A stretch of 64,000 bases of DNA from NCBI RefSeq assembly GCF_900880625.1, contig NZ_CAAHFB010000006.1:1-64000 (forward strand), read 5' to 3'. Both the position numbers and the translations under genes were made by a program. The notes below the pieces were generated by a model, which did no database searches, was not told the DNA's origin, and saw only the letters and a program-made list of their open reading frames with translations. Numbering within the stretch: position 1 is the first letter of the stretch; every line of letters starts with the position of its first letter. The stretch comes from Halorhabdus rudnickae (lineage in GTDB: Archaea; Halobacteriota; Halobacteria; Halobacteriales; Haloarculaceae). Shown piece after piece: positions 1 through 64,000 of this stretch.

Positions 1-80
1 GCCAAGCACCGTTCAGACGAGGAGTTCGCGGCGATCCGCTCGCGGATCGCCGCGAACTCCTCGTCTGAACGGTGCTTGGC
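1..80. repeat. 39-base palindrome at the second fold point
   Basis: Bases 1-39 and 42-80 are perfect reverse complements around the dinucleotide tc. Bases 1-39 also repeat 1045-1083 in direct orientation. At the parental locus there is a natural 9-base inverted repeat (1075-1083 and 1086-1094) with spacer ga. At the fold the same 9-base arms are present but the spacer reads tc, its complement. This is what is expected if a polymerase switched strands at that short repeat. Confidence 0.9.
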
Positions 81-1083
81 GACCGAATTTTTCAGATGGA
101 ACACCTCATCGATCACCTCCGAGACGATCTCGTTCCGTCGATCCAAGGAGAACACGCCATCGTCCCAGAGGTTGTAGTCCAGCGTTCGGCCGACGTGGAC
201 AAGATCGAGTTGGTGATCGCTGTATTCGTCGGTAAAGGCCGTAACGATGCCGTCATCAGCGTCACTGACGACTGTCGCGTCGTCAGTGACTGCGTCGATC
301 TCATTGAGGTCAGCTGCTGTCTCGTCCCAATCAGCGTTCACCGAAAGATCCAGCAAGGAGCGTGACTCCTCTGCAGTATCTTCGCCGAGCGTGGCTTGGA
401 CGGAGTGGTACGAACGGTCGTCGTCTTGACTGTGACACTTCGTGCCGTCAGGAATAACCGCATCAGCGTCTGTATCAGCGACACAGTCGGGAAGGAACTG
501 CTTGAGCTTACTGCCGTACTTTCTCGCGCGGCGGTTGATAGTGGTCGGCGACGGCATCCTCTCGGAGATGCCGTCGCCGACCACTATCAACCGCCGCGCG
601 AGAAAGTACGGCAGTAAGCTCAAGCAGTTCCTTCCCGACTGTGTCGCTGATACAGACGCTGATGCGGTTATTCCTGACGGCACGAAGTGTCACAGTCAAG
701 ACGACGACCGTTCGTACCACTCCGTCCAAGCCACGCTCGGCGAAGATACTGCAGAGGAGTCACGCTCCTTGCTGGATCTTTCGGTGAACGCTGATTGGGA
801 CGAGACAGCAGCTGACCTCAATGAGATCGACGCAGTCACTGACGACGCGACAGTCGTCAGTGACGCTGATGACGGCATCGTTACGGCCTTTACCGACGAA
901 TACAGCGATCACCAACTCGATCTTGTCCACGTCGGCCGAACGCTGGACTACAACCTCTGGGACGATGGCGTGTTCTCCTTGGATCGACGGAACGAGATCG
1001 TCTCGGAGGTGATCGATGAGGTGTTCCATCTGAAAAATTCGGTCGCCAAGCACCGTTCAGACGAGGAGTTCGCGGCGATCCGC
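42..1083. repeat. 517-base perfect inverted repeat, 8-base spacer
   Basis: Bases 42-558 are the exact reverse complement of 567-1083; base i pairs with 1125-i. All stretches compared agree without mismatch, and the conceptual proteins from mirrored positions are identical. The centre is a short inverted repeat, ggcatc (553-558) and gatgcc (567-572), around the unsymmetrical spacer ctctcgga. The right arm is colinear with the rest of the transposase, so the left arm is the extra inverted copy. Confidence 0.95.
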
Positions 1084-1461
1084 GAGCGGATCGCGCGAAC
1101 GACCGAGCGTATCGAGAAGACAGCGTGGCAGTTGGATCAGTACGGGTCAGAGAAGGCTGCGGGGTATCTACGGCGGTGGCTGCCGTCGATTGTGACGTTT
1201 GCCGAGCAGGCTGTCGAGGGGTTCGAGGTGCCGTGGACCTCGAACCCCGTCGAACGGCTGATGGGAGAAGTCAGCAAGCGCTGCAAGAACCAGTGGATGC
1301 GCTGGACAACGGAGGGATTAGAGGCGATACTCCAGCTTCGGCTGGTGAAGTACGCCGATCCAGAGTACTACCAGTCGTTCCTTGACGAACTGCTCCAGCG
1401 ATCGACCAAAACAGCAATGAGCTGTGACCTCTCAATTGAGAGCACCAGAGGCAAACTCTAG
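567..1461 (+). pseudogene. ISH6-family-like transposase, 3' portion
   Basis: This is the C-terminal ~297 residues of a DDE transposase. Candidate catalytic positions are the Asp of PDGTK (676-678), the Asp of VVSDADDG (862-864) and the Glu of NPVERLMGE (1252-1254), followed by the conserved-looking stretch SKRCKNQWMRWTTEGLEA. The frame stays open upstream to 442, but 442-558 is inverted-copy DNA, so that N-terminus is a chimera and not the native protein. The true 5' half is absent from this orientation, so the gene is probably dead unless an intact copy continues before base 1. Family assignment comes from recognition of the protein and was not checked by search. Confidence 0.7.
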
Positions 1462-1479
1462 ATCGCTTTGCGACGCGAC

Positions 1480-1995
1480 CAATTGATTGAGGCCACCGAC
1501 CGACAGCGCGTACATGAACGAGACCGCATCCGAGAGCATGACGTTGATCTCCCGTTCGCGGGCGCTGGCCCGGAAGTACGGCATCGAGACCAGTGAGCCG
1601 AACCCGACGGCGAACCCGATCCCACCAAGTATAGTCCCCGTGACCAGCGTCAGGAACGGCAGTTTCAACATCTGAACGATCGCGAGCACGTTCTCCGGGA
1701 GGTTCAGCCCGATGAACGACGGCGCCTGCCCCGCGAACAGTGTCGCAAACAGGAGATACCCGAGCAGGGTGCCGAGCAACCACAGCGCAGTCCCGGATAT
1801 CACGCCGACGGCGAGCGCCCGCGAGAGAAACATCTCGACGTTGTCCGACATCCGTGCCTCGGCGAGCTTTGACTCGACGTTGGCGACGAAATCCCCGTCC
1901 TCGTCGAACAGTCGCCGGTACAGCGGGTAGAATCGATCGGCGAGTCCACCGGATTCGCCCATCGGACCCCCGACGCGTCGTTGTTCTAAGCTCAT
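1480..1995 (-). pseudogene. TadC/PilC/FlaJ-like pilus membrane protein, cut off by IS insertion
   Basis: The start codon overlaps the stop of the secretion ATPase gene by four bases (ATGA), typical of a coupled pilB-pilC type pair. The intact part (~172 residues) has a soluble N-terminus, two membrane segments (about residues 60-85 and 110-135) and the motif SDAVSFMYALSVGGLNQL, which opens the cytoplasmic domain of archaeal type II/IV secretion F proteins. After GGLNQL the frame runs into IS sequence and stops at 1432. Family members are far longer, so most of the protein is missing. The rest may lie beyond the IS, before base 1. Confidence 0.8.
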
Positions 1996-4274
1996 TCTTC
2001 GGTCGTGCTTTCAGACCCTGCTTTCGGCACGAACTGTCCGAAGTCAAAGCCCTCGTTCTCACCGGAGTTTTCTTCGGACTCCATGTGTGTGAGGGCACTC
2101 ACGATGTCAGTCTGCTCGCGATTCTCGTAGCGATCGAACAGCGGCCCGGCGTTGTCCAACACCCCCTCGGCCTGCTCGAGTAGCTCCGGCGATGGATCCG
2201 GTCGGGGAACCATCTCCTCTTTGGCCGGATCGACCTCGATCTGAACGGATTCCATCTCCCGGAGGTCTTCGAGACTCCGATCGAGCGTGTCGTTGGCGAT
2301 CAACGTGATGATCGTTTCGGGATCGTTGATGAACGCCTGCAGGGTCGCGGCAACCTCAGTGTAGGTCTTCAGACCGTTCTCGATGAGGTACGACAGGACG
2401 ACTTTCCGCATGAACAGTTCCTCGTCGAGGCGGTCCTGGTCCCACCCGCGGTCGAACTTGATCTCCTCTAGGGTACTGGAGGAACCCATCTGGAGGAACT
2501 CGTCGGACTCGGCCTGCCACTGATAGACGTCCCTGACGTTGATCTCGTCGTTCTCCGGGGAGTACTCGTTGATCTCGGTCAGCGTCTTGTTCCGGCGGGC
2601 CTTGTTGCCCTGGACCCGCGTCTGGGTCTGGATCGAAACCAGGTCAAGCGCCGTGAACAGGGTCTTTGAGACGTTGATCGGGTCGGTCGTGAAACGCTTG
2701 ATGACTTCGCCGACCGTGTCGGCGTGGAACGTCGAGTACCCGGTGTGACCCGTCGACATGACCTGGAAGAGGTCACGCCCTTCCTCGCCACGGACCTCAC
2801 CCATGACGATGTAGTCCGGCCGCTGGCGGAGTGCAGCCTCCAGTAAGTCGAACTCGTCGATGTCGCCGATCTCGTCCTCACCGAAGGAGGGGCGGGTGAC
2901 GCTTGCGACCCAGTTACGCTGTGGGAGTTCGACCTCGCGGGTGTCCTCGATGGAGACGATCTTGGTATTGGACGGAATGAAAAGCGAGACGGCGTTCAGC
3001 GAAGTCGTCTTCCCCGAGGCCGTCCCGCCGGCGAAGATCATCGACTTGTTGTTCTCGATGCATAGCCAGAGGAACGCCATCTCGTCCAAGCTGAAGGTGT
3101 TCCAGTTGATGAGGTCGATGGGCGTGAACGGGACGTCTTTGAACTGCCGGATGGTGTAGTTGGTCCCGTGATCGGAGACCTCTCGTCCGAGAGTGAGCTG
3201 GGCACGCGAGCCGTCCGGCAGAGTCGTGTCGACCTGGGGCTGGCGTTTGCTGATACCCTTGCCCGAGCGCTGGGCGAGTTTCACGACGAAATCGTCGAGG
3301 TCGGTCTCGCCGTGTTCGACGTTCGTGATGATATTCTCGTACTCCGTGTGGTAGACGAACACCCGGGAGTTGTATCCGTCACAGGAGATGTCCTCGACGT
3401 TGATGTCGTGTTTGATCGGGTCGATCTTCGCGTAGCCGATGTAGTCTCGCTTTAGCAGGTACAGCAGTTTTTCGACCTGATACTCAGTCAGCGTATTTGG
3501 ATCACTTTCGAGAATCGCCGGTTCGGGCCGCGCCCCAATGCCGTCGAGTCGGTCCCCAGCTACGCCGTCCTCGACGTCTGGCTCCGATCCGTTCCCAAGG
3601 AGACCACTGAGCAGGCCGCCCGAATCCGACTCCACGGCCACCGGCTGATCGTAGATGTCGTAGCGATGGAGGAGCTTCTCGGCCTCCCGTTCGATTACCG
3701 CGCTCCGGCTCGCCTCCCCGTCGGCGACGCTTACGTCCTCTTCGGAATACTTGATAGTGGTTTTGAGTTTTTTCTCGAGGAAATCCTTGAGTTCCGCCTC
3801 GATTTCGGTCAGCACGGGCTCGATCGCGTAGTACTTGCGCTCGTTTTCCTTCTGTGAGTGGAAAACGACGACACACGCGTAGGGCTTGTTGACCCAGTAG
3901 CGTTCGACCTCCTCGAAGTGGCGTTTCTTCTCGATCGGGACCGTCTTTTCGAGGTCGTACCGGTTGACGAGCGTCGTGTGGCCCTCGACCGTCGAGAAGA
4001 ACTCGTCCTCGTCGAGTTCCTCGTTGACGTTGACGGTACGGGTTTCGACGACGTCGTCCAGCGTATTCGCCTGCTCGGTCCCCTGGGCTAACAGTGATTC
4101 AACATCGTCGAATACCTGCTTCTGGTCTTCATCTCCCGATTGTCCTGTCCGTTTGTATCCCACGATTCCGTCCTCGTCTCCGTCCTGGTCTGACTCATCA
4201 CCGTCACGGAAACGTGCAATGAGCCGCGCTCCTGCCGACTCAGTATCCCCCCCGCCCGTGTCTTCGATTGCCAT
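1992..4274 (-). CDS. Type II/IV secretion system ATPase (PilB/TadA/FlaI family)
   Basis: A cytoplasmic hexameric ATPase predicted to power assembly of a type IV pilus-like structure through the F-type membrane protein encoded next. The 760-residue protein has a long acidic N-terminal extension, a family-specific N-domain, a Walker A loop (GGTASGKTT, about residues 412-420) and a Walker B/Asp-box region (DYIVMGEVRGEEGRD, about residue 490). The ATG at 4274 (MAIEDTGGGD) is preferred; an in-frame GTG at 4292 would add six residues. The partner membrane gene is truncated by the IS, so this pilus system is probably non-functional here unless complemented. The long N-terminus fits PilB better than archaellar FlaI. 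Confidence 0.92.
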   Translation of the reverse strand: MAIEDTGGGDTESAGARLIARFRDGDESDQDGDEDGIVGYKRTGQSGDEDQKQVFDDVESLLAQGTEQANTLDDVVETRTVNVNEELDEDEFFSTVEGHTTLVNRYDLEKTVPIEKKRHFEEVERYWVNKPYACVVVFHSQKENERKYYAIEPVLTEIEAELKDFLEKKLKTTIKYSEEDVSVADGEASRSAVIEREAEKLLHRYDIYDQPVAVESDSGGLLSGLLGNGSEPDVEDGVAGDRLDGIGARPEPAILESDPNTLTEYQVEKLLYLLKRDYIGYAKIDPIKHDINVEDISCDGYNSRVFVYHTEYENIITNVEHGETDLDDFVVKLAQRSGKGISKRQPQVDTTLPDGSRAQLTLGREVSDHGTNYTIRQFKDVPFTPIDLINWNTFSLDEMAFLWLCIENNKSMIFAGGTASGKTTSLNAVSLFIPSNTKIVSIEDTREVELPQRNWVASVTRPSFGEDEIGDIDEFDLLEAALRQRPDYIVMGEVRGEEGRDLFQVMSTGHTGYSTFHADTVGEVIKRFTTDPINVSKTLFTALDLVSIQTQTRVQGNKARRNKTLTEINEYSPENDEINVRDVYQWQAESDEFLQMGSSSTLEEIKFDRGWDQDRLDEELFMRKVVLSYLIENGLKTYTEVAATLQAFINDPETIITLIANDTLDRSLEDLREMESVQIEVDPAKEEMVPRPDPSPELLEQAEGVLDNAGPLFDRYENREQTDIVSALTHMESEENSGENEGFDFGQFVPKAGSESTTEE

Positions 4275-4381
4275 AAGTAGTGCTTCTCTCACTCATACGA
4301 AAAAAGGTTACGTAAGACGCCGTGAATGTTTGGACACACTAATCGAGGCGATCCAAGAACGGACACACCCGGCGAAGGCGA

Positions 4382-5527
4382 TCAGGAGAGGAACGACTCG
4401 ATCCGTGCCATAGCCTCTTTCAATTCGTCAAGACCCGTCGCATAGGAAACTCTGAGATGGCCTGCACCGCCCTCGCCGAAGACAGTCCCCGGAACGACGG
4501 CGACGCCTTCCTCCTCTAAGAGCGCCTCGGCAAAGGCTTCGCTATCGTCCCACGGCGCTTCGGGGAACGCATAGAAGGCACCACTGGCCGTGAAGCAGTC
4601 GATTCCCATTTCCTCGAAGCGCGAGAGGACAAACCGTCGGCGGCGGTTGAACTGGTTGCGCATTTCGGTCACCTCGTCGTCACAACTTTCCAAGGCCTCG
4701 ATAGCCGCGTACTGTGGTGTGGTCGGCGCCGAAAGCATCGTATACTGGTGGATGCGATTCATCGCCGCGATCACGGTAGACGGGCCGAGGGCGTAGCCAA
4801 GTCTGAGACCGGTCATCGCGTAGGCCTTCGAGAAGCCGTTGAAGACGATCGTCCGCTCGCGCATGCCGGGCAGCGTCGCGATCGACGTGTGGTCGTGTTC
4901 GTAGCTCAACTGGGCGTAGACCTCGTCGCTGAGAACGGTCAGATCGTGCTCGCGGACGAAGTCGGCGACCGGCTCAAGTTCCGCCCGGGTCATGGTCGCC
5001 CCCGTGGGATTGTTAGGGTAGTTCATCACGAGCACGTCGGCCTCGTCCGCCCCGCTCTCGGCCAGTACCTCGGGCGTGAGCGTGAAATCGTCTTCTCGGC
5101 GCGTCACCACGGGGAGTGGGTCACCGCCGGCGAAGATCGCCCCTGGGACGTAGGAGATGTACGCCGGCTGCGCCACAGCGACGGTGTCGCCGGGGTCGAC
5201 GATCGCTCGCAACGCCAGGTCGACCGCTTCGCTGACGCCCGTCGTGACCAGGATCTCCTCGTCGGGCTCGTATCCGAGATCGTGACGGTCGGCGACGTGG
5301 GTCGATATCGCCTCACGCAGTTCCAGTTTGCCCCGGTTGGCGGTGTAGGAAGTCTTGCCCTGTTCCAGGGAAGCGATGGCAGCCTCCCGCGCGCTCCAGG
5401 GCGCAGAGAAGTCAGGTTCACCGACGCCCAGCGAGATGATGTCCTCCTGTTGCTCGGCGAGTTCGAAGAACCGCCGAATACCCGACGGTGGAACGGTCCG
5501 TGCGCGCTCTGATGGCTCGATGGTCAT
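4382..5527 (-). CDS. Class I pyridoxal-phosphate aminotransferase
   Basis: 381 residues, the usual length for fold-type I aspartate/alanine-type aminotransferases. The substrate-loop region SLGVGEPDF is near residue 35, NYPNNPTGA is mid-protein, and the PLP-binding Lys lies in FNGFSKAYAMTGLRLGY (about residue 232). The ATG at 5527 is chosen over upstream starts because it begins MTIEPSERA and overlaps the stop of the preceding regulator gene by four bases. That overlap implies one operon with an Lrp-type regulator that may sense the amino acid handled by this enzyme. The exact amino acid cannot be told. Confidence 0.93.
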   Translation of the reverse strand: MTIEPSERARTVPPSGIRRFFELAEQQEDIISLGVGEPDFSAPWSAREAAIASLEQGKTSYTANRGKLELREAISTHVADRHDLGYEPDEEILVTTGVSEAVDLALRAIVDPGDTVAVAQPAYISYVPGAIFAGGDPLPVVTRREDDFTLTPEVLAESGADEADVLVMNYPNNPTGATMTRAELEPVADFVREHDLTVLSDEVYAQLSYEHDHTSIATLPGMRERTIVFNGFSKAYAMTGLRLGYALGPSTVIAAMNRIHQYTMLSAPTTPQYAAIEALESCDDEVTEMRNQFNRRRRFVLSRFEEMGIDCFTASGAFYAFPEAPWDDSEAFAEALLEEEGVAVVPGTVFGEGGAGHLRVSYATGLDELKEAMARIESFLS

Positions 5528-6012
5528 GGTGACACGGAGAGCCGGTCGTCCTCGTCGCCGTCCCCGAACTCGATGCCGTTCTCCTTGTAGGAGTCCATCA
5601 CGTAGTGAGTGACAGTCTGGGTGATCTCGGGGATGGGGGCGACCTTCTCGCTGATGAACCACGACACTTCACTCATCGAGTCGCCCTCGACTTCCATAGC
5701 GAAGTCGTAGTCACCGCTGACCAGCCGCAAGGCTTGGACTTCGGGGAACTTCACGATCCGATCGGCGATGTCGCCGTAGCTGGTCTCGCGGTCGAGCGTG
5801 ACGTTGAGTTCGACCATCGCGCGGACACGCTCACGATCAAGTTCGCTCCAGTCGACGACAGCCTGGTAGCCCCGCAACGCACCATCCGCCTCGAGTGCGG
5901 CGATCGCCTCTTTGACACTCTCCTCGTCCATGTCGGCCAAGCGAGCCAGTTCGGCCGTCGAGTAGCGGGCGTTCTCTCGGAGCAGCGCCAGGAGTTCGTC
6001 GCGACTGTCCAT
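5524..6012 (-). CDS. Lrp/AsnC family transcriptional regulator
   Basis: 162 residues with an N-terminal helix-turn-helix (MDSRDELLALLRENARYSTA onward) and a C-terminal RAM/ACT-like ligand domain (EVQALRLVSGDYDFAMEVEG). The ATG at 6012 has a TATA-like AACCTTATTG (minus strand) about 28 bases upstream, a leaderless arrangement; longer in-frame starts have no family similarity. It is translationally coupled to the aminotransferase, so local control of amino acid metabolism is likely (inference). Confidence 0.92.
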   Translation of the reverse strand: MDSRDELLALLRENARYSTAELARLADMDEESVKEAIAALEADGALRGYQAVVDWSELDRERVRAMVELNVTLDRETSYGDIADRIVKFPEVQALRLVSGDYDFAMEVEGDSMSEVSWFISEKVAPIPEITQTVTHYVMDSYKENGIEFGDGDEDDRLSVSP

Positions 6013-6113
6013 ACACGTCGCCGGGCGAGCGCGGACAATAAGGTTTGCTACCTGTCGGTCGCCAGGACCGTGTTCGTCTGTGAAGAGCACGTTTAAGACC
6101 GTTAGTTCCCTAT

Positions 6114-6440
6114 ATGCCTGCGATGCAACGACAGGACGGACACCGATCCGGGTGGAACTTCGTCGCCACGAGTGAGGCTGCAGCGGCGCTCATCGACGCC
6201 GCGGTCGAACTGGATCCCGAGGAGACCGTCACGCGGTCGGAACTCGCCGGAATGACCGACGTGACGCTGAAACGACTCTACCTCGACGAAACGATCTCTG
6301 ACCTCGTCGACGTTGGCGTCTTCGAAGCGACCGACGATGGAGACGACGGCCAGATTCGATACGCCGTCAACGGGGACAGCGACGTACTCGCCGCCGCCGA
6401 ACAGTTCGACCGGACGTTTTCGGAGCGACTCGCCGACTGA
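6114..6440 (+). CDS. Small haloarchaeal protein, probable winged-helix fold
   Basis: 108 acidic residues without a recognised name. The pattern of a helix pair (SEAAAALIDAAVELDPEETVTRSELAG), a second helix pair (TDVTLKRLYLDETISDLVDVGVFEA) and a short strand-turn (DDGQIRYAVNG) looks like a winged-helix DNA-binding fold. A second in-frame ATG at 6123 (MQRQDGHRSGW) is about 28 bases after the TATA-like tttaag at 6092-6097 and may be the true leaderless start. It is divergent from the Lrp regulator. Confidence 0.75.
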   Translation: MPAMQRQDGHRSGWNFVATSEAAAALIDAAVELDPEETVTRSELAGMTDVTLKRLYLDETISDLVDVGVFEATDDGDDGQIRYAVNGDSDVLAAAEQFDRTFSERLAD

Positions 6441-6523
6441 TCGAGCATCGCCGCGAGCAACCTGTGGGACGGGTTGCCTCCGGGTCAACGTCTATGTGCC
6501 CACAGCGAGTACAGGACGACGGT

Positions 6524-7102
6524 ATGACCGCACTCGATTCCGAACGCGAGGCCATCGAACGCGACGAGGTCGCGCCGGCCTTCGAGCTTCCCGGGACCGA
6601 CGGCAAAACCCACGCACTGGCGGACTTCGACGATCACGAAGCTGTGCTAGTAGTGTTCACGTGCAATCACTGTCCCTACGCGAAGGCAAAGTTCGACCCG
6701 CTGAACGAACTGGCCGCCGAGTACGACGAGCTGGCCGTGGTGGGGATCAACTCGAACGACGCCGAGGAGTACCCCGACGATTCCTTCGAGCGGATGGTCG
6801 AACTGGTCGAAGACGGTACCATAGCTTACGACGCCTACCTCCAGGACGAGTCTCAGGACGTGGCGCGGACCTACGGCGCGGTCTGTACGCCCGACCCGTT
6901 CCTGCTGGAGAACGTCGACGGCGAGTTTCGCCTGGCCTACCACGGCCGCATCGACGACGCGATGAGTCCCGATGCGGAACCGGAGACCTTCGAGATGCGC
7001 GAGATCGTCGAGGAGCTGCTGGCCGGCGAGGAGATCACCCGCGAGTTCCGTCCCTCGCGTGGCTGTAACATTAAGTGGAAAGACGGCAGCGTCCGGCCCT
7101 GA
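6524..7102 (+). CDS. Thioredoxin-fold AhpC/TSA-like redox protein
   Basis: 192 residues of the peroxiredoxin/thioredoxin-like family. The segment VFTCNHCPYAKAKF carries a C-x-x-C pair (Cys47, Cys50) and precedes VVGINSNDAEEYPDDSF, typical of the family called 'thioredoxin family protein' in many prokaryotes. A further Cys lies near the C-terminus (RGCNIKWK). The ATG at 6524 begins the conserved protein; the in-frame ATG at 6464 would add 20 residues of unlike composition. Predicted cytoplasmic thiol chemistry; substrate unknown. Confidence 0.88.
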   Translation: MTALDSEREAIERDEVAPAFELPGTDGKTHALADFDDHEAVLVVFTCNHCPYAKAKFDPLNELAAEYDELAVVGINSNDAEEYPDDSFERMVELVEDGTIAYDAYLQDESQDVARTYGAVCTPDPFLLENVDGEFRLAYHGRIDDAMSPDAEPETFEMREIVEELLAGEEITREFRPSRGCNIKWKDGSVRP

Positions 7103-7128
7103 ATTGGTATCGTCGCTCGTGGCTTGCC

Positions 7129-7923
7129 TCACTCCCGCAAGTCAGCCGGGACCTGATCGTAGGTCGCACACATCAATGCGGTGTAAGGAGCCCCGAAGAC
7201 CGCCGTGTCGAACACGGTTGCGAGGATGAGCCTCGTCGGCTCGGGAGCCACGCCGATCCACGGAAGCCCGGAGAACCAGTACTGCAGGATCGCGAAACCG
7301 AGGATTGCGATCGTCACGATCACACTCCGACAGACCGCCCAACTCCACCGGATCGCGGACGGCAGGCTTCGCCCGTCCCGGACGATCGTCACCGGCACGA
7401 CGAACAGGCGCGTGACGAGATACGCCAGGAGAAGCACCACCGCAATCGGCTCGAACCAGCCGGAGACAGGCGCATATCCGACCACCCCCGGAATTAATAC
7501 GGTGGTCACCACAGCGACGAACACACCGAGCCAGAGCAGTCGACGGACAGGTGGCAGCCACCCGTCTGTCTCGGGTGTACTTCGCCAGATTGCCGCGGCG
7601 AGTGCGAGCGTGATAGCCACGATTTTCAGTATAGCGCTCACGATGTAGACGGCAATCAGCGTGGGATGGAGACCAACGAACGTCCCTGGGAGGGGATGGG
7701 CGACGAGTGGGCCGTTCGGCACGAGCGATAGCATCGGATAGATCGCCCCTTGTCTCGGAAATGCGGCCGTAATCAGCGGGATCTCGACAAACGTGATGAC
7801 GCCGAACAGCAGGCCCTGGACAAGTCCCAACACCGTGAACGCGATCACAAACGTTCGCTGTTCACGAAGATACCGTCCGGTATATTCGAGCAGCCAGTGC
7901 AGTGCGAACGATCGATCGGTCAT
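7129..7923 (-). CDS. Multi-pass membrane protein of unknown function
   Basis: 264 residues with about six hydrophobic segments, starting near residues 22-45, 75-110, 125-145, 155-175 and 200-220. I do not recognise a family. The ATG at 7923 overlaps the stop of the upstream lipoprotein gene by four bases, so the two are co-translated. Several longer in-frame starts only extend into the lipoprotein gene. The pairing suggests a cell-surface lipoprotein anchored near, or working with, a membrane partner (inference). Confidence 0.8.
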   Translation of the reverse strand: MTDRSFALHWLLEYTGRYLREQRTFVIAFTVLGLVQGLLFGVITFVEIPLITAAFPRQGAIYPMLSLVPNGPLVAHPLPGTFVGLHPTLIAVYIVSAILKIVAITLALAAAIWRSTPETDGWLPPVRRLLWLGVFVAVVTTVLIPGVVGYAPVSGWFEPIAVVLLLAYLVTRLFVVPVTIVRDGRSLPSAIRWSWAVCRSVIVTIAILGFAILQYWFSGLPWIGVAPEPTRLILATVFDTAVFGAPYTALMCATYDQVPADLRE

Positions 7924-9203
7924 GGTTCTTCCAGGGCAAAGATGCCCCGATATTGGATGAAGAAATACAGCCGCCTGTCGCCGATTATTGGTTGGCTCAC
8001 GAACCCAGAGACAGAGCCGTCGACAGTAGTCTGCCAGCGGACGGACCCGTCTTCTATCGAGAATGCGACGACAGTTCCGGCGGCGAAGATGAGATACGCA
8101 GTCCGACCACCGATCGCGAGCGACGCCGCCGAACCGTGGTGCTCGAACCGGTCGTGTGAACCACTCCATTCCCATCGGAGGTCTCCACTCCGGCGATCGA
8201 ATGCATGCAGACGGATCCCCCCAGCCAAACTGCTGTCGTCACCACCGGTGCGTTCCCTGCTGGCGACCAGCATGAGATCGGGGCCGACGGCACTGTGCAG
8301 TCGGATATATCCCGTTGGCGCGACCTGGCGCTGCCACAGTTGCTCGCCTTCGTCGATGTCGTACGCTCCCATCGTCGGCCGTGTGGGGGACGGGTCCACT
8401 TCGGCGTAGACGACTCCGTCGGTGCCCATGAGCCGTTGCCAGCGGTGATCCAATGATATTGTGCGGAGGTGCCCTCCCTCGGGATCGAAAACGTGCATCG
8501 TCGATCGCTCGTCGGTGGAGACGCTCGTCACGAGTCGCTTGCCGACGGCCGTCACTGACGGGGATTCCACAGCGTCCAACGCAAATTCTCGGTGCCACCG
8601 CTGTGTCCCGTCATCGACGTCGACAGCGACGAGTTCAGCGGGATCGTGGCCGTGACAGAAATACCAGGTTCCGTCGATAACCGTATAATCGGTGCTATCG
8701 AGTGTCGTATAGTTCGGTGTCAGGACTGTGCTTGCCCATCGACGTGAGGCCGGGCTTGCGTCGGGATTGATGCCAAGAACGGCGTCACCATACAGACCGT
8801 GTCCGTTTCCGAGCAGGACGCCATTGTCGTAGGATGTCGTCTCGGCGAGCGAGTATAGGGTGTCCACCCGTGGCACACGAAACTGCGTCTCACCTGTCTC
8901 GGCGTCGAGACCGTGGAGCGACCATTCATCGCCGAGATCAGGGAGGATCGTGGTGTATAGCGTTCCATCAGCGAGCAGCAGTACCCGCTCGGGATCAACT
9001 AGAGCTGACCGTGACCACGCCACTTCAGCGGCTTCGACCGGGCCGGCCGTCGGCGAGTAATTCGTCTGCCCTGGGTCGGATCGTGGACGTGGCCAGTCAG
9101 CGGGGCTGAATTCCATGCGTGTAGGTATCTCAAGACAGCCCGACGTTGCACCGAGCAGCAACCCGACGCCACCAAGGAGGGCTCGACGGGAGAGGCGGAC
9201 CAT
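7920..9203 (-). CDS. PQQ-like beta-propeller lipoprotein (Tat-exported)
   Basis: 427 residues. The N-terminus has a twin-arginine signal (RLSRRALLGGVG) and a lipobox ending ATSGC, so a lipid-anchored protein outside the membrane is expected. The body has repeated propeller blades with D-x-x-T/D-G-x-x-x-W-type motifs (VDDGTQRWHREF, IDEGEQLWQRQV, RRSGDLRWEWSG, IEDGSVRWQTTV). Such propellers are usually binding scaffolds, not quinoprotein enzymes, in haloarchaea. The start at 9203 places the signal at the very N-terminus; the in-frame start at 9236 would bury it. Confidence 0.88.
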   Translation of the reverse strand: MVRLSRRALLGGVGLLLGATSGCLEIPTRMEFSPADWPRPRSDPGQTNYSPTAGPVEAAEVAWSRSALVDPERVLLLADGTLYTTILPDLGDEWSLHGLDAETGETQFRVPRVDTLYSLAETTSYDNGVLLGNGHGLYGDAVLGINPDASPASRRWASTVLTPNYTTLDSTDYTVIDGTWYFCHGHDPAELVAVDVDDGTQRWHREFALDAVESPSVTAVGKRLVTSVSTDERSTMHVFDPEGGHLRTISLDHRWQRLMGTDGVVYAEVDPSPTRPTMGAYDIDEGEQLWQRQVAPTGYIRLHSAVGPDLMLVASRERTGGDDSSLAGGIRLHAFDRRSGDLRWEWSGSHDRFEHHGSAASLAIGGRTAYLIFAAGTVVAFSIEDGSVRWQTTVDGSVSGFVSQPIIGDRRLYFFIQYRGIFALEEP

Positions 9204-9388
9204 ACTTCCTGTCCAGAAGGCCAATGGAAAGAACATTCGGATTGGTGTCTAGTCGTCGCGACACGTAGACCGAACGGTACCTGGATGGGGACTGGAGGTC
9301 GTCGCAGTACGGCGTTCAAACGCCCCAAGGAAGCCGCCACCCACTGTGCAGGACAACCGTTTTCAGTCGGCCCCGCAAGTTCGAGGGC

Positions 9389-10333
9389 ATGACGCGACGG
9401 CTTCCGTACGTGTTGCTCGCGCTGGCGATCGCCAGCGCCCTCGCCATTGTCACAATCGGTCGGATCGACGTGCCGGGGCTGGCGGCAGACGGAGAGATAT
9501 TTCTCATCGAGGGGTTGGCGGTCGTTGCGATCCTGGCGGCCGCCCTCGGCGCCTATCGACTCGTCCTCGGATACGTCGCCGCCCACGCCGAGGACAAGCG
9601 CCGCCGTCACGACGCCAGGAACGTCCTCCGGCTTTCCTTCGGGGCCGTCGCGACCATCGCGACACTTGGCGCACTGACCGATCAGTGGGTCGGGATGCTC
9701 GTCTCGCTGGGCGTCGTCGGCTTCGCGGTCACCTTCGCCCTCCAGCAGCCGCTGTTCTCGCTGATCGGCTGGTTTTACATCCTGATCAACCGGCCCTACC
9801 AGGTCGGCGACCGCATCGCCATCGAGGACACGCGCGGGGACGTGGCCGCGATCGGCTTCTTCGTCACGGAGGTCTAGGAGATCGACGGCGACCTCGTCTC
9901 GACGAACCAGCCCTCGGGTCGGATCGTCACCGTCCCCAACAGCGTCGTCCTCTCGAGTCACGTCGTCAATTTCTACGGCGACGGGGTCCCGTACGTCTGG
10001 AACGAGCTGTCCGTCCAAGTGGCCTACGAGACCGATCTCGACTTCGCGACCGAGGTGATGATCGACGTGGCGACCGATCACCTCGGCGCGGAGATGGCCC
10101 GGGAGATCGCGAACTATCGGGATCGACTCGCCGAGACGCCGGTTGAACTCGACGTGGTCGAACAACCGACGGTCAACGTCCGCCAGGCAGAGTCCTGGGT
10201 CGAGTTGCGCCTCCGGTATCTCGTCCACCCGCGCCGAGGGACCCGCGCTCGCAACGCGATGTACGAGGCGATCTTAGAACGGTTCAACGACAACCCCGAC
10301 CGGGTGGCGTTTCCGGTCAGCCGGAGTCGATGA
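9389..10333 (+). pseudogene. MscS-family mechanosensitive channel, interrupted by an in-frame TAG
   Basis: One continuous frame encodes an MscS-like channel except for a single TAG at 9875-9877. Before it are an N-terminal membrane anchor region, the pore helix region (GMLVSLGVVGFAVTFALQQP) and the start of the beta domain (PYQVGDRIAIEDTRGDVAAIGF). After it the frame continues EIDGDLVSTNQPSGRIVTVPNSV, exactly the expected middle domain, down to 10333. A TGG-to-TAG change would explain it. A TATA-like ccgttttcag lies 27 bases before the ATG. Seen: the stop. Inferred: a recent nonsense mutation or a sequence error. Confidence 0.85.
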
Positions 10334-10448
10334 GTCACGGTCCGTGAGGACACGTACGGGCCGACGATTACAGGGACTGAAGCGTGCACTACCGGGCGAA
10401 CGTGGGGGAGACCGACGCCGTTTTGCCGAGTGTGACCCCATAAGACGT

Positions 10449-11111
10449 ATGCCCACGGTACCGGAGTGGATCGAGGAGTACGCCACAGTCGTCGGCCCGG
10501 AGCCGGACGAGATCAGCAGGGAGATGGACGCGTATGCCGAACGGGAGGGGTTCCCGACGGTCGGTCCCGCGGTCGGTGGGTGGCTCACCCTGCTCGCCCG
10601 CATGGTCGATGCACGCCGCGTCTTCGAGTTCGGGTCGGGGTATGGCTACTCGGCGTACTGGTTCGCGCGAGCGTTGCCCGCGGACAGTGAAGTCGTCCTC
10701 ACGGAGGTCGACGCCGAGGAACTCGACCTCGCTCGTAAGTATCTCTCCCGGGGAGACTTCGGAGCGACGTTCCACTACGAGCACGGCGACGCCATCGAGA
10801 TCATCGAGGCGTACGACGGCCCCTTCGACGCGGTACTGATCGACAACGAGAAGACTCGCTATCGAGAGGCCTTCGAAGCGGTCCGCGAGAAGATCGCACC
10901 TGGTGGGATCGTCGTCGCGGATAATGCGATCGCTGGCGGCTCCATCGACGCTGACGCTGTTCGTGGTCTGCTGGCGGGCGATCGGGAAGACGCCGACGAG
11001 ATGTCGGCAGGGATCGCGGCCGTCATCGAGGCGCTCCACGAGGATCCGGCCTTCGAGGCGTCTCTGTTACCTGTTGGCGAAGGCGTCGCGGTCGGCTATC
11101 GAGTCGAGTGA
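10449..11111 (+). CDS. O-methyltransferase (class I SAM-dependent)
   Basis: 220 residues resembling catechol/caffeoyl-CoA-type O-methyltransferases. Motif I (RRVFEFGSGYGYSAYWFA), an acidic ribose-binding residue (LTEVDAEEL), the metal/catalytic region (FDAVLIDNEKTRYREAFEA) and APGGIVVADNA are in the expected order. The ATG at 10449 follows a TATA-like cgttttgcc by about 25 bases; longer starts add an unrelated basic stretch. The substrate cannot be told from sequence. Confidence 0.9.
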   Translation: MPTVPEWIEEYATVVGPEPDEISREMDAYAEREGFPTVGPAVGGWLTLLARMVDARRVFEFGSGYGYSAYWFARALPADSEVVLTEVDAEELDLARKYLSRGDFGATFHYEHGDAIEIIEAYDGPFDAVLIDNEKTRYREAFEAVREKIAPGGIVVADNAIAGGSIDADAVRGLLAGDREDADEMSAGIAAVIEALHEDPAFEASLLPVGEGVAVGYRVE

Positions 11112-11192
11112 CCGACATCTCATTCTCGTCGATGAGAACTGCAGGTCCATGACTTATTAGGGCGGGCTTGAAACAGAACTCTACGACCGCAC

Positions 11193-11795
11193 ATGAGCTT
11201 GATGATCGATATCCGGAAGCTCGCGTTGTTCAACAAGATGGCCAAAGAGGGTGGCAACACGGTCGCCGATCACCTCAGCCAGATGACGGACATGGAGACG
11301 GAGATGGAGATCACCAAGATCAACTTCATCGACATCCCCGACATCAAGACCCATATCGGCGACGAGAAGCAGATCGGCATCAGTATCGAGTTAGAGGAGC
11401 CACCGCACGGGCACATCCTCTTTCTGTTGAACGGCGAGAGCGCGAAAGACCTCGCCCGCGGGATGATCGGTGACATGGGCGGAGCCAATCCGGATCAGGA
11501 AGGTTTCACCGACATGGAGCGCTCTGCCATCCAGGAGATCGGCAATATCATGACCTCGGGGTTCATCGACGGCTGGGCGAACGTCCTCGACACGACGATC
11601 GATATCTCGACGCCGACGTTCACCTACGGCCCCGGCAGCGGCATGGTCAACGATCTGGTCGGCGATCGGGGCTCCGAAATGGCGCTGATGTTCGACTCCC
11701 GTGTGCAGGCACTGGACTCTAACATCGACGTGAAGGTCTATACCTTTCCAGAACTAGAGGAACTCGTCGAGCTGATGGGCGCGATCGAGGTGTGA
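11193..11795 (+). CDS. cheC: CheC-like chemotaxis phosphatase
   Basis: 200 residues of the CheC/FliY fold. CheC removes phosphate from CheY-P and binds CheD in archaeal and Gram-positive taxis systems. The second active-site motif S-x3-E-x2-N is canonical (Ser111, Glu115, Asn118, in ERSAIQEIGNIM). The first repeat has Glu19 and Asn22 (MAKEGGN) but Lys15 where D/S is expected. No other che or archaellum gene lies within the window, so it is a stand-alone copy; haloarchaea often carry several CheC paralogues. Confidence 0.85.
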   Translation: MSLMIDIRKLALFNKMAKEGGNTVADHLSQMTDMETEMEITKINFIDIPDIKTHIGDEKQIGISIELEEPPHGHILFLLNGESAKDLARGMIGDMGGANPDQEGFTDMERSAIQEIGNIMTSGFIDGWANVLDTTIDISTPTFTYGPGSGMVNDLVGDRGSEMALMFDSRVQALDSNIDVKVYTFPELEELVELMGAIEV

Positions 11796-11894
11796 TACGA
11801 CCGACAGTCGGACGACGACAGGTGGGATCGTTGCCAGAACTGACGGCATGGAGTCGACGCGGGAGCTGAAACGAGATGTGAGTGGCAGATCGTC

Positions 11895-12308
11895 TCAAGC
11901 GGAGGCAGGAGATCTAACGTCTGCGATTCGCTCGCTATCGAGGCCCTGCCGGCGGAGTTGTGCTGGTGTCACGTCCACCAGCAACGGGACAACGAGGTCA
12001 ACGCCCAGTTTCTCGGCCACCGTGACGATTTCGCCAGCCGGGTCGCCGTGTCGGGAGTGCCCTTCGACGGTCACACCCCGGCGTTCCCCCGCGTCGACGA
12101 GCGAGCGAAGGTGGTCCCGACCCTCGTCCTCGAAACAATCGATCAGCACTTCGACGCTGCTCAGGGCCGGTTCGCCGTACCGCTGGGTGTCGACAACGTA
12201 GAGTGCGTGGACTATCGCATCCTGTTGCTGGGCGACATCGAACGCACGTTCGATGCGTTCGGCGGATCGGTCTGTTCCGTCCGTTGGGATCAATATATGT
12301 GGACCCAT
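11895..12308 (-). CDS. Universal stress protein A-like, nucleotide loop missing
   Basis: 137 residues with the UspA N-terminus (MGPHILIPTDGTDRSAERIERAFDVA) and the mid-protein segment GEIVTVAEKLGVDLVV. The C-terminal region that normally carries the G-2x-G-9x-G(S/T) ATP loop is replaced by LLVDVTPAQLRRQGLDSERI, so nucleotide binding is unlikely. Upstream are a TATA-like element within gcatatactttt (12345-12356) and an AT-rich tract (12359-12373). Either a non-nucleotide UspA or a decaying gene. Confidence 0.8.
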   Translation of the reverse strand: MGPHILIPTDGTDRSAERIERAFDVAQQQDAIVHALYVVDTQRYGEPALSSVEVLIDCFEDEGRDHLRSLVDAGERRGVTVEGHSRHGDPAGEIVTVAEKLGVDLVVPLLVDVTPAQLRRQGLDSERIADVRSPASA

Positions 12309-12434
12309 CTTTCTGTACCCACTCAGAACGTACGTCGCGTGGGAGCATATACTTTTGCATTATTAATAATTAGGAATGGGCGAGATAGTCCAACCGACGG
12401 GAGATCAGACTGCCAGCACCATCAGTGTGACCGC

Positions 12435-13472
12435 TCACGCCGCAGTCAAGCGGATCGTCGCCGTCGTCCCGTCCTCGGTGTCAAACCGGAGCGTCCCCCC
12501 ATAGGCGTCGACGACCGTTCGGAGCACCCACAGGCCAACGCCGGTCCCGTGTTCGAGCTGCGTGATCTCCGTGTCCTCGGCAAGCGTGGCGATTTCGTGG
12601 TCCGGGATGCCCGGCCCGTCGTCGCTCACGCTGATCTCGACGCGGCCGTCTCTGCAGTCGGCCGTCACTTGCGCCTTCCCGCCACCGTGGACGATCGCGT
12701 TCTCGACGGCCTCCCGGATCGCGTCGGCGAGTTTATCGTCAGCACGGACCGCGATCCCCGCCGCCAGGTCGGTTTCGATCGTCGCCTCGGGGAAGGACGT
12801 GGAGCAATCTGTGACGACGTCCGCGACCACTTGCTGAAGGTCGACCGTACGTTCGTCGGCCGGGTCGTGATCGATCGCAGCCTGGAAATCACCCAACTTC
12901 TCGTTCATCGACGCCAGTGCGGTGGCCTTCGTGGCGAGGGCGTCGGCCATGGATGCGAGGCGGTCGTCCTCAAGTTCCGAGACGAGAACTTCCGAGTTAC
13001 CCAGCAACACCTGGGCGTCGTTACGGAGATTATGCCGGACGAGCCGGTTGAGGACGGCGAGCTTCTGTCGTTCGCGGGCCAACTCGCCGACCCTGATCCG
13101 GCGAACGTCGGTCACCCCGATGAGAACGTGCGCGACGGCACTCACCCCGAGGACGTTCGCGATGACGGCCGCAGGGAGGGACACCGACGGGCTGGCGACG
13201 GCCAGCACCAGGACGAGTCCGAGCACAACGACGCCCAGAGCGTTCCAGCCAGCCACCCGGAGGACGTGATCTGTCCGGAGTTCCGTGAAGACGAACAGGA
13301 CTCCCCCGGCGATCACCAGTGTGAGTCCGACGAGGCCCCCCAACACAACCAAACCGAGATCGTAGATTGAGGGGAGACCGACCCAGAACGCCACGACGGC
13401 AATCGCAAGGACGGCCACGCCGGTCGCACTCACCGAGGCACTCGCGAAAAGCCGCCTGAGATCGAATTCCAT
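12435..13472 (-). CDS. Membrane-bound histidine kinase
   Basis: 345 residues. Four predicted membrane helices (about residues 15-32, 40-62, 75-93 and 100-120) are followed by a dimerisation/phosphoacceptor segment LNRLVRHNLRNDAQVLLGN (His147) and a HATPase domain with N box (EAVENAIVHGG), G1 box (VSDDGPGIPD) and G2 box (GTGVGLWVL). The RHNLRN form of the H box is typical of haloarchaeal kinases. No receiver or PAS domain and no response regulator is adjacent, so the partner is unknown. The ATG at 13472 is preferred over the in-frame ATG at 13535. Confidence 0.9.
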   Translation of the reverse strand: MEFDLRRLFASASVSATGVAVLAIAVVAFWVGLPSIYDLGLVVLGGLVGLTLVIAGGVLFVFTELRTDHVLRVAGWNALGVVVLGLVLVLAVASPSVSLPAAVIANVLGVSAVAHVLIGVTDVRRIRVGELARERQKLAVLNRLVRHNLRNDAQVLLGNSEVLVSELEDDRLASMADALATKATALASMNEKLGDFQAAIDHDPADERTVDLQQVVADVVTDCSTSFPEATIETDLAAGIAVRADDKLADAIREAVENAIVHGGGKAQVTADCRDGRVEISVSDDGPGIPDHEIATLAEDTEITQLEHGTGVGLWVLRTVVDAYGGTLRFDTEDGTTATIRLTAA

Positions 13473-13806
13473 GGCGGAAAATGCGATCGGTTTCGGGAAA
13501 ACACTGGCGGCACCGACATATACGTAGATCGTCAAACGGCGTTGACGGAACGGTCCCAGGTGGTTTGACGATGGGAGTTACAGCGAGATGCATCATCGCA
13601 CTTTCCACCGGACGCCATTCAGTGGGATCAGTAGCCAGAAAACGGCAGAAAAGACCATCTCCAGTCATGGACGTAATCGGTCAGGTTCAGGCCGATAATA
13701 CCCACGTGTGGACTATCATAATCATTCCACAATTGACACAAGCCAAACCCTTTTGTCCGGCCCGTCCCACCTTTGTGTACGGCACCAACGGAGCCGTTGA
13801 TATCCA
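13473..13806. promoter_or_regulatory. Divergent intergenic region with a GTCAA/TTGAC inverted-repeat cluster
   Basis: 334 bases between the divergent kinase and oxidoreductase genes hold no supported gene. A perfect 10-base inverted repeat, atcgtcaaac (13528-13537) and gtttgacgat (13563-13572), contains a second nested pair cgtcaa/ttgacg (13530-13535, 13542-13547), so three gtcaa-type half-sites occur within 45 bases. The sequence gacatatacgtag (13515-13527) may be the TATA region of the kinase on the minus strand. An operator role is inference. Confidence 0.4.
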
Positions 13807-15705
13807 ATGACAGAGAACGAACTCATCTGGCGAATCGCGGGTGGTTCCGGTGACGGGATCGACTCGACGAGCCAGAACTTCGCGAAAGCCCTGATGCGGG
13901 CGGGGCTAAATGTATTTACACATCGACACTACCCCTCCCGCATCCGGGGCGGCCACACGTACGTAGAAGTACGGGCGAAAGACGAGGAGGTAACGTCGCG
14001 CGGAGACGGCTATAACTTCCTGCTGTCGCTTGGCGACAGTTTCGCACGCAATCCCTCCGAGGGAGCCTATTATGGCAACGAGGAACTCAAGCCACTCGCA
14101 GAGAACTTAGACGAACTCCGCGAGGGCGGCATTATTGTCTACGACACTGGGCTGTTCGACGAGGAGGACGTCGCCGAGTTGAACCTAGAGGAACGTGCCG
14201 AAGAAAACAACTGGCACGTCTATCCGATCAATCTCCGGGAGATTGCGCGCGAACACGGTCGTGACGTCATGCGGAACACGGCCGGGGTCGGCGTTACCGC
14301 CGCGTTGCTGGGGATGGACGTTTCGTACTTCAAGGAGCTCATCACCCAGAACATGTCCGGGGACATCCAGGAGGACAACCTGAAAGTCCTCGACGATGCC
14401 TACGAGCGCGCCGAGGAGTTCGAGCACACCCACGAACTCCAGGTACCGACCGGCGAGAACGAGCACGAACTAGGCCTGATGAACGGCTCGAACGCCATCG
14501 CCTACGGGGCCCTGGACGCCGGGTGTCGGTTCATCGCCGGCTATCCCATGACGCCGTGGACAGAAGTGTTCACGATCATGTCCCAGCACATGTCCGAGTT
14601 CGGCGGGATCGCCGAGCAGGTCGAAGACGAGATCGCGGCTGCATCGCTGGCGCTGGGTGCGAGTCACACTGGCGTCAAGGCGATGTCGGGCTCCTCTGGC
14701 GGCGGGTTCGCACTGATGTCCGAGCCCCTCGGTCTCGCCGAGATGACCGAGACGCCGATCGTCCTCGTCGAGGCGATGCGTGCTGGCCCGTCGACGGGCA
14801 TGCCCACCAAGCCCGAACAGGGGGACCTCGAACACGTCCTCTATACGAGTCAGGGCGACTCGAACCGGGTCGTGTTCGCCCCTGCGGGCGTCAAGGAGGC
14901 CTACGAACAGACCCGACTTGCCTTTGAACTCGCCTACGACTATCAACTGCCGGCGATCGTCGTCTACGACCAGAAAATCGAGGGCGAGCTCCGGTCGGTA
15001 CCCGTGGAGTTCTTCGATAGGGAACCCGACCCGGATGCCGGGAAGGTTCTCTCCGAGGAGGAGATCAAGGAGGCAGCCCACCACGAGTCGGGTACTTTCA
15101 AGCGGTTCGACGCCGAAGCCGAAAGCGGCGTCAGCCCGCGGACGGTCCCCGGCCAGAAGGGTGGCCGCCACCTTACTTCCGGCAACGAGACCAACTCGTA
15201 CGGCCACATCGACGAGGACCCGGACAACCGGGTCGCCCAGATGTCCCGGCGGATGGGCAAACTCGACTCCATTCGGGAGGACCTCGACGAGAAAGAGTCC
15301 TCGAACCAGGCCTATCGCGGCCCCGAAGACGCCCAGTACGGGATCATCACCTGGGGGAGCCAGCAGGGCACGGTCTTCGAGGCCGTCGACCGGCTCAACG
15401 AGAACGGCCAGGCAGTCAAGGCTCTGGGCGTCAGCGACCTCATGCCCTACCCCGAAGCCGAAGTCACGGAGTTCCTAGAGAGCGTCGAGGAGGCCGTCGT
15501 GGTCGAGATGAACGCCAGCGGACAGTTCAAGGGCCTCACCCAGAAGGAACTCGGTCGATTCGGCGAGAAGTTGTCGAGTCTCCTGAAGTACAACGGCAAC
15601 CCCTTCGAACCCGCCGAGATCGTCGAGGGCTTCGAGGCGATCGTCGCCGAGGAACCCGACGTGCCAGGTGATTCGACTACCTTCGTCCCAGCGGCAGGTG
15701 ACTAA
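13807..15705 (+). CDS. porA: 2-oxoacid:ferredoxin oxidoreductase, alpha subunit (pyruvate type likely)
   Basis: 632 residues fusing the gamma-type domain (N-terminus, GGSGDGIDSTSQNFAKALMR) with the alpha domain (GSNAIAYGALDAGCRFIAGYPMTPWTEV) of the CoA-dependent oxidoreductases that decarboxylate pyruvate or 2-oxoglutarate and pass electrons to ferredoxin. These replace the NAD-linked dehydrogenase complexes in haloarchaea. The beta subunit follows after two bases. The subunit lengths (632 and 311 residues) match my memory of the halobacterial pyruvate enzyme better than the 2-oxoglutarate one (korAB), but substrate is not proven by sequence. Confidence 0.85.
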   Translation: MTENELIWRIAGGSGDGIDSTSQNFAKALMRAGLNVFTHRHYPSRIRGGHTYVEVRAKDEEVTSRGDGYNFLLSLGDSFARNPSEGAYYGNEELKPLAENLDELREGGIIVYDTGLFDEEDVAELNLEERAEENNWHVYPINLREIAREHGRDVMRNTAGVGVTAALLGMDVSYFKELITQNMSGDIQEDNLKVLDDAYERAEEFEHTHELQVPTGENEHELGLMNGSNAIAYGALDAGCRFIAGYPMTPWTEVFTIMSQHMSEFGGIAEQVEDEIAAASLALGASHTGVKAMSGSSGGGFALMSEPLGLAEMTETPIVLVEAMRAGPSTGMPTKPEQGDLEHVLYTSQGDSNRVVFAPAGVKEAYEQTRLAFELAYDYQLPAIVVYDQKIEGELRSVPVEFFDREPDPDAGKVLSEEEIKEAAHHESGTFKRFDAEAESGVSPRTVPGQKGGRHLTSGNETNSYGHIDEDPDNRVAQMSRRMGKLDSIREDLDEKESSNQAYRGPEDAQYGIITWGSQQGTVFEAVDRLNENGQAVKALGVSDLMPYPEAEVTEFLESVEEAVVVEMNASGQFKGLTQKELGRFGEKLSSLLKYNGNPFEPAEIVEGFEAIVAEEPDVPGDSTTFVPAAGD

Positions 15706-15707
15706 CC

Positions 15708-16643
15708 ATGAGTGCATTCAGTGCAATCGGCGATGATCGCGAGATCGAACGCGAAGAGTTTACACCCGGTATCGAACCGCAGGCGACCTGGTGTCCGGGC
15801 TGCGGTGACTTCAGTGTCCTCAAAGCACTGAAACAGGCGATGCCGGAAGTCGGTCGGACTCCCGAAGAAGTATTGACAGTCACGGGGATCGGCTGTTCGA
15901 GCAAGCTCAACTCCTACTTCAACTCCTATGGCTTTCACTCGATCCACGGCCGGTCGCTCCCGATCGCCCGTGCAGCCAAGCTGGCCAACCCGGACCTCGA
16001 AGTGATCGCCGCCGGCGGTGACGGCGACGGCTACGGCATCGGTGGCAACCACTTCATCCACACGGCCCGTGAGAATCACGACATGACCTACATCGTGTTC
16101 AACAACGAGATCTTCGGGCTAACGAAAGGCCAGACCTCCCCGACCAGTCCGAAGGGCCACAAGTCAAAGACCCAGCCCCACGGCTCCGCGAAAGATCCGA
16201 TCCGACCGCTGAGTCTCGGACTGACTGCCGGGGCGTCCTACGTCGCACGGACGGCCGCAACGAACCCCAACCAGGCGGCTGAGATCCTGGCGGAAGCGAT
16301 CGAACACGACGGGTTCGCTCACGTCGACTTCCTGACGCAGTGTCCGACCTGGAACAAAGACGCCAAGTCCTACGTCCCATACACGGACGTCCAGGAGTCC
16401 GATGACTACGACTTCGACATCACCGACCGCGAAGAGGCGGCCCAAATGATGTACGAGGTCGAGTCGAAACTCTACGAGGGTGAAGTCCTCACCGGTCGAT
16501 TCTACGTCGACGAGGACCGCCCCTCCTACACGGAAGAGAAGAAAGCCACCGGCGAGATGCCCGACGAGCCACTGGCCGAGAAGTACTTCGACGAGGACGC
16601 CGACTGGAAGCGCAGCTACGATCTACTCGAACATCACACCTGA
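15708..16643 (+). CDS. porB: 2-oxoacid:ferredoxin oxidoreductase, beta subunit
   Basis: 311 residues; binds thiamine diphosphate and one 4Fe-4S cluster. Near the N-terminus TWCPGCGDFSVL provides two cluster cysteines and GIGCSSKL a third. The thiamine-diphosphate motif is in GGDGDGYGIGGNHFIHTAREN, followed by YIVFNNEIFGLTKGQTSPT. It starts two bases after the alpha subunit stop, so the two are one operon and form the catalytic heterodimer. An Lrp regulator lies immediately downstream. Confidence 0.9.
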   Translation: MSAFSAIGDDREIEREEFTPGIEPQATWCPGCGDFSVLKALKQAMPEVGRTPEEVLTVTGIGCSSKLNSYFNSYGFHSIHGRSLPIARAAKLANPDLEVIAAGGDGDGYGIGGNHFIHTARENHDMTYIVFNNEIFGLTKGQTSPTSPKGHKSKTQPHGSAKDPIRPLSLGLTAGASYVARTAATNPNQAAEILAEAIEHDGFAHVDFLTQCPTWNKDAKSYVPYTDVQESDDYDFDITDREEAAQMMYEVESKLYEGEVLTGRFYVDEDRPSYTEEKKATGEMPDEPLAEKYFDEDADWKRSYDLLEHHT

Positions 16644-16726
16644 GCTGTCGCGATCGCGAGCGACAGGAAGCGGCTAGGGCTTTCACGTTCGGAAGGTATT
16701 TTTCGACGTAACCGAAATATACATTC

Positions 16727-17155
16727 ATGAGCGCTGAAGCGACGGCCGAGCGTCTCCTGGATGTCCTCGAGGACGACGCCCAGGCATCCTACGCCGAGAT
16801 CGCAGACCGGGTGGGCGTCTCGAAGCCGACGGTCCGGAAGTACATCACACAACTCGAAGACGACGGCGTCATCGTCGGGTACTCTGCGGACGTCGATCCG
16901 AAGAAACTGCCCGGTGAGAGCATCGCTATCGTCGGGATCGACGTCGAGAGCGAGGCCTACGTCGAGGTGACCCGCGCCCTCAAGGAGGTCGAGGCGATCG
17001 AGGCGATGTATACCTCAAGCGGCGACCACACCGTCATGGCCGAGGTGCGAGCGACCGATGGGGACGCGCTGGGTGATGTCATCAACGACGATATCGAAGC
17101 CCTTGATGGGGTCGTAGCCGTCCATCCATCGTTCCTGCAGGAACGGCTGAAGTGA
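16727..17155 (+). CDS. Lrp/AsnC family transcriptional regulator
   Basis: 142 residues, a compact Lrp protein. The helix-turn-helix (ASYAEIADRVGVSKPTVRKYI) covers about residues 23-43 and a RAM-type domain covers 65-140 (YTSSGDHTVMAEVRATDGDAL). It has its own leaderless promoter, TATA-like ggtatttttc 29 bases before the ATG. Its position directly after the oxidoreductase operon suggests control of central carbon or amino acid flux, which is inference. Confidence 0.92.
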   Translation: MSAEATAERLLDVLEDDAQASYAEIADRVGVSKPTVRKYITQLEDDGVIVGYSADVDPKKLPGESIAIVGIDVESEAYVEVTRALKEVEAIEAMYTSSGDHTVMAEVRATDGDALGDVINDDIEALDGVVAVHPSFLQERLK

Positions 17156-17257
17156 GTAGCCGGACGATCGAGGCGCGAGCGATCGTGAGCAACAGCCACG
17201 AGCAACGAACGGGCCAGAGGAGTGGTTTTTAGGGACTGTAGATCCGACCACCGGGAC

Positions 17258-18847
17258 ATGCACACCCGGCTGGTGGCGGGCTGTGGGTCCTTGGGAGAGA
17301 CGCTGGTCGGCACGCTGGCCGAGCGTCCGGGACGGACTGTTGTGGTTCGGGAAGCGGAGGCCGAGTACGGTCAGGTGGAGACGTCCGCCATCGAGGTGAT
17401 CGAGGGAGACCCGAGCGACCCCGAGATACTCGGAGCCGTCGACGGCGTCGAGACGGTGATCGTATCGGGCGAGGATCCGTCACGGAACCTCGCGGTAGCG
17501 AGGGCCACCCGCGAGGTCTACCCCAGTGCGTTCTTGCTCGCTTACATCGGGTCCGAGGCCTCGGCGGACACGCGAGCCGCCTTGGGGGAACTGGCGGATC
17601 GAATCGTCGATCCGCGCGCGGCGCTGGCGAGCTACCTGACCGATCGCGTCGGGACCGGTGGGAACTCGATACACGCGCTCCAGTCGGTCCTGAGGGACAT
17701 CGAGGGCGAACTCGCGATCATGACCCACGACAACCCGGATCCGGACGCCATCGCCAGCGCACTTGCACTGGAACGGATCGCCGATCGGCTGGGTTGTCCC
17801 GCGCAGGTGTGTTACTATGGATCGATCAACCACCAGGAGAACCAGGCGATGGTCAACCTTCTGGAGTACGACCTCCGGAAACTCGAGCCCGCAGAAGACC
17901 TCTCTGCCTTCGGCGGGTTCGCGCTGGTCGATCACGCCAGACCCGGAGTCAACGACGGGCTACCCGAGGAGACTGACATCGACGTCGTGATCGATCACCA
18001 TCCGCCACGAGGGCCAGTCGCCGCCCGGTTCACGGACCTCCGAAGCGATGTGGGCGCGACGAGTACGCTGCTGGTGGATTATTACCGTCGGCTCGGGATC
18101 GAGCCCGCGGAAGACATCGCGACCGGGTTGCTGTTCGGGATCCGGGTCGACACCGACGAGTTCAGCCGTGAAGTGTCGGTCGCCGACTTCGAAGCGGGTG
18201 CGTTCCTGTTGCCTCACGCCGACGTCGGTGCCTTAGAACGCATCGAGAACCCGAACGTGAGTTCTGCCACGCTGGAGACGATCGCGGAGGCGATCGTCAG
18301 CCGGGAGCGTTACGGGTCGGTCCTGTTGAGCGGGGTCGGACAGATAACCGACCGAGACACGCTCGCACAGGCTGCCGACCGGCTTCTCAACCTCGAGGCG
18401 GTCACGACGACGCTCGTCTACGGGATCAAAGAGGGGACAATCTACGTCTCGGCTCGTGCCCGCGGGACGGATCTCGATCTCGGCGAGGCGCTGCGGGCGG
18501 CCTTCGACCAGGTCGGCAGCGCGGGCGGACACGCGGACATGGCCGGCGCTCAGATCAAACTCGGGGTCATGGAGTGGGTCGAAGAGGGCGAGCAATCCCT
18601 CCGGGAAGTCGTCGATGGACTCGTCACCGACCGGTTCCTTGAAGTCCTCGAGATGCACCCCTCTCAGATCTCACTGGGCACGTACGGGACCGGGGCTGAC
18701 ACCGCCGATTCGCTGAGCAACAGCTTGTCGATGGAGAGCCCTGGCACCCCCACCGACGACGGGCTATCAAGAGATAATCCGGACAACGAGACCAGCGAAG
18801 ACACGGGCGAGCGTGGCCGCTGGATCGGCGATGACGAACCGGACTAA
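17258..18847 (+). CDS. DHH-family phosphoesterase with N-terminal Rossmann-like (TrkA-N) domain
   Basis: 529 residues. The N-terminal ~120 residues (LVAGCGSLGETLVGTL, GDPSDPEIL) look like a TrkA-N/RCK nucleotide-binding fold. The DHH domain follows with HDNPDPDAIASALAL (motif I), DHARPG and VIDHHPPRGP (the DHH motif), then DHHA1 with GSAGGHADMAGAQIKLG. Metal-binding Asp/His residues are intact. Members act on small phosphodiesters such as nanoRNA, pAp or cyclic dinucleotides; which one is unknown. The last ~45 residues are an acidic low-complexity tail. TATA-like gtttttaggg lies 28 bases upstream. Confidence 0.9.
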   Translation: MHTRLVAGCGSLGETLVGTLAERPGRTVVVREAEAEYGQVETSAIEVIEGDPSDPEILGAVDGVETVIVSGEDPSRNLAVARATREVYPSAFLLAYIGSEASADTRAALGELADRIVDPRAALASYLTDRVGTGGNSIHALQSVLRDIEGELAIMTHDNPDPDAIASALALERIADRLGCPAQVCYYGSINHQENQAMVNLLEYDLRKLEPAEDLSAFGGFALVDHARPGVNDGLPEETDIDVVIDHHPPRGPVAARFTDLRSDVGATSTLLVDYYRRLGIEPAEDIATGLLFGIRVDTDEFSREVSVADFEAGAFLLPHADVGALERIENPNVSSATLETIAEAIVSRERYGSVLLSGVGQITDRDTLAQAADRLLNLEAVTTTLVYGIKEGTIYVSARARGTDLDLGEALRAAFDQVGSAGGHADMAGAQIKLGVMEWVEEGEQSLREVVDGLVTDRFLEVLEMHPSQISLGTYGTGADTADSLSNSLSMESPGTPTDDGLSRDNPDNETSEDTGERGRWIGDDEPD

Positions 18848-18972
18848 GTGGCAATTACTCGCTTGACGGACGACAGTTGGGGACGACTCTCTTGCCGGGA
18901 TGACACGACGGGAGGGCCCGAGTTCCGACGCTGGCGTGGGATTTTTCAACCGAGACCTCTTGAGCAACGACG

Positions 18973-19773
18973 ATGGACAGTGCTGAGGACTCGCCGACCG
19001 TCGAAGAGTACATGACCCACGAGGTCGCGACGGTCGCCCCCGAGGACACAGTCGAAGAGGTAGCCCGGCGGATCCGGGAACGCGGCGATCACAGCGGCTT
19101 TCCGGTCTGTACCGGCGGAGAAGTCCGCGGATTCGTGAGCGCGAGCGACCTCCTGCTCGCCGAGGAGACATCGTCGATCGAGGACGTGATGTCCACCGAT
19201 CTGATGGTCGGGCACCCGGAGATGGATGTCGACGACGCTGCCCGTGTCATCCTCCGGTCGGGTATCCAGCGCCTGCCGGTCGTCGACGACGACAGGACGC
19301 TCGTCGGAATTATCACGAACACGGACGTCCTGCGGAGCCAGATCGAGCGCGCGACGCCCGACAAGGTCGAACAACTGATGGAGACCATCGAGGCGGTCCA
19401 CGGCGTTGACGCCAGTCAGGAGCGCCGGGTTGTCGCCCTCGCGAACCTCACGCCGACCCAGACGAAAGTCTACGGCGACGAACTCGAAGGGCGGATGTAC
19501 GAGATCGAACGTGGACTGGCCGAGCCCCTGGTCGTCATCGACAACGCCGGCGACCTCCTCCTGGCGGACGGTCATCACCGGACCACTGCCGCTTCGGAAC
19601 TCGGCATCGAGGAGATGGAGGCGTACGTCATCGTCGTCGACGAACCGGTCGAACTCGAGATGGAGAAGACGGCCATCGAAGAGAACTTGAAATCGATCGA
19701 GGACATCACGATCGTCGACTACGCCAGACACCCGCTGGTGGAGACAACAGAGCGTCTCAAAGAGGACGAGTAG
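18973..19773 (+). CDS. CBS-pair protein with C-terminal ParB/Srx-like domain
   Basis: 266 residues. Two CBS motifs (EYMTHEVATVAPEDTVEEVARRI and the one starting EDVMSTDLMVGHPEMDVDDA) span about residues 10-135 and probably bind adenine nucleotides. The C-terminal half (VVALANLTPTQTKVYGDEL, LVVIDNAGDLLLADGHHRTTAA) has the ParB/sulfiredoxin fold, with the ADGHHR loop matching the G-x-H-R motif that contacts nucleotide in this superfamily. A TATA-like gatttttcaa is 28 bases upstream (leaderless). Could be a nucleotide-sensing CTPase or kinase-like protein; no function is established by sequence. Confidence 0.85.
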   Translation: MDSAEDSPTVEEYMTHEVATVAPEDTVEEVARRIRERGDHSGFPVCTGGEVRGFVSASDLLLAEETSSIEDVMSTDLMVGHPEMDVDDAARVILRSGIQRLPVVDDDRTLVGIITNTDVLRSQIERATPDKVEQLMETIEAVHGVDASQERRVVALANLTPTQTKVYGDELEGRMYEIERGLAEPLVVIDNAGDLLLADGHHRTTAASELGIEEMEAYVIVVDEPVELEMEKTAIEENLKSIEDITIVDYARHPLVETTERLKEDE

Positions 19774-19868
19774 CCCGACGCCGCGGCCTGATAGCCGATA
19801 CCTGTCAATCTCGCCTCTTTACGCACGTTCACGTTGGTGAGCGTACACATGTGGACCGTGAGTCCAAC

Positions 19869-21884
19869 ATGAACGAAAATGAGGATTTAGGACTAGAAGC
19901 ACGGTTGCCAGACCAAGAGTACTATCGACCGCCGACGACGTTCGTCGGGGACGCGAACGTCACGGACCCCAGCGTCTACGAGCGTTTCGATGGGTTCCCC
20001 GAGGGATTCACGGAGTACGGCGAACTGCTCACCTGGGACGAGCACTGGGACGAAGTGTTCGACGGCAGCGACCCTCCCTTCTTCGAGTGGTTCGTCGGTG
20101 GGTCGTTGAACGCATCGGTCAATTGCGTAGACCGGCACCTCGAGGAGCGCAAAAACCAGGCCGCCCTGATCTGGGAGGGCGAGGGCGGAGCCCAACGGAC
20201 GATTACCTATCAGGATCTCTACCGGCGAATCAACGAGATGGCGGCAGTCCTCAAAGAGGTCGGCGTCTCCGAGGACGACGTGGTCACGCTACACCTCCCG
20301 ATGGTCCCAGCCCTGCCGATCACGATGCTCGCGTGTGCCCGAATCGGGGCGGTCCACTCGGTCGTCTTCGCAGGCTTCTCGGCACAGGCGCTGGCCGACC
20401 GTCTCGAGGACGCTGATAGTGACGTGCTCGTGACGATCGACGGCTACTACCGCCGCGGAGAGTGGCTCGATCACAAGGCGAAGGCCGACGAAGCACTCGA
20501 AGACGAGAGGACGGACGTTGAGACGGCACTCCTGTGGTCGCGACACGACGACCTCCACGAGGGGGTCGAACTCACCGGCGAAGACCCCTACGTCCTCGTC
20601 GACGATGTCCTCGCCGAGAAGCGCGGCGCTCACGTCGAACCCGTCGCCCGTGAGGCCGAGGACCCCCTGTTCCTGATGTACACCTCGGGGACGACGGGCA
20701 AACCCAAAGGCTGTCAACACCGGACTGGTGGGTATCTGGCCTATGCTGCGGGCACTTCGAAGTACGTACTGGACATCGAACCGACGGACACCTACTGGTG
20801 TGCGGCGGACATCGGCTGGATCACCGGCCACTCCTACATCGTCTATGGGCCGTTAGCACTGGGCACGACCAGCGTCATGTACGAAGGGACCCCGGACTAC
20901 CCCGACAAATCGCGGCTTTGGGAGATCGCCGAACGCTACGACGTCGACATCTTCCACACCTCGCCGACGGCGATCCGGCAGTTCATGAAGTGGGGCGAGC
21001 AACACCTCGCCGGCCACGACTTCGACTTCCGGCACCTCACGACGGTCGGCGAGCCGATCCAGCCAGAGGCCTGGCAGTGGTACTACACGCACGTCGGCGA
21101 CGGGGACGCGGTGATCGTCGACACGTGGTGGCAAACCGAGACCGGGGGCCACCTCATCACGAACTTACCGGCGCTGGCGGACATGAAGCCGGGGAGTGCC
21201 GGGCGGCCGTGTCCCGGAATCGAACCCGCGCTCTACGAGGACGACGGGACACCGATCGAACCCGCGACCGGCCGGGCGGGTAACCTCGTGATCGAGCGGC
21301 CGTGGCCGGGGATGCTCCAGACGGTCTACGGGGACGACGAGCGGTTCATCGCGGAGTACTGGCAACGGTTCTCGGATACCGACAGCGACGACTGGCGAGA
21401 CTGGGTCTACGAGACTGGCGATGGAGCCGTCCACGGTCAAGACGGCTACTATCGAGTCCTGGGCCGGCTCGACGACGTGATGAACGTCGCCGGCCACCGC
21501 CTCGGAACAATGGAACTGGAGAGTGCCGTCGCCGAGGTCGAGGCAGTCGCCGAGGCCGCCGTGGTCGCCCGCGAAGACGTCGAGCGCGGCCACGTCCCCG
21601 ATGTCTACGTCGTGCTCAGGGACGGGATCGAACAGAGCGAGGACGTTCGCCAGCAGGTGATTTCGTCTGTCGAGGACGAGATCGGTGCCTTCGCGCGCCC
21701 GGACCGCGTGCTGTTCGTCTCGGACCTGCCCAAGACCCGCTCGGGGAAGATCATGCGCCGCGTGCTCGAAAACATCTCCAACAGCGAGGAACTCGGCGAC
21801 ACGACGACGCTTCGAGACCCTTCTGTCCCCGATCAGATCCGCCAGCAGGTCCAGACGAACGGTGGCGAGTCACCGCGGTCGTAG
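19869..21884 (+). CDS. acs: Acetate--CoA ligase (acetyl-CoA synthetase)
   Basis: 671 residues, the normal size for AMP-forming acetyl-CoA synthetase. Diagnostic motifs are YTSGTTGKPKG (AMP binding), VDTWWQTETGG, YETGDGA and the C-terminal catalytic Lys in PKTRSGKIMRR. It activates acetate to acetyl-CoA in the cytoplasm. The ATG at 19869 (MNENEDLGLEARL) is preferred by similarity to the family N-terminus; a GTG at 19851 in the same frame is closer to the leaderless position relative to ctctttacgc (19815-19824), so the start is not settled. Confidence 0.93.
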   Translation: MNENEDLGLEARLPDQEYYRPPTTFVGDANVTDPSVYERFDGFPEGFTEYGELLTWDEHWDEVFDGSDPPFFEWFVGGSLNASVNCVDRHLEERKNQAALIWEGEGGAQRTITYQDLYRRINEMAAVLKEVGVSEDDVVTLHLPMVPALPITMLACARIGAVHSVVFAGFSAQALADRLEDADSDVLVTIDGYYRRGEWLDHKAKADEALEDERTDVETALLWSRHDDLHEGVELTGEDPYVLVDDVLAEKRGAHVEPVAREAEDPLFLMYTSGTTGKPKGCQHRTGGYLAYAAGTSKYVLDIEPTDTYWCAADIGWITGHSYIVYGPLALGTTSVMYEGTPDYPDKSRLWEIAERYDVDIFHTSPTAIRQFMKWGEQHLAGHDFDFRHLTTVGEPIQPEAWQWYYTHVGDGDAVIVDTWWQTETGGHLITNLPALADMKPGSAGRPCPGIEPALYEDDGTPIEPATGRAGNLVIERPWPGMLQTVYGDDERFIAEYWQRFSDTDSDDWRDWVYETGDGAVHGQDGYYRVLGRLDDVMNVAGHRLGTMELESAVAEVEAVAEAAVVAREDVERGHVPDVYVVLRDGIEQSEDVRQQVISSVEDEIGAFARPDRVLFVSDLPKTRSGKIMRRVLENISNSEELGDTTTLRDPSVPDQIRQQVQTNGGESPRS

Positions 21885-21921
21885 CGCGGGCGGACCGACG
21901 GTCGCCGTCAGTCGGGAACTG

Positions 21922-22194
21922 TCATTCGCCGCCTGGCTCGTGCGTGTCGAACCGGGTGGCGACGTAGGAGACGGCGACCAATAGCACGCCAATGGCAAGA
22001 CCGACCGTCACCATCCCGTAGACGGCCATGCCAAGTACCGACGGCGGTAACGGAAAAACGCCGAACAGGACCGGGTCGACGACATCGGGCCGTGTCGCAC
22101 CGAGGATCGCACCCATCAGTCCCGCGATTGTGACCACGACGAGGTAGACGATCAAGACGACCCGTCGCCCACGGATGGCGGTGGTTACTGACAT
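21922..22194 (-). CDS. Small cox-cluster membrane protein
   Basis: 90 residues with two membrane helices (about residues 12-30 and 48-75) joined by GATRPDVVDPVLFGVFPLPP. I recognise it as the kind of small haloarchaeal protein found next to cytochrome oxidase genes, without a known function. It ends convergently near the acs gene and is divergent from the 28-residue membrane peptide, with about 60 bases between their starts. Confidence 0.75.
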   Translation of the reverse strand: MSVTTAIRGRRVVLIVYLVVVTIAGLMGAILGATRPDVVDPVLFGVFPLPPSVLGMAVYGMVTVGLAIGVLLVAVSYVATRFDTHEPGGE

Positions 22195-22251
22195 GACTGC
22201 TCTTCGTGCCGGAGCCGATTAGGCTTTTCATCCCGCACCCGAAGTGCACGT

Positions 22252-22338
22252 ATGGAAGAGAAAGAACTCCTGCTCGCGGCGCTGGTTGCGATCGTGCTGA
22301 TGATGGGGATCGCCGCGTTCGTGCTCGTCCTCGGCTGA
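22252..22338 (+). CDS. 28-residue single-helix membrane peptide
   Basis: A short frame starts with ATG at 22252, reads MEEKELLLAALVAIVLMMG and continues IAAFVLVLG to TGA at 22336-22338. It has a charged start and one ~20-residue hydrophobic helix. A TATA-like ttaggctttt (22219-22228) is centred 28 bases before the ATG, the leaderless spacing used by most genes here. The frame is fully hydrophobic after residue 5, as expected for a small oxidase-associated subunit. It sits convergent to oxidase subunit I. The function is inferred from position only. Confidence 0.65.
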   Translation: MEEKELLLAALVAIVLMMGIAAFVLVLG

Positions 22339-22407
22339 CAAACGGGCGAAAACAGAACTGTCTCGGCTGACAAGCGAGTGAAGGTAGAGCTATCGGACGA
22401 TCGAAGG

Positions 22408-24174
22408 CTACTGGTCCGTTTCCGTCTCGCCGCCGTCGGTCATCGCCTCTTCCTCGCCGCCGTCGGGCAGCGCGAGGCGGTCGGCGTGCCAGCCGAACTC
22501 CCGGGTGAACAGGCCGTCGTCTTTGAGATCCCAAGGGTCCTCGTCGGTGACTGCTGGCGCTTCCAGCCAGGACTGGACGACGTTCCAGACGAAGATCAGC
22601 TGGCCGATCAGAAGAATGACGGCCCCGACCGTTGCCGCCTGGTGGAGCAGTGTGATCGCGTCGAGCGGTGCGACCGCCGGATCGAACTCGTAGGCCGCGT
22701 ACCGCCGGGGCATCTCCAGGTACCCCAGCAGCAACATGGCGAAGAAGGTCACGTTGGTCCCGATCATCGACAGCCAGAAGTGCCACTTCGCCAGCGTGCG
22801 CTGGTACATCTTCCCGGTGAAGATGGGGAACCAGTAGTAAATGCCCGCGAACACTGCGAAGGCGATCGCGCCCATGATGATGTAGTGGAAGTGCCCGACG
22901 ACGTAGTACGTATCAGTCAACACCAGGTCGATCGGGATCGCTGCCAGGAAGACCCCGGTCACGCCGCCGATGATGAAGTTCGAGACGAAGCCGATACAGA
23001 ACAGCATCGGTGCCGCGAGCCTGATCCGACCGTTCCACATCGTCGTGATCCAGTTGAACGTCTTCACTGCACTGGGCACTGCTATCGCCAAGGAGACGGC
23101 CATGAACGAGGCTCGCAAGCGCGGGTCGATCCCGGTCGCGAACATGTGGTGGGCCCAGACGCCAAAGGAGAGGACGCCGATGGCCAGCGTCGAGTAGACG
23201 ACGAACTTGAAGCCGAAGAGCTTCCGGCCGGCAAAGCGAGGGAGGATGTAACTGACCAGCCCCATCGGCGGAAGCACGAGGATGTACACCTCCGGATGGC
23301 CGAAGAACCAAAAGAGGTTCTGCCAGAGGATCGGACCGCCGCCCTCACCGATCGCGTAGAACATCGTCCCGAGATTCCGATCCAGCAACAGCATGACGAT
23401 CGCACTACCCAACAGCGGGAACGCGAAGAGGATGATCCCCGACTGGGTGAGCATCGTCCAGGAGAAGATGTCCAGGTTCGCCCAGTTGACACCCTCACCG
23501 CGTTCGGTGAATATTGTCACGATGAAGTTGATCGCCCCCATCGTCGCCGAGATGCCCGTGAGGTGCAACCCTAGCAACATGAGATCGGTGCCGAAGTGGG
23601 CCTGTTCGACCGACAGGGGGGTGTACATCGTCCAGCTGGTCTGTGACGGGGCGATCCCCGGAATCAGGAACCCAGCCCAGATGAGGAGCGCGCCGAAGGG
23701 CAACAGCCAGAAAGCGATGGCGTTGATTCGTGGAAACGCCATGTCGTCGGCACCGATCAACAGCGGGATGAAGTAGTTACCGAACGCCGCGAGGATCGGC
23801 GTCCCGAACAGAAACAGCATGGTGATCCCGTGACTCGTCAGCAAGGCGTTGTAGAACTGTGGGCTGACCACGTCCGATGCGGGAGTCAGTAATTCCAACC
23901 GCATGATGAGCACCATGATGCCACCGATGGCCAACGAGACGAGTGCGAAGACGCCGTACAGAATACCGATGTCCTTGTGATCGACGGTCGTGAGCCACCT
24001 GAATACGCCCCCGGGCTTTTCGCGATGGCCGTACCCGCTCTCCTCGCCGACGGTGACGGCGCCGCCCGCCATGGCCGTGTAGCGCCGCCAGTCCTCGAGA
24101 CGCGTGAGGAGTGTGGCCACCCCGACGAGGACCAGCCCCATCAACACCGTCAGTGCGAGCTGCTGTCCTGCCAT
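22408..24174 (-). CDS. coxA: Heme-copper oxidase subunit I (A-type cytochrome oxidase)
   Basis: 588 residues with about 13 membrane helices. Ligands and channel residues are present: the low-spin heme His in LLTSHGITMLFLF, the D-channel segment FGNYFIPLLIGADDMAFPR with its Asp, the Cu-B/heme-a3 segment WFFGHPEVYILVLPPMG with the His-Tyr pair and channel Glu, the AHHMF copper ligands, and VGHFHYIIMG. It reduces oxygen and pumps protons in the cytoplasmic membrane. A TATA-like ccttttagta lies about 30 bases upstream. No subunit II gene is adjacent; only small membrane proteins are, so the other subunits lie outside or elsewhere. Confidence 0.95.
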   Translation of the reverse strand: MAGQQLALTVLMGLVLVGVATLLTRLEDWRRYTAMAGGAVTVGEESGYGHREKPGGVFRWLTTVDHKDIGILYGVFALVSLAIGGIMVLIMRLELLTPASDVVSPQFYNALLTSHGITMLFLFGTPILAAFGNYFIPLLIGADDMAFPRINAIAFWLLPFGALLIWAGFLIPGIAPSQTSWTMYTPLSVEQAHFGTDLMLLGLHLTGISATMGAINFIVTIFTERGEGVNWANLDIFSWTMLTQSGIILFAFPLLGSAIVMLLLDRNLGTMFYAIGEGGGPILWQNLFWFFGHPEVYILVLPPMGLVSYILPRFAGRKLFGFKFVVYSTLAIGVLSFGVWAHHMFATGIDPRLRASFMAVSLAIAVPSAVKTFNWITTMWNGRIRLAAPMLFCIGFVSNFIIGGVTGVFLAAIPIDLVLTDTYYVVGHFHYIIMGAIAFAVFAGIYYWFPIFTGKMYQRTLAKWHFWLSMIGTNVTFFAMLLLGYLEMPRRYAAYEFDPAVAPLDAITLLHQAATVGAVILLIGQLIFVWNVVQSWLEAPAVTDEDPWDLKDDGLFTREFGWHADRLALPDGGEEEAMTDGGETETDQ

Positions 24175-24241
24175 GGCCCATTCTCCGGGAGGTTCCTACT
24201 AAAAGGGTGCGTTGTCGGCACCATTCTCTCATGGTGTTCAT

Positions 24242-24257
24242 CCCCCGATACTGGGGG
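24242..24257. other. Short hairpin between cox-cluster genes
   Basis: ccccc-gatact-ggggg forms a 5-base-pair GC stem with a 6-base loop. It lies between the end of the upstream minus-strand gene (24303) and the oxidase promoter. On the minus strand there is no T-run after it, so it is not a clear terminator. It may help to end the upstream transcript or be incidental. Confidence 0.3.
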
Positions 24258-24302
24258 TTATTTAGGATCTGTCGACAGGAAAACGAAAGACGTTCGAAAC
24301 AA

Positions 24303-24575
24303 TCAGTCTCGCGTTTCGGGGAGCACGCCCGGCGGTTCCTCGGGTTCGCCACCGCGCTCGGCGTTCGCGATTGCCCGCCCGGCGTAATACGAAAGGATCG
24401 TGAGCAGGACGATCATCGACCCGACGATCGCCAGTTGCAGGCCCGAAGCCACGGGATCCCAGCCAAACGGACTGACGAGCACGAACGCGGCGAAAAAGAA
24501 CACGAGGATGCCCAGGGGGATGACGTTGACCAGCAGATCGAGCAAGGTCTCGTGATCGAGCGGACCGATCTCCAT
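24303..24575 (-). CDS. Small cox-cluster membrane protein (DUF6684-like)
   Basis: 90 residues. It starts MEIGPLDHETLLDLLVNVIP and has two helices (about residues 17-35 and 45-68) and a charged tail (NAERGGEPEEPPG). The arrangement next to oxidase subunit I matches a small haloarchaeal family I recall as DUF6684, from memory. The ATG at 24575 is chosen; the in-frame start at 24668 adds a Ser/Arg-rich stretch that would overlap the 82-base palindrome. Confidence 0.75.
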   Translation of the reverse strand: MEIGPLDHETLLDLLVNVIPLGILVFFFAAFVLVSPFGWDPVASGLQLAIVGSMIVLLTILSYYAGRAIANAERGGEPEEPPGVLPETRD

Positions 24576-24666
24576 AGGCGAGGGTTCGCCACAAGCCGTA
24601 AATAGACTGTTGGAAGCGGAAAACAGGCGGGTGTCCGGGGACGACGATCGTTCGGAAAGGCGACTC

Positions 24667-24748
24667 ATAGTGATTACTGTAGCGATTTACCGCGACGACT
24701 GCACAACTGCGTGCGGTCGATGTGGAACAGACCGACAGTAATCACTAT
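24667..24748. repeat. 82-base imperfect palindrome (nested co-centred inverted repeats)
   Basis: Perfect 14-base outer arms atagtgattactgt (24667-24680) and acagtaatcactat (24735-24748) enclose inner arms cgactgcac (24696-24704) and gtgcggtcg (24711-24719, one mismatch) around a six-base loop aactgc. Outer and inner arms share one centre (24707.5), so the whole segment can fold as one hairpin with an internal bulge. The right arm ends in the stop codon of the upstream minus-strand gene. It may be a transcript end/processing hairpin or a miniature mobile element. Confidence 0.75.
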
Positions 24749-25134
24749 CACTCCAGCAGCAGTCCGGGGAGTCCGACTGCGAACAGGATCACACCGGCAC
24801 CGACGACGGCGAGGCCACGGCCGACGATCCCGCCGGGATCAGCCACGACCGCGAGGATGTCCAACGTCGTCGGGTCGATCTGTGTCGCGACGATGGCGAG
24901 GCCAAGGACGGACAAGACAGCACCGAGGCCGGCGAGTGGACGCCAAACGTCGGTGGCGTAGTTCGATTCCCGCAGAATCCCCGCCACGCTGCCTGCAAGC
25001 AACAACAGTCCGCCGACGGCGACGGGATAGAGCCCGACGAAGATCCCAAGTTCCGAGAGGGCAAACCCCAGTGCGACGAAGACGGGCCACGGGCTGGCGC
25101 GGCGGTACCCGCCGGCGTCGACTTGCTCGCTCAT
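24748..25134 (-). CDS. Cox-cluster membrane protein
   Basis: 128 residues with about four helices (FVALGFALSELGIFVGLYPVA; VGGLLLLAGSVAGIL; LAGLGAVLSVLGLAIVA; GRGLAVVGAGVILFAVGLPG) after a short charged N-terminus MSEQVDAGGYRRASPW. It resembles the protein commonly called 'cox cluster protein' in haloarchaeal annotations. The ATG at 25134 is preferred to the upstream in-frame start at 25221. Function unknown; its position suggests a role in oxidase assembly (inference). Confidence 0.78.
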   Translation of the reverse strand: MSEQVDAGGYRRASPWPVFVALGFALSELGIFVGLYPVAVGGLLLLAGSVAGILRESNYATDVWRPLAGLGAVLSVLGLAIVATQIDPTTLDILAVVADPGGIVGRGLAVVGAGVILFAVGLPGLLLE

Positions 25135-25245
25135 GGGGGCAATTAGGGCTGGAGTCCGGAAAGGTCCATCGGAGCCGGCGGTCCGTCCGTCACTTGTAGG
25201 GCAGCGTTTGAGTGATTTCAAGCGGTAGCCGTCGGTTGCGGGCGC

Positions 25246-25255
25246 AAAGTATATG
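25246..25255 (+). promoter_or_regulatory. TATA-like box of the 869-residue three-part protein gene
   Basis: The sequence aaagtatatg is centred 30 bases before the ATG at 25281. It is the best TATA match in the gap between the divergent cox protein and this gene. Confidence 0.55.
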
Positions 25256-25280
25256 CCGTCTATACGACTTGTTCAGGACA

Positions 25281-27890
25281 ATGACTACACGCGCTATCGA
25301 GCGGGTCGACCAGTGGGAGACTCGCTCGTTCGGCGGCGGCTATCGAGGCCTGCAGGAACTCGCAAGGCAGGACTTCTCCGGGGTCGTCCGTTCGCCGGCC
25401 GGGACGCTCTGTATGCTCAACGGCACTGTCGTCGGGATCATCGGTGGGGCTATCGAGGACTTCGAGGCCGCCGATGGGACGGCCTACGAGGCCCCCACGC
25501 CGGCGCTCCCGTTGTTGATCGTCATGCAGGACCGCGGCGACGAGGTCCGGGCGAAGTACTACACGGAGGAGACGCCGCTCTCGAAGGTCGATACGACGCT
25601 CTCCGACGGCGGCTTTACCGGCTACATCGAACTCTCGGAAAACGTTCTCAGCGGGGACTACTACGTCGTCTATCACGGCGGGCGCTCGATGGGCGTCGCC
25701 TTCGTCGGCAACAGCGGGCAGTTGTTGAGTGAGGACGAGGCCTTCCAGCGGGCCGACGGCGAGGTCGGGATCTACAAGGTCCGGGCCGTCGATGTCGATC
25801 CGATCGAGATTCCTGCGTCCGGAAGCTCGACCGCGGCGTCGGACGACGTGGACCAGGACGCCACGACGGTCGCTGGGGGAGCGCCCGGATCCACCGAGGA
25901 TTCGGCCGGCGACGAACCCGCCGAGAACGAGTCCGACGAACGGGCGACGCCCCCCGAGGAGCCAACCGAAGGGACAATGTCGGGTGACGAAGAACCGGGC
26001 ACGGGAGAGCCGAGTACTGGAAAGCCGGGTACGGGAGAACCAAGTGCCGAAGAACCGAGTGCCGGGAAATCGGGAACCGGAGAACCGAATCCAGAAGAGA
26101 CGGACACGGCTGAGGCGACCGCGTCCGACGAAGCCGAGAGTACGGCCAGTGAGACGGAAACCGCTGGAACAGTCGACGACGCCGAGACAAGCCCGGAGAC
26201 AACGACAGAGGCAGAGACAACAGACGACGGGCCGAGGGAGGCTGCCGAGCGGACGACCACGCCGGCCAGCGGCGGATCGAGTGAGCAAGGAGCCACAACC
26301 CAAGAACGCGAAACGAACGACACAGCCCAGCGGGATCGGTCGGCCACTGCCGAGACGACGACCACCGGACAGGAGACCGAGTCCGCGGCGAGGACGACCG
26401 AGCACGAGCGACGACCGACGGCAGACACTACCGCCGAAACCGAGGAACAAACACGTGAGAAGACCCAGTCTGGAACGCCATCCACCGGGAAAGAGCAAGT
26501 CGAATCTGCGCGTTCGGAGCGAGAAACGGCGAGAAGCCGTTCCCGGGAGCCTTCAGGGAGTGATCGGTCAACAGGAGGGAGTTCGGCACACGATTCCTCG
26601 GCAGGCAGTGCGGATGATCTCGAAACCCGGACGATCCCCTCGCTCGACCCGGACCGGACGAGGAGCGAGACCACGGACGACGCCACGACGGAGTCGACGA
26701 TGGGCGAAACCCATCCGACGGCCCGTCCGAAACCGGAACCGAGTGACGAAACGGAGCCCCACAGCGCCGTCGCCGACACGTCGGCCGAGACAGCTCAAGA
26801 GGAGACAACGTCCGAAACGACGGCCGAGACGCCGACAGAATCCGAGGAGACGGAGAGAGACGCATCGACCGAGACGGTCGATGACGAGAGCGCCAACGCC
26901 GGAACCGACGACCGCGTTCGGGATGTAGAGGAGACGATCGCCGAACGAGAGGGACGGATCGAGGAACTCGAGGCACAACTCGAAAGTGCCCGTGAGGAGC
27001 GCGATGAGATCGCCAACGAACGGGACGAACTCCTGGACGAGTGCGACAAACTGCAGACGGAACTCGAGCAGGCACGCGAGGAGTTGGCCGACCTCAGAGA
27101 GCAACGCGACTCCCTACAGACCCGGCTCGAAGAAGTCGATGCGCCGGATACCACAGCCGAAACGCGACTCAGCCGGGCGGAAGCGATGGATGGGACGGAT
27201 CTGTTCGTTCGATACGACTCGAAAGGAGAGCCGACACTGAAGACGGTCCACGACAGCGGAGCGAGCCGCTCGGACATCAACGAGAACCTCAACGTCGAGT
27301 ACCACACCCAGTTCGAAACCGACGGCGCGGTCGTCGCCGATCAGCCCTTCGATGCGTTCCTTCGAGAGACGATCGAGTTCCGATTCGTGTCCTGGCTCCT
27401 TCGCCAGTTGGCCTTCGATATCCGTGACACCGGTCACCAGAACGGCCTGTCGGATCTCTACGACGCTTTGCCGCTGGTCGACCGAGCGGAACTCAACGGG
27501 GAGGCCAGCGTCGAATACACCGAGGACGGCCAGACGAAGCGATCACACGAAACCTTCGACGTCGTATTGCGCGACCGCATGGGCAATCCGCTGGTCGTCG
27601 CGAACTTCAACGACACTCGCGAGGCGGCCACCGAAGACGACATGCGTTCGCTCGTCACGACGGCCACCCGAGTCAGCGAATCCAACGAATCGCTGGCCGG
27701 GGCGATGTACGTCACCGCGAGCTTCTTTGAACCGGAAGCACTGAAAACTGCGGCCGAGTCGACCGGCGGGGGCCTGCTCAGTCGAGACAAGCGCGAGAGC
27801 TTCGTGAAGGTCTCCCGCAAACAGGGGTATCACCTATGTCTCGTCGAGGCGCGGGACGAACAATTCCACATGCCTGTCCCGGAACTGTAG
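25281..27890 (+). CDS. Large three-part haloarchaeal protein (DUF7527-like)
   Basis: 869 residues. Residues 1-185 are beta-rich with two related units (FSGVVRSPAGTLCMLNGTVVGI and FTGYIELSENVLSGDYYVVYH) that resemble DUF4388/PATAN-type modules. Residues ~186-550 are a Glu/Thr/Ser-rich linker with a five-residue tandem repeat. Residues ~551-628 form a coiled coil (EEREGRIEEL-type heptads). The C-terminal ~240 residues include FDVVLRDRMGNPLVVANFND, then a helix, then AGAMYVTASFFEPEAL, an order like a PD-(D/E)xK nuclease fold but with Asn instead of Glu and Lys. I recall DUF7527 for this family; function unknown. No membrane segment. Confidence 0.85.
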   Translation: MTTRAIERVDQWETRSFGGGYRGLQELARQDFSGVVRSPAGTLCMLNGTVVGIIGGAIEDFEAADGTAYEAPTPALPLLIVMQDRGDEVRAKYYTEETPLSKVDTTLSDGGFTGYIELSENVLSGDYYVVYHGGRSMGVAFVGNSGQLLSEDEAFQRADGEVGIYKVRAVDVDPIEIPASGSSTAASDDVDQDATTVAGGAPGSTEDSAGDEPAENESDERATPPEEPTEGTMSGDEEPGTGEPSTGKPGTGEPSAEEPSAGKSGTGEPNPEETDTAEATASDEAESTASETETAGTVDDAETSPETTTEAETTDDGPREAAERTTTPASGGSSEQGATTQERETNDTAQRDRSATAETTTTGQETESAARTTEHERRPTADTTAETEEQTREKTQSGTPSTGKEQVESARSERETARSRSREPSGSDRSTGGSSAHDSSAGSADDLETRTIPSLDPDRTRSETTDDATTESTMGETHPTARPKPEPSDETEPHSAVADTSAETAQEETTSETTAETPTESEETERDASTETVDDESANAGTDDRVRDVEETIAEREGRIEELEAQLESAREERDEIANERDELLDECDKLQTELEQAREELADLREQRDSLQTRLEEVDAPDTTAETRLSRAEAMDGTDLFVRYDSKGEPTLKTVHDSGASRSDINENLNVEYHTQFETDGAVVADQPFDAFLRETIEFRFVSWLLRQLAFDIRDTGHQNGLSDLYDALPLVDRAELNGEASVEYTEDGQTKRSHETFDVVLRDRMGNPLVVANFNDTREAATEDDMRSLVTTATRVSESNESLAGAMYVTASFFEPEALKTAAESTGGGLLSRDKRESFVKVSRKQGYHLCLVEARDEQFHMPVPEL
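25989..26108 (+). repeat. Eight imperfect 15-base tandem units (five-residue repeat)
   Basis: Within the linker of the large protein the translation reads EEPGT GEPST GKPGT GEPSA EEPSA GKSGT GEPNP EETDT, eight five-codon units. Sequence differences between units are mostly synonymous or single-residue, so it grew by slippage or unequal exchange and then drifted. Unit number is likely to differ between strains (inference). Confidence 0.85.
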
Positions 27891-27912
27891 GCGACCGCAA
27901 AAGCAATCGCGC

Positions 27913-28218
27913 TCAGTTCTCGACTTCCGCCGCGTCGTCGATCTTCATCCCTTCGAGTTTCTCGATCGTGTGATCGACCTTCTCGTCGAGATCGGCGACG
28001 AACTCGTCTGTCTCCTCGGTTGTAATCGCACCCTGGCTTGAAGGCTCTATCAGGTTCTCTTCTTCCAGTACCCGCAGAGAGTATCGAACCTTGTGATGGG
28101 GGTACCCCGTCTCGTTCGACATCTTTACGATCCCGATCGGTTCGTTCTCGATGACCATCCGCAGAACCTGCAGATGTCGCTCCAGCATGTCCACCTCTTT
28201 CTCTAGCCTATCTATCAT
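27913..28218 (-). CDS. Small winged-helix transcription regulator
   Basis: 101 residues. An N-terminal helix (MIDRLEKEVDMLERHLQVLR) is followed by a winged-helix segment (NEPIGIVKMSNETGYPHHKVRYSLRVLEEENLIEPSSQGAITTE) and a C-terminal helix that may dimerise. The ATG at 28218 has CCTTTAAAAC (minus strand; 28244-28253) 30 bases upstream. The longer in-frame start at 28542 runs through purA and is rejected. Between box and start lie the palindromes cacgtg (28221-28226) and gttaac overlapping it, possible operator sequence. Confidence 0.85.
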   Translation of the reverse strand: MIDRLEKEVDMLERHLQVLRMVIENEPIGIVKMSNETGYPHHKVRYSLRVLEEENLIEPSSQGAITTEETDEFVADLDEKVDHTIEKLEGMKIDDAAEVEN

Positions 28219-28410
28219 GGCACGTGTTAACTTGTGTTCGGAGGTTTTAAAGGTTGTTGTCCATCCGCGAAAATTAGCTGTTGAACCTACATTGACTGAC
28301 GATATAACGCTTGTGATACAGTAACAACCAGAGATCCGATCCTCGGCACAGTGACGATCGAGACGCTGGGACCGTAATCTGTATACCGAGGTGGAAAAAA
28401 CGGGCGAGTG

Positions 28411-29790
28411 ATGACCGTTACGATCGTAGGGTCCCAACTCGGCGACGAAGGGAAAGGCCGGGTCGTCGACCTCTACAGCGACGAGGCCGACGTCGTCGTC
28501 CGGTATCAGGGCGGCGACAACGCCGGGCACACGGTGTGCCACAGCGGGGAGGAGTACAAACTTTCGCTGGTGCCCAGTGGCGCGATCCGGGGCAAAGTCG
28601 GCGTCCTCGGAAACGGCTGTGTGATCAACCCGCGGACGCTATTCGACGAACTCGAAATGCTCCGGGAACGGGGACTCGAACCCGACGTGCGGGTTGCCGA
28701 ACGCGCACACGTGATCATGCCGTTTCATCGCGTGCTCGACGGCATCGAGGAAGACGTCAAGAGCGAAGACGACCAGGAGGTCGGCACCACGGGCCGCGGG
28801 ATCGGTCCGACTTACGAGGACAAGGCCGGCCGTCGCGGAGTCCGGATTGGCGACCTGCTGGACCCCGAGGTCCTGCGCGAACGACTCGAATACGTCGTCC
28901 CGCAAAAACGGGCCATCGCGGACGACGTCTACGACCTCGACCCAGACGATCTCGAGGCGTATCCAAACGCCTTCGACATCGATGCCCTCTTCGAGGAGTT
29001 CCGCGAGTACGGCCGCCGGATCGAACGCGAGGACATGGCCGTCAACGCCGGTGCGTTCCTGAGTGACGCCCGCGAGGCCGGCAAGCGTCTCATGCTCGAA
29101 GGGGCCCAGGGGACCATCATCGACATCGATCACGGAAACTATCCCTACGTCACCTCCTCGAACCCGACCGCGGGCGGGGCGACGGTCGGCACCGGGCTCT
29201 CGCCTGGCGTCATCGGCGACGGTGAAGTGATCGGCATCGTCAAGGCCTACCTCACGCGGGTCGGTAGCGGGCCACTCCCGACGGAACTGGCCGGCGTCGA
29301 GGGTGACACACCCGGGTACGACGGTGACAGCGATCCCGCCGAAGAGGAACTCGCGACGTACATCCGCGAGGCCGGCGACGAGTACGGTACCGTCACCGGC
29401 CGACCGCGCCGGGTCGGCTGGCTCGATCTGCCGATGCTCCGGCATTCGACCCGTGCCAGTGGCTTTACCGGCCTCGCAGTCAACCACGTCGACACGCTCG
29501 CGGGACTGGACGAACTCAAGGTCGCCGACGCATACGAACTCGACGGCGAGCAACTGGAAACGATGCCCGCGACCACCGAACAGTGGGCCGATTGCGAGCC
29601 CGTCTACCGCACGTTCGACGGGTGGGACGACCAGGACTGGGACGTGATCGCCGAGGATGGGTACGAGGCCCTCCCGGAGAACGCTCGCACGTACCTAGAG
29701 TACGTCAGCGACGAACTCGATGTCCCGATCTACGCGATCGGTGTCGGCCCGTCGCGTGAAGACACGATCGTCCGCGAACGGCCGTACTGA
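28411..29790 (+). CDS. purA: Adenylosuccinate synthase
   Basis: 459 residues. It makes adenylosuccinate from IMP, aspartate and GTP in AMP synthesis. The N-terminal P-loop/catalytic segment GSQLGDEGKGRVVDLYSDEAD and the catalytic His region YQGGDNAGHTV are intact, as are TTGRGIGPTYEDKAGRRGVR and EGAQGTIIDIDHGNYPYVTSS. A TATA-like ctgtataccg is centred 28 bases before the ATG (leaderless). A GTG directly before the ATG is not needed. It stands alone, not in a purine operon. Confidence 0.96.
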   Translation: MTVTIVGSQLGDEGKGRVVDLYSDEADVVVRYQGGDNAGHTVCHSGEEYKLSLVPSGAIRGKVGVLGNGCVINPRTLFDELEMLRERGLEPDVRVAERAHVIMPFHRVLDGIEEDVKSEDDQEVGTTGRGIGPTYEDKAGRRGVRIGDLLDPEVLRERLEYVVPQKRAIADDVYDLDPDDLEAYPNAFDIDALFEEFREYGRRIEREDMAVNAGAFLSDAREAGKRLMLEGAQGTIIDIDHGNYPYVTSSNPTAGGATVGTGLSPGVIGDGEVIGIVKAYLTRVGSGPLPTELAGVEGDTPGYDGDSDPAEEELATYIREAGDEYGTVTGRPRRVGWLDLPMLRHSTRASGFTGLAVNHVDTLAGLDELKVADAYELDGEQLETMPATTEQWADCEPVYRTFDGWDDQDWDVIAEDGYEALPENARTYLEYVSDELDVPIYAIGVGPSREDTIVRERPY

Positions 29791-29828
29791 TCGCCTCAAT
29801 CAGAGCCTTCTCGCTGTCCGGCCCGACG

Positions 29829-30062
29829 TCACGCTTGTGCCATCGTCTTGAAGAGGCCGTCCTGGATTTCCAGCACGGGCACGTCGAAGCGATCACCGAA
29901 GGCGGCGACACGGTTGGCGTGACGGTCAGTTGCGGCGACCAACTGGCAGTCGTCGCGGCGCTCGTAGGCCTCGGCGTGACGGTATGCCATCGCGAAGCTC
30001 TCGACGCTGGGATCGGATGGATTAGGGCCGGTGCCGACGACGGCGACATCGTACGGACTCAT
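29829..30062 (-). pseudogene. N-terminal remnant of a Gfo/Idh/MocA-type oxidoreductase
   Basis: 77 residues starting MSPYDVAVVGTGPNPSDPSVES, with the Rossmann G-x-G and the segment AMAYRHAEAYERRDDCQLVAATDRHANRVAAFGDRF, the NAD(P)-binding half-motif of Gfo/Idh/MocA dehydrogenases. These normally exceed 330 residues; here the similarity ends at DVPVLEI and a stop follows. A TATA-like CATTATGCC (minus strand) remains about 27 bases upstream. Decay after a deletion is the simplest reading. Confidence 0.65.
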
Positions 30063-30178
30063 AGATACTCCCGGAGAGGTGCCTGGCATAATGAGCTACC
30101 GGTCAGCCCGGTCGCGAGAGACAGACACGACTGAGAGCGAGCGGCACGCTTTTGGCGCGCGGGAGACAGGCTTGGTGT

Positions 30179-30373
30179 ATGCAGGAGGATCTGATGGACA
30201 TCATCTGCTGTCCGCTGGACAAACAAGACCTCGAACTCGACGTCGGGGAACGCGAGGACGGCGAGATCGTCGCCGGGACGCTCACGTGTACCGACTGTGG
30301 CGAAACCTACCCGATCGAGGACGGCATCCCGAATCTCCTCCCGCCGGACATGCGCGAGGACGCCCCGGCCTGA
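30179..30373 (+). CDS. Trm112-like zinc-binding methyltransferase activator
   Basis: 64 residues of the Trm112/YbaR family. Cys10, Cys11, Cys37 and Cys40 (IICCPLDK and LTCTDCGETYP) fit the zinc site. The C-terminus reads YPIEDGIPNLLPPDMRED, a hallmark of the family. In archaea Trm112 is a hub subunit that stabilises several RNA and protein methyltransferases. The ATG at 30179 gives the canonical N-terminus; an in-frame start 27 bases earlier is not supported. Confidence 0.9.
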   Translation: MQEDLMDIICCPLDKQDLELDVGEREDGEIVAGTLTCTDCGETYPIEDGIPNLLPPDMREDAPA

Positions 30374-30375
30374 AG

Positions 30376-30385
30376 CTTTTTTAAC
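30376..30385 (+). promoter_or_regulatory. TATA-like box / T-run between Trm112 and the next gene
   Basis: cttttttaac is centred 27 bases before the GTG start at 30407, the leaderless spacing. The same T-run starts four bases after the trm112 stop codon and could end that transcript, so one element may serve both purposes. Confidence 0.55.
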
Positions 30386-30406
30386 ATTCCGCGCGGACAC
30401 TCCAGT

Positions 30407-30964
30407 GTGCACAGTCCGCTCCCCATTCACGTCAACCGTGAGGAACTGCATGATCTGGCGGTTCCCGAGTCCTACGAGACGAGGGGGAGCTTCGAGATCC
30501 GGCTGATAAACCACGGCGAGTCCTCACACGTCCACCTCCACCTCGACGATCCGCTGTCCTCGGTCGCCGCGATCGAGGCGACCAACCACTACGTCGACGG
30601 CGAGAGCGAACGCCGCGTGACCGTCGAGGTCCGAAACGGCGCGTCGATCCGCGGAAAACTCAAGGTCGCCGTCGGGTACGGGGCGACGACACGGTACGTC
30701 GACGTGGATATCAGCAAGCCGGTTGAGGCGGCCCAGTCAGTCGAGGTCGACGAGTCGCTATCCAAGCCCCAGCCGAAAGAACCGGAAGAACCCGGTGGGC
30801 CCTTCCAGGGGAGTCCGGTACTGCCAGTACTGTCACTCGCAGCGCTGGCGCTGTTGCTCGCTGTCGGCGCAGCCCTCGTATTCCGACAGTTCGTCGTCGC
30901 GCTCGGGGCCTCGGTCGTGTTTCTCGGCGTTACCTTCGCGCTGTATGCCCTCGTCGGCGATTGA
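30407..30964 (+). CDS. Membrane-anchored protein with beta-rich domain, unknown function
   Basis: 185 residues. The first ~110 look like an all-beta domain (SFEIRLINHGESSHVHLHLDD; TVEVRNGASIRGKLKVAVGYG) similar in pattern to an Ig/CARDB-type fold. A Pro/Glu linker and two C-terminal helices (VLPVLSLAALALLLAVGAAL and VVALGASVVFLGVTFALYAL) follow. The start is GTG with a TATA-like box 27 bases upstream, so a leaderless GTG start is likely. I associate it with a haloarchaeal DUF7524-type family; no function is known. Confidence 0.8.
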   Translation: MHSPLPIHVNREELHDLAVPESYETRGSFEIRLINHGESSHVHLHLDDPLSSVAAIEATNHYVDGESERRVTVEVRNGASIRGKLKVAVGYGATTRYVDVDISKPVEAAQSVEVDESLSKPQPKEPEEPGGPFQGSPVLPVLSLAALALLLAVGAALVFRQFVVALGASVVFLGVTFALYALVGD

Positions 30965-30987
30965 GGAAACCGAAGCGGCACACTCGA

Positions 30988-32067
30988 TCACGCGTCGTCG
31001 TCACGCTCGGTCGCCGGCAACGCCCCGTCTTCGAAACGTTTCGCGCGCAAGTACCGCGTCCGGTACCGGTTGGCTCCCTCTCCAAGTTCAGCCTCGCGGA
31101 TCTCGTCGACCCGCCCGTCGGCGACGGCATCGACTAACTCATCCAGTTGGGCCTTCTCGCTCGGCGTCAACTCGAACTCGTAGGTCCGGGACTGTTCGCG
31201 TTCCAGGTCGGTCCACTCCTTGGCCGCGGCGACGAACAGCGAACACGGCTCCCGGCAGGGGAACTCCCCGTCGCCGCGTGGGACGTCCAGCTCTGTTTCC
31301 CCGTCCTCGTCCCACTCGCGGCGCTTGAGACACTGTGAATCGGCACAGCAAGCCTCGGCGGCCCATTCGAGTGCCTCGACGGGCAATTCGGAGATTGATC
31401 GGTAGCGACCGGTCTGTCTGTCGGCTGCTTCCCGATAGTGGGTCACGTCGAGGCCCCCGTCCCGTTCCCGGTACCAGTTCTCGATCGTCGCCGGGTAGAA
31501 GGCCCCGACGACCGCAACGAGCGTCTCGGGTCCGAGAGCCGGGAACACCCAGCCCGTCGGTAGCGTCGGCGCGGTCCGCAGCGGTCGGTACCGGCCGCGA
31601 TCGTCGCGTCTGGCGATCTCCGCGGCAGCATCCGGATCGCCGTAGGTCTGGAGGTCCCCAATAGAGGCGTCCCGGTCGTCGACGTGTCGTACCTCGTATC
31701 GGCGCTGGCCCCGGTCGGCCAGCGTCGTGGTGATCCGCAGTTGCCCCCACGTCCGGGTAACCCCGTCTTCGAGGTCATCGTATCGAGCCGGGACGGCAGA
31801 CTGGTCGCCGTCCTCATGGGCCCGTTCGAGCCACCGAAGGAACGCGCGGTCGGCCGGTCGCTGGGGGGCGATCGCGTGCCAGAAGGCCCAGTTCGTGACG
31901 AAGGGAACGAACGAATCGGGGAGATCCGCGAGCGTTCCGTCGGCGACAGTCGTCGATCCGTCGACGGCGACCTGAAGGGTCTCCCCCTCCAGACGAGCGA
32001 TCAGCCCGTCGTACTCGACACCGTCCGGGGCCGCTTCGCGAAGCGCCTCTACCGGGTCGCGGTCCAT
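30988..32067 (-). CDS. DR2241-family iron-sulfur protein linked to CbiX
   Basis: 359 residues. A cysteine set near the C-terminal half (Cys240, Cys241, Cys246, Cys271, Cys275; ACCADSQC and FPCREPC) fits the 4Fe-4S binding domain described for DR2241-family proteins, which accompany CbiX-type chelatases. The ATG at 32067 has GTTTTAT (minus strand) 27 bases upstream. The CbiX gene is on the same strand 2.3 kb away, separated by two opposite-strand genes. It probably helps CbiX in siroheme or cobamide synthesis (inference). Confidence 0.8.
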   Translation of the reverse strand: MDRDPVEALREAAPDGVEYDGLIARLEGETLQVAVDGSTTVADGTLADLPDSFVPFVTNWAFWHAIAPQRPADRAFLRWLERAHEDGDQSAVPARYDDLEDGVTRTWGQLRITTTLADRGQRRYEVRHVDDRDASIGDLQTYGDPDAAAEIARRDDRGRYRPLRTAPTLPTGWVFPALGPETLVAVVGAFYPATIENWYRERDGGLDVTHYREAADRQTGRYRSISELPVEALEWAAEACCADSQCLKRREWDEDGETELDVPRGDGEFPCREPCSLFVAAAKEWTDLEREQSRTYEFELTPSEKAQLDELVDAVADGRVDEIREAELGEGANRYRTRYLRAKRFEDGALPATERDDDA

Positions 32068-32189
32068 ACGCGCTCGTCGGTCGCCGGCGGATAAAACGCT
32101 CCGCCACCGGCAGATCCCGTCGATTCGCACTCTCAGTGACAACATTGATACGCTCTGCCTGACCACGCGGCAAACGATGTGGTAATTGC

Positions 32190-33215
32190 ATGGAGTGGGA
32201 GACCGACAGGGGGCTGACGATCCGTATCGGCCTCGCGCTCGTGTTCGTGGCCGTCCTCCCCGTGGCATTCATCTACGCGTTCGTCTTTGCGATCAACGCG
32301 ATCGGCCTAGACCTCCTCGCCTGGGCAACTGCCCGCCCGTACAACGGCGAAGTCTACGTCGAGTCGTGGCTCGCGATCGGGGCGGTCGCCGTCGGGTTTG
32401 CCGCGCAGTTCCTCCTCGGTGATTCTATCGCGCTCCGGTCTGTGGACGCCGGACGCATCACCGCCGACGAGCGGCCGGATCTCGTGGCTCGCGTCGACCG
32501 GCTCGCACAGATCGCCGAGGTCGAGCGACCACGCGTCGCCGTCAGCCGTTCGGACGTCCCCAACGCCTTCACGATCGGAGTCCGTCCCTCGAAGGCAACG
32601 ATCGTGGTCACTGAGGGCGCACTCGACACACTCGAGGGCGACGAACTCGACGCCGTGCTCGCCCACGAACTCGCTCACGTCAAGAACCACGATGTGACCG
32701 TGATGTCACTGTCGTACGTCCTGCCGTCGCTGACCTACGTCGTCGCGATCGCCGCCTTCTTCGTGTTGCGCGGGATCTTTCACGTCCTCGGATCGTTCAG
32801 ACATACCGACGATGACGGCGCGAAAGGGCTGTTTATCGCCATCGTCGTGTTGGTCGTCAGTGCGATCGTGACGATGGCTATCTCGGCGTTGTTCTGGCTG
32901 GCGAGTTTCGCCCTCTTTCGGACACTCAGCCAGTACCGGGAGTACGCGGCCGACCGTGGTGCCGCAGCGATCACCGGTAAGCCGGCCGCCCTGGCCTCGG
33001 CACTGCGGACGGTCGACGACGAGATGAGTGACCGTCCGGATCGGGATCTCCGGCACGTCGACGGCGGCCTCGAAGCGCTGTACGTCGCGCCGATCGACGA
33101 CTACCAGTTCGGCGAGGAGCGCGAGTTGATCAGCAGCGACATCTTCCCCTCGACACATCCCTCAACCAACGAGCGTATCGAACGCCTGCAGGAACTCGCG
33201 GGTGAACGGGCGTGA
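32190..33215 (+). CDS. M48-family membrane metalloprotease (HtpX-like)
   Basis: 341 residues. Two N-terminal helices, a cytoplasmic zinc-protease domain with HELAHVKNHD (His159, Glu160, His163), two central helices and the third zinc ligand Glu251 in QYREYAADRGAA are in the order of HtpX. The C-terminal STHPSTNERIERLQ is also conserved in the family. It degrades misfolded membrane proteins. Its stop overlaps the start of the next lipoprotein gene by four bases, so the two are translated together. Confidence 0.92.
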   Translation: MEWETDRGLTIRIGLALVFVAVLPVAFIYAFVFAINAIGLDLLAWATARPYNGEVYVESWLAIGAVAVGFAAQFLLGDSIALRSVDAGRITADERPDLVARVDRLAQIAEVERPRVAVSRSDVPNAFTIGVRPSKATIVVTEGALDTLEGDELDAVLAHELAHVKNHDVTVMSLSYVLPSLTYVVAIAAFFVLRGIFHVLGSFRHTDDDGAKGLFIAIVVLVVSAIVTMAISALFWLASFALFRTLSQYREYAADRGAAAITGKPAALASALRTVDDEMSDRPDRDLRHVDGGLEALYVAPIDDYQFGEERELISSDIFPSTHPSTNERIERLQELAGERA

Positions 33216-34318
33216 CCTCTCGACGACGGTTTCTCGCCGCTCTCGGAACCACGGTGACCGGCATCGCTCTCCCGGGTTGTGGGTACTACCCCGGTGGTGG
33301 AGACATCCGCTGGCGCGAGGAGTCGATCGGCGGTCTCTCCTGGGCCGAAGACATGGGCGTCACCGGCGAGACGCTGTACACCGTCCGGAGTTCGGGCATG
33401 TCGTACGACATCGACACCGAGACATGGGTCGACGGCGCGGAGGTCGTCGCCTACGACACCGCCCATGGTCGCGAACGCTTCACCGAGCAGTTCGACCGAC
33501 CGGCGGGCGCGGTCGCGCTGGGTGACGGCGGCGCGGCCGTCGCACTCGTCGAGGCGGACACTCAGTCGACCCCGGTCGTCCGGTTCGGCCCCGACGGACA
33601 GATGTGGGAGACGACGGTCGACGGCGGGGTCGAAGCGCTGGCCGTCGCCGATGAGCGCGTCTACGCGGTGACCGCCGACGGCGCGCTGGCAGTCTGCGCC
33701 GACGGTTCCGAGCGGTGGCGGGTCGACCTGGAACCGGAACTCGGGAGCGACCGCGGGGGGTTCGGGCCGACGGTCGCCGCGAGCGCCGAGATGGTCGTCT
33801 GCTGGGTCGGCGGATCCGTCGTCTGCTTCGACCCCGACGGAACGCGGCGTTGGAACCGGTCGACCGTCAATGCCCGGCGGCTCTCGATCGTCGACGGGGA
33901 GGTCTTCGCACTGGCAGGACACGGGTTAACGACCCTCGAGGGCGACACCGGGGAGACGCGCTGGATATCGAGCGACCGCGTCGCCTCATTCGCCGTGACC
34001 ACCGACGCGATCTACTGTCGCATCTCTCTCGACGTCGTCGCGTTCGACCGGTCGGGGGCGCGTCAGTGGGCAACGAGCGACGATTCGGGCGCTGGTCGAA
34101 ACCGTGCGGAGAGAGACTCGACCGACTACTTAGATCGCGTCGCCGCCGACGACCGCGGCGTCTTCGTCGAGAGCGACTCGGGGCTGACTGCGCTGGCGAC
34201 CGACGACGGAAGCCACCGCTGGACGGTCGAATACGACGATATCAAGGCTGGTCCGTTCCTCGTCGACGACGGCGTCCTCGTCGTTTCGGAGCAGGGCGCG
34301 ACCTGCCACGTCCCCTGA
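33212..34318 (+). CDS. PQQ-like beta-propeller lipoprotein (Tat-exported)
   Basis: 368 residues with a GTG start inside the HtpX stop (GTGA). The twin-arginine signal SRRRFLAALGTTVTGIALPGC ends in a lipobox. Propeller blades follow with repeated segments such as AYDTAHGRERFTEQF, PDGQMWETTVDGG, LEGDTGETRWISSD and TDDGSHRWTVEYD. It is a second member of the same architecture as the gene at 7920-9203, and both are coupled by 4-base overlaps to a membrane protein gene. A role in envelope quality control with HtpX is plausible but inferred. Confidence 0.88.
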   Translation: MTSRRRFLAALGTTVTGIALPGCGYYPGGGDIRWREESIGGLSWAEDMGVTGETLYTVRSSGMSYDIDTETWVDGAEVVAYDTAHGRERFTEQFDRPAGAVALGDGGAAVALVEADTQSTPVVRFGPDGQMWETTVDGGVEALAVADERVYAVTADGALAVCADGSERWRVDLEPELGSDRGGFGPTVAASAEMVVCWVGGSVVCFDPDGTRRWNRSTVNARRLSIVDGEVFALAGHGLTTLEGDTGETRWISSDRVASFAVTTDAIYCRISLDVVAFDRSGARQWATSDDSGAGRNRAERDSTDYLDRVAADDRGVFVESDSGLTALATDDGSHRWTVEYDDIKAGPFLVDDGVLVVSEQGATCHVP

Positions 34319-34338
34319 GCGGTATGGACGAGCCAGGG

Positions 34339-35208
34339 TCAGTCGGCCGACGCACCGACGCCGCTGGTCTCCTCGCGGACGCGTTCGATGGCCGCGGTCA
34401 CGTCCGCGCCGGCGTCGGCCGCCCGCTCGAGGATCACGTCGGCCAAAAGCGGTTCGGTCCCGACTGCCCCCGAGTACCATATCCGGTGGCCGTCGACCAT
34501 TGTGGGCGTCTCCCACCCCGTCCGATAATCGTCAGTGAGTCCCATGTCCTCGGGGATGTCCTCCTGGGTGTGATAGCCGTCCGCGATAAAGAGGGGGACG
34601 ACGACCACATCGTCACTACTGAAATAGTCGGTCACGTCGTCGACTTCCGGCTTCTCGTCCATGAAGAGTGCCTGTACTTCCTCGAAGCGATCGCGAGCAC
34701 GGATCCGGTCTGCGTGATACTCGACTGCCTTCGCGGAGTTCTCGTTGCGCTCGGTGCCGTGGCCGACGACCGCCAACCCGTACCCCTCACCGACATCGGG
34801 ATCGCGCACAATCGACTCTGCCCGGCGGACGATCACGTCACTCATCGCGTCGTGCGTTCCGACGGGGCCACAGTAGTGGACGGTCTGACCGGTGTCAGCG
34901 GCAGAAAGGGTCGCCGAGACGGCACTGGTACCGTCCGAGTTCCAGCCACGCCAGTCCTCAAGGCGAAATTCTCGGGGGACCACCTGCTCGGTGAAATAGC
35001 CCTCGCTGATGAACAGCGGGACGAGATACACCGCGTCGCTGTCGACGGTCCGCAGCGCCTCCCGAAAGTGCGGTTCTTCCTTCCAAAAGGCAGTCTGTAC
35101 GGACTCGAAGGCAGCAGTCTCTCGGATCCGCCGGGCGTGTTCGTGGGCCGGACGGCTCGACTCGGGATTGAGGTGTGACCCGTGAGCAGCGACGACCAGG
35201 GAAGGCAT
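34339..35208 (-). CDS. cbiX: CbiX-type sirohydrochlorin chelatase, two-domain
   Basis: 289 residues made of two CbiX repeats. The active-site His of the first is in VVAAHGSHLNP (His9) and of the second in AVVGHGTERNENS. PLFISEGYFTEQVVP and PLFIADGYHTQEDIP are the matching second motifs, so both halves are recognisable. The enzyme inserts cobalt or iron into sirohydrochlorin. A TATA-like element lies about 26 bases upstream. The DR2241 partner is on the same strand beyond the HtpX-lipoprotein pair. Confidence 0.92.
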   Translation of the reverse strand: MPSLVVAAHGSHLNPESSRPAHEHARRIRETAAFESVQTAFWKEEPHFREALRTVDSDAVYLVPLFISEGYFTEQVVPREFRLEDWRGWNSDGTSAVSATLSAADTGQTVHYCGPVGTHDAMSDVIVRRAESIVRDPDVGEGYGLAVVGHGTERNENSAKAVEYHADRIRARDRFEEVQALFMDEKPEVDDVTDYFSSDDVVVVPLFIADGYHTQEDIPEDMGLTDDYRTGWETPTMVDGHRIWYSGAVGTEPLLADVILERAADAGADVTAAIERVREETSGVGASAD

Positions 35209-35284
35209 TGCTCCCGGTTGGCCGAGCGTCGCCTTAGCCGTTGGCCTACTGGGGATTTATGCGACCACCGGACGCAGGCGGGGT

Positions 35285-35752
35285 ATGACCCTCGCAGAGC
35301 AGGCCCGGGAAGCGGTCCGGGCGCGACCGTTCGTCCACGAGGCGCTACGGGCTGGTGTAATCAACTACTCTGCGGCCGCCAGGCTACTATCCGTCGGCGA
35401 GGAAGAACCGGTCGCCGCGGCGCTCCGGCGCTACGCCGTGGAGTTGTCCGAACGCGACGATCGGGACCGATCGGTTCGAGTCACGATGCAAACCGGCGTC
35501 GGCCGGGTCGACGATCCCGCCGATGGCCTCCTCACGGTCGGGGACGCGACGTTCTCTCCGGGAAGGGGTTCCCTGACGGCCGTCCTTGTCGAAGGAGATG
35601 TCGACCCGTGGCTACTGACACGTGCGCTCGCCCGTCTGGACGCCGAGGACGTCACCGTGGAGGCGGCGGGTGTCGCAGACGAGTCACTCGTCGTCTTGGT
35701 CGAACGCCGGGACGGTCCCAGGACCGTCCAGCTCCTCGAAGACGCTGTGTAG
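35285..35752 (+). CDS. Haloarchaeal conserved protein (DUF7523-like)
   Basis: 155 residues. The N-terminal half is helical (AREAVRARPFVHEALRAGVINYSAAARLLSVG), resembling a winged-helix or helix-turn-helix. The C-terminal half alternates strands (SLTAVLVEGDVDPWLLTRALARLDAEDVTVEAAGV) like an ACT-type domain. ggggatttat is centred 28 bases before the ATG (leaderless). I recall the family as DUF7523. Function unknown; ligand-sensing regulation is a guess. Confidence 0.8.
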   Translation: MTLAEQAREAVRARPFVHEALRAGVINYSAAARLLSVGEEEPVAAALRRYAVELSERDDRDRSVRVTMQTGVGRVDDPADGLLTVGDATFSPGRGSLTAVLVEGDVDPWLLTRALARLDAEDVTVEAAGVADESLVVLVERRDGPRTVQLLEDAV

Positions 35753-35932
35753 TGAGACCATGCTGTCGCCTACACTCACCCATGAGTGGAGAAAGCCATC
35801 AATCACTGACGCGGGCACAAGCGGCCAGACCATCGTCGAAAGTCCACTGACTCTACGAACAGCCGGCGGCAAGCCCCCCTGGACGTCGCCCGATCCGACG
35901 GATTGAAACGCTCGCCGCCGAACCTTCTGCCA

Positions 35933-37423
35933 ATGACCCTGCGCGTGACGAACACGCTTTCGGGCGAGAAGGAGGCGTTCGAGCCACAGGATCCCGACGA
36001 GGTCACGCTGTATTACTGTGGCCTGACGACCTCCGACCCGCCACACCTGGGCCACGCCCGCGGGTGGGTCCACGTCGACGTCATGCACCGCTGGCTCGAG
36101 TGGCTCGGGTACGATGTCCACCACGTCGAGAACTTCACCGACGTCAACGAGAAGATCGTCGCCCGGGTCGGCGAAGTGGGCGACAGCGAGGACGACGTGG
36201 CCCGATCCTACATCCAAGAGGTCATCAGAGACATGCGCTCGCTGAACCTCAAACGCGCCGAGGTCTACCCCCGCGTCTCCGAGCACGTCCCCGAAATAAT
36301 CGACCTCGTCGAAACGCTGATCGACCGGGAATACGCCTACGAATCCAACGGGTCGGTGTACTTCGACGTGACTGAATTCGAGGAGTACGGCGAGCTTTCG
36401 AACCAGACTGTAGAGAATCTCGACGCCCAGGGAAATCCCGAAGAGCGCGGCGAGAAGCGCCACCCCCAGGACTTCGCCCTCTGGAAGGCCGGCGGCGTCG
36501 CCCCCGATGACATCGCCGAGCATCGCCATCCCGAGGCTGCACCCGCAGCGGATGCTTGCCAGACGGCCCAAACGTGGGATTCGCCGTGGGGTGAGGGGCG
36601 GCCGGGCTGGCACATCGAGTGCTCGGCGATGAGCATGACCCACCTCGATGAGACCCTGGACATCCACGTCGGCGGTCAGGATCTGATCTTTCCCCACCAC
36701 GAGAACGAGGTCGCCCAGAGCGAGGCCGCGACCGGACAGACGTTCGCCGAGCACTGGCTGCACGTCGGACTGCTGGAGACAGCCGACGAGAAGATGTCGT
36801 CCTCGCTTGGCAACTTCGCCACCGTCGAGAAAGCCATCGCGGAATACGGCCTTGGTGTCGTCCGAACCTTCCTGCTGTCGACGGCCTATCACAGCCGGGC
36901 GACATACAGCGAGAAGACACTCACAGAGGCCGAAGAGAGATTCGATCGCCTGAAGCGTGGCTACGAGCGCGCCGTCGACACCGCCGACAACGTCAACGCG
37001 ACGACGAAGGTCGAAGACGGTGACTTGCGGGAAGCCGTCGGCGACACGCGCGAGGCCGTACCCGAGGCGATGAACGACGATTTCAACACCCGCGAGGCGC
37101 TGGCTGCGCTCCTGGAACTGACCAACGCGGTCAACCGCCACGTCGACGACCGGAACGCCTACGACTATCGTGGCCTCCGGCAGGCGATCGAGACCTACGA
37201 GGAGTTCGCCGTCGGCGTGCTCGGGTTGCCGCTGAGTGAGATAGGCGGTGACGGCGGCGAGGTCAACCTCGCCGGGGAACTCGTCGAACTCGTCTTGGAT
37301 GTCCGCGAATCCGAACGTGAAGCCGGCAACTACGAGCGTGCCGACGAGTTGCGCGACGAACTGGCCGCATTTGGCGTCGAGGTCGAGGACGGAGACGACG
37401 GACCGAGTTATCGACTCCCCTGA
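35933..37423 (+). CDS. cysS: Cysteinyl-tRNA synthetase
   Basis: 496 residues, class I synthetase. The signature HLGH (in TSDPPHLGHARGW), zinc ligands (YYCGLTT, HIECSAM, FPHHENEVAQ) and ADEKMSSSLGN, the KMSKS loop, are in order. The C-terminus is the usual helical anticodon-binding bundle (AGNYERADELRDELAAFGVEV). The ATG at 35933 gives the normal N-terminus MTLRVTNTLSGEKE; the upstream in-frame start at 35903 adds ten residues without support. Confidence 0.96.
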   Translation: MTLRVTNTLSGEKEAFEPQDPDEVTLYYCGLTTSDPPHLGHARGWVHVDVMHRWLEWLGYDVHHVENFTDVNEKIVARVGEVGDSEDDVARSYIQEVIRDMRSLNLKRAEVYPRVSEHVPEIIDLVETLIDREYAYESNGSVYFDVTEFEEYGELSNQTVENLDAQGNPEERGEKRHPQDFALWKAGGVAPDDIAEHRHPEAAPAADACQTAQTWDSPWGEGRPGWHIECSAMSMTHLDETLDIHVGGQDLIFPHHENEVAQSEAATGQTFAEHWLHVGLLETADEKMSSSLGNFATVEKAIAEYGLGVVRTFLLSTAYHSRATYSEKTLTEAEERFDRLKRGYERAVDTADNVNATTKVEDGDLREAVGDTREAVPEAMNDDFNTREALAALLELTNAVNRHVDDRNAYDYRGLRQAIETYEEFAVGVLGLPLSEIGGDGGEVNLAGELVELVLDVRESEREAGNYERADELRDELAAFGVEVEDGDDGPSYRLP

Positions 37424-37527
37424 ATAGGGGACGTCTGCGTGTTTCGTCGCCGATTAGATTACACCACCGATCGCCCGCCACCACCGTCCGCAGTACACTT
37501 TTCATCGGTCTCCGTGTAGCCGACATT

Positions 37528-37677
37528 ATGGGCAAGTACATCGGACTCGACTGGGCCGGCAAGGGGTGGTTCGGCGTCGTCCTGTACGACAGCGACTTCG
37601 AGACCGATTTCTTCCCGACGATCTGGAGCGTCTGGAAACGGTACGGCGACGCGTCGCGGATCTTCATCGGGCCGTGA
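37528..37677 (+). pseudogene. N-terminal remnant of a DUF429-type (RNase H-fold) protein
   Basis: A 49-codon frame starts MGKYIGLDWAGKGWFGVVLY, the conserved N-terminus of DUF429 family proteins with the GLDWAGK motif, and runs to SRIFIGP and a TGA. Family members continue after this strand with a further ~200 residues, which are missing; the next gene starts 53 bases later. A TATA-like cacttttcat remains 28 bases upstream. A deletion that removed the rest of the gene is the simplest explanation. Confidence 0.65.
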
Positions 37678-37729
37678 ATGACGTTCTGGGATACTTTTAA
37701 CTCAGTTGTCCGAGACAGTGCTGACGAAT

Positions 37730-38404
37730 ATGGACTTCGAGTACACGCACAGACCGTCCTACACGCATCTCGTCGTCGAATTGGACCACGGAGAGTCGAT
37801 CATGGCCGAGCCCGGGGCCATGGTCGGCCACTCCCCGACGATAGTCGTCGAAACAGAATCGAGCGGTGACGGACTGCTCGGCTCCGCGAAGGCGATGCTC
37901 GGCGGCGAGTCGGCGTTCGTCAACAAGTTTGTCGCCGAAGACGGCCCCGGCCAGATCACGTTCGCCCCGCCGTCCCCCGGTGACGTGATGGAACACCAAT
38001 TAGAGGGCGAGACGCTGTACACCATCGATGGCGCGTTCCTCGCGGCTGAGGGGACAGTCGAGATCGACTCCGAACTCGGCGGGCTCAAATCCATGCTCGG
38101 CGAGGCATCGCTCACTCCACTCGCGTTGAAAGGGACCGGCTCGGCGTTTATCGACGCCTACGGCGGTCTCGAACGGCTCGACCTCGGCCCCGGCGAGTCC
38201 TACGTCCTGGACAATCAACATCTCGTCGCCTGGGACGATACGATCGACTTCGAGACGCAACGCGTCGGTGGCCTCAAGTCGACGCTATTGAGCGGTGAAG
38301 GCGTCGTCTTCGAGTTCACCGGACCGGGGACAGCCTGGTACCAGACGCGGGATATGGACGCGCTGGTGTCGATACTCGCACCACGGATGCCGAGTGACAG
38401 CTGA
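37730..38404 (+). CDS. AIM24 / TIGR00266 family protein
   Basis: 224 residues of the AIM24 beta-sandwich family. Hallmarks are VELDHGESIMAEPGAMVGHSP, the Gly-rich segment GLLGSAKAMLGGESAFVNKF and GPGESYVLDNQHLVAWDDTI. The biochemical function is not established; in mitochondria the homologue affects inner-membrane organisation. The ATG at 37730 is preferred over the TTG at 37706. A TATA-like atacttttaa lies 34 bases upstream. Confidence 0.9.
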   Translation: MDFEYTHRPSYTHLVVELDHGESIMAEPGAMVGHSPTIVVETESSGDGLLGSAKAMLGGESAFVNKFVAEDGPGQITFAPPSPGDVMEHQLEGETLYTIDGAFLAAEGTVEIDSELGGLKSMLGEASLTPLALKGTGSAFIDAYGGLERLDLGPGESYVLDNQHLVAWDDTIDFETQRVGGLKSTLLSGEGVVFEFTGPGTAWYQTRDMDALVSILAPRMPSDS

Positions 38405-38459
38405 CAGGACCGTCCAAAACACACGCGTCGTGATCGAGTGCGGCAAATATCCGATTTTA

Positions 38460-38762
38460 CTACAGAAACAGCTGGAGGGCGACGACGACGGCCAACGCGA
38501 CACCCAACAGCACGAACACGACGTTTTCGAGGGCCGGTGATCCGGCCTCGACCTCCGCCGAGAGACCGAGCCAGCCGGCTTGGTCTTCGTCGTCCGCTTC
38601 TAGGTCTTCAAGGGAGAATCGCCAGCCGTCCTCGTCATCACCAGGTTCCTCAGTAACCGTCGCCTGTTCCGGCGAACGCACGGACTCCTCGCCAGTCTGC
38701 TCGGTGTCCTCCTCGTCACCGATTTCCCCAACGTCGTAACTCCACTCGTCGTCCTCGGACAT
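38460..38762 (-). CDS. Acidic tail-anchored membrane protein
   Basis: 100 residues. About 75 very acidic residues (WSYDVGEIGDEEDTEQTGEE; WRFSLEDLEADDEDQ) are followed by one C-terminal helix (VVFVLLGVALAVVVALQLFL), so the protein is tail-anchored. A cggttaaag box lies 26 bases upstream of the ATG. Its end faces the AIM24 gene and its start is 38 bases from the end of metG. It resembles haloarchaeal DUF7312 proteins (from memory). No function is known. Confidence 0.75.
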   Translation of the reverse strand: MSEDDEWSYDVGEIGDEEDTEQTGEESVRSPEQATVTEEPGDDEDGWRFSLEDLEADDEDQAGWLGLSAEVEAGSPALENVVFVLLGVALAVVVALQLFL

Positions 38763-38800
38763 ACCAGCTGTAGTCGGTCAGTCGGTTAAAGTGCTACGTG

Positions 38801-40897
38801 TCAGCGGATCTTCGAGCCCAGCACCGCGTCTTCCTGGGTCGTCAGCAGGTCTGCCTCCTCGCCCGCCGCGAGGACCATCCCGTTGGATTCGTAGCCGAAC
38901 AGTTCGGCCTTCTCCATGTTCGCCAGCAGGACGACGCGCGTGTCCGGAAGGGTTTCCACGTCGTGGAGTTGCTTGATCCCGGCGACGACCTGTCGGGTCT
39001 CGATACCGATGTCGACTTCGAGGCGAACGAGATCGTCGCTGTCCTCGATCGGTTCCGCTTCGACGATTTCGCCGACGCGGATGTCGAGTTCCTGGAAATC
39101 GTCGAAACCGATTCGGTCATCAGCGAGGGGTTCGAGATCCATACCGCCCTCTTTGCTCTTGGCGGAGTCGTCGCTTTCGGTTTCGGTCTCCCCGTCGTCC
39201 GCTGTCGCTTCTGCGACGCGTGCCTCAAGTTTCTCGTTGAGTTGCTCGACGCGCTCGGCCGGAATTTTCTCGAAGAGTTCCGTCGGCTCGCCGAACGCGG
39301 CGGGCGGATCCTCGAGGGCAGCGTCGAGGGTCGCGTCGGCCACCGAGCCGTCCTCCTCGAGTTGGCCCCAGAGTCGACTGGCCGTCTCGGGCGTGACTGG
39401 CTGGGTGAGCACGGCGACGGCCTTGGCGATCTGGACGCAATCGCGGATCACCGGCGCGGCGTCGTCGTCTAAGTTCCAGGGCTCGTGGCGCTGGATGTAC
39501 TCGTTGCCGAAACTCGCAAGCTCGACCGCGGCTTGCGTAGCCGTCCGGATCGAGTAGTCGTTGACACCTGCACGGAAGTCCTCGAGAGCGTCCTCGATGC
39601 GGTCCTCGACTTCCGTGGAGACGTCGGCCTCGGGCGTGCCGCCGTAGTTGCGGTGGGCAAAGAGCAGCGACCGATAGGCGAAGTTCCCGACCGTCCCGAC
39701 CAGCTCGCCGTTGACCCGCTCGCGGAAGCGATCCCACGAGAAGTCGATGTCGTCCTGGAACCCGCCGACGGTCGTCAGGTAGTACCGCAGGAGGTCCGGA
39801 TGGAACCCTTCATCGAGGTACTCCCGCGCCCAGATCGCGCGGTTGCGACTCGTCGAGAAGGCATCGCCGTCGAGACTCATGAACCCGCTGGCGACGACGG
39901 CCCGTGGCTCGTTGTAGTCGGCGACGTGGAGCATGGCGGGCCAGAAGATGGTGTGGTGCTGGATGATGTCCCGCCCGATAACGTGGACGATCTCCCCGCT
40001 GTCGGGGCCAGCAGGCTCGTCGGCTTTCCAGGCACCCTCCCAGTCATAGGTCTGGGCACCGACCCGTTCGGTGTACTGCTTCGTCGAAGCGATGTACTCG
40101 ATGGGCGCGTCGACCCAGACGTACAGGACCAGATCCTCGCTGTCCTCACCGTCTCCAGGGTACTCAAAGCCCCAGTCCATGTCCCGCGTGATACACCAAT
40201 CCTGTAGCCCCTCCTCGATCCACTGGCGGGGCTGATTTTGTGCGTTCGGCGTCCCCTCCAGACGATCGAGGAAGTCAGAGAGATAATCGGCGAGTTTCGA
40301 GACCGTGAAGAATTTGTGGGTGCGCTCGCGGTACTCGGCAGGGTTGCCCGAGATCTTCGAGACAGGATTCTCGATCTCACCGGGTTCGAGGTGACGACCA
40401 CAACCCTCGTCACACTCGTCGCCACGGGCGGTCTCACCGCAGTAGGGACACGTCCCCTCGACGTAGCGGTCGGGGAGTGGCTGGTCGTCCTGGGGGTCCC
40501 AGGCGACCTTGATCTCCTGTTCCTCGACGTAGCCCTCAGCTTCGAGGGCTTCGACGATCTCGTGAGTCAACTCGCGGTTGGTCTCTTGGTGGGTGTGGCC
40601 GTAGTTGTCGAAGTCGATGTCGAACTGGGGGAACGTCTCCTCGTACTGCTGGTGGTACTCCAGGGCGAAGTCTGCCGGGTCGATGTCGTCCTGAATCGCC
40701 TGGACGGCGATCGGCGTCCCGTGCATGTCCGATCCGGAGACGAAGGCGGTCTGCTGGCCGAGTTTCTCCAGAGAACGGGTCAATACGTCGCCACCGACGT
40801 ACGTCCGCAGGTGGCCGATGTGCAGGTCCCCGTTGGCATAGGGCAACCCGCAGGTCACGACTGCGGGGTTTTCGGTCGGGAACTCGTCGTGGCTCAT
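38801..40897 (-). CDS. metG: Methionyl-tRNA synthetase with C-terminal tRNA-binding domain
   Basis: 698 residues. HIGH box in YANGDLHIGHLRTYVG (residues 26-29); zinc knuckle CPYCGETARGDECDEGCGR; anticodon-binding helical domain; and a C-terminal EMAP/Trbp111-type domain (LDIRVGEIVEAEPIEDSDDLVRL onwards, about residues 590-698) that aids tRNA binding and dimerisation. The KMSKS loop reads AFSTSRN, so the usual first Lys is absent. A ggttttaggc box is centred 27 bases upstream of the ATG (minus strand). Confidence 0.95.
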   Translation of the reverse strand: MSHDEFPTENPAVVTCGLPYANGDLHIGHLRTYVGGDVLTRSLEKLGQQTAFVSGSDMHGTPIAVQAIQDDIDPADFALEYHQQYEETFPQFDIDFDNYGHTHQETNRELTHEIVEALEAEGYVEEQEIKVAWDPQDDQPLPDRYVEGTCPYCGETARGDECDEGCGRHLEPGEIENPVSKISGNPAEYRERTHKFFTVSKLADYLSDFLDRLEGTPNAQNQPRQWIEEGLQDWCITRDMDWGFEYPGDGEDSEDLVLYVWVDAPIEYIASTKQYTERVGAQTYDWEGAWKADEPAGPDSGEIVHVIGRDIIQHHTIFWPAMLHVADYNEPRAVVASGFMSLDGDAFSTSRNRAIWAREYLDEGFHPDLLRYYLTTVGGFQDDIDFSWDRFRERVNGELVGTVGNFAYRSLLFAHRNYGGTPEADVSTEVEDRIEDALEDFRAGVNDYSIRTATQAAVELASFGNEYIQRHEPWNLDDDAAPVIRDCVQIAKAVAVLTQPVTPETASRLWGQLEEDGSVADATLDAALEDPPAAFGEPTELFEKIPAERVEQLNEKLEARVAEATADDGETETESDDSAKSKEGGMDLEPLADDRIGFDDFQELDIRVGEIVEAEPIEDSDDLVRLEVDIGIETRQVVAGIKQLHDVETLPDTRVVLLANMEKAELFGYESNGMVLAAGEEADLLTTQEDAVLGSKIR

Positions 40898-40971
40898 AGC
40901 CGAAAGTATCGCTATTCCGGCCTAAAACCCGCCGGTTTCCGGACGGCGAAATCGGCCAGCCGATCCGTCAT

Positions 40972-41410
40972 TCAGTCAGAGATGCTGACAGCACCGAAGG
41001 CAGCGAAGCCGGTCACGACCAGATCCCCCTCGTCGTGATCGCGATCACGTCGCTTGCGTTCGTCTTCGGCCTCGCCGAAGATCGGGAGGATGTCCAGCCG
41101 GACGTTCCACCCGGGCGGGACGACGATCTCACAGCCCCCCACAGAGCGCGGTCGCGTTGATCGTCGCCGGCCGATCCTCGATCCCCGCTTCCCGGAGGCC
41201 GAGTTCGACACCGCCCAACAGCGTCGTCGGGTCCGAACCCTCGAAGGCCGCCATCGTCGAGCGTTGCTCGCTGCCCCCAACGGAACTGATGAGGGAATCG
41301 GCGACCCCTCGGGAGCGCGAGCGGTAATGGCCGACGATGATCGCCCCGAGGACGACCTGGCTGGAGAGGCTTCGACGATTCACAGGCGCCGAATCGCGCG
41401 GCGGCCGCAT
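40972..41410 (-). pseudogene. LiaF-like protein, frameshifted in a G6 run and lacking its membrane part
   Basis: Two overlapping frames together give one LiaF C-terminal domain: TTLLGGVELGLREAGIEDRPATINATALCGG in the first, then CEIVVPPGWNVRLDILPIF and DLVVTGFAAFGAVSISD in the second. The switch falls in a run of six C on the plus strand (41135-41140). With one base fewer the reading would continue TALCGGCEIVVPP. The N-terminal membrane helices usual in the family are reduced to SSQVVLGAIIVG, so a deletion is likely too. The G-run could also be a sequence error. Confidence 0.65.
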
Positions 41411-41431
41411 AATTATATATTCTCTGGACGG

Positions 41432-41989
41432 TCAGTCGAGTTCGCGAACGACCGTGGCCGGATTGCCAGCCACGACCGTCCGGGCCGGCACGTCTTCGAC
41501 GACGACGGCCCCGGCGGCGATCACGGCGCCGTTGCCGACGGTCACGCCCGGGGAGAGGACGGCTTGCCCGCCGATCCAGACGTTCTCGCCGACGGTGATG
41601 GGCTCTCCCGACTCTAGGCCCTCAGCCCGTGCGTCCGGATCGACAGGATGCGTCGCCGTATAGCAGTGGACCCCGGGACCGAGCAGACAGTTTGCGCCGA
41701 AGGTAATCGATCGGACGTCCAGAAAGACACAGCCGAAGTTCGCCTCGAACCCCGCCTCAACTTCGATATTGTAGCCGTAGTCGACCCGGATCGGGGCCTC
41801 GACGTGTGCCATCTCACCGCCCGAACCGAACAGTTCCCCGAGTAGCGCCCGTCGGTCGTCGGTCGCGTCAGGCGCAGTACGATTGTACGTCGCGACGAGT
41901 TCCCGGGCACGTTCGCGTTCTGTGACCAGCTCCGGGTCCGAGGCGTCGTACAGTTCGCCGCGGAGCATCTTCTGCTTCTCGGATGCCAT
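41432..41989 (-). CDS. Maltose/galactoside O-acetyltransferase-type hexapeptide transferase
   Basis: 185 residues. An N-terminal Mac domain (EKQKMLRGELYDASDPELVTERERA) is followed by a left-handed beta-helix of hexapeptide repeats (DYGYNIEVEAGFEANFGCVFLD; ITVGENVWIGGQAVLSPGVTVG). The catalytic His is expected in HCYTATHP. It transfers acetyl from acetyl-CoA to a sugar or similar acceptor. A cctttactc box lies about 25 bases upstream of the ATG. The substrate is unknown. Confidence 0.9.
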   Translation of the reverse strand: MASEKQKMLRGELYDASDPELVTERERARELVATYNRTAPDATDDRRALLGELFGSGGEMAHVEAPIRVDYGYNIEVEAGFEANFGCVFLDVRSITFGANCLLGPGVHCYTATHPVDPDARAEGLESGEPITVGENVWIGGQAVLSPGVTVGNGAVIAAGAVVVEDVPARTVVAGNPATVVRELD

Positions 41990-42032
41990 GACCGGACTCC
42001 GGGCGCCCGAGTAAAGGCGCTTCCGCCGGGAC

Positions 42033-42653
42033 TCAAAACAGCACGAACGCCCCGCCCAAGACGCCGATCGTCACGAGGAGGCGGCCGACGCTGCCCGCGA
42101 AGGTTGCAAGCGCGAACTTGGTGTAATCTTTCTCAAGGATGGTAAAGGCATAAATCGAGATCGTGTCGGGGAAAAACGGGACCGACAGGGCCAACGCGAG
42201 ACCGACATAGCCGTACTGGCGAGCGAGTTGGACTGTCTTGCGCTCGGACCACTCGATCAAGTCGAACCGGGACTGCTTGATGCGTCTGACGAGCGGACCG
42301 TACTCCTTGGCCTCCTGGCCGATGTGAAACGCGAAGACGCTCCCGACGGCCTTGCCGAACCCGCTGACCAAGACGATCATCGCGAGCGTCAGATCGTACG
42401 GTAATCCCAGTTGCATCTGCCCGGCGGGCGCGAGGACGATCTCGCTGGGGAGAGGGAGGAGGAACGCGATCAAAAACGAGTAGATCGCGATGATGACCAG
42501 CCCGGGCGGCCCCCTCGCTTGGCGGACCGAGTCCTCGAGGACGGTGTAGAGCCAGGCCAGGAAGTCACCTCCGGGACCGAGCAGATCGTGGAGTGTACCT
42601 AGCAGACCGAACACGACGTTGGCAGGTGGGGAGAGCGGGAGGGCGGCGATCAC
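42033..42653 (-). CDS. VTT/DedA-type (YqaA-like) membrane protein
   Basis: 206 residues with about five helices and the SNARE-associated/VTT segment SFLIAFLLPLPSEIVLAPAG, a re-entrant-loop motif of DedA family proteins, plus FGKAVGSVFAFHIGQ. It starts with GTG; the TATA-like ggtttaggtg (42676-42685, minus strand) is 27 bases upstream, so a leaderless GTG start is likely. Probable lipid or ion transport role in the cytoplasmic membrane. Confidence 0.85.
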   Translation of the reverse strand: MIAALPLSPPANVVFGLLGTLHDLLGPGGDFLAWLYTVLEDSVRQARGPPGLVIIAIYSFLIAFLLPLPSEIVLAPAGQMQLGLPYDLTLAMIVLVSGFGKAVGSVFAFHIGQEAKEYGPLVRRIKQSRFDLIEWSERKTVQLARQYGYVGLALALSVPFFPDTISIYAFTILEKDYTKFALATFAGSVGRLLVTIGVLGGAFVLF

Positions 42654-42740
42654 GGCAGATATTCAGATCACGGGCACCTAAACCTTCATATTTCGTCCTC
42701 ACCGCCGTATGCAGCACCGCTGGGAGTGGCCGGTCCGTGT

Positions 42741-43790
42741 TCAGTACCAGTCGAGGTCGGCGACGAACGACCGCAGCATCGAACGCGTCACATGGGGCAT
42801 ACAGACGATGCGCATCTCACCCGATCCCGTTTTGGTGACGCGCCACCCCCGACCGCGGAGCTGATTGACCAGTTCCAGCGAGACGTCGGCCGCGATCAGT
42901 GGCAGTTCCGGCCCGACGACGCGATAGCCCCGTTCGGCGAGGCGATCAGCCAGCCAGTGAGCGTTGTCCATCGAGGTGTGATACTGGTCGCGATATCCCG
43001 TCGGCCACAGCGCCTCCATCGCCGCGACGGCGCTCGCGACGCCGGCCCCGCTGCGGGTTCCCGTCAGCGTGAACTGCGACTCGGACTCGAGATAGGGCGT
43101 GTCGATCGTCAACTCGTCTAAGTAGTCCGTCGAACGGGCGAGAAAGCCACCGGCCGGGACCGCTGCCTGTCCGGCCTTGTGGGGATCGATCGTCATCGTG
43201 TCGATGGCGGCGTCCTCGAAGTCCCACGCGAAGTCCGAAAAGGGCAGGAAAAAGCCACCGAAGGCGGCGTCGACGTGCATGATCGCCCCAGCGTCCTCGG
43301 CCAGATCGGCCAGTGCGGGGATCGGATCGACGTGTCCGTACTCGGTCGTCCCGGCGACGCCGACCACCCCGACTGTGTCGTCGTCGATGATGTCGGCCGT
43401 GGCGTCGACATCGGCACGATGGTCGGTCGTCGGAACCTGCCGGATGTCGACGCCGAGCATCTCGGCGGCCTTCCGGAAGCTGAAGTGAGCGCTCTCGGGC
43501 ACGACGACGTTCGGATCGTCCGTCTCGGCGCGGTTACGCGCGATGCGGACGGCCTGGATGTTCGCCTCGGTGCCACCGCTGGTGATGTACCCGGCCGGAT
43601 CGTCAAGTCCGGCGACCTCGCCGAGGATGTCGACTGCCTCGCGTTCGAGGTCGGCGACCGTCTGATAGGTCCCCGGATCGCCAGGGTTGGTCGCGAGGAA
43701 GCGTTCGGCCGCCTCGCGGGCCGCGGGATGTGGGACAGTGCACATTGAGGAGAGGACACGTTCGAACGCCTGCGGCTCGGCCCGCTGCAT
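42741..43790 (-). CDS. mfnA: Tyrosine/aspartate decarboxylase MfnA
   Basis: 349 residues, PLP-dependent group II decarboxylase. The PLP Lys is in [17 protein letters not shown]; the substrate and cofactor segments [34 protein letters not shown] and [13 protein letters not shown] are intact. In haloarchaea and methanogens it decarboxylates aspartate to beta-alanine (for CoA) or tyrosine. gataaaccga (minus strand) lies 26 bases upstream (leaderless). Confidence 0.93.
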
Positions 43791-43867
43791 ACCAACCCAT
43801 AGGGGCGTGATCGGTTTATCGGTTCCGCTCGCTAAAGAACCGTGACAACAAGGGATTCGACCGGCGT

Positions 43868-44770
43868 TCAGGCCTCGATGATCTCGCCGTCTTCTGACTC
43901 CGGGACAGCGATTTCGCCGCTCATCGTCGTTACTGCCCGGCCGCCGACGCGGATCGCGTCCCCGGTTCGAACGCGGACGCGCCCCGGCCGATCGAGAAAG
44001 TCTCCCTGTTCACACCGGTATTCCGTTCCCTCGACCCCGCTGAAGCGACGGAGGTACGCGCCGACGGCACCGCTTGCAGTCCCAGTCACCGGATCCTCGT
44101 TGACGCCCAGCGACGGGGCAAACAGCCGACCGTGGACCGTCGACTCACGATCCAGCGTGTCGAACGTGAACGCATAGATACCGACAGCCCCCTCGGCCCC
44201 ACAGCGATCCGCGATCGCGCCGAAGTCCGGCGTGATGTCGCCCAGCTGCTCGAAGTAGTTGATGGGGACGATCAGGAACGGCATCCCGGTCGAAGCGCGG
44301 GCGACCGGCAGGTCCTCGCCGACGCCCGCGAAGGCAGTCTCGGTCAGGCCGAGCAAGTCCGCGAGTTCGCCGTAGTCGATGTCGACTACGCTTACTGACG
44401 GTGCTGCGCCTTCGAGCCAGACTGTCCCGTCAGATTCGATTTCGACTGTTACCTCACCAGCACCCGTCGCGACGGTGTACTCCCCGGCATCAAGGACCGC
44501 TTGCTCGAACAGGCGGGCGTAGGCGGCGACCGTCGCGTGGCCACAGAGATCGACCTCCTGTTCGGGGGTGAAGTATCGCAGTTGGCGATCGGCGTCTTCA
44601 CTCTCCCGGACGAAAACCGTCTCACTGGCCCCGATTTCCGCGGCTATCGCCCGCATCTGGTCGGCTTCGAGACCGTCGCCCTCGGGGACGACGCCTGCGG
44701 GGTTGCCCGCGAAGGACTCGGCCGTGAACGCGTCGACGAGGTGTACCTCGCGTCGCTCGTAGTCTGTCAT
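43868..44770 (-). CDS. PhzF-family isomerase/epimerase-like protein
   Basis: 300 residues. The N-terminus [20 protein letters not shown], the catalytic Glu in IGASETVFV, the segment [18 protein letters not shown] and [19 protein letters not shown] are hallmarks of the diaminopimelate-epimerase-like PhzF fold. The ATG at 44770 gives the family start [15 protein letters not shown]; the in-frame start at 44836 is too long. The reaction is unknown, as most PhzF homologues are uncharacterised. Confidence 0.92.
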
Positions 44771-44885
44771 ACCGTCTTCTGGGTGGACCAGCCGAATATG
44801 CCTACCGACAGCAGACGGCTCCAGTCCGGGGTCCAACAGCTACAAACCGGGTATTTCTCAGCAGTCACCTCCAGAACGCGTCCGG

Positions 44886-46268
44886 TCACGTTCCAGTGTC
44901 AGTCATATCCAGAACGCGATCGGCCACGTCCTCGACGACCGCATGGTCGACGTTGTTCGGCTGGAAGTACTCCGCCGGCACGGGCTGGCCCTCGCCCGAC
45001 ATGAACAAGTGGTTCAGTGCGGGATAAGACCTGAACGACACGTTCTCGCGATCACTCAGGGCGTCCCGCCAGCGTTCGAAGTCCTCCATCGTGACCTGAT
45101 AGTCACGTTCGCCCTGGAAGATGGCCAACGGTACGTCGAGGGCCTCGGCAGTCGCCACCTGGTCGTACTCCTGGATGGTTCGCCAGAACGGCTGCCCGCC
45201 CAGTCCGAGGACGACCTCGCCGTCCTCGATATCCAGCGACCGGGCCCGATCGACGGTTCGCTCGACCTCCTCAAGTTGCGCCGCCTCCGCGTCGTCGAGT
45301 TCCCCGTCAAGCCGGAACAGGTACTCGTACTGGGCGGGGATCACGTCTAGCAGTGGGCGGGCGTTGGCCGAAAGCATGACTGCGCCCGCGATCGCGTCGT
45401 CGCGGTCGGCGATCCGCGGTGCCACCATCCCGCCGATGCTGTGTCCCACGACGACCGTCCGGGACGGGTCGACACGAGGGTGAGCACGCAGTACGTCGAG
45501 TGCTGTCAGGGCGTCGTCAGTGGTCTTCTCGTCGAGCGTGAGCGTGGCCCGGTCGATGTCACAGGCGTAGGTCCGTTTGTCGTACCGGAGGGCTGCGACA
45601 CCTCGACTCGCAAGCCCCCACGCGAGGTCCTTGAAGGGCTTGTTCGGCCCGATCGTCTCGTCCATATCGTTGGGACCGGAGCCGTGAACGAGGACGACGC
45701 CGGGAACCGATTGCTCGCCCGCGGGGAGTGTGAGTTTCGCCGGGAGCGAACAGTCGTCGGTCGCCTGGACGGACTGATCGTGCTCTGCGAACGCCGATTC
45801 CTCGACGTACTCGGGCGGCGAGTACGAGGCCTCGGGAGCGGGGCGTCTGACGAACAGGCCGGCTATCTCGCCACCGTCCGTGTACGACAGTCTGACGATC
45901 CGCCGGCCCGCAGTGAACCGGACGACAACGTCGACGACGTGATACCCCTGTACTCGGCCGGACTCGACAGCCATGATCTCGACGAACTGGCCGATTGTGA
46001 CCGTCTTGTCCGTCCAGATCTGTTCGAGTCGTCCCGCGTCGAGCTGGGCCGCCAGTTCCGCAGTGAACGGGGAGGTCTCGACCAGTCGATCGTACTCTCC
46101 GGCAGCCAGCCCAGCGACGAACTCGCGGCTTCGCGTTTCCAGAGTCTCCCCAGTGACGGTCGTCGTTCCAGTGGCGGTCGACGTTCCGTCGTCCGATTCT
46201 GAACAACCGGCAAGGGTGACGCCGGAGAGGGCGACACACACCTGGAGGAAGCGTCGGCGGGTTCCCAT
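44886..46268 (-). CDS. Tat-exported lipoprotein alpha/beta hydrolase with N-terminal DUF3887-like domain
   Basis: 460 residues. The twin-arginine signal GTRRRFLQVCVALSG and lipobox TLAGC mark a surface lipoprotein. A Thr/Ser-rich linker and a small domain (FVAGLAAGEYDRLVETSPFTA, DUF3887-like) precede an alpha/beta hydrolase with nucleophile elbow VVGHSIGGMVA, oxyanion region VLVHGSGPND and the catalytic Asp/His region (FQGERDYQVT; PALNHLF). The ATG at 46268 sets the signal at the N-terminus. Probable esterase or peptidase outside the cell; substrate unknown. Confidence 0.9.
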   Translation of the reverse strand: MGTRRRFLQVCVALSGVTLAGCSESDDGTSTATGTTTVTGETLETRSREFVAGLAAGEYDRLVETSPFTAELAAQLDAGRLEQIWTDKTVTIGQFVEIMAVESGRVQGYHVVDVVVRFTAGRRIVRLSYTDGGEIAGLFVRRPAPEASYSPPEYVEESAFAEHDQSVQATDDCSLPAKLTLPAGEQSVPGVVLVHGSGPNDMDETIGPNKPFKDLAWGLASRGVAALRYDKRTYACDIDRATLTLDEKTTDDALTALDVLRAHPRVDPSRTVVVGHSIGGMVAPRIADRDDAIAGAVMLSANARPLLDVIPAQYEYLFRLDGELDDAEAAQLEEVERTVDRARSLDIEDGEVVLGLGGQPFWRTIQEYDQVATAEALDVPLAIFQGERDYQVTMEDFERWRDALSDRENVSFRSYPALNHLFMSGEGQPVPAEYFQPNNVDHAVVEDVADRVLDMTDTGT

Positions 46269-46389
46269 CGTTGAGCTCCGTTCGAAGGCAACCATCATAA
46301 GCAGACCCCCGGACTACAGCGCCTGAAGCCGGGAAGTATGTAAAGCCCTAATTGTCGCCGCAACCTGGGTCCCTCCGGTGACCACCTGA

Positions 46390-47082
46390 ATGGCCGATCT
46401 GCCAGACGAGTTCCCCTGTACGATCACTAACTGGGAGTACATCTACGGCCTCTGCCGGGACGTCAGCGACGACGTGAAGGCTGACGACTTCGAGCCAGAC
46501 GTCGTCGTCGCGCTGGCTCGCGGGGGCTGGTTCGCCGGGCGGATCCTGTGTGACTTCCTCGGGCTGGACGACCTGACGAGCCTCAAGATCGAACACTACG
46601 TCGGCACCGCCGCCAAGGCCGACGAGCCGGAGGTCCGCTATCCCATGCCCGAGGGCTCGGTCGAGGGCAAGGACGTCCTGATCATCGACGACATCGCCGA
46701 CACCGGCCAGTCGATCGAACACGCCACCGAGTACGTCCAGGATCGGGATCCCAACGCCGTCCGGACTGCCACGCTACAGCTACTCCAGACCAGTGAGGTC
46801 GAACCGGACTTCGTCGGCGAACGGCTCGAGGAGTGGACCTGGGTCGTCTACCCCTGGAACTTCATCGAGGACATGATCGACCTGATCGAAAGCGTCATGG
46901 AGAAAGCCGACGCCGACCGGTTCAGCGAAGACGACGTCCGCTCGCTGCTGCGCTCCTATCACGGGATCGAACGCATGGAGATGGAGATCGCCCAGCCCGA
47001 CCGCATGGAGGAAGTGCTGACGGAGATGGAACGCCGGGACGTGATCGAGGACATCGGCGAGGGCACCTGGCGACTGCTCTGA
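46390..47082 (+). CDS. Phosphoribosyltransferase with C-terminal winged-helix domain
   Basis: 230 residues. The PRTase core has the PRPP-binding loop VLIIDDIADTGQS (Asp-Asp pair) and VVVALARGGWFAGR. The last ~75 residues (RFSEDDVRSLLRSYHGIERMEMEIAQPDRMEEVLTEMERRDVIEDIGEGTWRLL, here cut at the ends) look like a winged helix. That fusion is seen in haloarchaeal purine PRTases and could link salvage to gene control. Substrate base not determined. Confidence 0.9.
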   Translation: MADLPDEFPCTITNWEYIYGLCRDVSDDVKADDFEPDVVVALARGGWFAGRILCDFLGLDDLTSLKIEHYVGTAAKADEPEVRYPMPEGSVEGKDVLIIDDIADTGQSIEHATEYVQDRDPNAVRTATLQLLQTSEVEPDFVGERLEEWTWVVYPWNFIEDMIDLIESVMEKADADRFSEDDVRSLLRSYHGIERMEMEIAQPDRMEEVLTEMERRDVIEDIGEGTWRLL

Positions 47083-47117
47083 GAGACGACAGAGAATACC
47101 TGGCAGCTGCTCTGAGG
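47065..47117 (+). repeat. Duplicated 3' end of the phosphoribosyltransferase gene
   Basis: acctggcgactgctctgaga (47065-47084) recurs as acctggcagctgctctgagg (47098-47117), 33 bases (11 codons) later in the same frame. Both copies encode TW(R/Q)LL followed by a stop, so the duplicate is a silent second terminus. Three of twenty positions differ. Confidence 0.7.
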
Positions 47118-47187
47118 AGCGATAACGCGACGGTACAGCGCTGCCCCGATATCGCTGGACTGGCGCGTCGCACTGATCGAAGGGATT

Positions 47188-48204
47188 GTGACCCGGCCTG
47201 ACCAATCCCCAGGCGTGTCTGCCATCTCGATCGACGGACTGATTGGGATCTTCGCGACCGCCATCCTGCCGATCGTCGCCATTGCGGCCGTCGGCTTCGC
47301 ACTGGGACGGACCAGGGACGTTGATGCCGGGCCGCTGAACACGATTACCATCTACGTGCTGGTGCCGGCACTGGTCTTTCACACACTCGTGACGACGCCG
47401 TTGAGCGGCGCGACTGTCCTGCTGGTCGCCGTCGGCGTCATCGCGTTCACCACGGCGATGATCGTCATTGCCGGTGGCACGGGCCGGCTCGCCGGTCGCA
47501 CCGAACCGTTGCTTGGCGCGTTCGTCCTCGCTGCGGCGTTCTCGAACGGAGGGAACTTCGGCATCCCGCTCTCGGAGTTCGCCTTCGGTGCGACCGGTCG
47601 AAGCACGGCCGTCCTCTACGCGGCCGTTCAGGGAGTACTGCTGTACACGGTCGGCACCTACGTCGCCGCCCGCGGCAGTGGCGGCGCGTTCGCGGGCGTG
47701 AAACGCGCGGCCAAGATCCCCCTGGTCTACGCTGTCGTCGTCGCGCTGGCCGTCCGCTGGCTCGGCCTCGCTCCGCCGGTTGATTCGGGGGCCATGTCGA
47801 CACTACAGCTAGTCGGGGACTCCTCAATCCCGGTCATGCTGCTCATCCTCGGCATCCAGCTGTCAGGGACGAACTACGGAGCAGCCCTCCGGGGCGTGCT
47901 CGTTCCCAACGCGCTGAAACTCGCCGTCGCACCGGTGGTCGGTGCGGCGATCGCAATTCTGTTCAGCTCGACGCTCGTTCCAATCGGCTTCGAAAACCAG
48001 ACCGTCGCCCGGGTGTTTGTCCTTGAGTGTGCCGCCCCCTCGGCGGTGACGCCGATCATCCTCGTCGGCGAGTTCAGCGAACACGGGGACGGGCCTATCT
48101 CACCCCCCGAATTCGCCAGTACAGCGATCCTGACCTCCACGCTGTTGAGTATCCCGATACTGACGGTACTGATCGCGCTGCTGCGGGCCGGCGTGATCGT
48201 CTAG
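47188..48204 (+). CDS. AEC-family (auxin efflux carrier-like) transporter
   Basis: 338 residues with about ten helices in two inverted halves. AAAFSNGGNFGIPLSEFAFG in the first half and ECAAPSAVTPIILVGEFSEHG in the second are the conserved discontinuous-helix motifs of the AEC/BASS-like fold. It exports or imports small organic anions in the membrane. The GTG at 47188 is the annotated start; other in-frame starts shortly downstream cannot be excluded. Confidence 0.88.
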   Translation: MTRPDQSPGVSAISIDGLIGIFATAILPIVAIAAVGFALGRTRDVDAGPLNTITIYVLVPALVFHTLVTTPLSGATVLLVAVGVIAFTTAMIVIAGGTGRLAGRTEPLLGAFVLAAAFSNGGNFGIPLSEFAFGATGRSTAVLYAAVQGVLLYTVGTYVAARGSGGAFAGVKRAAKIPLVYAVVVALAVRWLGLAPPVDSGAMSTLQLVGDSSIPVMLLILGIQLSGTNYGAALRGVLVPNALKLAVAPVVGAAIAILFSSTLVPIGFENQTVARVFVLECAAPSAVTPIILVGEFSEHGDGPISPPEFASTAILTSTLLSIPILTVLIALLRAGVIV

Positions 48205-48232
48205 CGGTACCATCCAACAGTAGCCGGGCGGG

Positions 48233-49141
48233 TCACCCGTTGCCCGCAGGCTCGGGCGTCTCGGGCGCATCGGGGTCTCTGAGCCAGAGGTCGCCGAACC
48301 ACTGGTCTTGCTGGAGGGTGACACGGCCCTGATCCGTCAAGAAGAGTATGCCGAGGTACGTCTCTACCCGCGAGCCACCGACATCATCGACTTCTGCAAA
48401 CAGCACCTCGTCTCGGCCCGCCTCGTAATGTGTCTCCAGGCAGCTCGCGACCGACTCGACGAGTTCCTCGATGTCCTCGCCGTGGGTCCGGTCGGTCACG
48501 TCCGCGGCTGTCGGCTCCGAGTCAGCCCGGAAGTCGTCGTTCGCGTGATAGTCGAGTTCTTGGGTGCCCCGCTGGAACCCCCGCGGGGAATCGCTGGTGT
48601 CGTACTCCCTGGACTCTTTCCACCACGAGTCGCGTTCGGCCTCTCGCAGCTCCCTGACGAGTTCATCAAGCGTCTGGGGCGTTCCCCTGGCACGCTTGCG
48701 TTCGAGTCGGCGGTCCATCTCGTCTTCAAGCGCCTCGAAGGGATCGGCTCCCGCACCCTCCCCCGGCTGTGCGGCGAAGGGATCCGGCTCCATTTCAGGC
48801 ACGGGTTGCTCCTCGCCGTCGTCTTCCAGGAGCGCGTCGCTTTTCATCCGGAGAAGCACGCTCGCGTAAAACAGCGCCCGTCCGGACGTTCTGAGGTCGG
48901 CATCGTCGAGCCGATCGAGGAACTTGTCGGTCACGCGGACGACATCGATGTCCCAGGGATCGATCTCGCCGTCCTCGGCTAAGCCGACCAGCACCTCGAC
49001 CGGTTCAACGTCGTCTCCGTCCGGTCCGCCGATCGACGGTTCGCCCGTTCCGAGGCCGGTATCCTGGACGATCTCGGTGCCGCCGTCGGGGCGCTCGCGA
49101 CCCTCATGACCGGTGATGTCGAGTGGAACCTCGTCGCTCAT
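48233..49141 (-). CDS. scpA: Segregation and condensation protein A
   Basis: 302 residues. The kleisin N-terminal motif is in PVEVLVGLAEDGEIDPWDIDVVRVTDKFLDRL and ASVLLRMKSDALL; the C-terminal winged helix is in YLGILFLTDQGRVTLQQDQWFGDLWL. It bridges SMC heads and starts 48 bases after the smc stop, so it is in the same operon. No ScpB gene is next to it; it must lie elsewhere or be absent. Confidence 0.92.
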   Translation of the reverse strand: MSDEVPLDITGHEGRERPDGGTEIVQDTGLGTGEPSIGGPDGDDVEPVEVLVGLAEDGEIDPWDIDVVRVTDKFLDRLDDADLRTSGRALFYASVLLRMKSDALLEDDGEEQPVPEMEPDPFAAQPGEGAGADPFEALEDEMDRRLERKRARGTPQTLDELVRELREAERDSWWKESREYDTSDSPRGFQRGTQELDYHANDDFRADSEPTAADVTDRTHGEDIEELVESVASCLETHYEAGRDEVLFAEVDDVGGSRVETYLGILFLTDQGRVTLQQDQWFGDLWLRDPDAPETPEPAGNG

Positions 49142-49189
49142 CGACGAGTCACCTCCACGCCAGGGGATCGTCTGTACGAATCCACCGTA

Positions 49190-52100
49190 TCAGTCATCCG
49201 CAGCCACCTCCGCACTGTCTCCACTCAAGTCGATCCCAGTGACGGCACTGGCGTTGTCCGCGCCCATCGTGACGCCGATCGCCCGTTCTGAGCGTTCCAG
49301 CAACGCCGACCGGTGAGAGACGACGACGAACTGGGCGTCGCCGGCGAACTCGTCGACCATCTCGCCGACCAGTTCGGCGTTTGCGGCATCCAGGAAGGCA
49401 TCAACCTCGTCTAGGGCGTAGAACGGCGCCGGGTTGTGCCGCTGGATCGCAAAGATGAACGCCAGCGCCGTCAGGGACTTCTCGCCGCCGCTCATCGCGT
49501 TCAGCCGCTGGATCGGCTTGTCTCCCGGCTGGGCCTTCATCGTGAGCCCGCCCTCGAAGGGATCGTCCTCGTTTTCGAGGTGGAGGCGACCGCTCCCATT
49601 CGATAGTCGCTCGAAAATCTCCCGGAAGTGTTCGTCGATAGCCTCGTAGGCGTCCATGAACGTCTCCTTCTTGCGCGCATCGAAAGTCTCGATCCGGTCG
49701 CGGATCCCCTCAGCCTCCTCGACGAGGGTACCGCGTTTGTCCTGTACGTCCTCGAGATCGGCCTCGACCTCGTCGTATTCCTCGATGGCGAGCATGTTGA
49801 CCGGTTCTAAGGCCTCCATCTCCGCTTCGAGCTGCCCGATCCGCGTCTGGACGACGTGGTGGTCGGGAATCTCTTCGGGGTCGTACTCGCCGACCTCGGC
49901 CTCCAGCTCGTCGATCTCCCACTCTAAGCGCTCTGCAGTCTCGCGTTCGTCCGCGAGATCACTCTCGACGGTGTTGACGCGATCCTTCTGGTCGTCGCGT
50001 TCGTCCCGGGCCTCTTGGAGTTCCTCGCGCAGTTCCTCGCGCTCGGCCTTCAAGTCCGTGAGTTCCGCCTCCAGTTCCGCGACAGCGGCCTCCTTCTCGT
50101 CGAGGCGGTCTTGCTGCTCGGCGACATCGCCCTCCAAATCTTCGATACGCTGTTCCTGCTCGGCCTTCCGGTTCTGGGCGTCTTCGATCTCGTCGTGGAG
50201 GTCCTCGATGGCGTCCTCGGCGTACTGCTTCTCGAGTTGCAACTCGTTCAATCTGGCATCCAGAGTCTCCAGTTCGTCCTCGCGCTCGTCGATCTCCTCG
50301 CGCAGCGACTCGGCCTCGTCGGTCAAGGCGGGCAGTTCCGAATCCTCGATCTCGCTTTCCAGATCGGCGATCGTCGCCTCGATCCCGTCGATCTCGTCTT
50401 CGACGGCCTCGATTTCGGCCTCGATCTCGTCCATCTGCTCGGAGACGTCCTCGCGTTCGGCCTCGATCTCTTCGAGTTCCTCTTGTAGCTCCGCGATGCG
50501 CTCCTCGGTCTCCTCGTATTCGCGCTCGCGGCGCTCGATCTCGGCCTGGATCTCCCGCAACTGATCGGCGGCCTCCGATCGACGGTCTCGGGCGTCTTCC
50601 AGGCGCTCCTCGACGTCTCCAAGTTCCGCACGGAGGTTCTGGCGTTCGTCTTCGAGGTCGGTGATCCGCTCGGCGACGCGCTGGAGTTTCCCCTCGCCGC
50701 CCGAAAAAGAGTACCGGGACCCACCGGAGGAGCCCCCGGTCATCGCGCCGCTCTTCTCGACGAGATCACCTTCCAGGGTCACCAGCCGGAACTCGCCCAT
50801 GAGATCTCTGGCGGTCCCCATGTCCTCGACGACGAGGGTATCACCCAGGACGTAGCTGAACACGCCCGCGTACTGCGAATCGAAGTCGACGAGATTGTAC
50901 GCGAAGTCGACGACACCGGGGAGGTCTGGTGCCGATGGCAACGAGCGCCGGTCCATCTCGGTCAGCGGGAGAAACGTCGCCCGGCCGGCGTTGCGTGACT
51001 TCAGATGTTCGATACAGCGCTGGCCGACGCCGTCGTCGTCGACGACGACGTTCGCCAGCCGACCGCCCGCGGCTGTCTCACAGGCAGTGGCATACTGCGG
51101 ATCGACACCGCCGAGTTCGCCCACCGGGCCGTGGACGCCATCGAGATTTGCCTTCCGGATGGTCGTCACTGCCCGACCATAGGAGCCATCGCCCGACTGC
51201 TCGGCCCGGGCCTCGAGTTCGGCGTACTCCTGTCTGGCGGATTCTACGTCGTCCTCGATCTCCCCGATCTGTTCCTGGAGTTGCTGTTTCTCAGCCTGGA
51301 GATCCTCGACGACGCCATCGATCGTCTCGCGATTCTCGGCCGCTTTCCGGCGTTCGTCCGCCAGGTCGTCGATCTCGGCCTCCAGTTCGGGCAGGGACTC
51401 GCGCTGGTTTTCGATGGTACCCTCGATCTCGCGTTGCTGGTTCGAGCGCCTGCGGGCCTCGTCGAGCAGGCGGTCCTGCTCGCGCTGAAGGTCGTTGCGG
51501 CGCTCTTTTGTGTCCTCTAGATCGGCCTTTTTGTCCTCGAGGTCCTCGCGGACCTCCGCGTATTCGGCCCCGACCGCCTCGATCTCCTCCTCGACGTTCG
51601 CCAGCTCGACCTCGAGGTCGTCGACCTCGGCTTTCACCGAGGACTTCTCGACTTTGATCTCGCGGACGTCGTCCCCGAGATCGTCGACAGTCTCCTGCTT
51701 GCGATCGATCTCGACGAACGCCTCCCGGCGGTCGGTTTCGGCGGCTTCCCGTTTCTCCTCTGCACTCTCGATCGCGTCTTCCAGCCGGGCGATCTCGCCT
51801 TTGATCTCCTCGATCTCGCGTTTGAGCTGTAGTTGCTCGTCCTCGCCCTTGCGCTCGATCTCGGCGTTGAGTTCCTCAAGTTCGTCCTCCAGACGGACGA
51901 CCCGACCCTGGCGCTCGTCGAGTTCACGCTGCCGTTTTGCGAGTTGCTGTTCCAGTTCACCGATCGACTCCTGAACCTCGGCGAGGTCCTCGCGTTTGTC
52001 CTCGAGTTCGGCAGCCTTCTCGTAGGTCTCGTACTCCGCCTTCTCCTCGCGGAGGTCCTGGTACTCCAGGGCCGTCTCGCGCTCGTCTTTGAGTTGTTCG

Positions 52101-52765
52101 AGGCGGTCCTCCTTTTCCTCGATCCGGAGTTCGGCCTCGTCGATGCGATCCTCGACGACTTCCAGTTCCTCGAAGGCCTGGGCCTTCTTGGCGTCGAACT
52201 CGGCGACGCCCGCGATCTCATCGATGATCTCTCGGCGGGCGCCCGCGGTCATATTGATGATCTCGGTGACGTCGCCCTGCATCACGACGTTGTATCCCTC
52301 GGGGGTGACTCCTGCCTGGGAGAGCAGATCCTGGATGTCACCGAGGTTGACCGACCGATCGTTGATGTAGTAGTAGGAGTAGTAGTTGTCCTCGGTCTCT
52401 TTCACCCGGCGCTTGATCTCGATCTCGTCGACATCGCCGACGTTTTCGCTGCCGGCGGCGTTTTCGACCTGGGACCGAGAGAGGGTACGATCGCTGTTGT
52501 CCAGCACGACCGAGACGCTGGCCTCGCGTTCGCCGTCCGGTCGCTCGCCATCCTGATGGCCGGGGTTGTAGATGAGGTCTGTGAGCTTCTCGGCGCGGAT
52601 GCCCGACGTGCGGGCAAGCCCAAGCGCGAAAAGGATCGCGTCGACGATGTTGGACTTGCCCGCTCCGTTGGGGCCGCTGATGGTCGTGAAGTCCTCGTAG
52701 AACGGGATGCGTGTCTTGCGGCCGAAGCTCTTGAAGTTGTCCAGGACGACCTCTGTGATATGCAT
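49190..52765 (-). CDS. smc: Chromosome segregation protein SMC
   Basis: 1191 residues. Walker A GPNGAGKSN (residues 31-39), two long coiled coils separated by a hinge (about residues 510-680, with KANLDGVHGPVGELGGVDPQ), the ABC signature LNAMSGGEKSLTALAF and Walker B YALDEVDAFLDAAN. It is the ATP-driven motor of the SMC-ScpAB condensin that compacts and segregates the chromosome. It follows the small coiled-coil gene by 41 bases and precedes scpA, a three-gene operon. Confidence 0.97.
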   Translation of the reverse strand: MHITEVVLDNFKSFGRKTRIPFYEDFTTISGPNGAGKSNIVDAILFALGLARTSGIRAEKLTDLIYNPGHQDGERPDGEREASVSVVLDNSDRTLSRSQVENAAGSENVGDVDEIEIKRRVKETEDNYYSYYYINDRSVNLGDIQDLLSQAGVTPEGYNVVMQGDVTEIINMTAGARREIIDEIAGVAEFDAKKAQAFEELEVVEDRIDEAELRIEEKEDRLEQLKDERETALEYQDLREEKAEYETYEKAAELEDKREDLAEVQESIGELEQQLAKRQRELDERQGRVVRLEDELEELNAEIERKGEDEQLQLKREIEEIKGEIARLEDAIESAEEKREAAETDRREAFVEIDRKQETVDDLGDDVREIKVEKSSVKAEVDDLEVELANVEEEIEAVGAEYAEVREDLEDKKADLEDTKERRNDLQREQDRLLDEARRRSNQQREIEGTIENQRESLPELEAEIDDLADERRKAAENRETIDGVVEDLQAEKQQLQEQIGEIEDDVESARQEYAELEARAEQSGDGSYGRAVTTIRKANLDGVHGPVGELGGVDPQYATACETAAGGRLANVVVDDDGVGQRCIEHLKSRNAGRATFLPLTEMDRRSLPSAPDLPGVVDFAYNLVDFDSQYAGVFSYVLGDTLVVEDMGTARDLMGEFRLVTLEGDLVEKSGAMTGGSSGGSRYSFSGGEGKLQRVAERITDLEDERQNLRAELGDVEERLEDARDRRSEAADQLREIQAEIERREREYEETEERIAELQEELEEIEAEREDVSEQMDEIEAEIEAVEDEIDGIEATIADLESEIEDSELPALTDEAESLREEIDEREDELETLDARLNELQLEKQYAEDAIEDLHDEIEDAQNRKAEQEQRIEDLEGDVAEQQDRLDEKEAAVAELEAELTDLKAEREELREELQEARDERDDQKDRVNTVESDLADERETAERLEWEIDELEAEVGEYDPEEIPDHHVVQTRIGQLEAEMEALEPVNMLAIEEYDEVEADLEDVQDKRGTLVEEAEGIRDRIETFDARKKETFMDAYEAIDEHFREIFERLSNGSGRLHLENEDDPFEGGLTMKAQPGDKPIQRLNAMSGGEKSLTALAFIFAIQRHNPAPFYALDEVDAFLDAANAELVGEMVDEFAGDAQFVVVSHRSALLERSERAIGVTMGADNASAVTGIDLSGDSAEVAADD

Positions 52766-52806
52766 GGGGTAGCGACTCCTCCCTCGATCCGGGCACCCGG
52801 TGGACC

Positions 52807-53085
52807 TCAGGCGATGATGATGTCCGATTCGGTCTCGGCGTCCTCGGGGAGGTCGTCCTCCTGGGACTTATCGGCTTCGGCTGGCCCCGACTCGGGATCG
52901 CGTTTCTCAGCCCCGGCGTCCCGTTCGAGGTCGACCGGATCCTCGAAACCGATGTCGGCGTCGACTGCGTTCTCGAGTTCGCGCAGTCGTACCTTGCACT
53001 CGACGAGTTCGTCGGTGAGCCCCTCGACGGTCGCTTCTAGATCCTTGACTTTCGATTCCAGTTCCTCGACGCGATTGCCGCTCAT
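52807..53085 (-). CDS. Small coiled-coil protein at the head of the smc operon
   Basis: 92 residues. An N-terminal coiled coil (MSGNRVEELESKVKDLEATVEGLTDELVECKVRLREL, trimmed: VEELESKVKDLEATVEGL) is followed by an acidic disordered tail ending ESDIIIA. It sits directly before smc. A leaderless promoter (AGGTTTAAG, minus strand, 53110-53118) lies 29 bases before the ATG, so this gene carries the operon promoter. I associate it with DUF7518 by memory. It could modulate SMC loading, but that is inference from position. Confidence 0.75.
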   Translation of the reverse strand: MSGNRVEELESKVKDLEATVEGLTDELVECKVRLRELENAVDADIGFEDPVDLERDAGAEKRDPESGPAEADKSQEDDLPEDAETESDIIIA

Positions 53086-53200
53086 AGAACAACCACCTGC
53101 CTCCGTCCGCTTAAACCTACGTCAGACATTCACATCGTTTCTGATACGTTTCGGGCAACAATCACGAACGGCGCACCACGACAGACCGAGCGGGAAACAA

Positions 53201-53210
53201 CTTTTATACG
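53201..53210 (+). promoter_or_regulatory. TATA-like box of the hybrid kinase gene, divergent from the smc operon
   Basis: cttttatacg is a strong TATA match. It predicts a transcript start about 53232 and a leader of about 28 bases carrying a Shine-Dalgarno-like ggagg (53242-53246) 13 bases before the ATG at 53260. This is one of few genes here with a leadered start. The smc-operon box is ~90 bases away on the other strand. Confidence 0.6.
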
Positions 53211-53259
53211 GCCCACAAAGATTTTGAATAGATATGTGCCTGGAGGAGAGGCGTCGACT

Positions 53260-54636
53260 ATGATGGAGCGTGGGCCGATCCACGTTCTCGTCGTCGATGA
53301 CAGCGAGTTCTTCGCCGAGATGACTGCCGATACCTTGGCGACCGAACACGGATTCGAGACGTTCGCCCGGACGAGCGCACAGGAGGGGATCGAGTTCCTG
53401 GAAGACGAGCAGGTCGACTGTATCGTCTCCGATTACGAGATGCCCGAGCGGAACGGTCTCAAGTTTCTCGAAGCCGTCAGGGAGACCCTCGGAGAAGAGA
53501 CCCCGTTCGTCTTGCTGACCGGTCGCGGAGACGAAGAGGTCGCGAGCGAGGCGATCGCGTCCGGAGTCGACGACTACTTCCTGAAACTCGAGGTCGTCGA
53601 AGACGAGGAGTACGGTCGGCTCGCAAAGCGGATCCGGAGCGTCGTCAGCGAGAACCGCGCCCAACAGAAGTACGAACTCCTGGTCTCGACATCGCCGGAT
53701 GGGATCGCACATGTAGCCAGCGACGGGACGATACTCACGGCGAATCCGGCGCTTGCAGCGGACGTCGGCTCCGCGCGTGAAGCCGTCATCGGCAGTACCC
53801 TCCCCGAGTTGTTCGGCGATGTCGGTGAGGAGCGTCTCGCAACGGGACGGGCCGTCATCAACGACACCGAACCCGAACGGACCGAGGACGTTTTCGAGGG
53901 CAAGCACTTCCACAACATCTTCGTCCCGGTCGATTTCGACAGCGACCGCGACACGTTTCAACTCATCTCGCGGGATATAACCCAACGCAAGGAACGCGAA
54001 CGGGAGCTACAGCGCCAAAACGAACGACTGGAAACGTTCGCCAGCGTGATCAGCCACGATCTCAGGAACCCGCTCGAAGTGGCACGGGGATCCGCACAAC
54101 TGCTCGCCGAAGAATGTAGAGACAGGGACGCTCTCGACAGGATGAACCGCGCACTGGCGCGGATGGACCGACTGATCGACGACGTCTTAACCCTTGCACG
54201 ACAGGGCGAGGCCGCACACCAGCCCGACGCGGTCGAACTCGAACGTGTCGCCGAGGAGGCCTGGGCAAACGTCAAGACGGGTGCTGCGCGGATCGAGATC
54301 GGCGATGGAGGGACGATCGAGGCGGATCCAAGTCGGCTCCAAGAGCTACTGGAAAACCTATTCAGCAACGCTGTTTGTCACGGCGGCGATGACGTGACGG
54401 TTCAGGTTGCTACCAACAGCAACGGATTCTCCGTCGAAGACGACGGCCCCGGTATTCCGAACGAACGTCGGGAAGAAGTGTTCGAGCTCGGATATTCGAC
54501 AGCAGATGACGGAACCGGTATCGGCCTGTCCATCGTCAAACAGATTGCGTCCGCACACGAGTGGGGCGTCGATATCGCGGACGGGGACGACAGCGGGACG
54601 CGATTCGTGTTCTCCGACGTTACATTCATCGAGTGA
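53260..54636 (+). CDS. Response-regulator/PAS/histidine kinase hybrid
   Basis: 458 residues, cytoplasmic (no membrane helix). Receiver domain with phospho-acceptor Asp58 (VSDYEMPERNG) and acid pair Asp13/Asp14; a PAS domain (LVSTSPDGIAHVASDGTILTANPAL); then HisKA with His266 (VISHDLRNPLEVARG) and HATPase boxes N (ENLFSNAVCHGG), G1 (VEDDGPGIPN) and G2 (GTGIGLSIVKQI). The receiver at the N-terminus suggests phosphorelay input from another kinase. ATG at 53260 is preferred because it follows a ggagg at 53242; the TTG at 53224 is rejected. Confidence 0.92.
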   Translation: MMERGPIHVLVVDDSEFFAEMTADTLATEHGFETFARTSAQEGIEFLEDEQVDCIVSDYEMPERNGLKFLEAVRETLGEETPFVLLTGRGDEEVASEAIASGVDDYFLKLEVVEDEEYGRLAKRIRSVVSENRAQQKYELLVSTSPDGIAHVASDGTILTANPALAADVGSAREAVIGSTLPELFGDVGEERLATGRAVINDTEPERTEDVFEGKHFHNIFVPVDFDSDRDTFQLISRDITQRKERERELQRQNERLETFASVISHDLRNPLEVARGSAQLLAEECRDRDALDRMNRALARMDRLIDDVLTLARQGEAAHQPDAVELERVAEEAWANVKTGAARIEIGDGGTIEADPSRLQELLENLFSNAVCHGGDDVTVQVATNSNGFSVEDDGPGIPNERREEVFELGYSTADDGTGIGLSIVKQIASAHEWGVDIADGDDSGTRFVFSDVTFIE

Positions 54637-54803
54637 AGCGGCTGTCGGATCGAGTTTGGGTCAGCCGATAGATCGCCGCCACGAACACGTCGTGGACGCC
54701 GGAATTGAATCCCTGAGCTGGTTCTTCGCCGGATCGGTTCCGAAGCCGTCTCCCGGCCGCCCGGGTCGTTAGCCTTTAGCCGCGGGGGGGCCAACCGCGG
54801 GCA

Positions 54804-56291
54804 ATGACTGCCCAAGCCACCCAGCAACGGGATCTCGCGGTCGTGATCGGGCTGGAAGTCCACGTCCAGCTCGAAACCGACACGAAGATCTTCTGTGGCT
54901 GCTCGACAGACCTCGCCGAAGCCGAGCCCAACACGCACACCTGCCCGGTGTGTCTCGGCCTTCCTGGATCGCTGCCGGTACTCAACGAAGGTGCCGTCGA
55001 GGCCGCCGTCAGAGTGGGGAAGGCCATCGACGCCGACATTCCCGAACAGACTCACTTCCACCGGAAAAATTACTACTATCCCGACCTACCGAAGAACTTC
55101 CAGATCAGCCAGTACGACGCGCCGATCTGTGCGGACGGCAAGTTGGAATTCACCGTCGAAAGTGATCGCCGCACAGTCGGGATCGAACGTGCCCACCTCG
55201 AAGAGGACCCGGGAAGCCTCCAGCACGCCGGCGGCAACATCGACACGGCCGACTACACGCTGGTGGACTACAACCGTGCTGGCGTCCCCCTGATGGAGGT
55301 CGTTACCGAGCCAGACTTCCGGGACGCCACTGAAGTCCGGGCCTTCCTCGCCAAGCTGGAGGAAGTCTTAGAGTACCTGGGTGTCTTCGACGCGACGCGG
55401 GACGGGTCGCTCCGTATCGACGCCAACCTCTCGTTGGTCGACGCCGCGGACGTAGACGAGGATGGGGAGATCAGCGACGAGGTGCTCACCGAGGCCAACC
55501 GGACGGAGGTCAAGAACATCTCCAGTCACAAGGGCGCAGAGAAGGCACTGGCCTACGAGGCCCAGCGCCAGAAGAACGCCGTCCAGCGCGGCCGAGAAGT
55601 CGAGCAAGAGACCCGCCACTGGGACGAGTCACGGGGCATCACGGTCTCGATGCGCTCGAAGGAAGAGGAGAAGGACTACCGGTACTTCCGGGAAGCCGAT
55701 CTGCCGCCCCTGGAGGTCAGTCACTGGAAAGAAGAGCTGTCGATCCCGGAGCTGCCCGACGCTCGACGCGAGCGCTTCGGCGAGGAGTACGGCCTCAACG
55801 AGGAGGCTGCCTCGAAGCTCACCACGACCAAGCAGGTCGCGGACTTCTACGAGGACCTGGCCGCCGAGTTCGATCCCGACCTCGTGGCGACCTGGGTCGC
55901 CGACGAACTCCTGGGCGAACTCAACTACCGCGACATGGCAATCACCGACGTCGCGGACCGTCTCGACGAGATCGAGCGCCTCGTCGAACTCGTCGCGAGC
56001 GAGGAGATCACCGCCAAGAACGCCCGCGAAACGGTCCTGCGGGGAATGCTCGACGACGGCGAGGCTCCGGATACGATCGTCGACCGGGAGGGCCTTGGCA
56101 AGACCGGGGGCGACGAACTCCAGGGCGCTGTCGAGGAAGCCATCGACGAGAACCCCGACGCAGTCGAAGACTACCACGACGGGGAGGGCGGCGCGATCAA
56201 CTTCCTCGTCGGCCAGGTGATGCAAAAGACCGGGGGCTCGGCCGACCCCGGGGACGTCAATCAGCTATTGCGGGAGGAACTCGAAGACTGA
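54804..56291 (+). CDS. gatB: Aspartyl/glutamyl-tRNA(Asn/Gln) amidotransferase subunit B
   Basis: 495 residues. GatB signatures are VIGLEVHVQLETDTKIFCGC with the zinc Cys set (CGCSTD, HTCPVCLG), FHRKNYYYPDLPKNFQISQYD and the C-terminal YqeY/tail domain (ENPDAVEDYHDGEGGAINFLVGQVMQKT). It forms Gln- or Asn-tRNA by transamidation together with GatA and GatC, which are not in this window. A cctttagcc box lies 27 bases before the ATG. Confidence 0.96.
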   Translation: MTAQATQQRDLAVVIGLEVHVQLETDTKIFCGCSTDLAEAEPNTHTCPVCLGLPGSLPVLNEGAVEAAVRVGKAIDADIPEQTHFHRKNYYYPDLPKNFQISQYDAPICADGKLEFTVESDRRTVGIERAHLEEDPGSLQHAGGNIDTADYTLVDYNRAGVPLMEVVTEPDFRDATEVRAFLAKLEEVLEYLGVFDATRDGSLRIDANLSLVDAADVDEDGEISDEVLTEANRTEVKNISSHKGAEKALAYEAQRQKNAVQRGREVEQETRHWDESRGITVSMRSKEEEKDYRYFREADLPPLEVSHWKEELSIPELPDARRERFGEEYGLNEEAASKLTTTKQVADFYEDLAAEFDPDLVATWVADELLGELNYRDMAITDVADRLDEIERLVELVASEEITAKNARETVLRGMLDDGEAPDTIVDREGLGKTGGDELQGAVEEAIDENPDAVEDYHDGEGGAINFLVGQVMQKTGGSADPGDVNQLLREELED

Positions 56292-56406
56292 ACCAGTGGC
56301 GACGGGTTTGGGAGGCCGAGAGACTGTTCGAGACGTGACTCCGGGACGCGGAAACCATCGTTCTCCCCCAATCTTACGGACTGTTAGTGCGTACACCCGC
56401 TAGACC

Positions 56407-56604
56407 ATGCCTGCCGAACCACGCTTCGAGCTGTTCGTGGATGCAGCCGACGAATGGCGCTGGCGGCTCGTCGCGGCCAACGGCGAGATCATCGCCGATG
56501 GCGCCGAAGGATACGTCTCGAAACAGGGGGCCAGACGCGGGATCGAGAGCGTCAAGCGCGTCGCCGGGGACGCGCCCGTCGTCGATACCTCGGGCGGTCA
56601 ATAA
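56407..56604 (+). CDS. YegP/DUF1508-like small protein
   Basis: 65 residues (FELFVDAADEWRWRLVAANG then EIIADGAEGYVSKQGARRGIESVK). This is the single-repeat form of the DUF1508 (HVO_2922-type) beta-beta-alpha unit, whose function is unknown. It is a clean stand-alone gene between gatB and the cation ATPase. Confidence 0.85.
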   Translation: MPAEPRFELFVDAADEWRWRLVAANGEIIADGAEGYVSKQGARRGIESVKRVAGDAPVVDTSGGQ

Positions 56605-56950
56605 ATCTGATCGCGGGCGAGCAGTGACCTTCCCGCCCGAGCGCGTTTCCACCAGAATACGGCTATCGCGGCCGGTATCCGGACGCTCACAGCCAGAAAC
56701 GTACGATTTTGCGATACGCCGACGATACTGGACCCCGGTCCGAAGAAGGACTAATACGCCCGAATTTGGACTCCTCAGACGAAATATGTGATTTATTACC
56801 CTGTCCGTCGTTGCTGGGAACGATTGTCAATGGACGTGACAGAGAACCGCCACTTTCCGAGTCGAGTTGTTTCGTCGATACCTCAGCGCCCGGCAGCTAG
56901 TCAACAGCCACCCAGGCCCGTGAACCGCCGCGGGCGGACCTGAGAGGACG
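56605..56950. other. 346-base intergenic region before the P-type ATPase
   Basis: No supported gene. A 63-codon frame at 56709-56900 has atypical composition. An AT-rich patch gaaatatgtgatttattacc (56781-56800) is a possible promoter element far upstream of the ATPase ATG at 56951, which would give a leader of about 130 bases. No hairpin or repeat is seen. Confidence 0.3.
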
Positions 56951-59680
<2,730 letters not shown>

Positions 59681-59682
59681 TC

Positions 59683-60282
59683 TCAGATCCCTAGCCACTC
59701 GTCGACCCGAACCTCGTAGCCGTTCGACCGACAGAATCTCGCGGCCTCACGCCGCACCTCCCGTGATCCGGGGAGTTTCCCTGTCTCGTCGATGCGATCG
59801 ACGATCCACTCGGTGATGACATCGATCCCCTCGTCGTCATCATCTGCCTCGATCGCCGCGAGCGCCTGCAGGGTCTTCCGGTAGGCGTCACGGCGGGACC
59901 CGCCGAAGTCGGCGTCCTGCAGGTCGTCGCTCGCTTCGATGATCCGTTTCATCGCGGCCGCGACGGTGGGCCGCTGAACCTGGACGCTGACTGCGGCAGG
60001 TGAGTCGAGGGTTTCGGCGTCAGTGTCGGGGAGTAGTTCCTCGAGCCGAAACGTGCCATCCGGCGACTCGATCTGCCGGTCACCGACCGTCTCGACCACG
60101 TCGGCTGCGGTCGTCGGGTACGATAGCGTTTCGAGGGCGTCTTCCAGTTCGCCGAGTTCGGTCGCTGGAATCGGCGGCTCCGGTTCGTCACGCCGCTGGA
60201 GTTCCGTCTCGAGTTCGCGCTCGCGCTGTCGTCGCTCGGCGTCGTGGGCCTGTTTGTCTCGGCCTTGTTTGTCGTCTGCCAT
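59683..60282 (-). CDS. Haloarchaeal conserved protein (DUF5789-like)
   Basis: 199 residues. The N-terminus MADDKQGRDKQAHDAERRQR and the following Glu/Arg-rich helix, then a segment ELGELEDALETLSYPTTAADVV, fit a haloarchaeal family I recall as DUF5789. Two further helical parts (RPTVAAAMKRIIEASDDLQDAD; REVRREAARFCRSNGYEVRVDEW) follow. The ATG at 60282 is preferred by similarity; an in-frame ATG at 60309 is closer to the leaderless distance from the TATA-like gttttatttg (minus strand). Function unknown. Confidence 0.8.
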   Translation of the reverse strand: MADDKQGRDKQAHDAERRQRERELETELQRRDEPEPPIPATELGELEDALETLSYPTTAADVVETVGDRQIESPDGTFRLEELLPDTDAETLDSPAAVSVQVQRPTVAAAMKRIIEASDDLQDADFGGSRRDAYRKTLQALAAIEADDDDEGIDVITEWIVDRIDETGKLPGSREVRREAARFCRSNGYEVRVDEWLGI

Positions 60283-60368
60283 TCCCCGAGGTTCGGTCCC
60301 AAGACTCATAGACCTATTGCTCAAATAAAACGTAAGACTAGACATATGTTTGACAGAATCAGCGGGAT

Positions 60369-60680
60369 ATGAACGACGAACCCAACGAGATCATCGAGCG
60401 GACGGACATGCTGATTGAGGAGACAGCCCACGAGCGGACGAAACCACTCGACGACGGTGTCGATCCGATCGCCAGGGAACACAGAGAGAGACCATTCGGC
60501 GCGGAGCAAAGATCGACGATACTGGTGGATAACTCCGAGAAGCATGCGGTTCACCGGCTGCTGCAATCGGGTGTACGTCACGGGCGCGAGCGTGCAACAC
60601 GTGCGCGCCTTGTCCCACTCACGTCTTGCGATTTTCGCGCCGAAAGACATATGAGACGTTCTGCGCGTAGCGAGGGATAA
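60369..60680 (+). other. Doubtful 103-codon frame in the 428-base gap before topA
   Basis: The first ~65 residues (MNDEPNEIIERTDMLIEETA onward) have the acidic composition of real haloarchaeal proteins and a possible TATA (gacatatg) lies 24 bases upstream. The last ~35 residues are Arg-rich like out-of-frame sequence, so the frame may be a decayed or frameshifted gene. I do not recognise any family. Confidence 0.2.
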
Positions 60681-60711
60681 TGAGCCAGCTACCGATCGGT
60701 GGTGATCGTAG

Positions 60712-63198
60712 ATGCGGCTGATCGTCACCGAGAAGGACAACGCCGCCCGGCGGATCGCCGAGATCCTCAGTGGGGACTCGGCGAGCGCCGAACGGACCAA
60801 CGGCGTCAACGTCTATCGATGGGGGGGCCAGCTCGTCGTCGGCCTCTCGGGGCACGTCGTCGGCGTCGACTTCCCGCCGGAGTACTCGGAGTGGCGTGAC
60901 GTCGAACCTGCCGAGTTGATCGACGCCGACATCGTCACGATGCCAACGCGGGAAAACATCGTCGCGACGCTTCGCAGTCTCGCCCGGAAATCCGACGAGG
61001 TCGTCATCGCGACCGACTACGACCGCGAGGGCGAACTCATCGGCAAGGAGGCCTACGAGTTGATCCGCGAGGAGACCGACGCCCCGGTCGAGCGCGTGCG
61101 CTTCTCATCGATCACCGAACGGGAAGTCCGAGAGGCCTTCGAGAACCCCGACGAAATCGACTTCGATCTCGCGGCAGCAGGACAAGCCCGCCAGATCGTC
61201 GACCTGATCTGGGGGGCAGCACTGACGCGCTTCCTTTCGCTTTCGGCCAAGCAACTCGGCAACGACTTCATCTCGGTCGGCCGGGTCCAGAGCCCGACGC
61301 TGAAGCTGATCGTCGACCGCGAACGCGAGATCGAGGCCTTCGATCCCGACGATTACTGGGAGATCGTCACCGATCTCGCCAAGAACGGCCAGGGGTTCGA
61401 AGCTCAGTACTTCTACGACGACGACGGCAGCGAGGCCGAGCGTATCTGGGCGGAAAATGCGGCCGATGCAGCCTACGCCGATCTTCGTGAGTCCGGGACA
61501 GCAACTGTTACCGAAGTCCGACGACGGACGCGAACCGACGATCCGCCCGCGCCGTTCAATACGACCGCCTTCATTTCGGCGGCGAGTTCTCTGGGCTACT
61601 CTGCCCAGCGCGCCATGTCGCTGGCCGAAGAACTCTACACTGACGGGTATCTCACCTACCCGCGGACGGACAACACCGTCTACCCCGACGATCTCGACCC
61701 TGGGGAACTATTGGGTGCCTTCGAAGGTAGTTATGAGTTCGGCGACGACGCGGAGTCCCTGCTCGCCCAGGACGAGATCGAGCCAACCCGTGGGGAAACT
61801 GAATCGACCGACCACCCGCCGATCCACCCGACCGGCGAACTCCCCGACCGTGATGACATCGGCGCGGACGCCTGGGAGGTCTACGAACTCGTCGTTCGCC
61901 GATTTTTCGCGACCGTTGCCGAGCCGGCGACCTGGGCGCATCTGCGAGTCGTCGCGGAAGCTTCGGGGCGGTCGCTGAAGGCCAATGGCAAGCGGCTGCT
62001 CGAAGAGGGATACCATGCGGTCTATCCCTACTCGTCGGCGGGTGAGACCGTCGTTCCAGAGGTCAGCGAGGGCGAGGAACTGTCGATCGAGGACGTCGAA
62101 CTCGAAGCCAAGCAGACCCAGCCGCCACGCCGCTACGGCCAGTCGCGGCTCATCCAGCACATGGAGGAGATGGGGATCGGGACGAAAGCCACGCGACACA
62201 ACATCGTCGAAAAGCTCTACGACCGGGGATATGTCGAGAACGATCCGCCCCGGCCCACGAAACTCGCCGAAGCGGTCGTCACAGCCGCCGAGGAGTACGC
62301 CGACCACATCGTCAGCGAGGAGATGACCGCCCAGCTCGAGGCGGACATGACCGCCATCGCCGAGGGTGAGGCGACCTTGGAGAACGTGACCGAGGAATCC
62401 CGAGAGATGCTTGGCGAGATCTTCGAGGAGTTGCGCGCGTCCCGCGAAGAGATCGGCGAGTTCCTCCAGGAATCACTGAAGGCCGACCGAACGCTCGGCC
62501 CCTGTCCGGAGTGCGGCGAGGACCTGCTGATCCGACGTAGTCGCCAGGGCTCGTACTTCGTCGGCTGTGACGGCTTCCCGGAGTGTCGGTTCACGCTCCC
62601 GCTACCGAGTAGCGGCGAGCCACAGGTGATGGACGAGAGCTGCGAGGAACACGACCTCCGGCACGTCAAGATGCTGGCTGGCCGGGACACGTTCGTCCAC
62701 GGCTGTCCGCGCTGCAAGGCCGAGGAAGCCGACGAGAGCGAGGACCGTGTGATCGGCGACTGTCCCAAGTGTGGCAACAGTCACGACGGCGAACTCGCGA
62801 TCAAGCACCTTCGATCGGGATCGCGGCTGGTGGGCTGTACGCGCTATCCCGACTGTGAGTACTCGCTGCCGTTGCCCCGCCGAGGGGAAATTGTCGTGAC
62901 CGACGAGACCTGCGAGGAGCACGACCTGCCACACATCGAGGTCCACGACGACGGTGACGACGAACCCTGGGAACTGGGGTGTCCCATCTGCAACTACGAG
63001 GAGTTCCAGGCCCGCAACGCCGTCGAAGATCTGGAGGACCTCGACGGGATCGGCCCGGCGACGGCCGAGAAGCTCGAGGACGCAGGCGTCGAAGCACCCG
63101 AGGATCTCGAAGAGGTGGATCCGGACGCTGTCGCCGGGAACGTCCAGGGCATCAGCGCCGATCGAATCCGAGAGTGGCAGACCGAGTTGTCGGCCTGA
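60712..63198 (+). CDS. topA: DNA topoisomerase I (type IA)
   Basis: 828 residues. The Toprim domain is at the N-terminus (MRLIVTEKDNAARRIAEILS; ATDYDREGELIG with the acidic triad). The catalytic Tyr316 lies in DGYLTYPRTDNTVYP. Zinc ribbons follow from about residue 597 (CPECGEDLLIRRSRQGSYFVGC; CPKCGNSHDGELAIKHL), ending with a helix-hairpin-helix segment (DLDGIGPATAEKLEDAGVEAPED, about 775-795). It relaxes negative supercoils and decatenates DNA. The C-terminal helix-hairpin-helix after the zinc fingers is an added DNA-binding element. Confidence 0.96.
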   Translation: MRLIVTEKDNAARRIAEILSGDSASAERTNGVNVYRWGGQLVVGLSGHVVGVDFPPEYSEWRDVEPAELIDADIVTMPTRENIVATLRSLARKSDEVVIATDYDREGELIGKEAYELIREETDAPVERVRFSSITEREVREAFENPDEIDFDLAAAGQARQIVDLIWGAALTRFLSLSAKQLGNDFISVGRVQSPTLKLIVDREREIEAFDPDDYWEIVTDLAKNGQGFEAQYFYDDDGSEAERIWAENAADAAYADLRESGTATVTEVRRRTRTDDPPAPFNTTAFISAASSLGYSAQRAMSLAEELYTDGYLTYPRTDNTVYPDDLDPGELLGAFEGSYEFGDDAESLLAQDEIEPTRGETESTDHPPIHPTGELPDRDDIGADAWEVYELVVRRFFATVAEPATWAHLRVVAEASGRSLKANGKRLLEEGYHAVYPYSSAGETVVPEVSEGEELSIEDVELEAKQTQPPRRYGQSRLIQHMEEMGIGTKATRHNIVEKLYDRGYVENDPPRPTKLAEAVVTAAEEYADHIVSEEMTAQLEADMTAIAEGEATLENVTEESREMLGEIFEELRASREEIGEFLQESLKADRTLGPCPECGEDLLIRRSRQGSYFVGCDGFPECRFTLPLPSSGEPQVMDESCEEHDLRHVKMLAGRDTFVHGCPRCKAEEADESEDRVIGDCPKCGNSHDGELAIKHLRSGSRLVGCTRYPDCEYSLPLPRRGEIVVTDETCEEHDLPHIEVHDDGDDEPWELGCPICNYEEFQARNAVEDLEDLDGIGPATAEKLEDAGVEAPEDLEEVDPDAVAGNVQGISADRIREWQTELSA

Positions 63199-63218
63199 CA
63201 CCGGCCGACCGGGTCGAC

Positions 63219-63230
63219 TTGCTTTTTTCG
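63219..63230 (+). terminator. Probable topA transcript end (T-run)
   Basis: A T6 run (63223-63228) follows the topA stop by 25 bases, after a GC-rich segment with a weak hairpin (ggcc...ggcc). The gene beyond is convergent, so a transcript end is expected here. Archaeal termination depends mainly on T-runs. Confidence 0.55.
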
Positions 63231-63236
63231 TGTCGA

Positions 63237-64000
63237 TCAGTAGACGACGCGCTGGATGAGCCGTCCGATCAGTCCGGGCTGTCCGTCGCTTCCCGGGTGT
63301 AACACGAGGGCGTTGCCACGTTTCGCGATGTCGACGCCGGGACCATCACGAAGGACCGCACTCCCGGTGTCCGCAACGACCACAACATCGGCATCCTCGG
63401 TCGCACGGACGAGTGCGGCCGCGTCGTCGTCGCTCTCGACGATCGCCGATTCGGTCGGGACCGAACAGAGATCGGCCATCTCGGCGTGGTATTCGTCGAC
63501 TGAATCACGCCGCTCCTGCGTCGCATCCGGTGTGACCCCATGGACGAGTTCGATCGTCGCGTCACGGGCTGTCGCGAGCAGGTTCGCGATTCGTACCTTC
63601 TCGGGATCGAACGGCCCGCCATCGTCGACCAGGGCGATGCGATCGATCCCGTCCAGACTCTCGGCATCGACGCCCAGCACGTCGAACGAGCGACTCGGGC
63701 CCATGATCACGTCCGAAAGTTTCTCGGTGAAGGTTGGGCCGGTTTCGTCGACGACGACCAGATCGTAACCGTGGAGGTCGGCGACGTTCGCCACCGTCCG
63801 ATCGACATCGTGACTGACGATCTCCCCGTACTCGACGGGGACACCTGCGTTCTCTGCGAGCGCAGCCGTCCGTTCCTCGAACACCTGATCAGCCTCCGAG
63901 AGCGTCGACTCGGCGTACGACAGCGGCGTCTGGTCGGGCACCTGATCGAACTGGACGACGGTAACACTCCCGTTCCGGGCGCGAGCGACCGGGATCGCCA
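63237..64000 (-). CDS. UspA-domain protein, C-terminal part (runs off the window)
   Basis: At least 254 residues are open to the edge without a supported start; the start in the visible frame is beyond base 64000. Two tandem stress-protein-like domains are seen: GSVTVVQFDQVPDQTPLSYA with GYDLVVVDETG, then IDRIALVDDGGPFDPEKV with ADVVVVADTGSAV. The first phrase with TPLS is typical of the soluble tail of haloarchaeal amino acid permease-UspA fusions, so the missing N-terminus may be a transporter. This is inference. It converges on topA. Confidence 0.6.
   Translation of the reverse strand, partial: AIPVARARNGSVTVVQFDQVPDQTPLSYAESTLSEADQVFEERTAALAENAGVPVEYGEIVSHDVDRTVANVADLHGYDLVVVDETGPTFTEKLSDVIMGPSRSFDVLGVDAESLDGIDRIALVDDGGPFDPEKVRIANLLATARDATIELVHGVTPDATQERRDSVDEYHAEMADLCSVPTESAIVESDDDAAALVRATEDADVVVVADTGSAVLRDGPGVDIAKRGNALVLHPGSDGQPGLIGRLIQRVVY

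Follow-up and report, generated by a model that had tools for sequence, protein, structure and literature searches.

The window, meaning the whole stretch of 64,000 nucleotides from Halorhabdus rudnickae that was analysed, carries on the forward strand a gene of the DUF7527 family (25281–27890), opening with ATG at 25281 and closing with a stop codon that ends at 27890. The product has 869 residues, and its position and length are exactly those given in the initial annotation. The reading frame also has a longer alternative start (GTG at 25212), and the start at 25281 is supported by Met1, which is nearly invariant (at least 90% conserved) across 73 aligned heads. The three-part build described from the letters alone is likewise found: an N-terminal head, a low-complexity linker leading into a coiled coil, and a C-terminal tail. 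An NCBIfam scan of the 869-residue protein gave no family over the cut-off. The closest named relative is that of Halorhabdus amylolytica, with 88% tail identity.

The tail (residues 630–869; 27168–27887, +) is a full-length member of the curated Pfam family DUF7527 (PF24371, E 7.5e-108), scoring 360 bits against a cut-off of 27 and covering the full profile (1–237 of 237). This family occurs in single copy in 277 of the 292 Halobacteria genomes sampled, so the tail string noted initially is far beyond chance. The match lies over the cut-off in 276 of them, and the 277th genome (G216) carries a remnant of 57 residues. Among 14 control genomes DUF7527 was found in Haloferax volcanii only. From a scan of named genomes, which gave 256 relatives, we kept the best 80, a set biased to close kin (tail identity 53–88%). 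Head and tail lie in one open frame in 75 of these best 80 of 256, five of the 75 having a partial head; in the remaining five the frame is broken or a contig ends. Pfam gives the family no function; what the present analysis adds is its fold and dead site, together with the head and the linker peptide.

An AlphaFold2 model of residues 535–869, built from 81 sequences (pLDDT 86.7, pTM 0.70), gives the tail a small N-terminal lobe, helices, a run of strands and then helix, strand, helix, strand. The restriction-endonuclease-like core lies at about residues 694–861 (27360–27863, +), as delimited by the VIA row for AF1548 (model residues 160–327). That row has the best VIA Z, 7.3 (rmsd 3.8, 110 residues aligned), a value which by the tool's own statement is typical even without a clear match; the best Foldseek E-value is 0.010, none reaching 0.001. 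The top PDB rows include Cas4 SSO0001, YaeQ, NucS/EndoMS, AF1548, Card1/Can2/Cdn1, NucC and restriction enzymes. Going by titles, we take as restriction-endonuclease-like 49 of the 50 rows listed by VIA and 34 of the 50 listed by Foldseek, two counts which are not independent, as VIA re-aligns the picks of Foldseek. The single VIA row that we did not place is 2ph7, and the other 16 Foldseek rows are by title Hsp70, Argonaute systems, RNase H and others. RPB5-type chains (1i6h_E, 5xog_E, 8q3b_E) are also present in the VIA list.

At the sequence level, Mrr_cat (PF04471) is matched by four of 27 tails (best E 0.0061), and a tail profile run on 246 genomes weakly matches two proteins of other archaea, an Mrr_cat protein (L175) and a NucS_C protein (L176), with E-values of 0.045 and 0.081 per genome. 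A tail profile against the PDB gave two matches, at chance level. Every single match is weak, and the fold class is accepted on the agreement of several such lines (fold lists, Mrr_cat, in-register alignments), no row being strong alone. The tail is likely to have a restriction-endonuclease-like fold with a PD-(D/E)xK core. The initial annotation had proposed such a fold, to be checked by structure prediction with fold search and by a profile search; both point its way, restriction-endonuclease-like matches dominating the fold lists and the profile reaching nuclease-like proteins. With PD-(D/E)xK nucleases (Mrr_cat, NucS_C PF01939, AF1548) the tail shares fold, strand order, Asp position and register, but it has N/D-x-N for E/Q-x-K and an extra N-terminal lobe (about residues 630–690). 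Inactive restriction-like domains such as NA-iREase1 (PF22722) and the N-terminal domain of RPB5 have this fold and are used without cutting, as appears to be the case here; unlike them, the tail is fused to a PATAN-like head and a coiled coil. PF22722 itself was unmatched by every tail scanned against Pfam.

The string FDVV-L-RDR-MGNPLVVANFND occupies residues 759–778. In alignments to the Mrr-type and NucS-type proteins L175 and L176, D760 (27558–27560, +) falls on the core-strand Asp and is the equivalent of the catalytic Asp, and N775-F-N777 (27603–27611, +) falls on Q-x-K or E-x-K. Residues were counted in 130 distinct tails from 140 examined. L031 and L061 were left out of the tail table. 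Asp is kept at 760 in 128 tails. Position 775 has N in 74, D in 41, E in eight, A in five, and I and Q in one each; position 777 has N in 114, D in eight, H in three, S and T in two each, V in one and Lys in none. The signature of active PD-(D/E)xK enzymes, D...(E/D/Q)-x-K, is not found in these tails, and the tail is probably nuclease-inactive. The loss of E-x-K read from the single sequence holds across the family; its replacement by N-x-N holds for most tails only, as 775 is often Asp and 777 not always Asn.

Other tail residues are near-fixed among the 130: W705, G849 and H851 in all, R735, G768 and E856 in 128, R764 in 127, R780 in 125 and K847 in 123, with R846 also among those kept in 125–130. 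Since E-x-K is gone from every tail, they indicate strong constraint without a standard active site. Beside the dead site, the NucS-type protein (CKDRKDGSLVVIELKRDR) has K, R and R where the tail has R764, R766 and R780. Columns with K or R in at least 85% of sequences number 11 in the tail (27 rows) as against one in the head (73 rows), and the 11 basic columns are exceeded by 14 conserved acidic ones in the tail. Haloarchaeal proteins in general are acidic. It is plausible that the tail may bind DNA.

A search of 199 genomes from another class of the phylum gave distant homologues (L173, L174, L180, L181) in four, all belonging to a single family, f34. Each is about 500 residues long and has the head almost next to the tail, with neither linker nor coiled coil between them. 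L173 is matched by the tail at E 1.5e-19 and by the head at E 1.2e-10, in a small set of frames around tail-chosen loci. The head profile matches three of the four, recognised only in loci fetched for their tails, and at genome scale it found nothing in 163 non-Halobacteria genomes. In a profile alignment all four keep the Asp and have Arg at the place of 775 and A, T, T or H at that of 777; with E-x-K absent from all four, the non-catalytic state is probably old. The pairing of head and dead tail probably predates the long linker, or else the f34 lineage lost it. The positions of R764 and R766 are E and G in f34; this speaks against these residues having bound DNA from early on, and any such binding would be a haloarchaeal feature. 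Dimerisation through the coiled coil would similarly not be common to the f34 versions, as they have none.

The head was modelled confidently (pLDDT 90.6, pTM 0.87) as two units. Unit 1 (residues 21–73; 25341–25499, +), which is PATAN-like, is a helix and then three strands; unit 2 (residues 98–172; 25572–25796, +), with the core FTGYIELSENVLSGDYYVVYHGG, is a helix, three strands, a helix and a strand. Helix-strand-strand-strand occurs twice, at 21–54 and 100–142, each time followed by a helix and a strand, an order that we take to fit PATAN. Foldseek against the PDB gave no match for the head at E 0.001 or better, and no PATAN structure was noticed in the lists. Acetolactate decarboxylase, with the best VIA Z (6.1 over 81 residues), was judged to have a common arrangement and was rejected as a relative. 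The structure prediction and fold search of the head that had been proposed initially gave, in this way, a confident two-unit model and no clear PDB relative.

A Pfam scan of 73 haloarchaeal heads matched neither PATAN/DUF4388 nor DUF2226, and the head encoded in the window, taken alone, matched no Pfam family. Among the four f34 homologues, DUF4388 (PF14332) was found in one at E 3.2e-4, with 21.2 bits against a cut-off of 25, and DUF2226 (PF09987) in two at a best E of 0.012, with 15.6 bits against a cut-off of 22. Haloarchaeal and f34 heads together align with the DUF2226 profile at E 3.5e-4 over 73 columns (hhalign probability 37%), and haloarchaeal heads alone at E 0.0011, hhalign E-values here being those of single pairwise comparisons, of which eight were made besides controls. 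The score of the combined match is 33.9; the best of 20 column shuffles reached 18.2 and the reversed profile 14.7. Within the f34 heads, unit 1 and unit 2 align with one another at E 8e-5 (probability 61%, 34% identity); haloarchaeal sequences alone gave no signal of the repeat (26 columns, probability 1%). Comparisons of f34 unit 1 with DUF2226 (E 0.056, not significant) and of the heads with two DUF4388 sequences (E 0.026, not convincing) were set aside; between DUF2226 and the two DUF4388 sequences E was 0.5, and no PATAN likeness of DUF2226 was seen. DUF4388 was found in one of 11 bacterial plasmids searched for it, and no Halobacteria genome matched DUF2226 or DUF4388 in two samples of 196 genomes each.

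The head appears to share with DUF2226 and DUF4388/PATAN a unit of helix, three strands, helix and strand, and its units have remote sequence matches to them; it differs in staying below both cut-offs and in being fused to a nuclease-like tail. It is PATAN-like, through sub-threshold remote matches, and not a proven member. The reading of the head as two similar PATAN/DUF4388 beta units fits the modelled anatomy, and is weakly backed by sequence. A separate 331-residue archaeal frame, L182 (G605), found with the head part of profile A4 (E 4.6e-4), has by eye two PATAN-like units and no DUF7527 tail.

Between head and coiled coil lies a low-complexity linker (residues 181–535; 25821–26885, +), probably disordered by its composition; the f34 homologues lack it. 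Over residues 186–535, 61% of positions are T, E, A or S. It is fast-changing except for one conserved island around I-P-[SA]-L-D-P, in the window LETRTIPSLDPDRT (residues 447–460; 26619–26660, +), which holds three of the five I/L/M/F/W/Y residues of the linker. The island follows the pattern (WR or L)-E-x-x-[STA]-[IVL]-P-[SA]-[LIV]-[DNS]-P, in strict forms and eight variants. Among 71 full-length proteins (70 of the 80 loci and the window; ten were left out as frame-broken, at a contig end or without a full head match) the strict motif occurs in 63 and the wider in all 71. Shuffling each linker gives expectations of 0.01 and 0.04, descriptive figures that overstate significance, since the motif was first noticed by eye and was counted on the same related sequences. 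In a second, more diverse set the wider motif is found in 50 of 58 proteins (49 by script and L054 by eye). It is missing in L059 and L060, both of genus g12, and in six others. L059 and L060 are short members of the DUF7527 family in which a coiled-coil-like stretch is present, the linker nearly absent and the peptide missing; they are natural short-tether forms.

The strict pattern searched at the DNA level occurs in 12 of 59 genomes at 13 places, 10 of them inside the DUF7527 gene by position, the other three being G050:C1:972267, G058:C2:192876 and G663:C14:23728; the counts are a lower bound, as Thr was required before I/V and the commoner Ser forms were missed. The reversed pattern gave two places. 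In the genome of the window the strict pattern occurs in the DUF7527 gene only. Within these 59 genomes, a signal common to other proteins was rejected as a reading of the peptide. Conserved islands in disorder are usually docking sites, and the 447–460 peptide is a putative docking motif. The coiled coil (residues 539–619; 26895–27137, +) is one continuous helix in the AlphaFold2 model. When the profile of coiled coil plus tail was compared with the PDB, the 60 rows listed were coiled-coil matches, judged by titles and ranges. Upstream of the tail, a rough count of heptads (136 of 138) was made without a control, and we give it no weight.

The gene order around DUF7527 is kept, with a convergent gene for a helix-turn-helix (HTH) protein and then purA in the direction of DUF7527. 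In the best 80 of 256 relatives the HTH gene is present at all 80 loci, 3–259 bases from the tail match, and purA is matched at 78, in the expected place and direction at 76; the HTH gene is also found at 58 of 60 more diverse loci. HTH homologues are retained in all 16 checked Halobacteria genomes that have no DUF7527 or only a remnant, the one in G021 having an internal stop. A functional tie between DUF7527 and this neighbour is therefore judged unlikely. Ten HTH loci from genomes without intact DUF7527 still have purA beside HTH in seven cases; nine of the ten have neither DUF7527 tail nor head, and one has a remnant. The DUF7527 gene is lost in several lineages, among them g34, part of g39, G014 and G129, while HTH (and purA in seven of ten) persists, and is dispensable in some lineages. 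Genus g34 lacks the gene in all eight genomes sampled. One g34 locus matches a Halococcus dombrowskii plasmid with 90% identity across 70% of 3.3 kb, and two further loci gave no comparable support, so that g34 is possibly Halococcus, judging from one locus of the three tried.

We read the DUF7527 protein as a cytosolic, dimeric, non-catalytic adaptor or scaffold, a reading to which we give about even chances. It is based on the observed anatomy, the fold class that the tail is likely to have, the family-wide loss of E-x-K, the conserved peptide, the near-universality of the gene and the linkerless distant versions. The coiled coil would pair two chains, and the paired dead tails would form a recognition module whose target is most likely nucleic acid or, failing that, a protein. 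The disordered tether of about 350 residues would let two PATAN-like heads and the docking peptide hold other proteins. Instead of being dead, the tail might be a nuclease with a rearranged site, in which D760 and acidic or amide residues bind metal and K847, H851 or E856 replaces the Lys. The conservation of these four residues and the D or E found at 775 in 49 of 130 tails would suit this, and some restriction enzymes vary the lysine of E-x-K. It is nevertheless improbable: no tail has Lys at 777, six have Ala or Ile at 775, f34 has Arg there and A, T or H at the Lys place, and active-site residues of enzymes are seldom so variable. Still less credible is a defence sensor, in which the dead domain would detect foreign DNA or RNA in the manner of the NACHT-associated inactive REases. 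NA-iREase1 is indeed matched (E 1.5e-7) by the Mrr-type protein to which the tail was aligned, but the gene is near-universal, single-copy and in a conserved place beside HTH and purA, and the protein has no effector domain. All eight PADLOC matches of the full protein fall in 499–634, that is in the coiled coil and its edges, and the tail alone gave none.

In another reading the tail is a protein-binding fold only, as in RPB5, and the whole protein a scaffold for signalling, motility or cell shape that has no contact with DNA, which we consider possible though doubtful. It is favoured by the RPB5-type chains in the fold list and by the absence of the gene from g34, Halococcus being a non-motile walled coccus. 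However, the name Halococcus comes from one locus of three, the other lineages with gene loss have no known link to shape or motility, and conserved basic columns lie close to the dead site. For cyanobacteria, PATAN response regulators are reported as probable effectors on the type IV pilus machinery, PixE for example through binding of PilB1 (PMC7690835); this also favours a protein-only role, and one option for the partner is therefore a motility or surface component. The adaptor reading could be extended to a class-wide tether, in which the dead tails would hold the chromosome uncut and the nucleoid would be coupled to a machine of surface, motility, cell shape or replication that is gripped by the heads and the IPSLDP peptide; this extension we regard as unlikely.

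Dead restriction-like domains and PATAN domains are each known, and their fusion, with a conserved linker peptide and in nearly all Halobacteria, appears undescribed in the literature searched. A full-text search gave no paper naming DUF7527, and searches on PATAN with Haloferax, PATAN domain or DUF4388 gave no title on the DUF7527 protein; 127 Halobacteria-specific proteins are listed in PMC1852104. New here are the linkerless head and tail of f34, the conserved linker island, and the loss of the gene with HTH (purA in seven of ten loci) retained. Read in this way, a blank annotation becomes a testable adaptor, for which the 447–460 peptide can serve as bait for partners. A knock-out should be viable, since several lineages have lost the gene.

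A search of the literature on the neighbours of Haloferax purA gave nothing usable. The small HTH protein (27913–28257, −) has 79–96% identity across the 80 loci (best 80 of 256) and a weak CggR_N likeness in Pfam, and extra copies of its gene are present in several genomes. Upstream of DUF7527 lies a block of DUF7520, COX1, DUF6684 and DUF7541 (21922–25221, −), found at 26–27 of the same best 80 loci, whose DUFs may be small oxidase-associated membrane proteins. Between purA and DUF7524 an 86-residue fragment (29829–30089, −), present at one of the best 80 loci of 256, is similar to the beginning of a Gfo/Idh/MocA oxidoreductase (E 0.0043) and may be a decayed gene. The DUF7524 protein itself (30407–30964, +), downstream of purA, is found at 46 of these 80 loci within the fetched flank.
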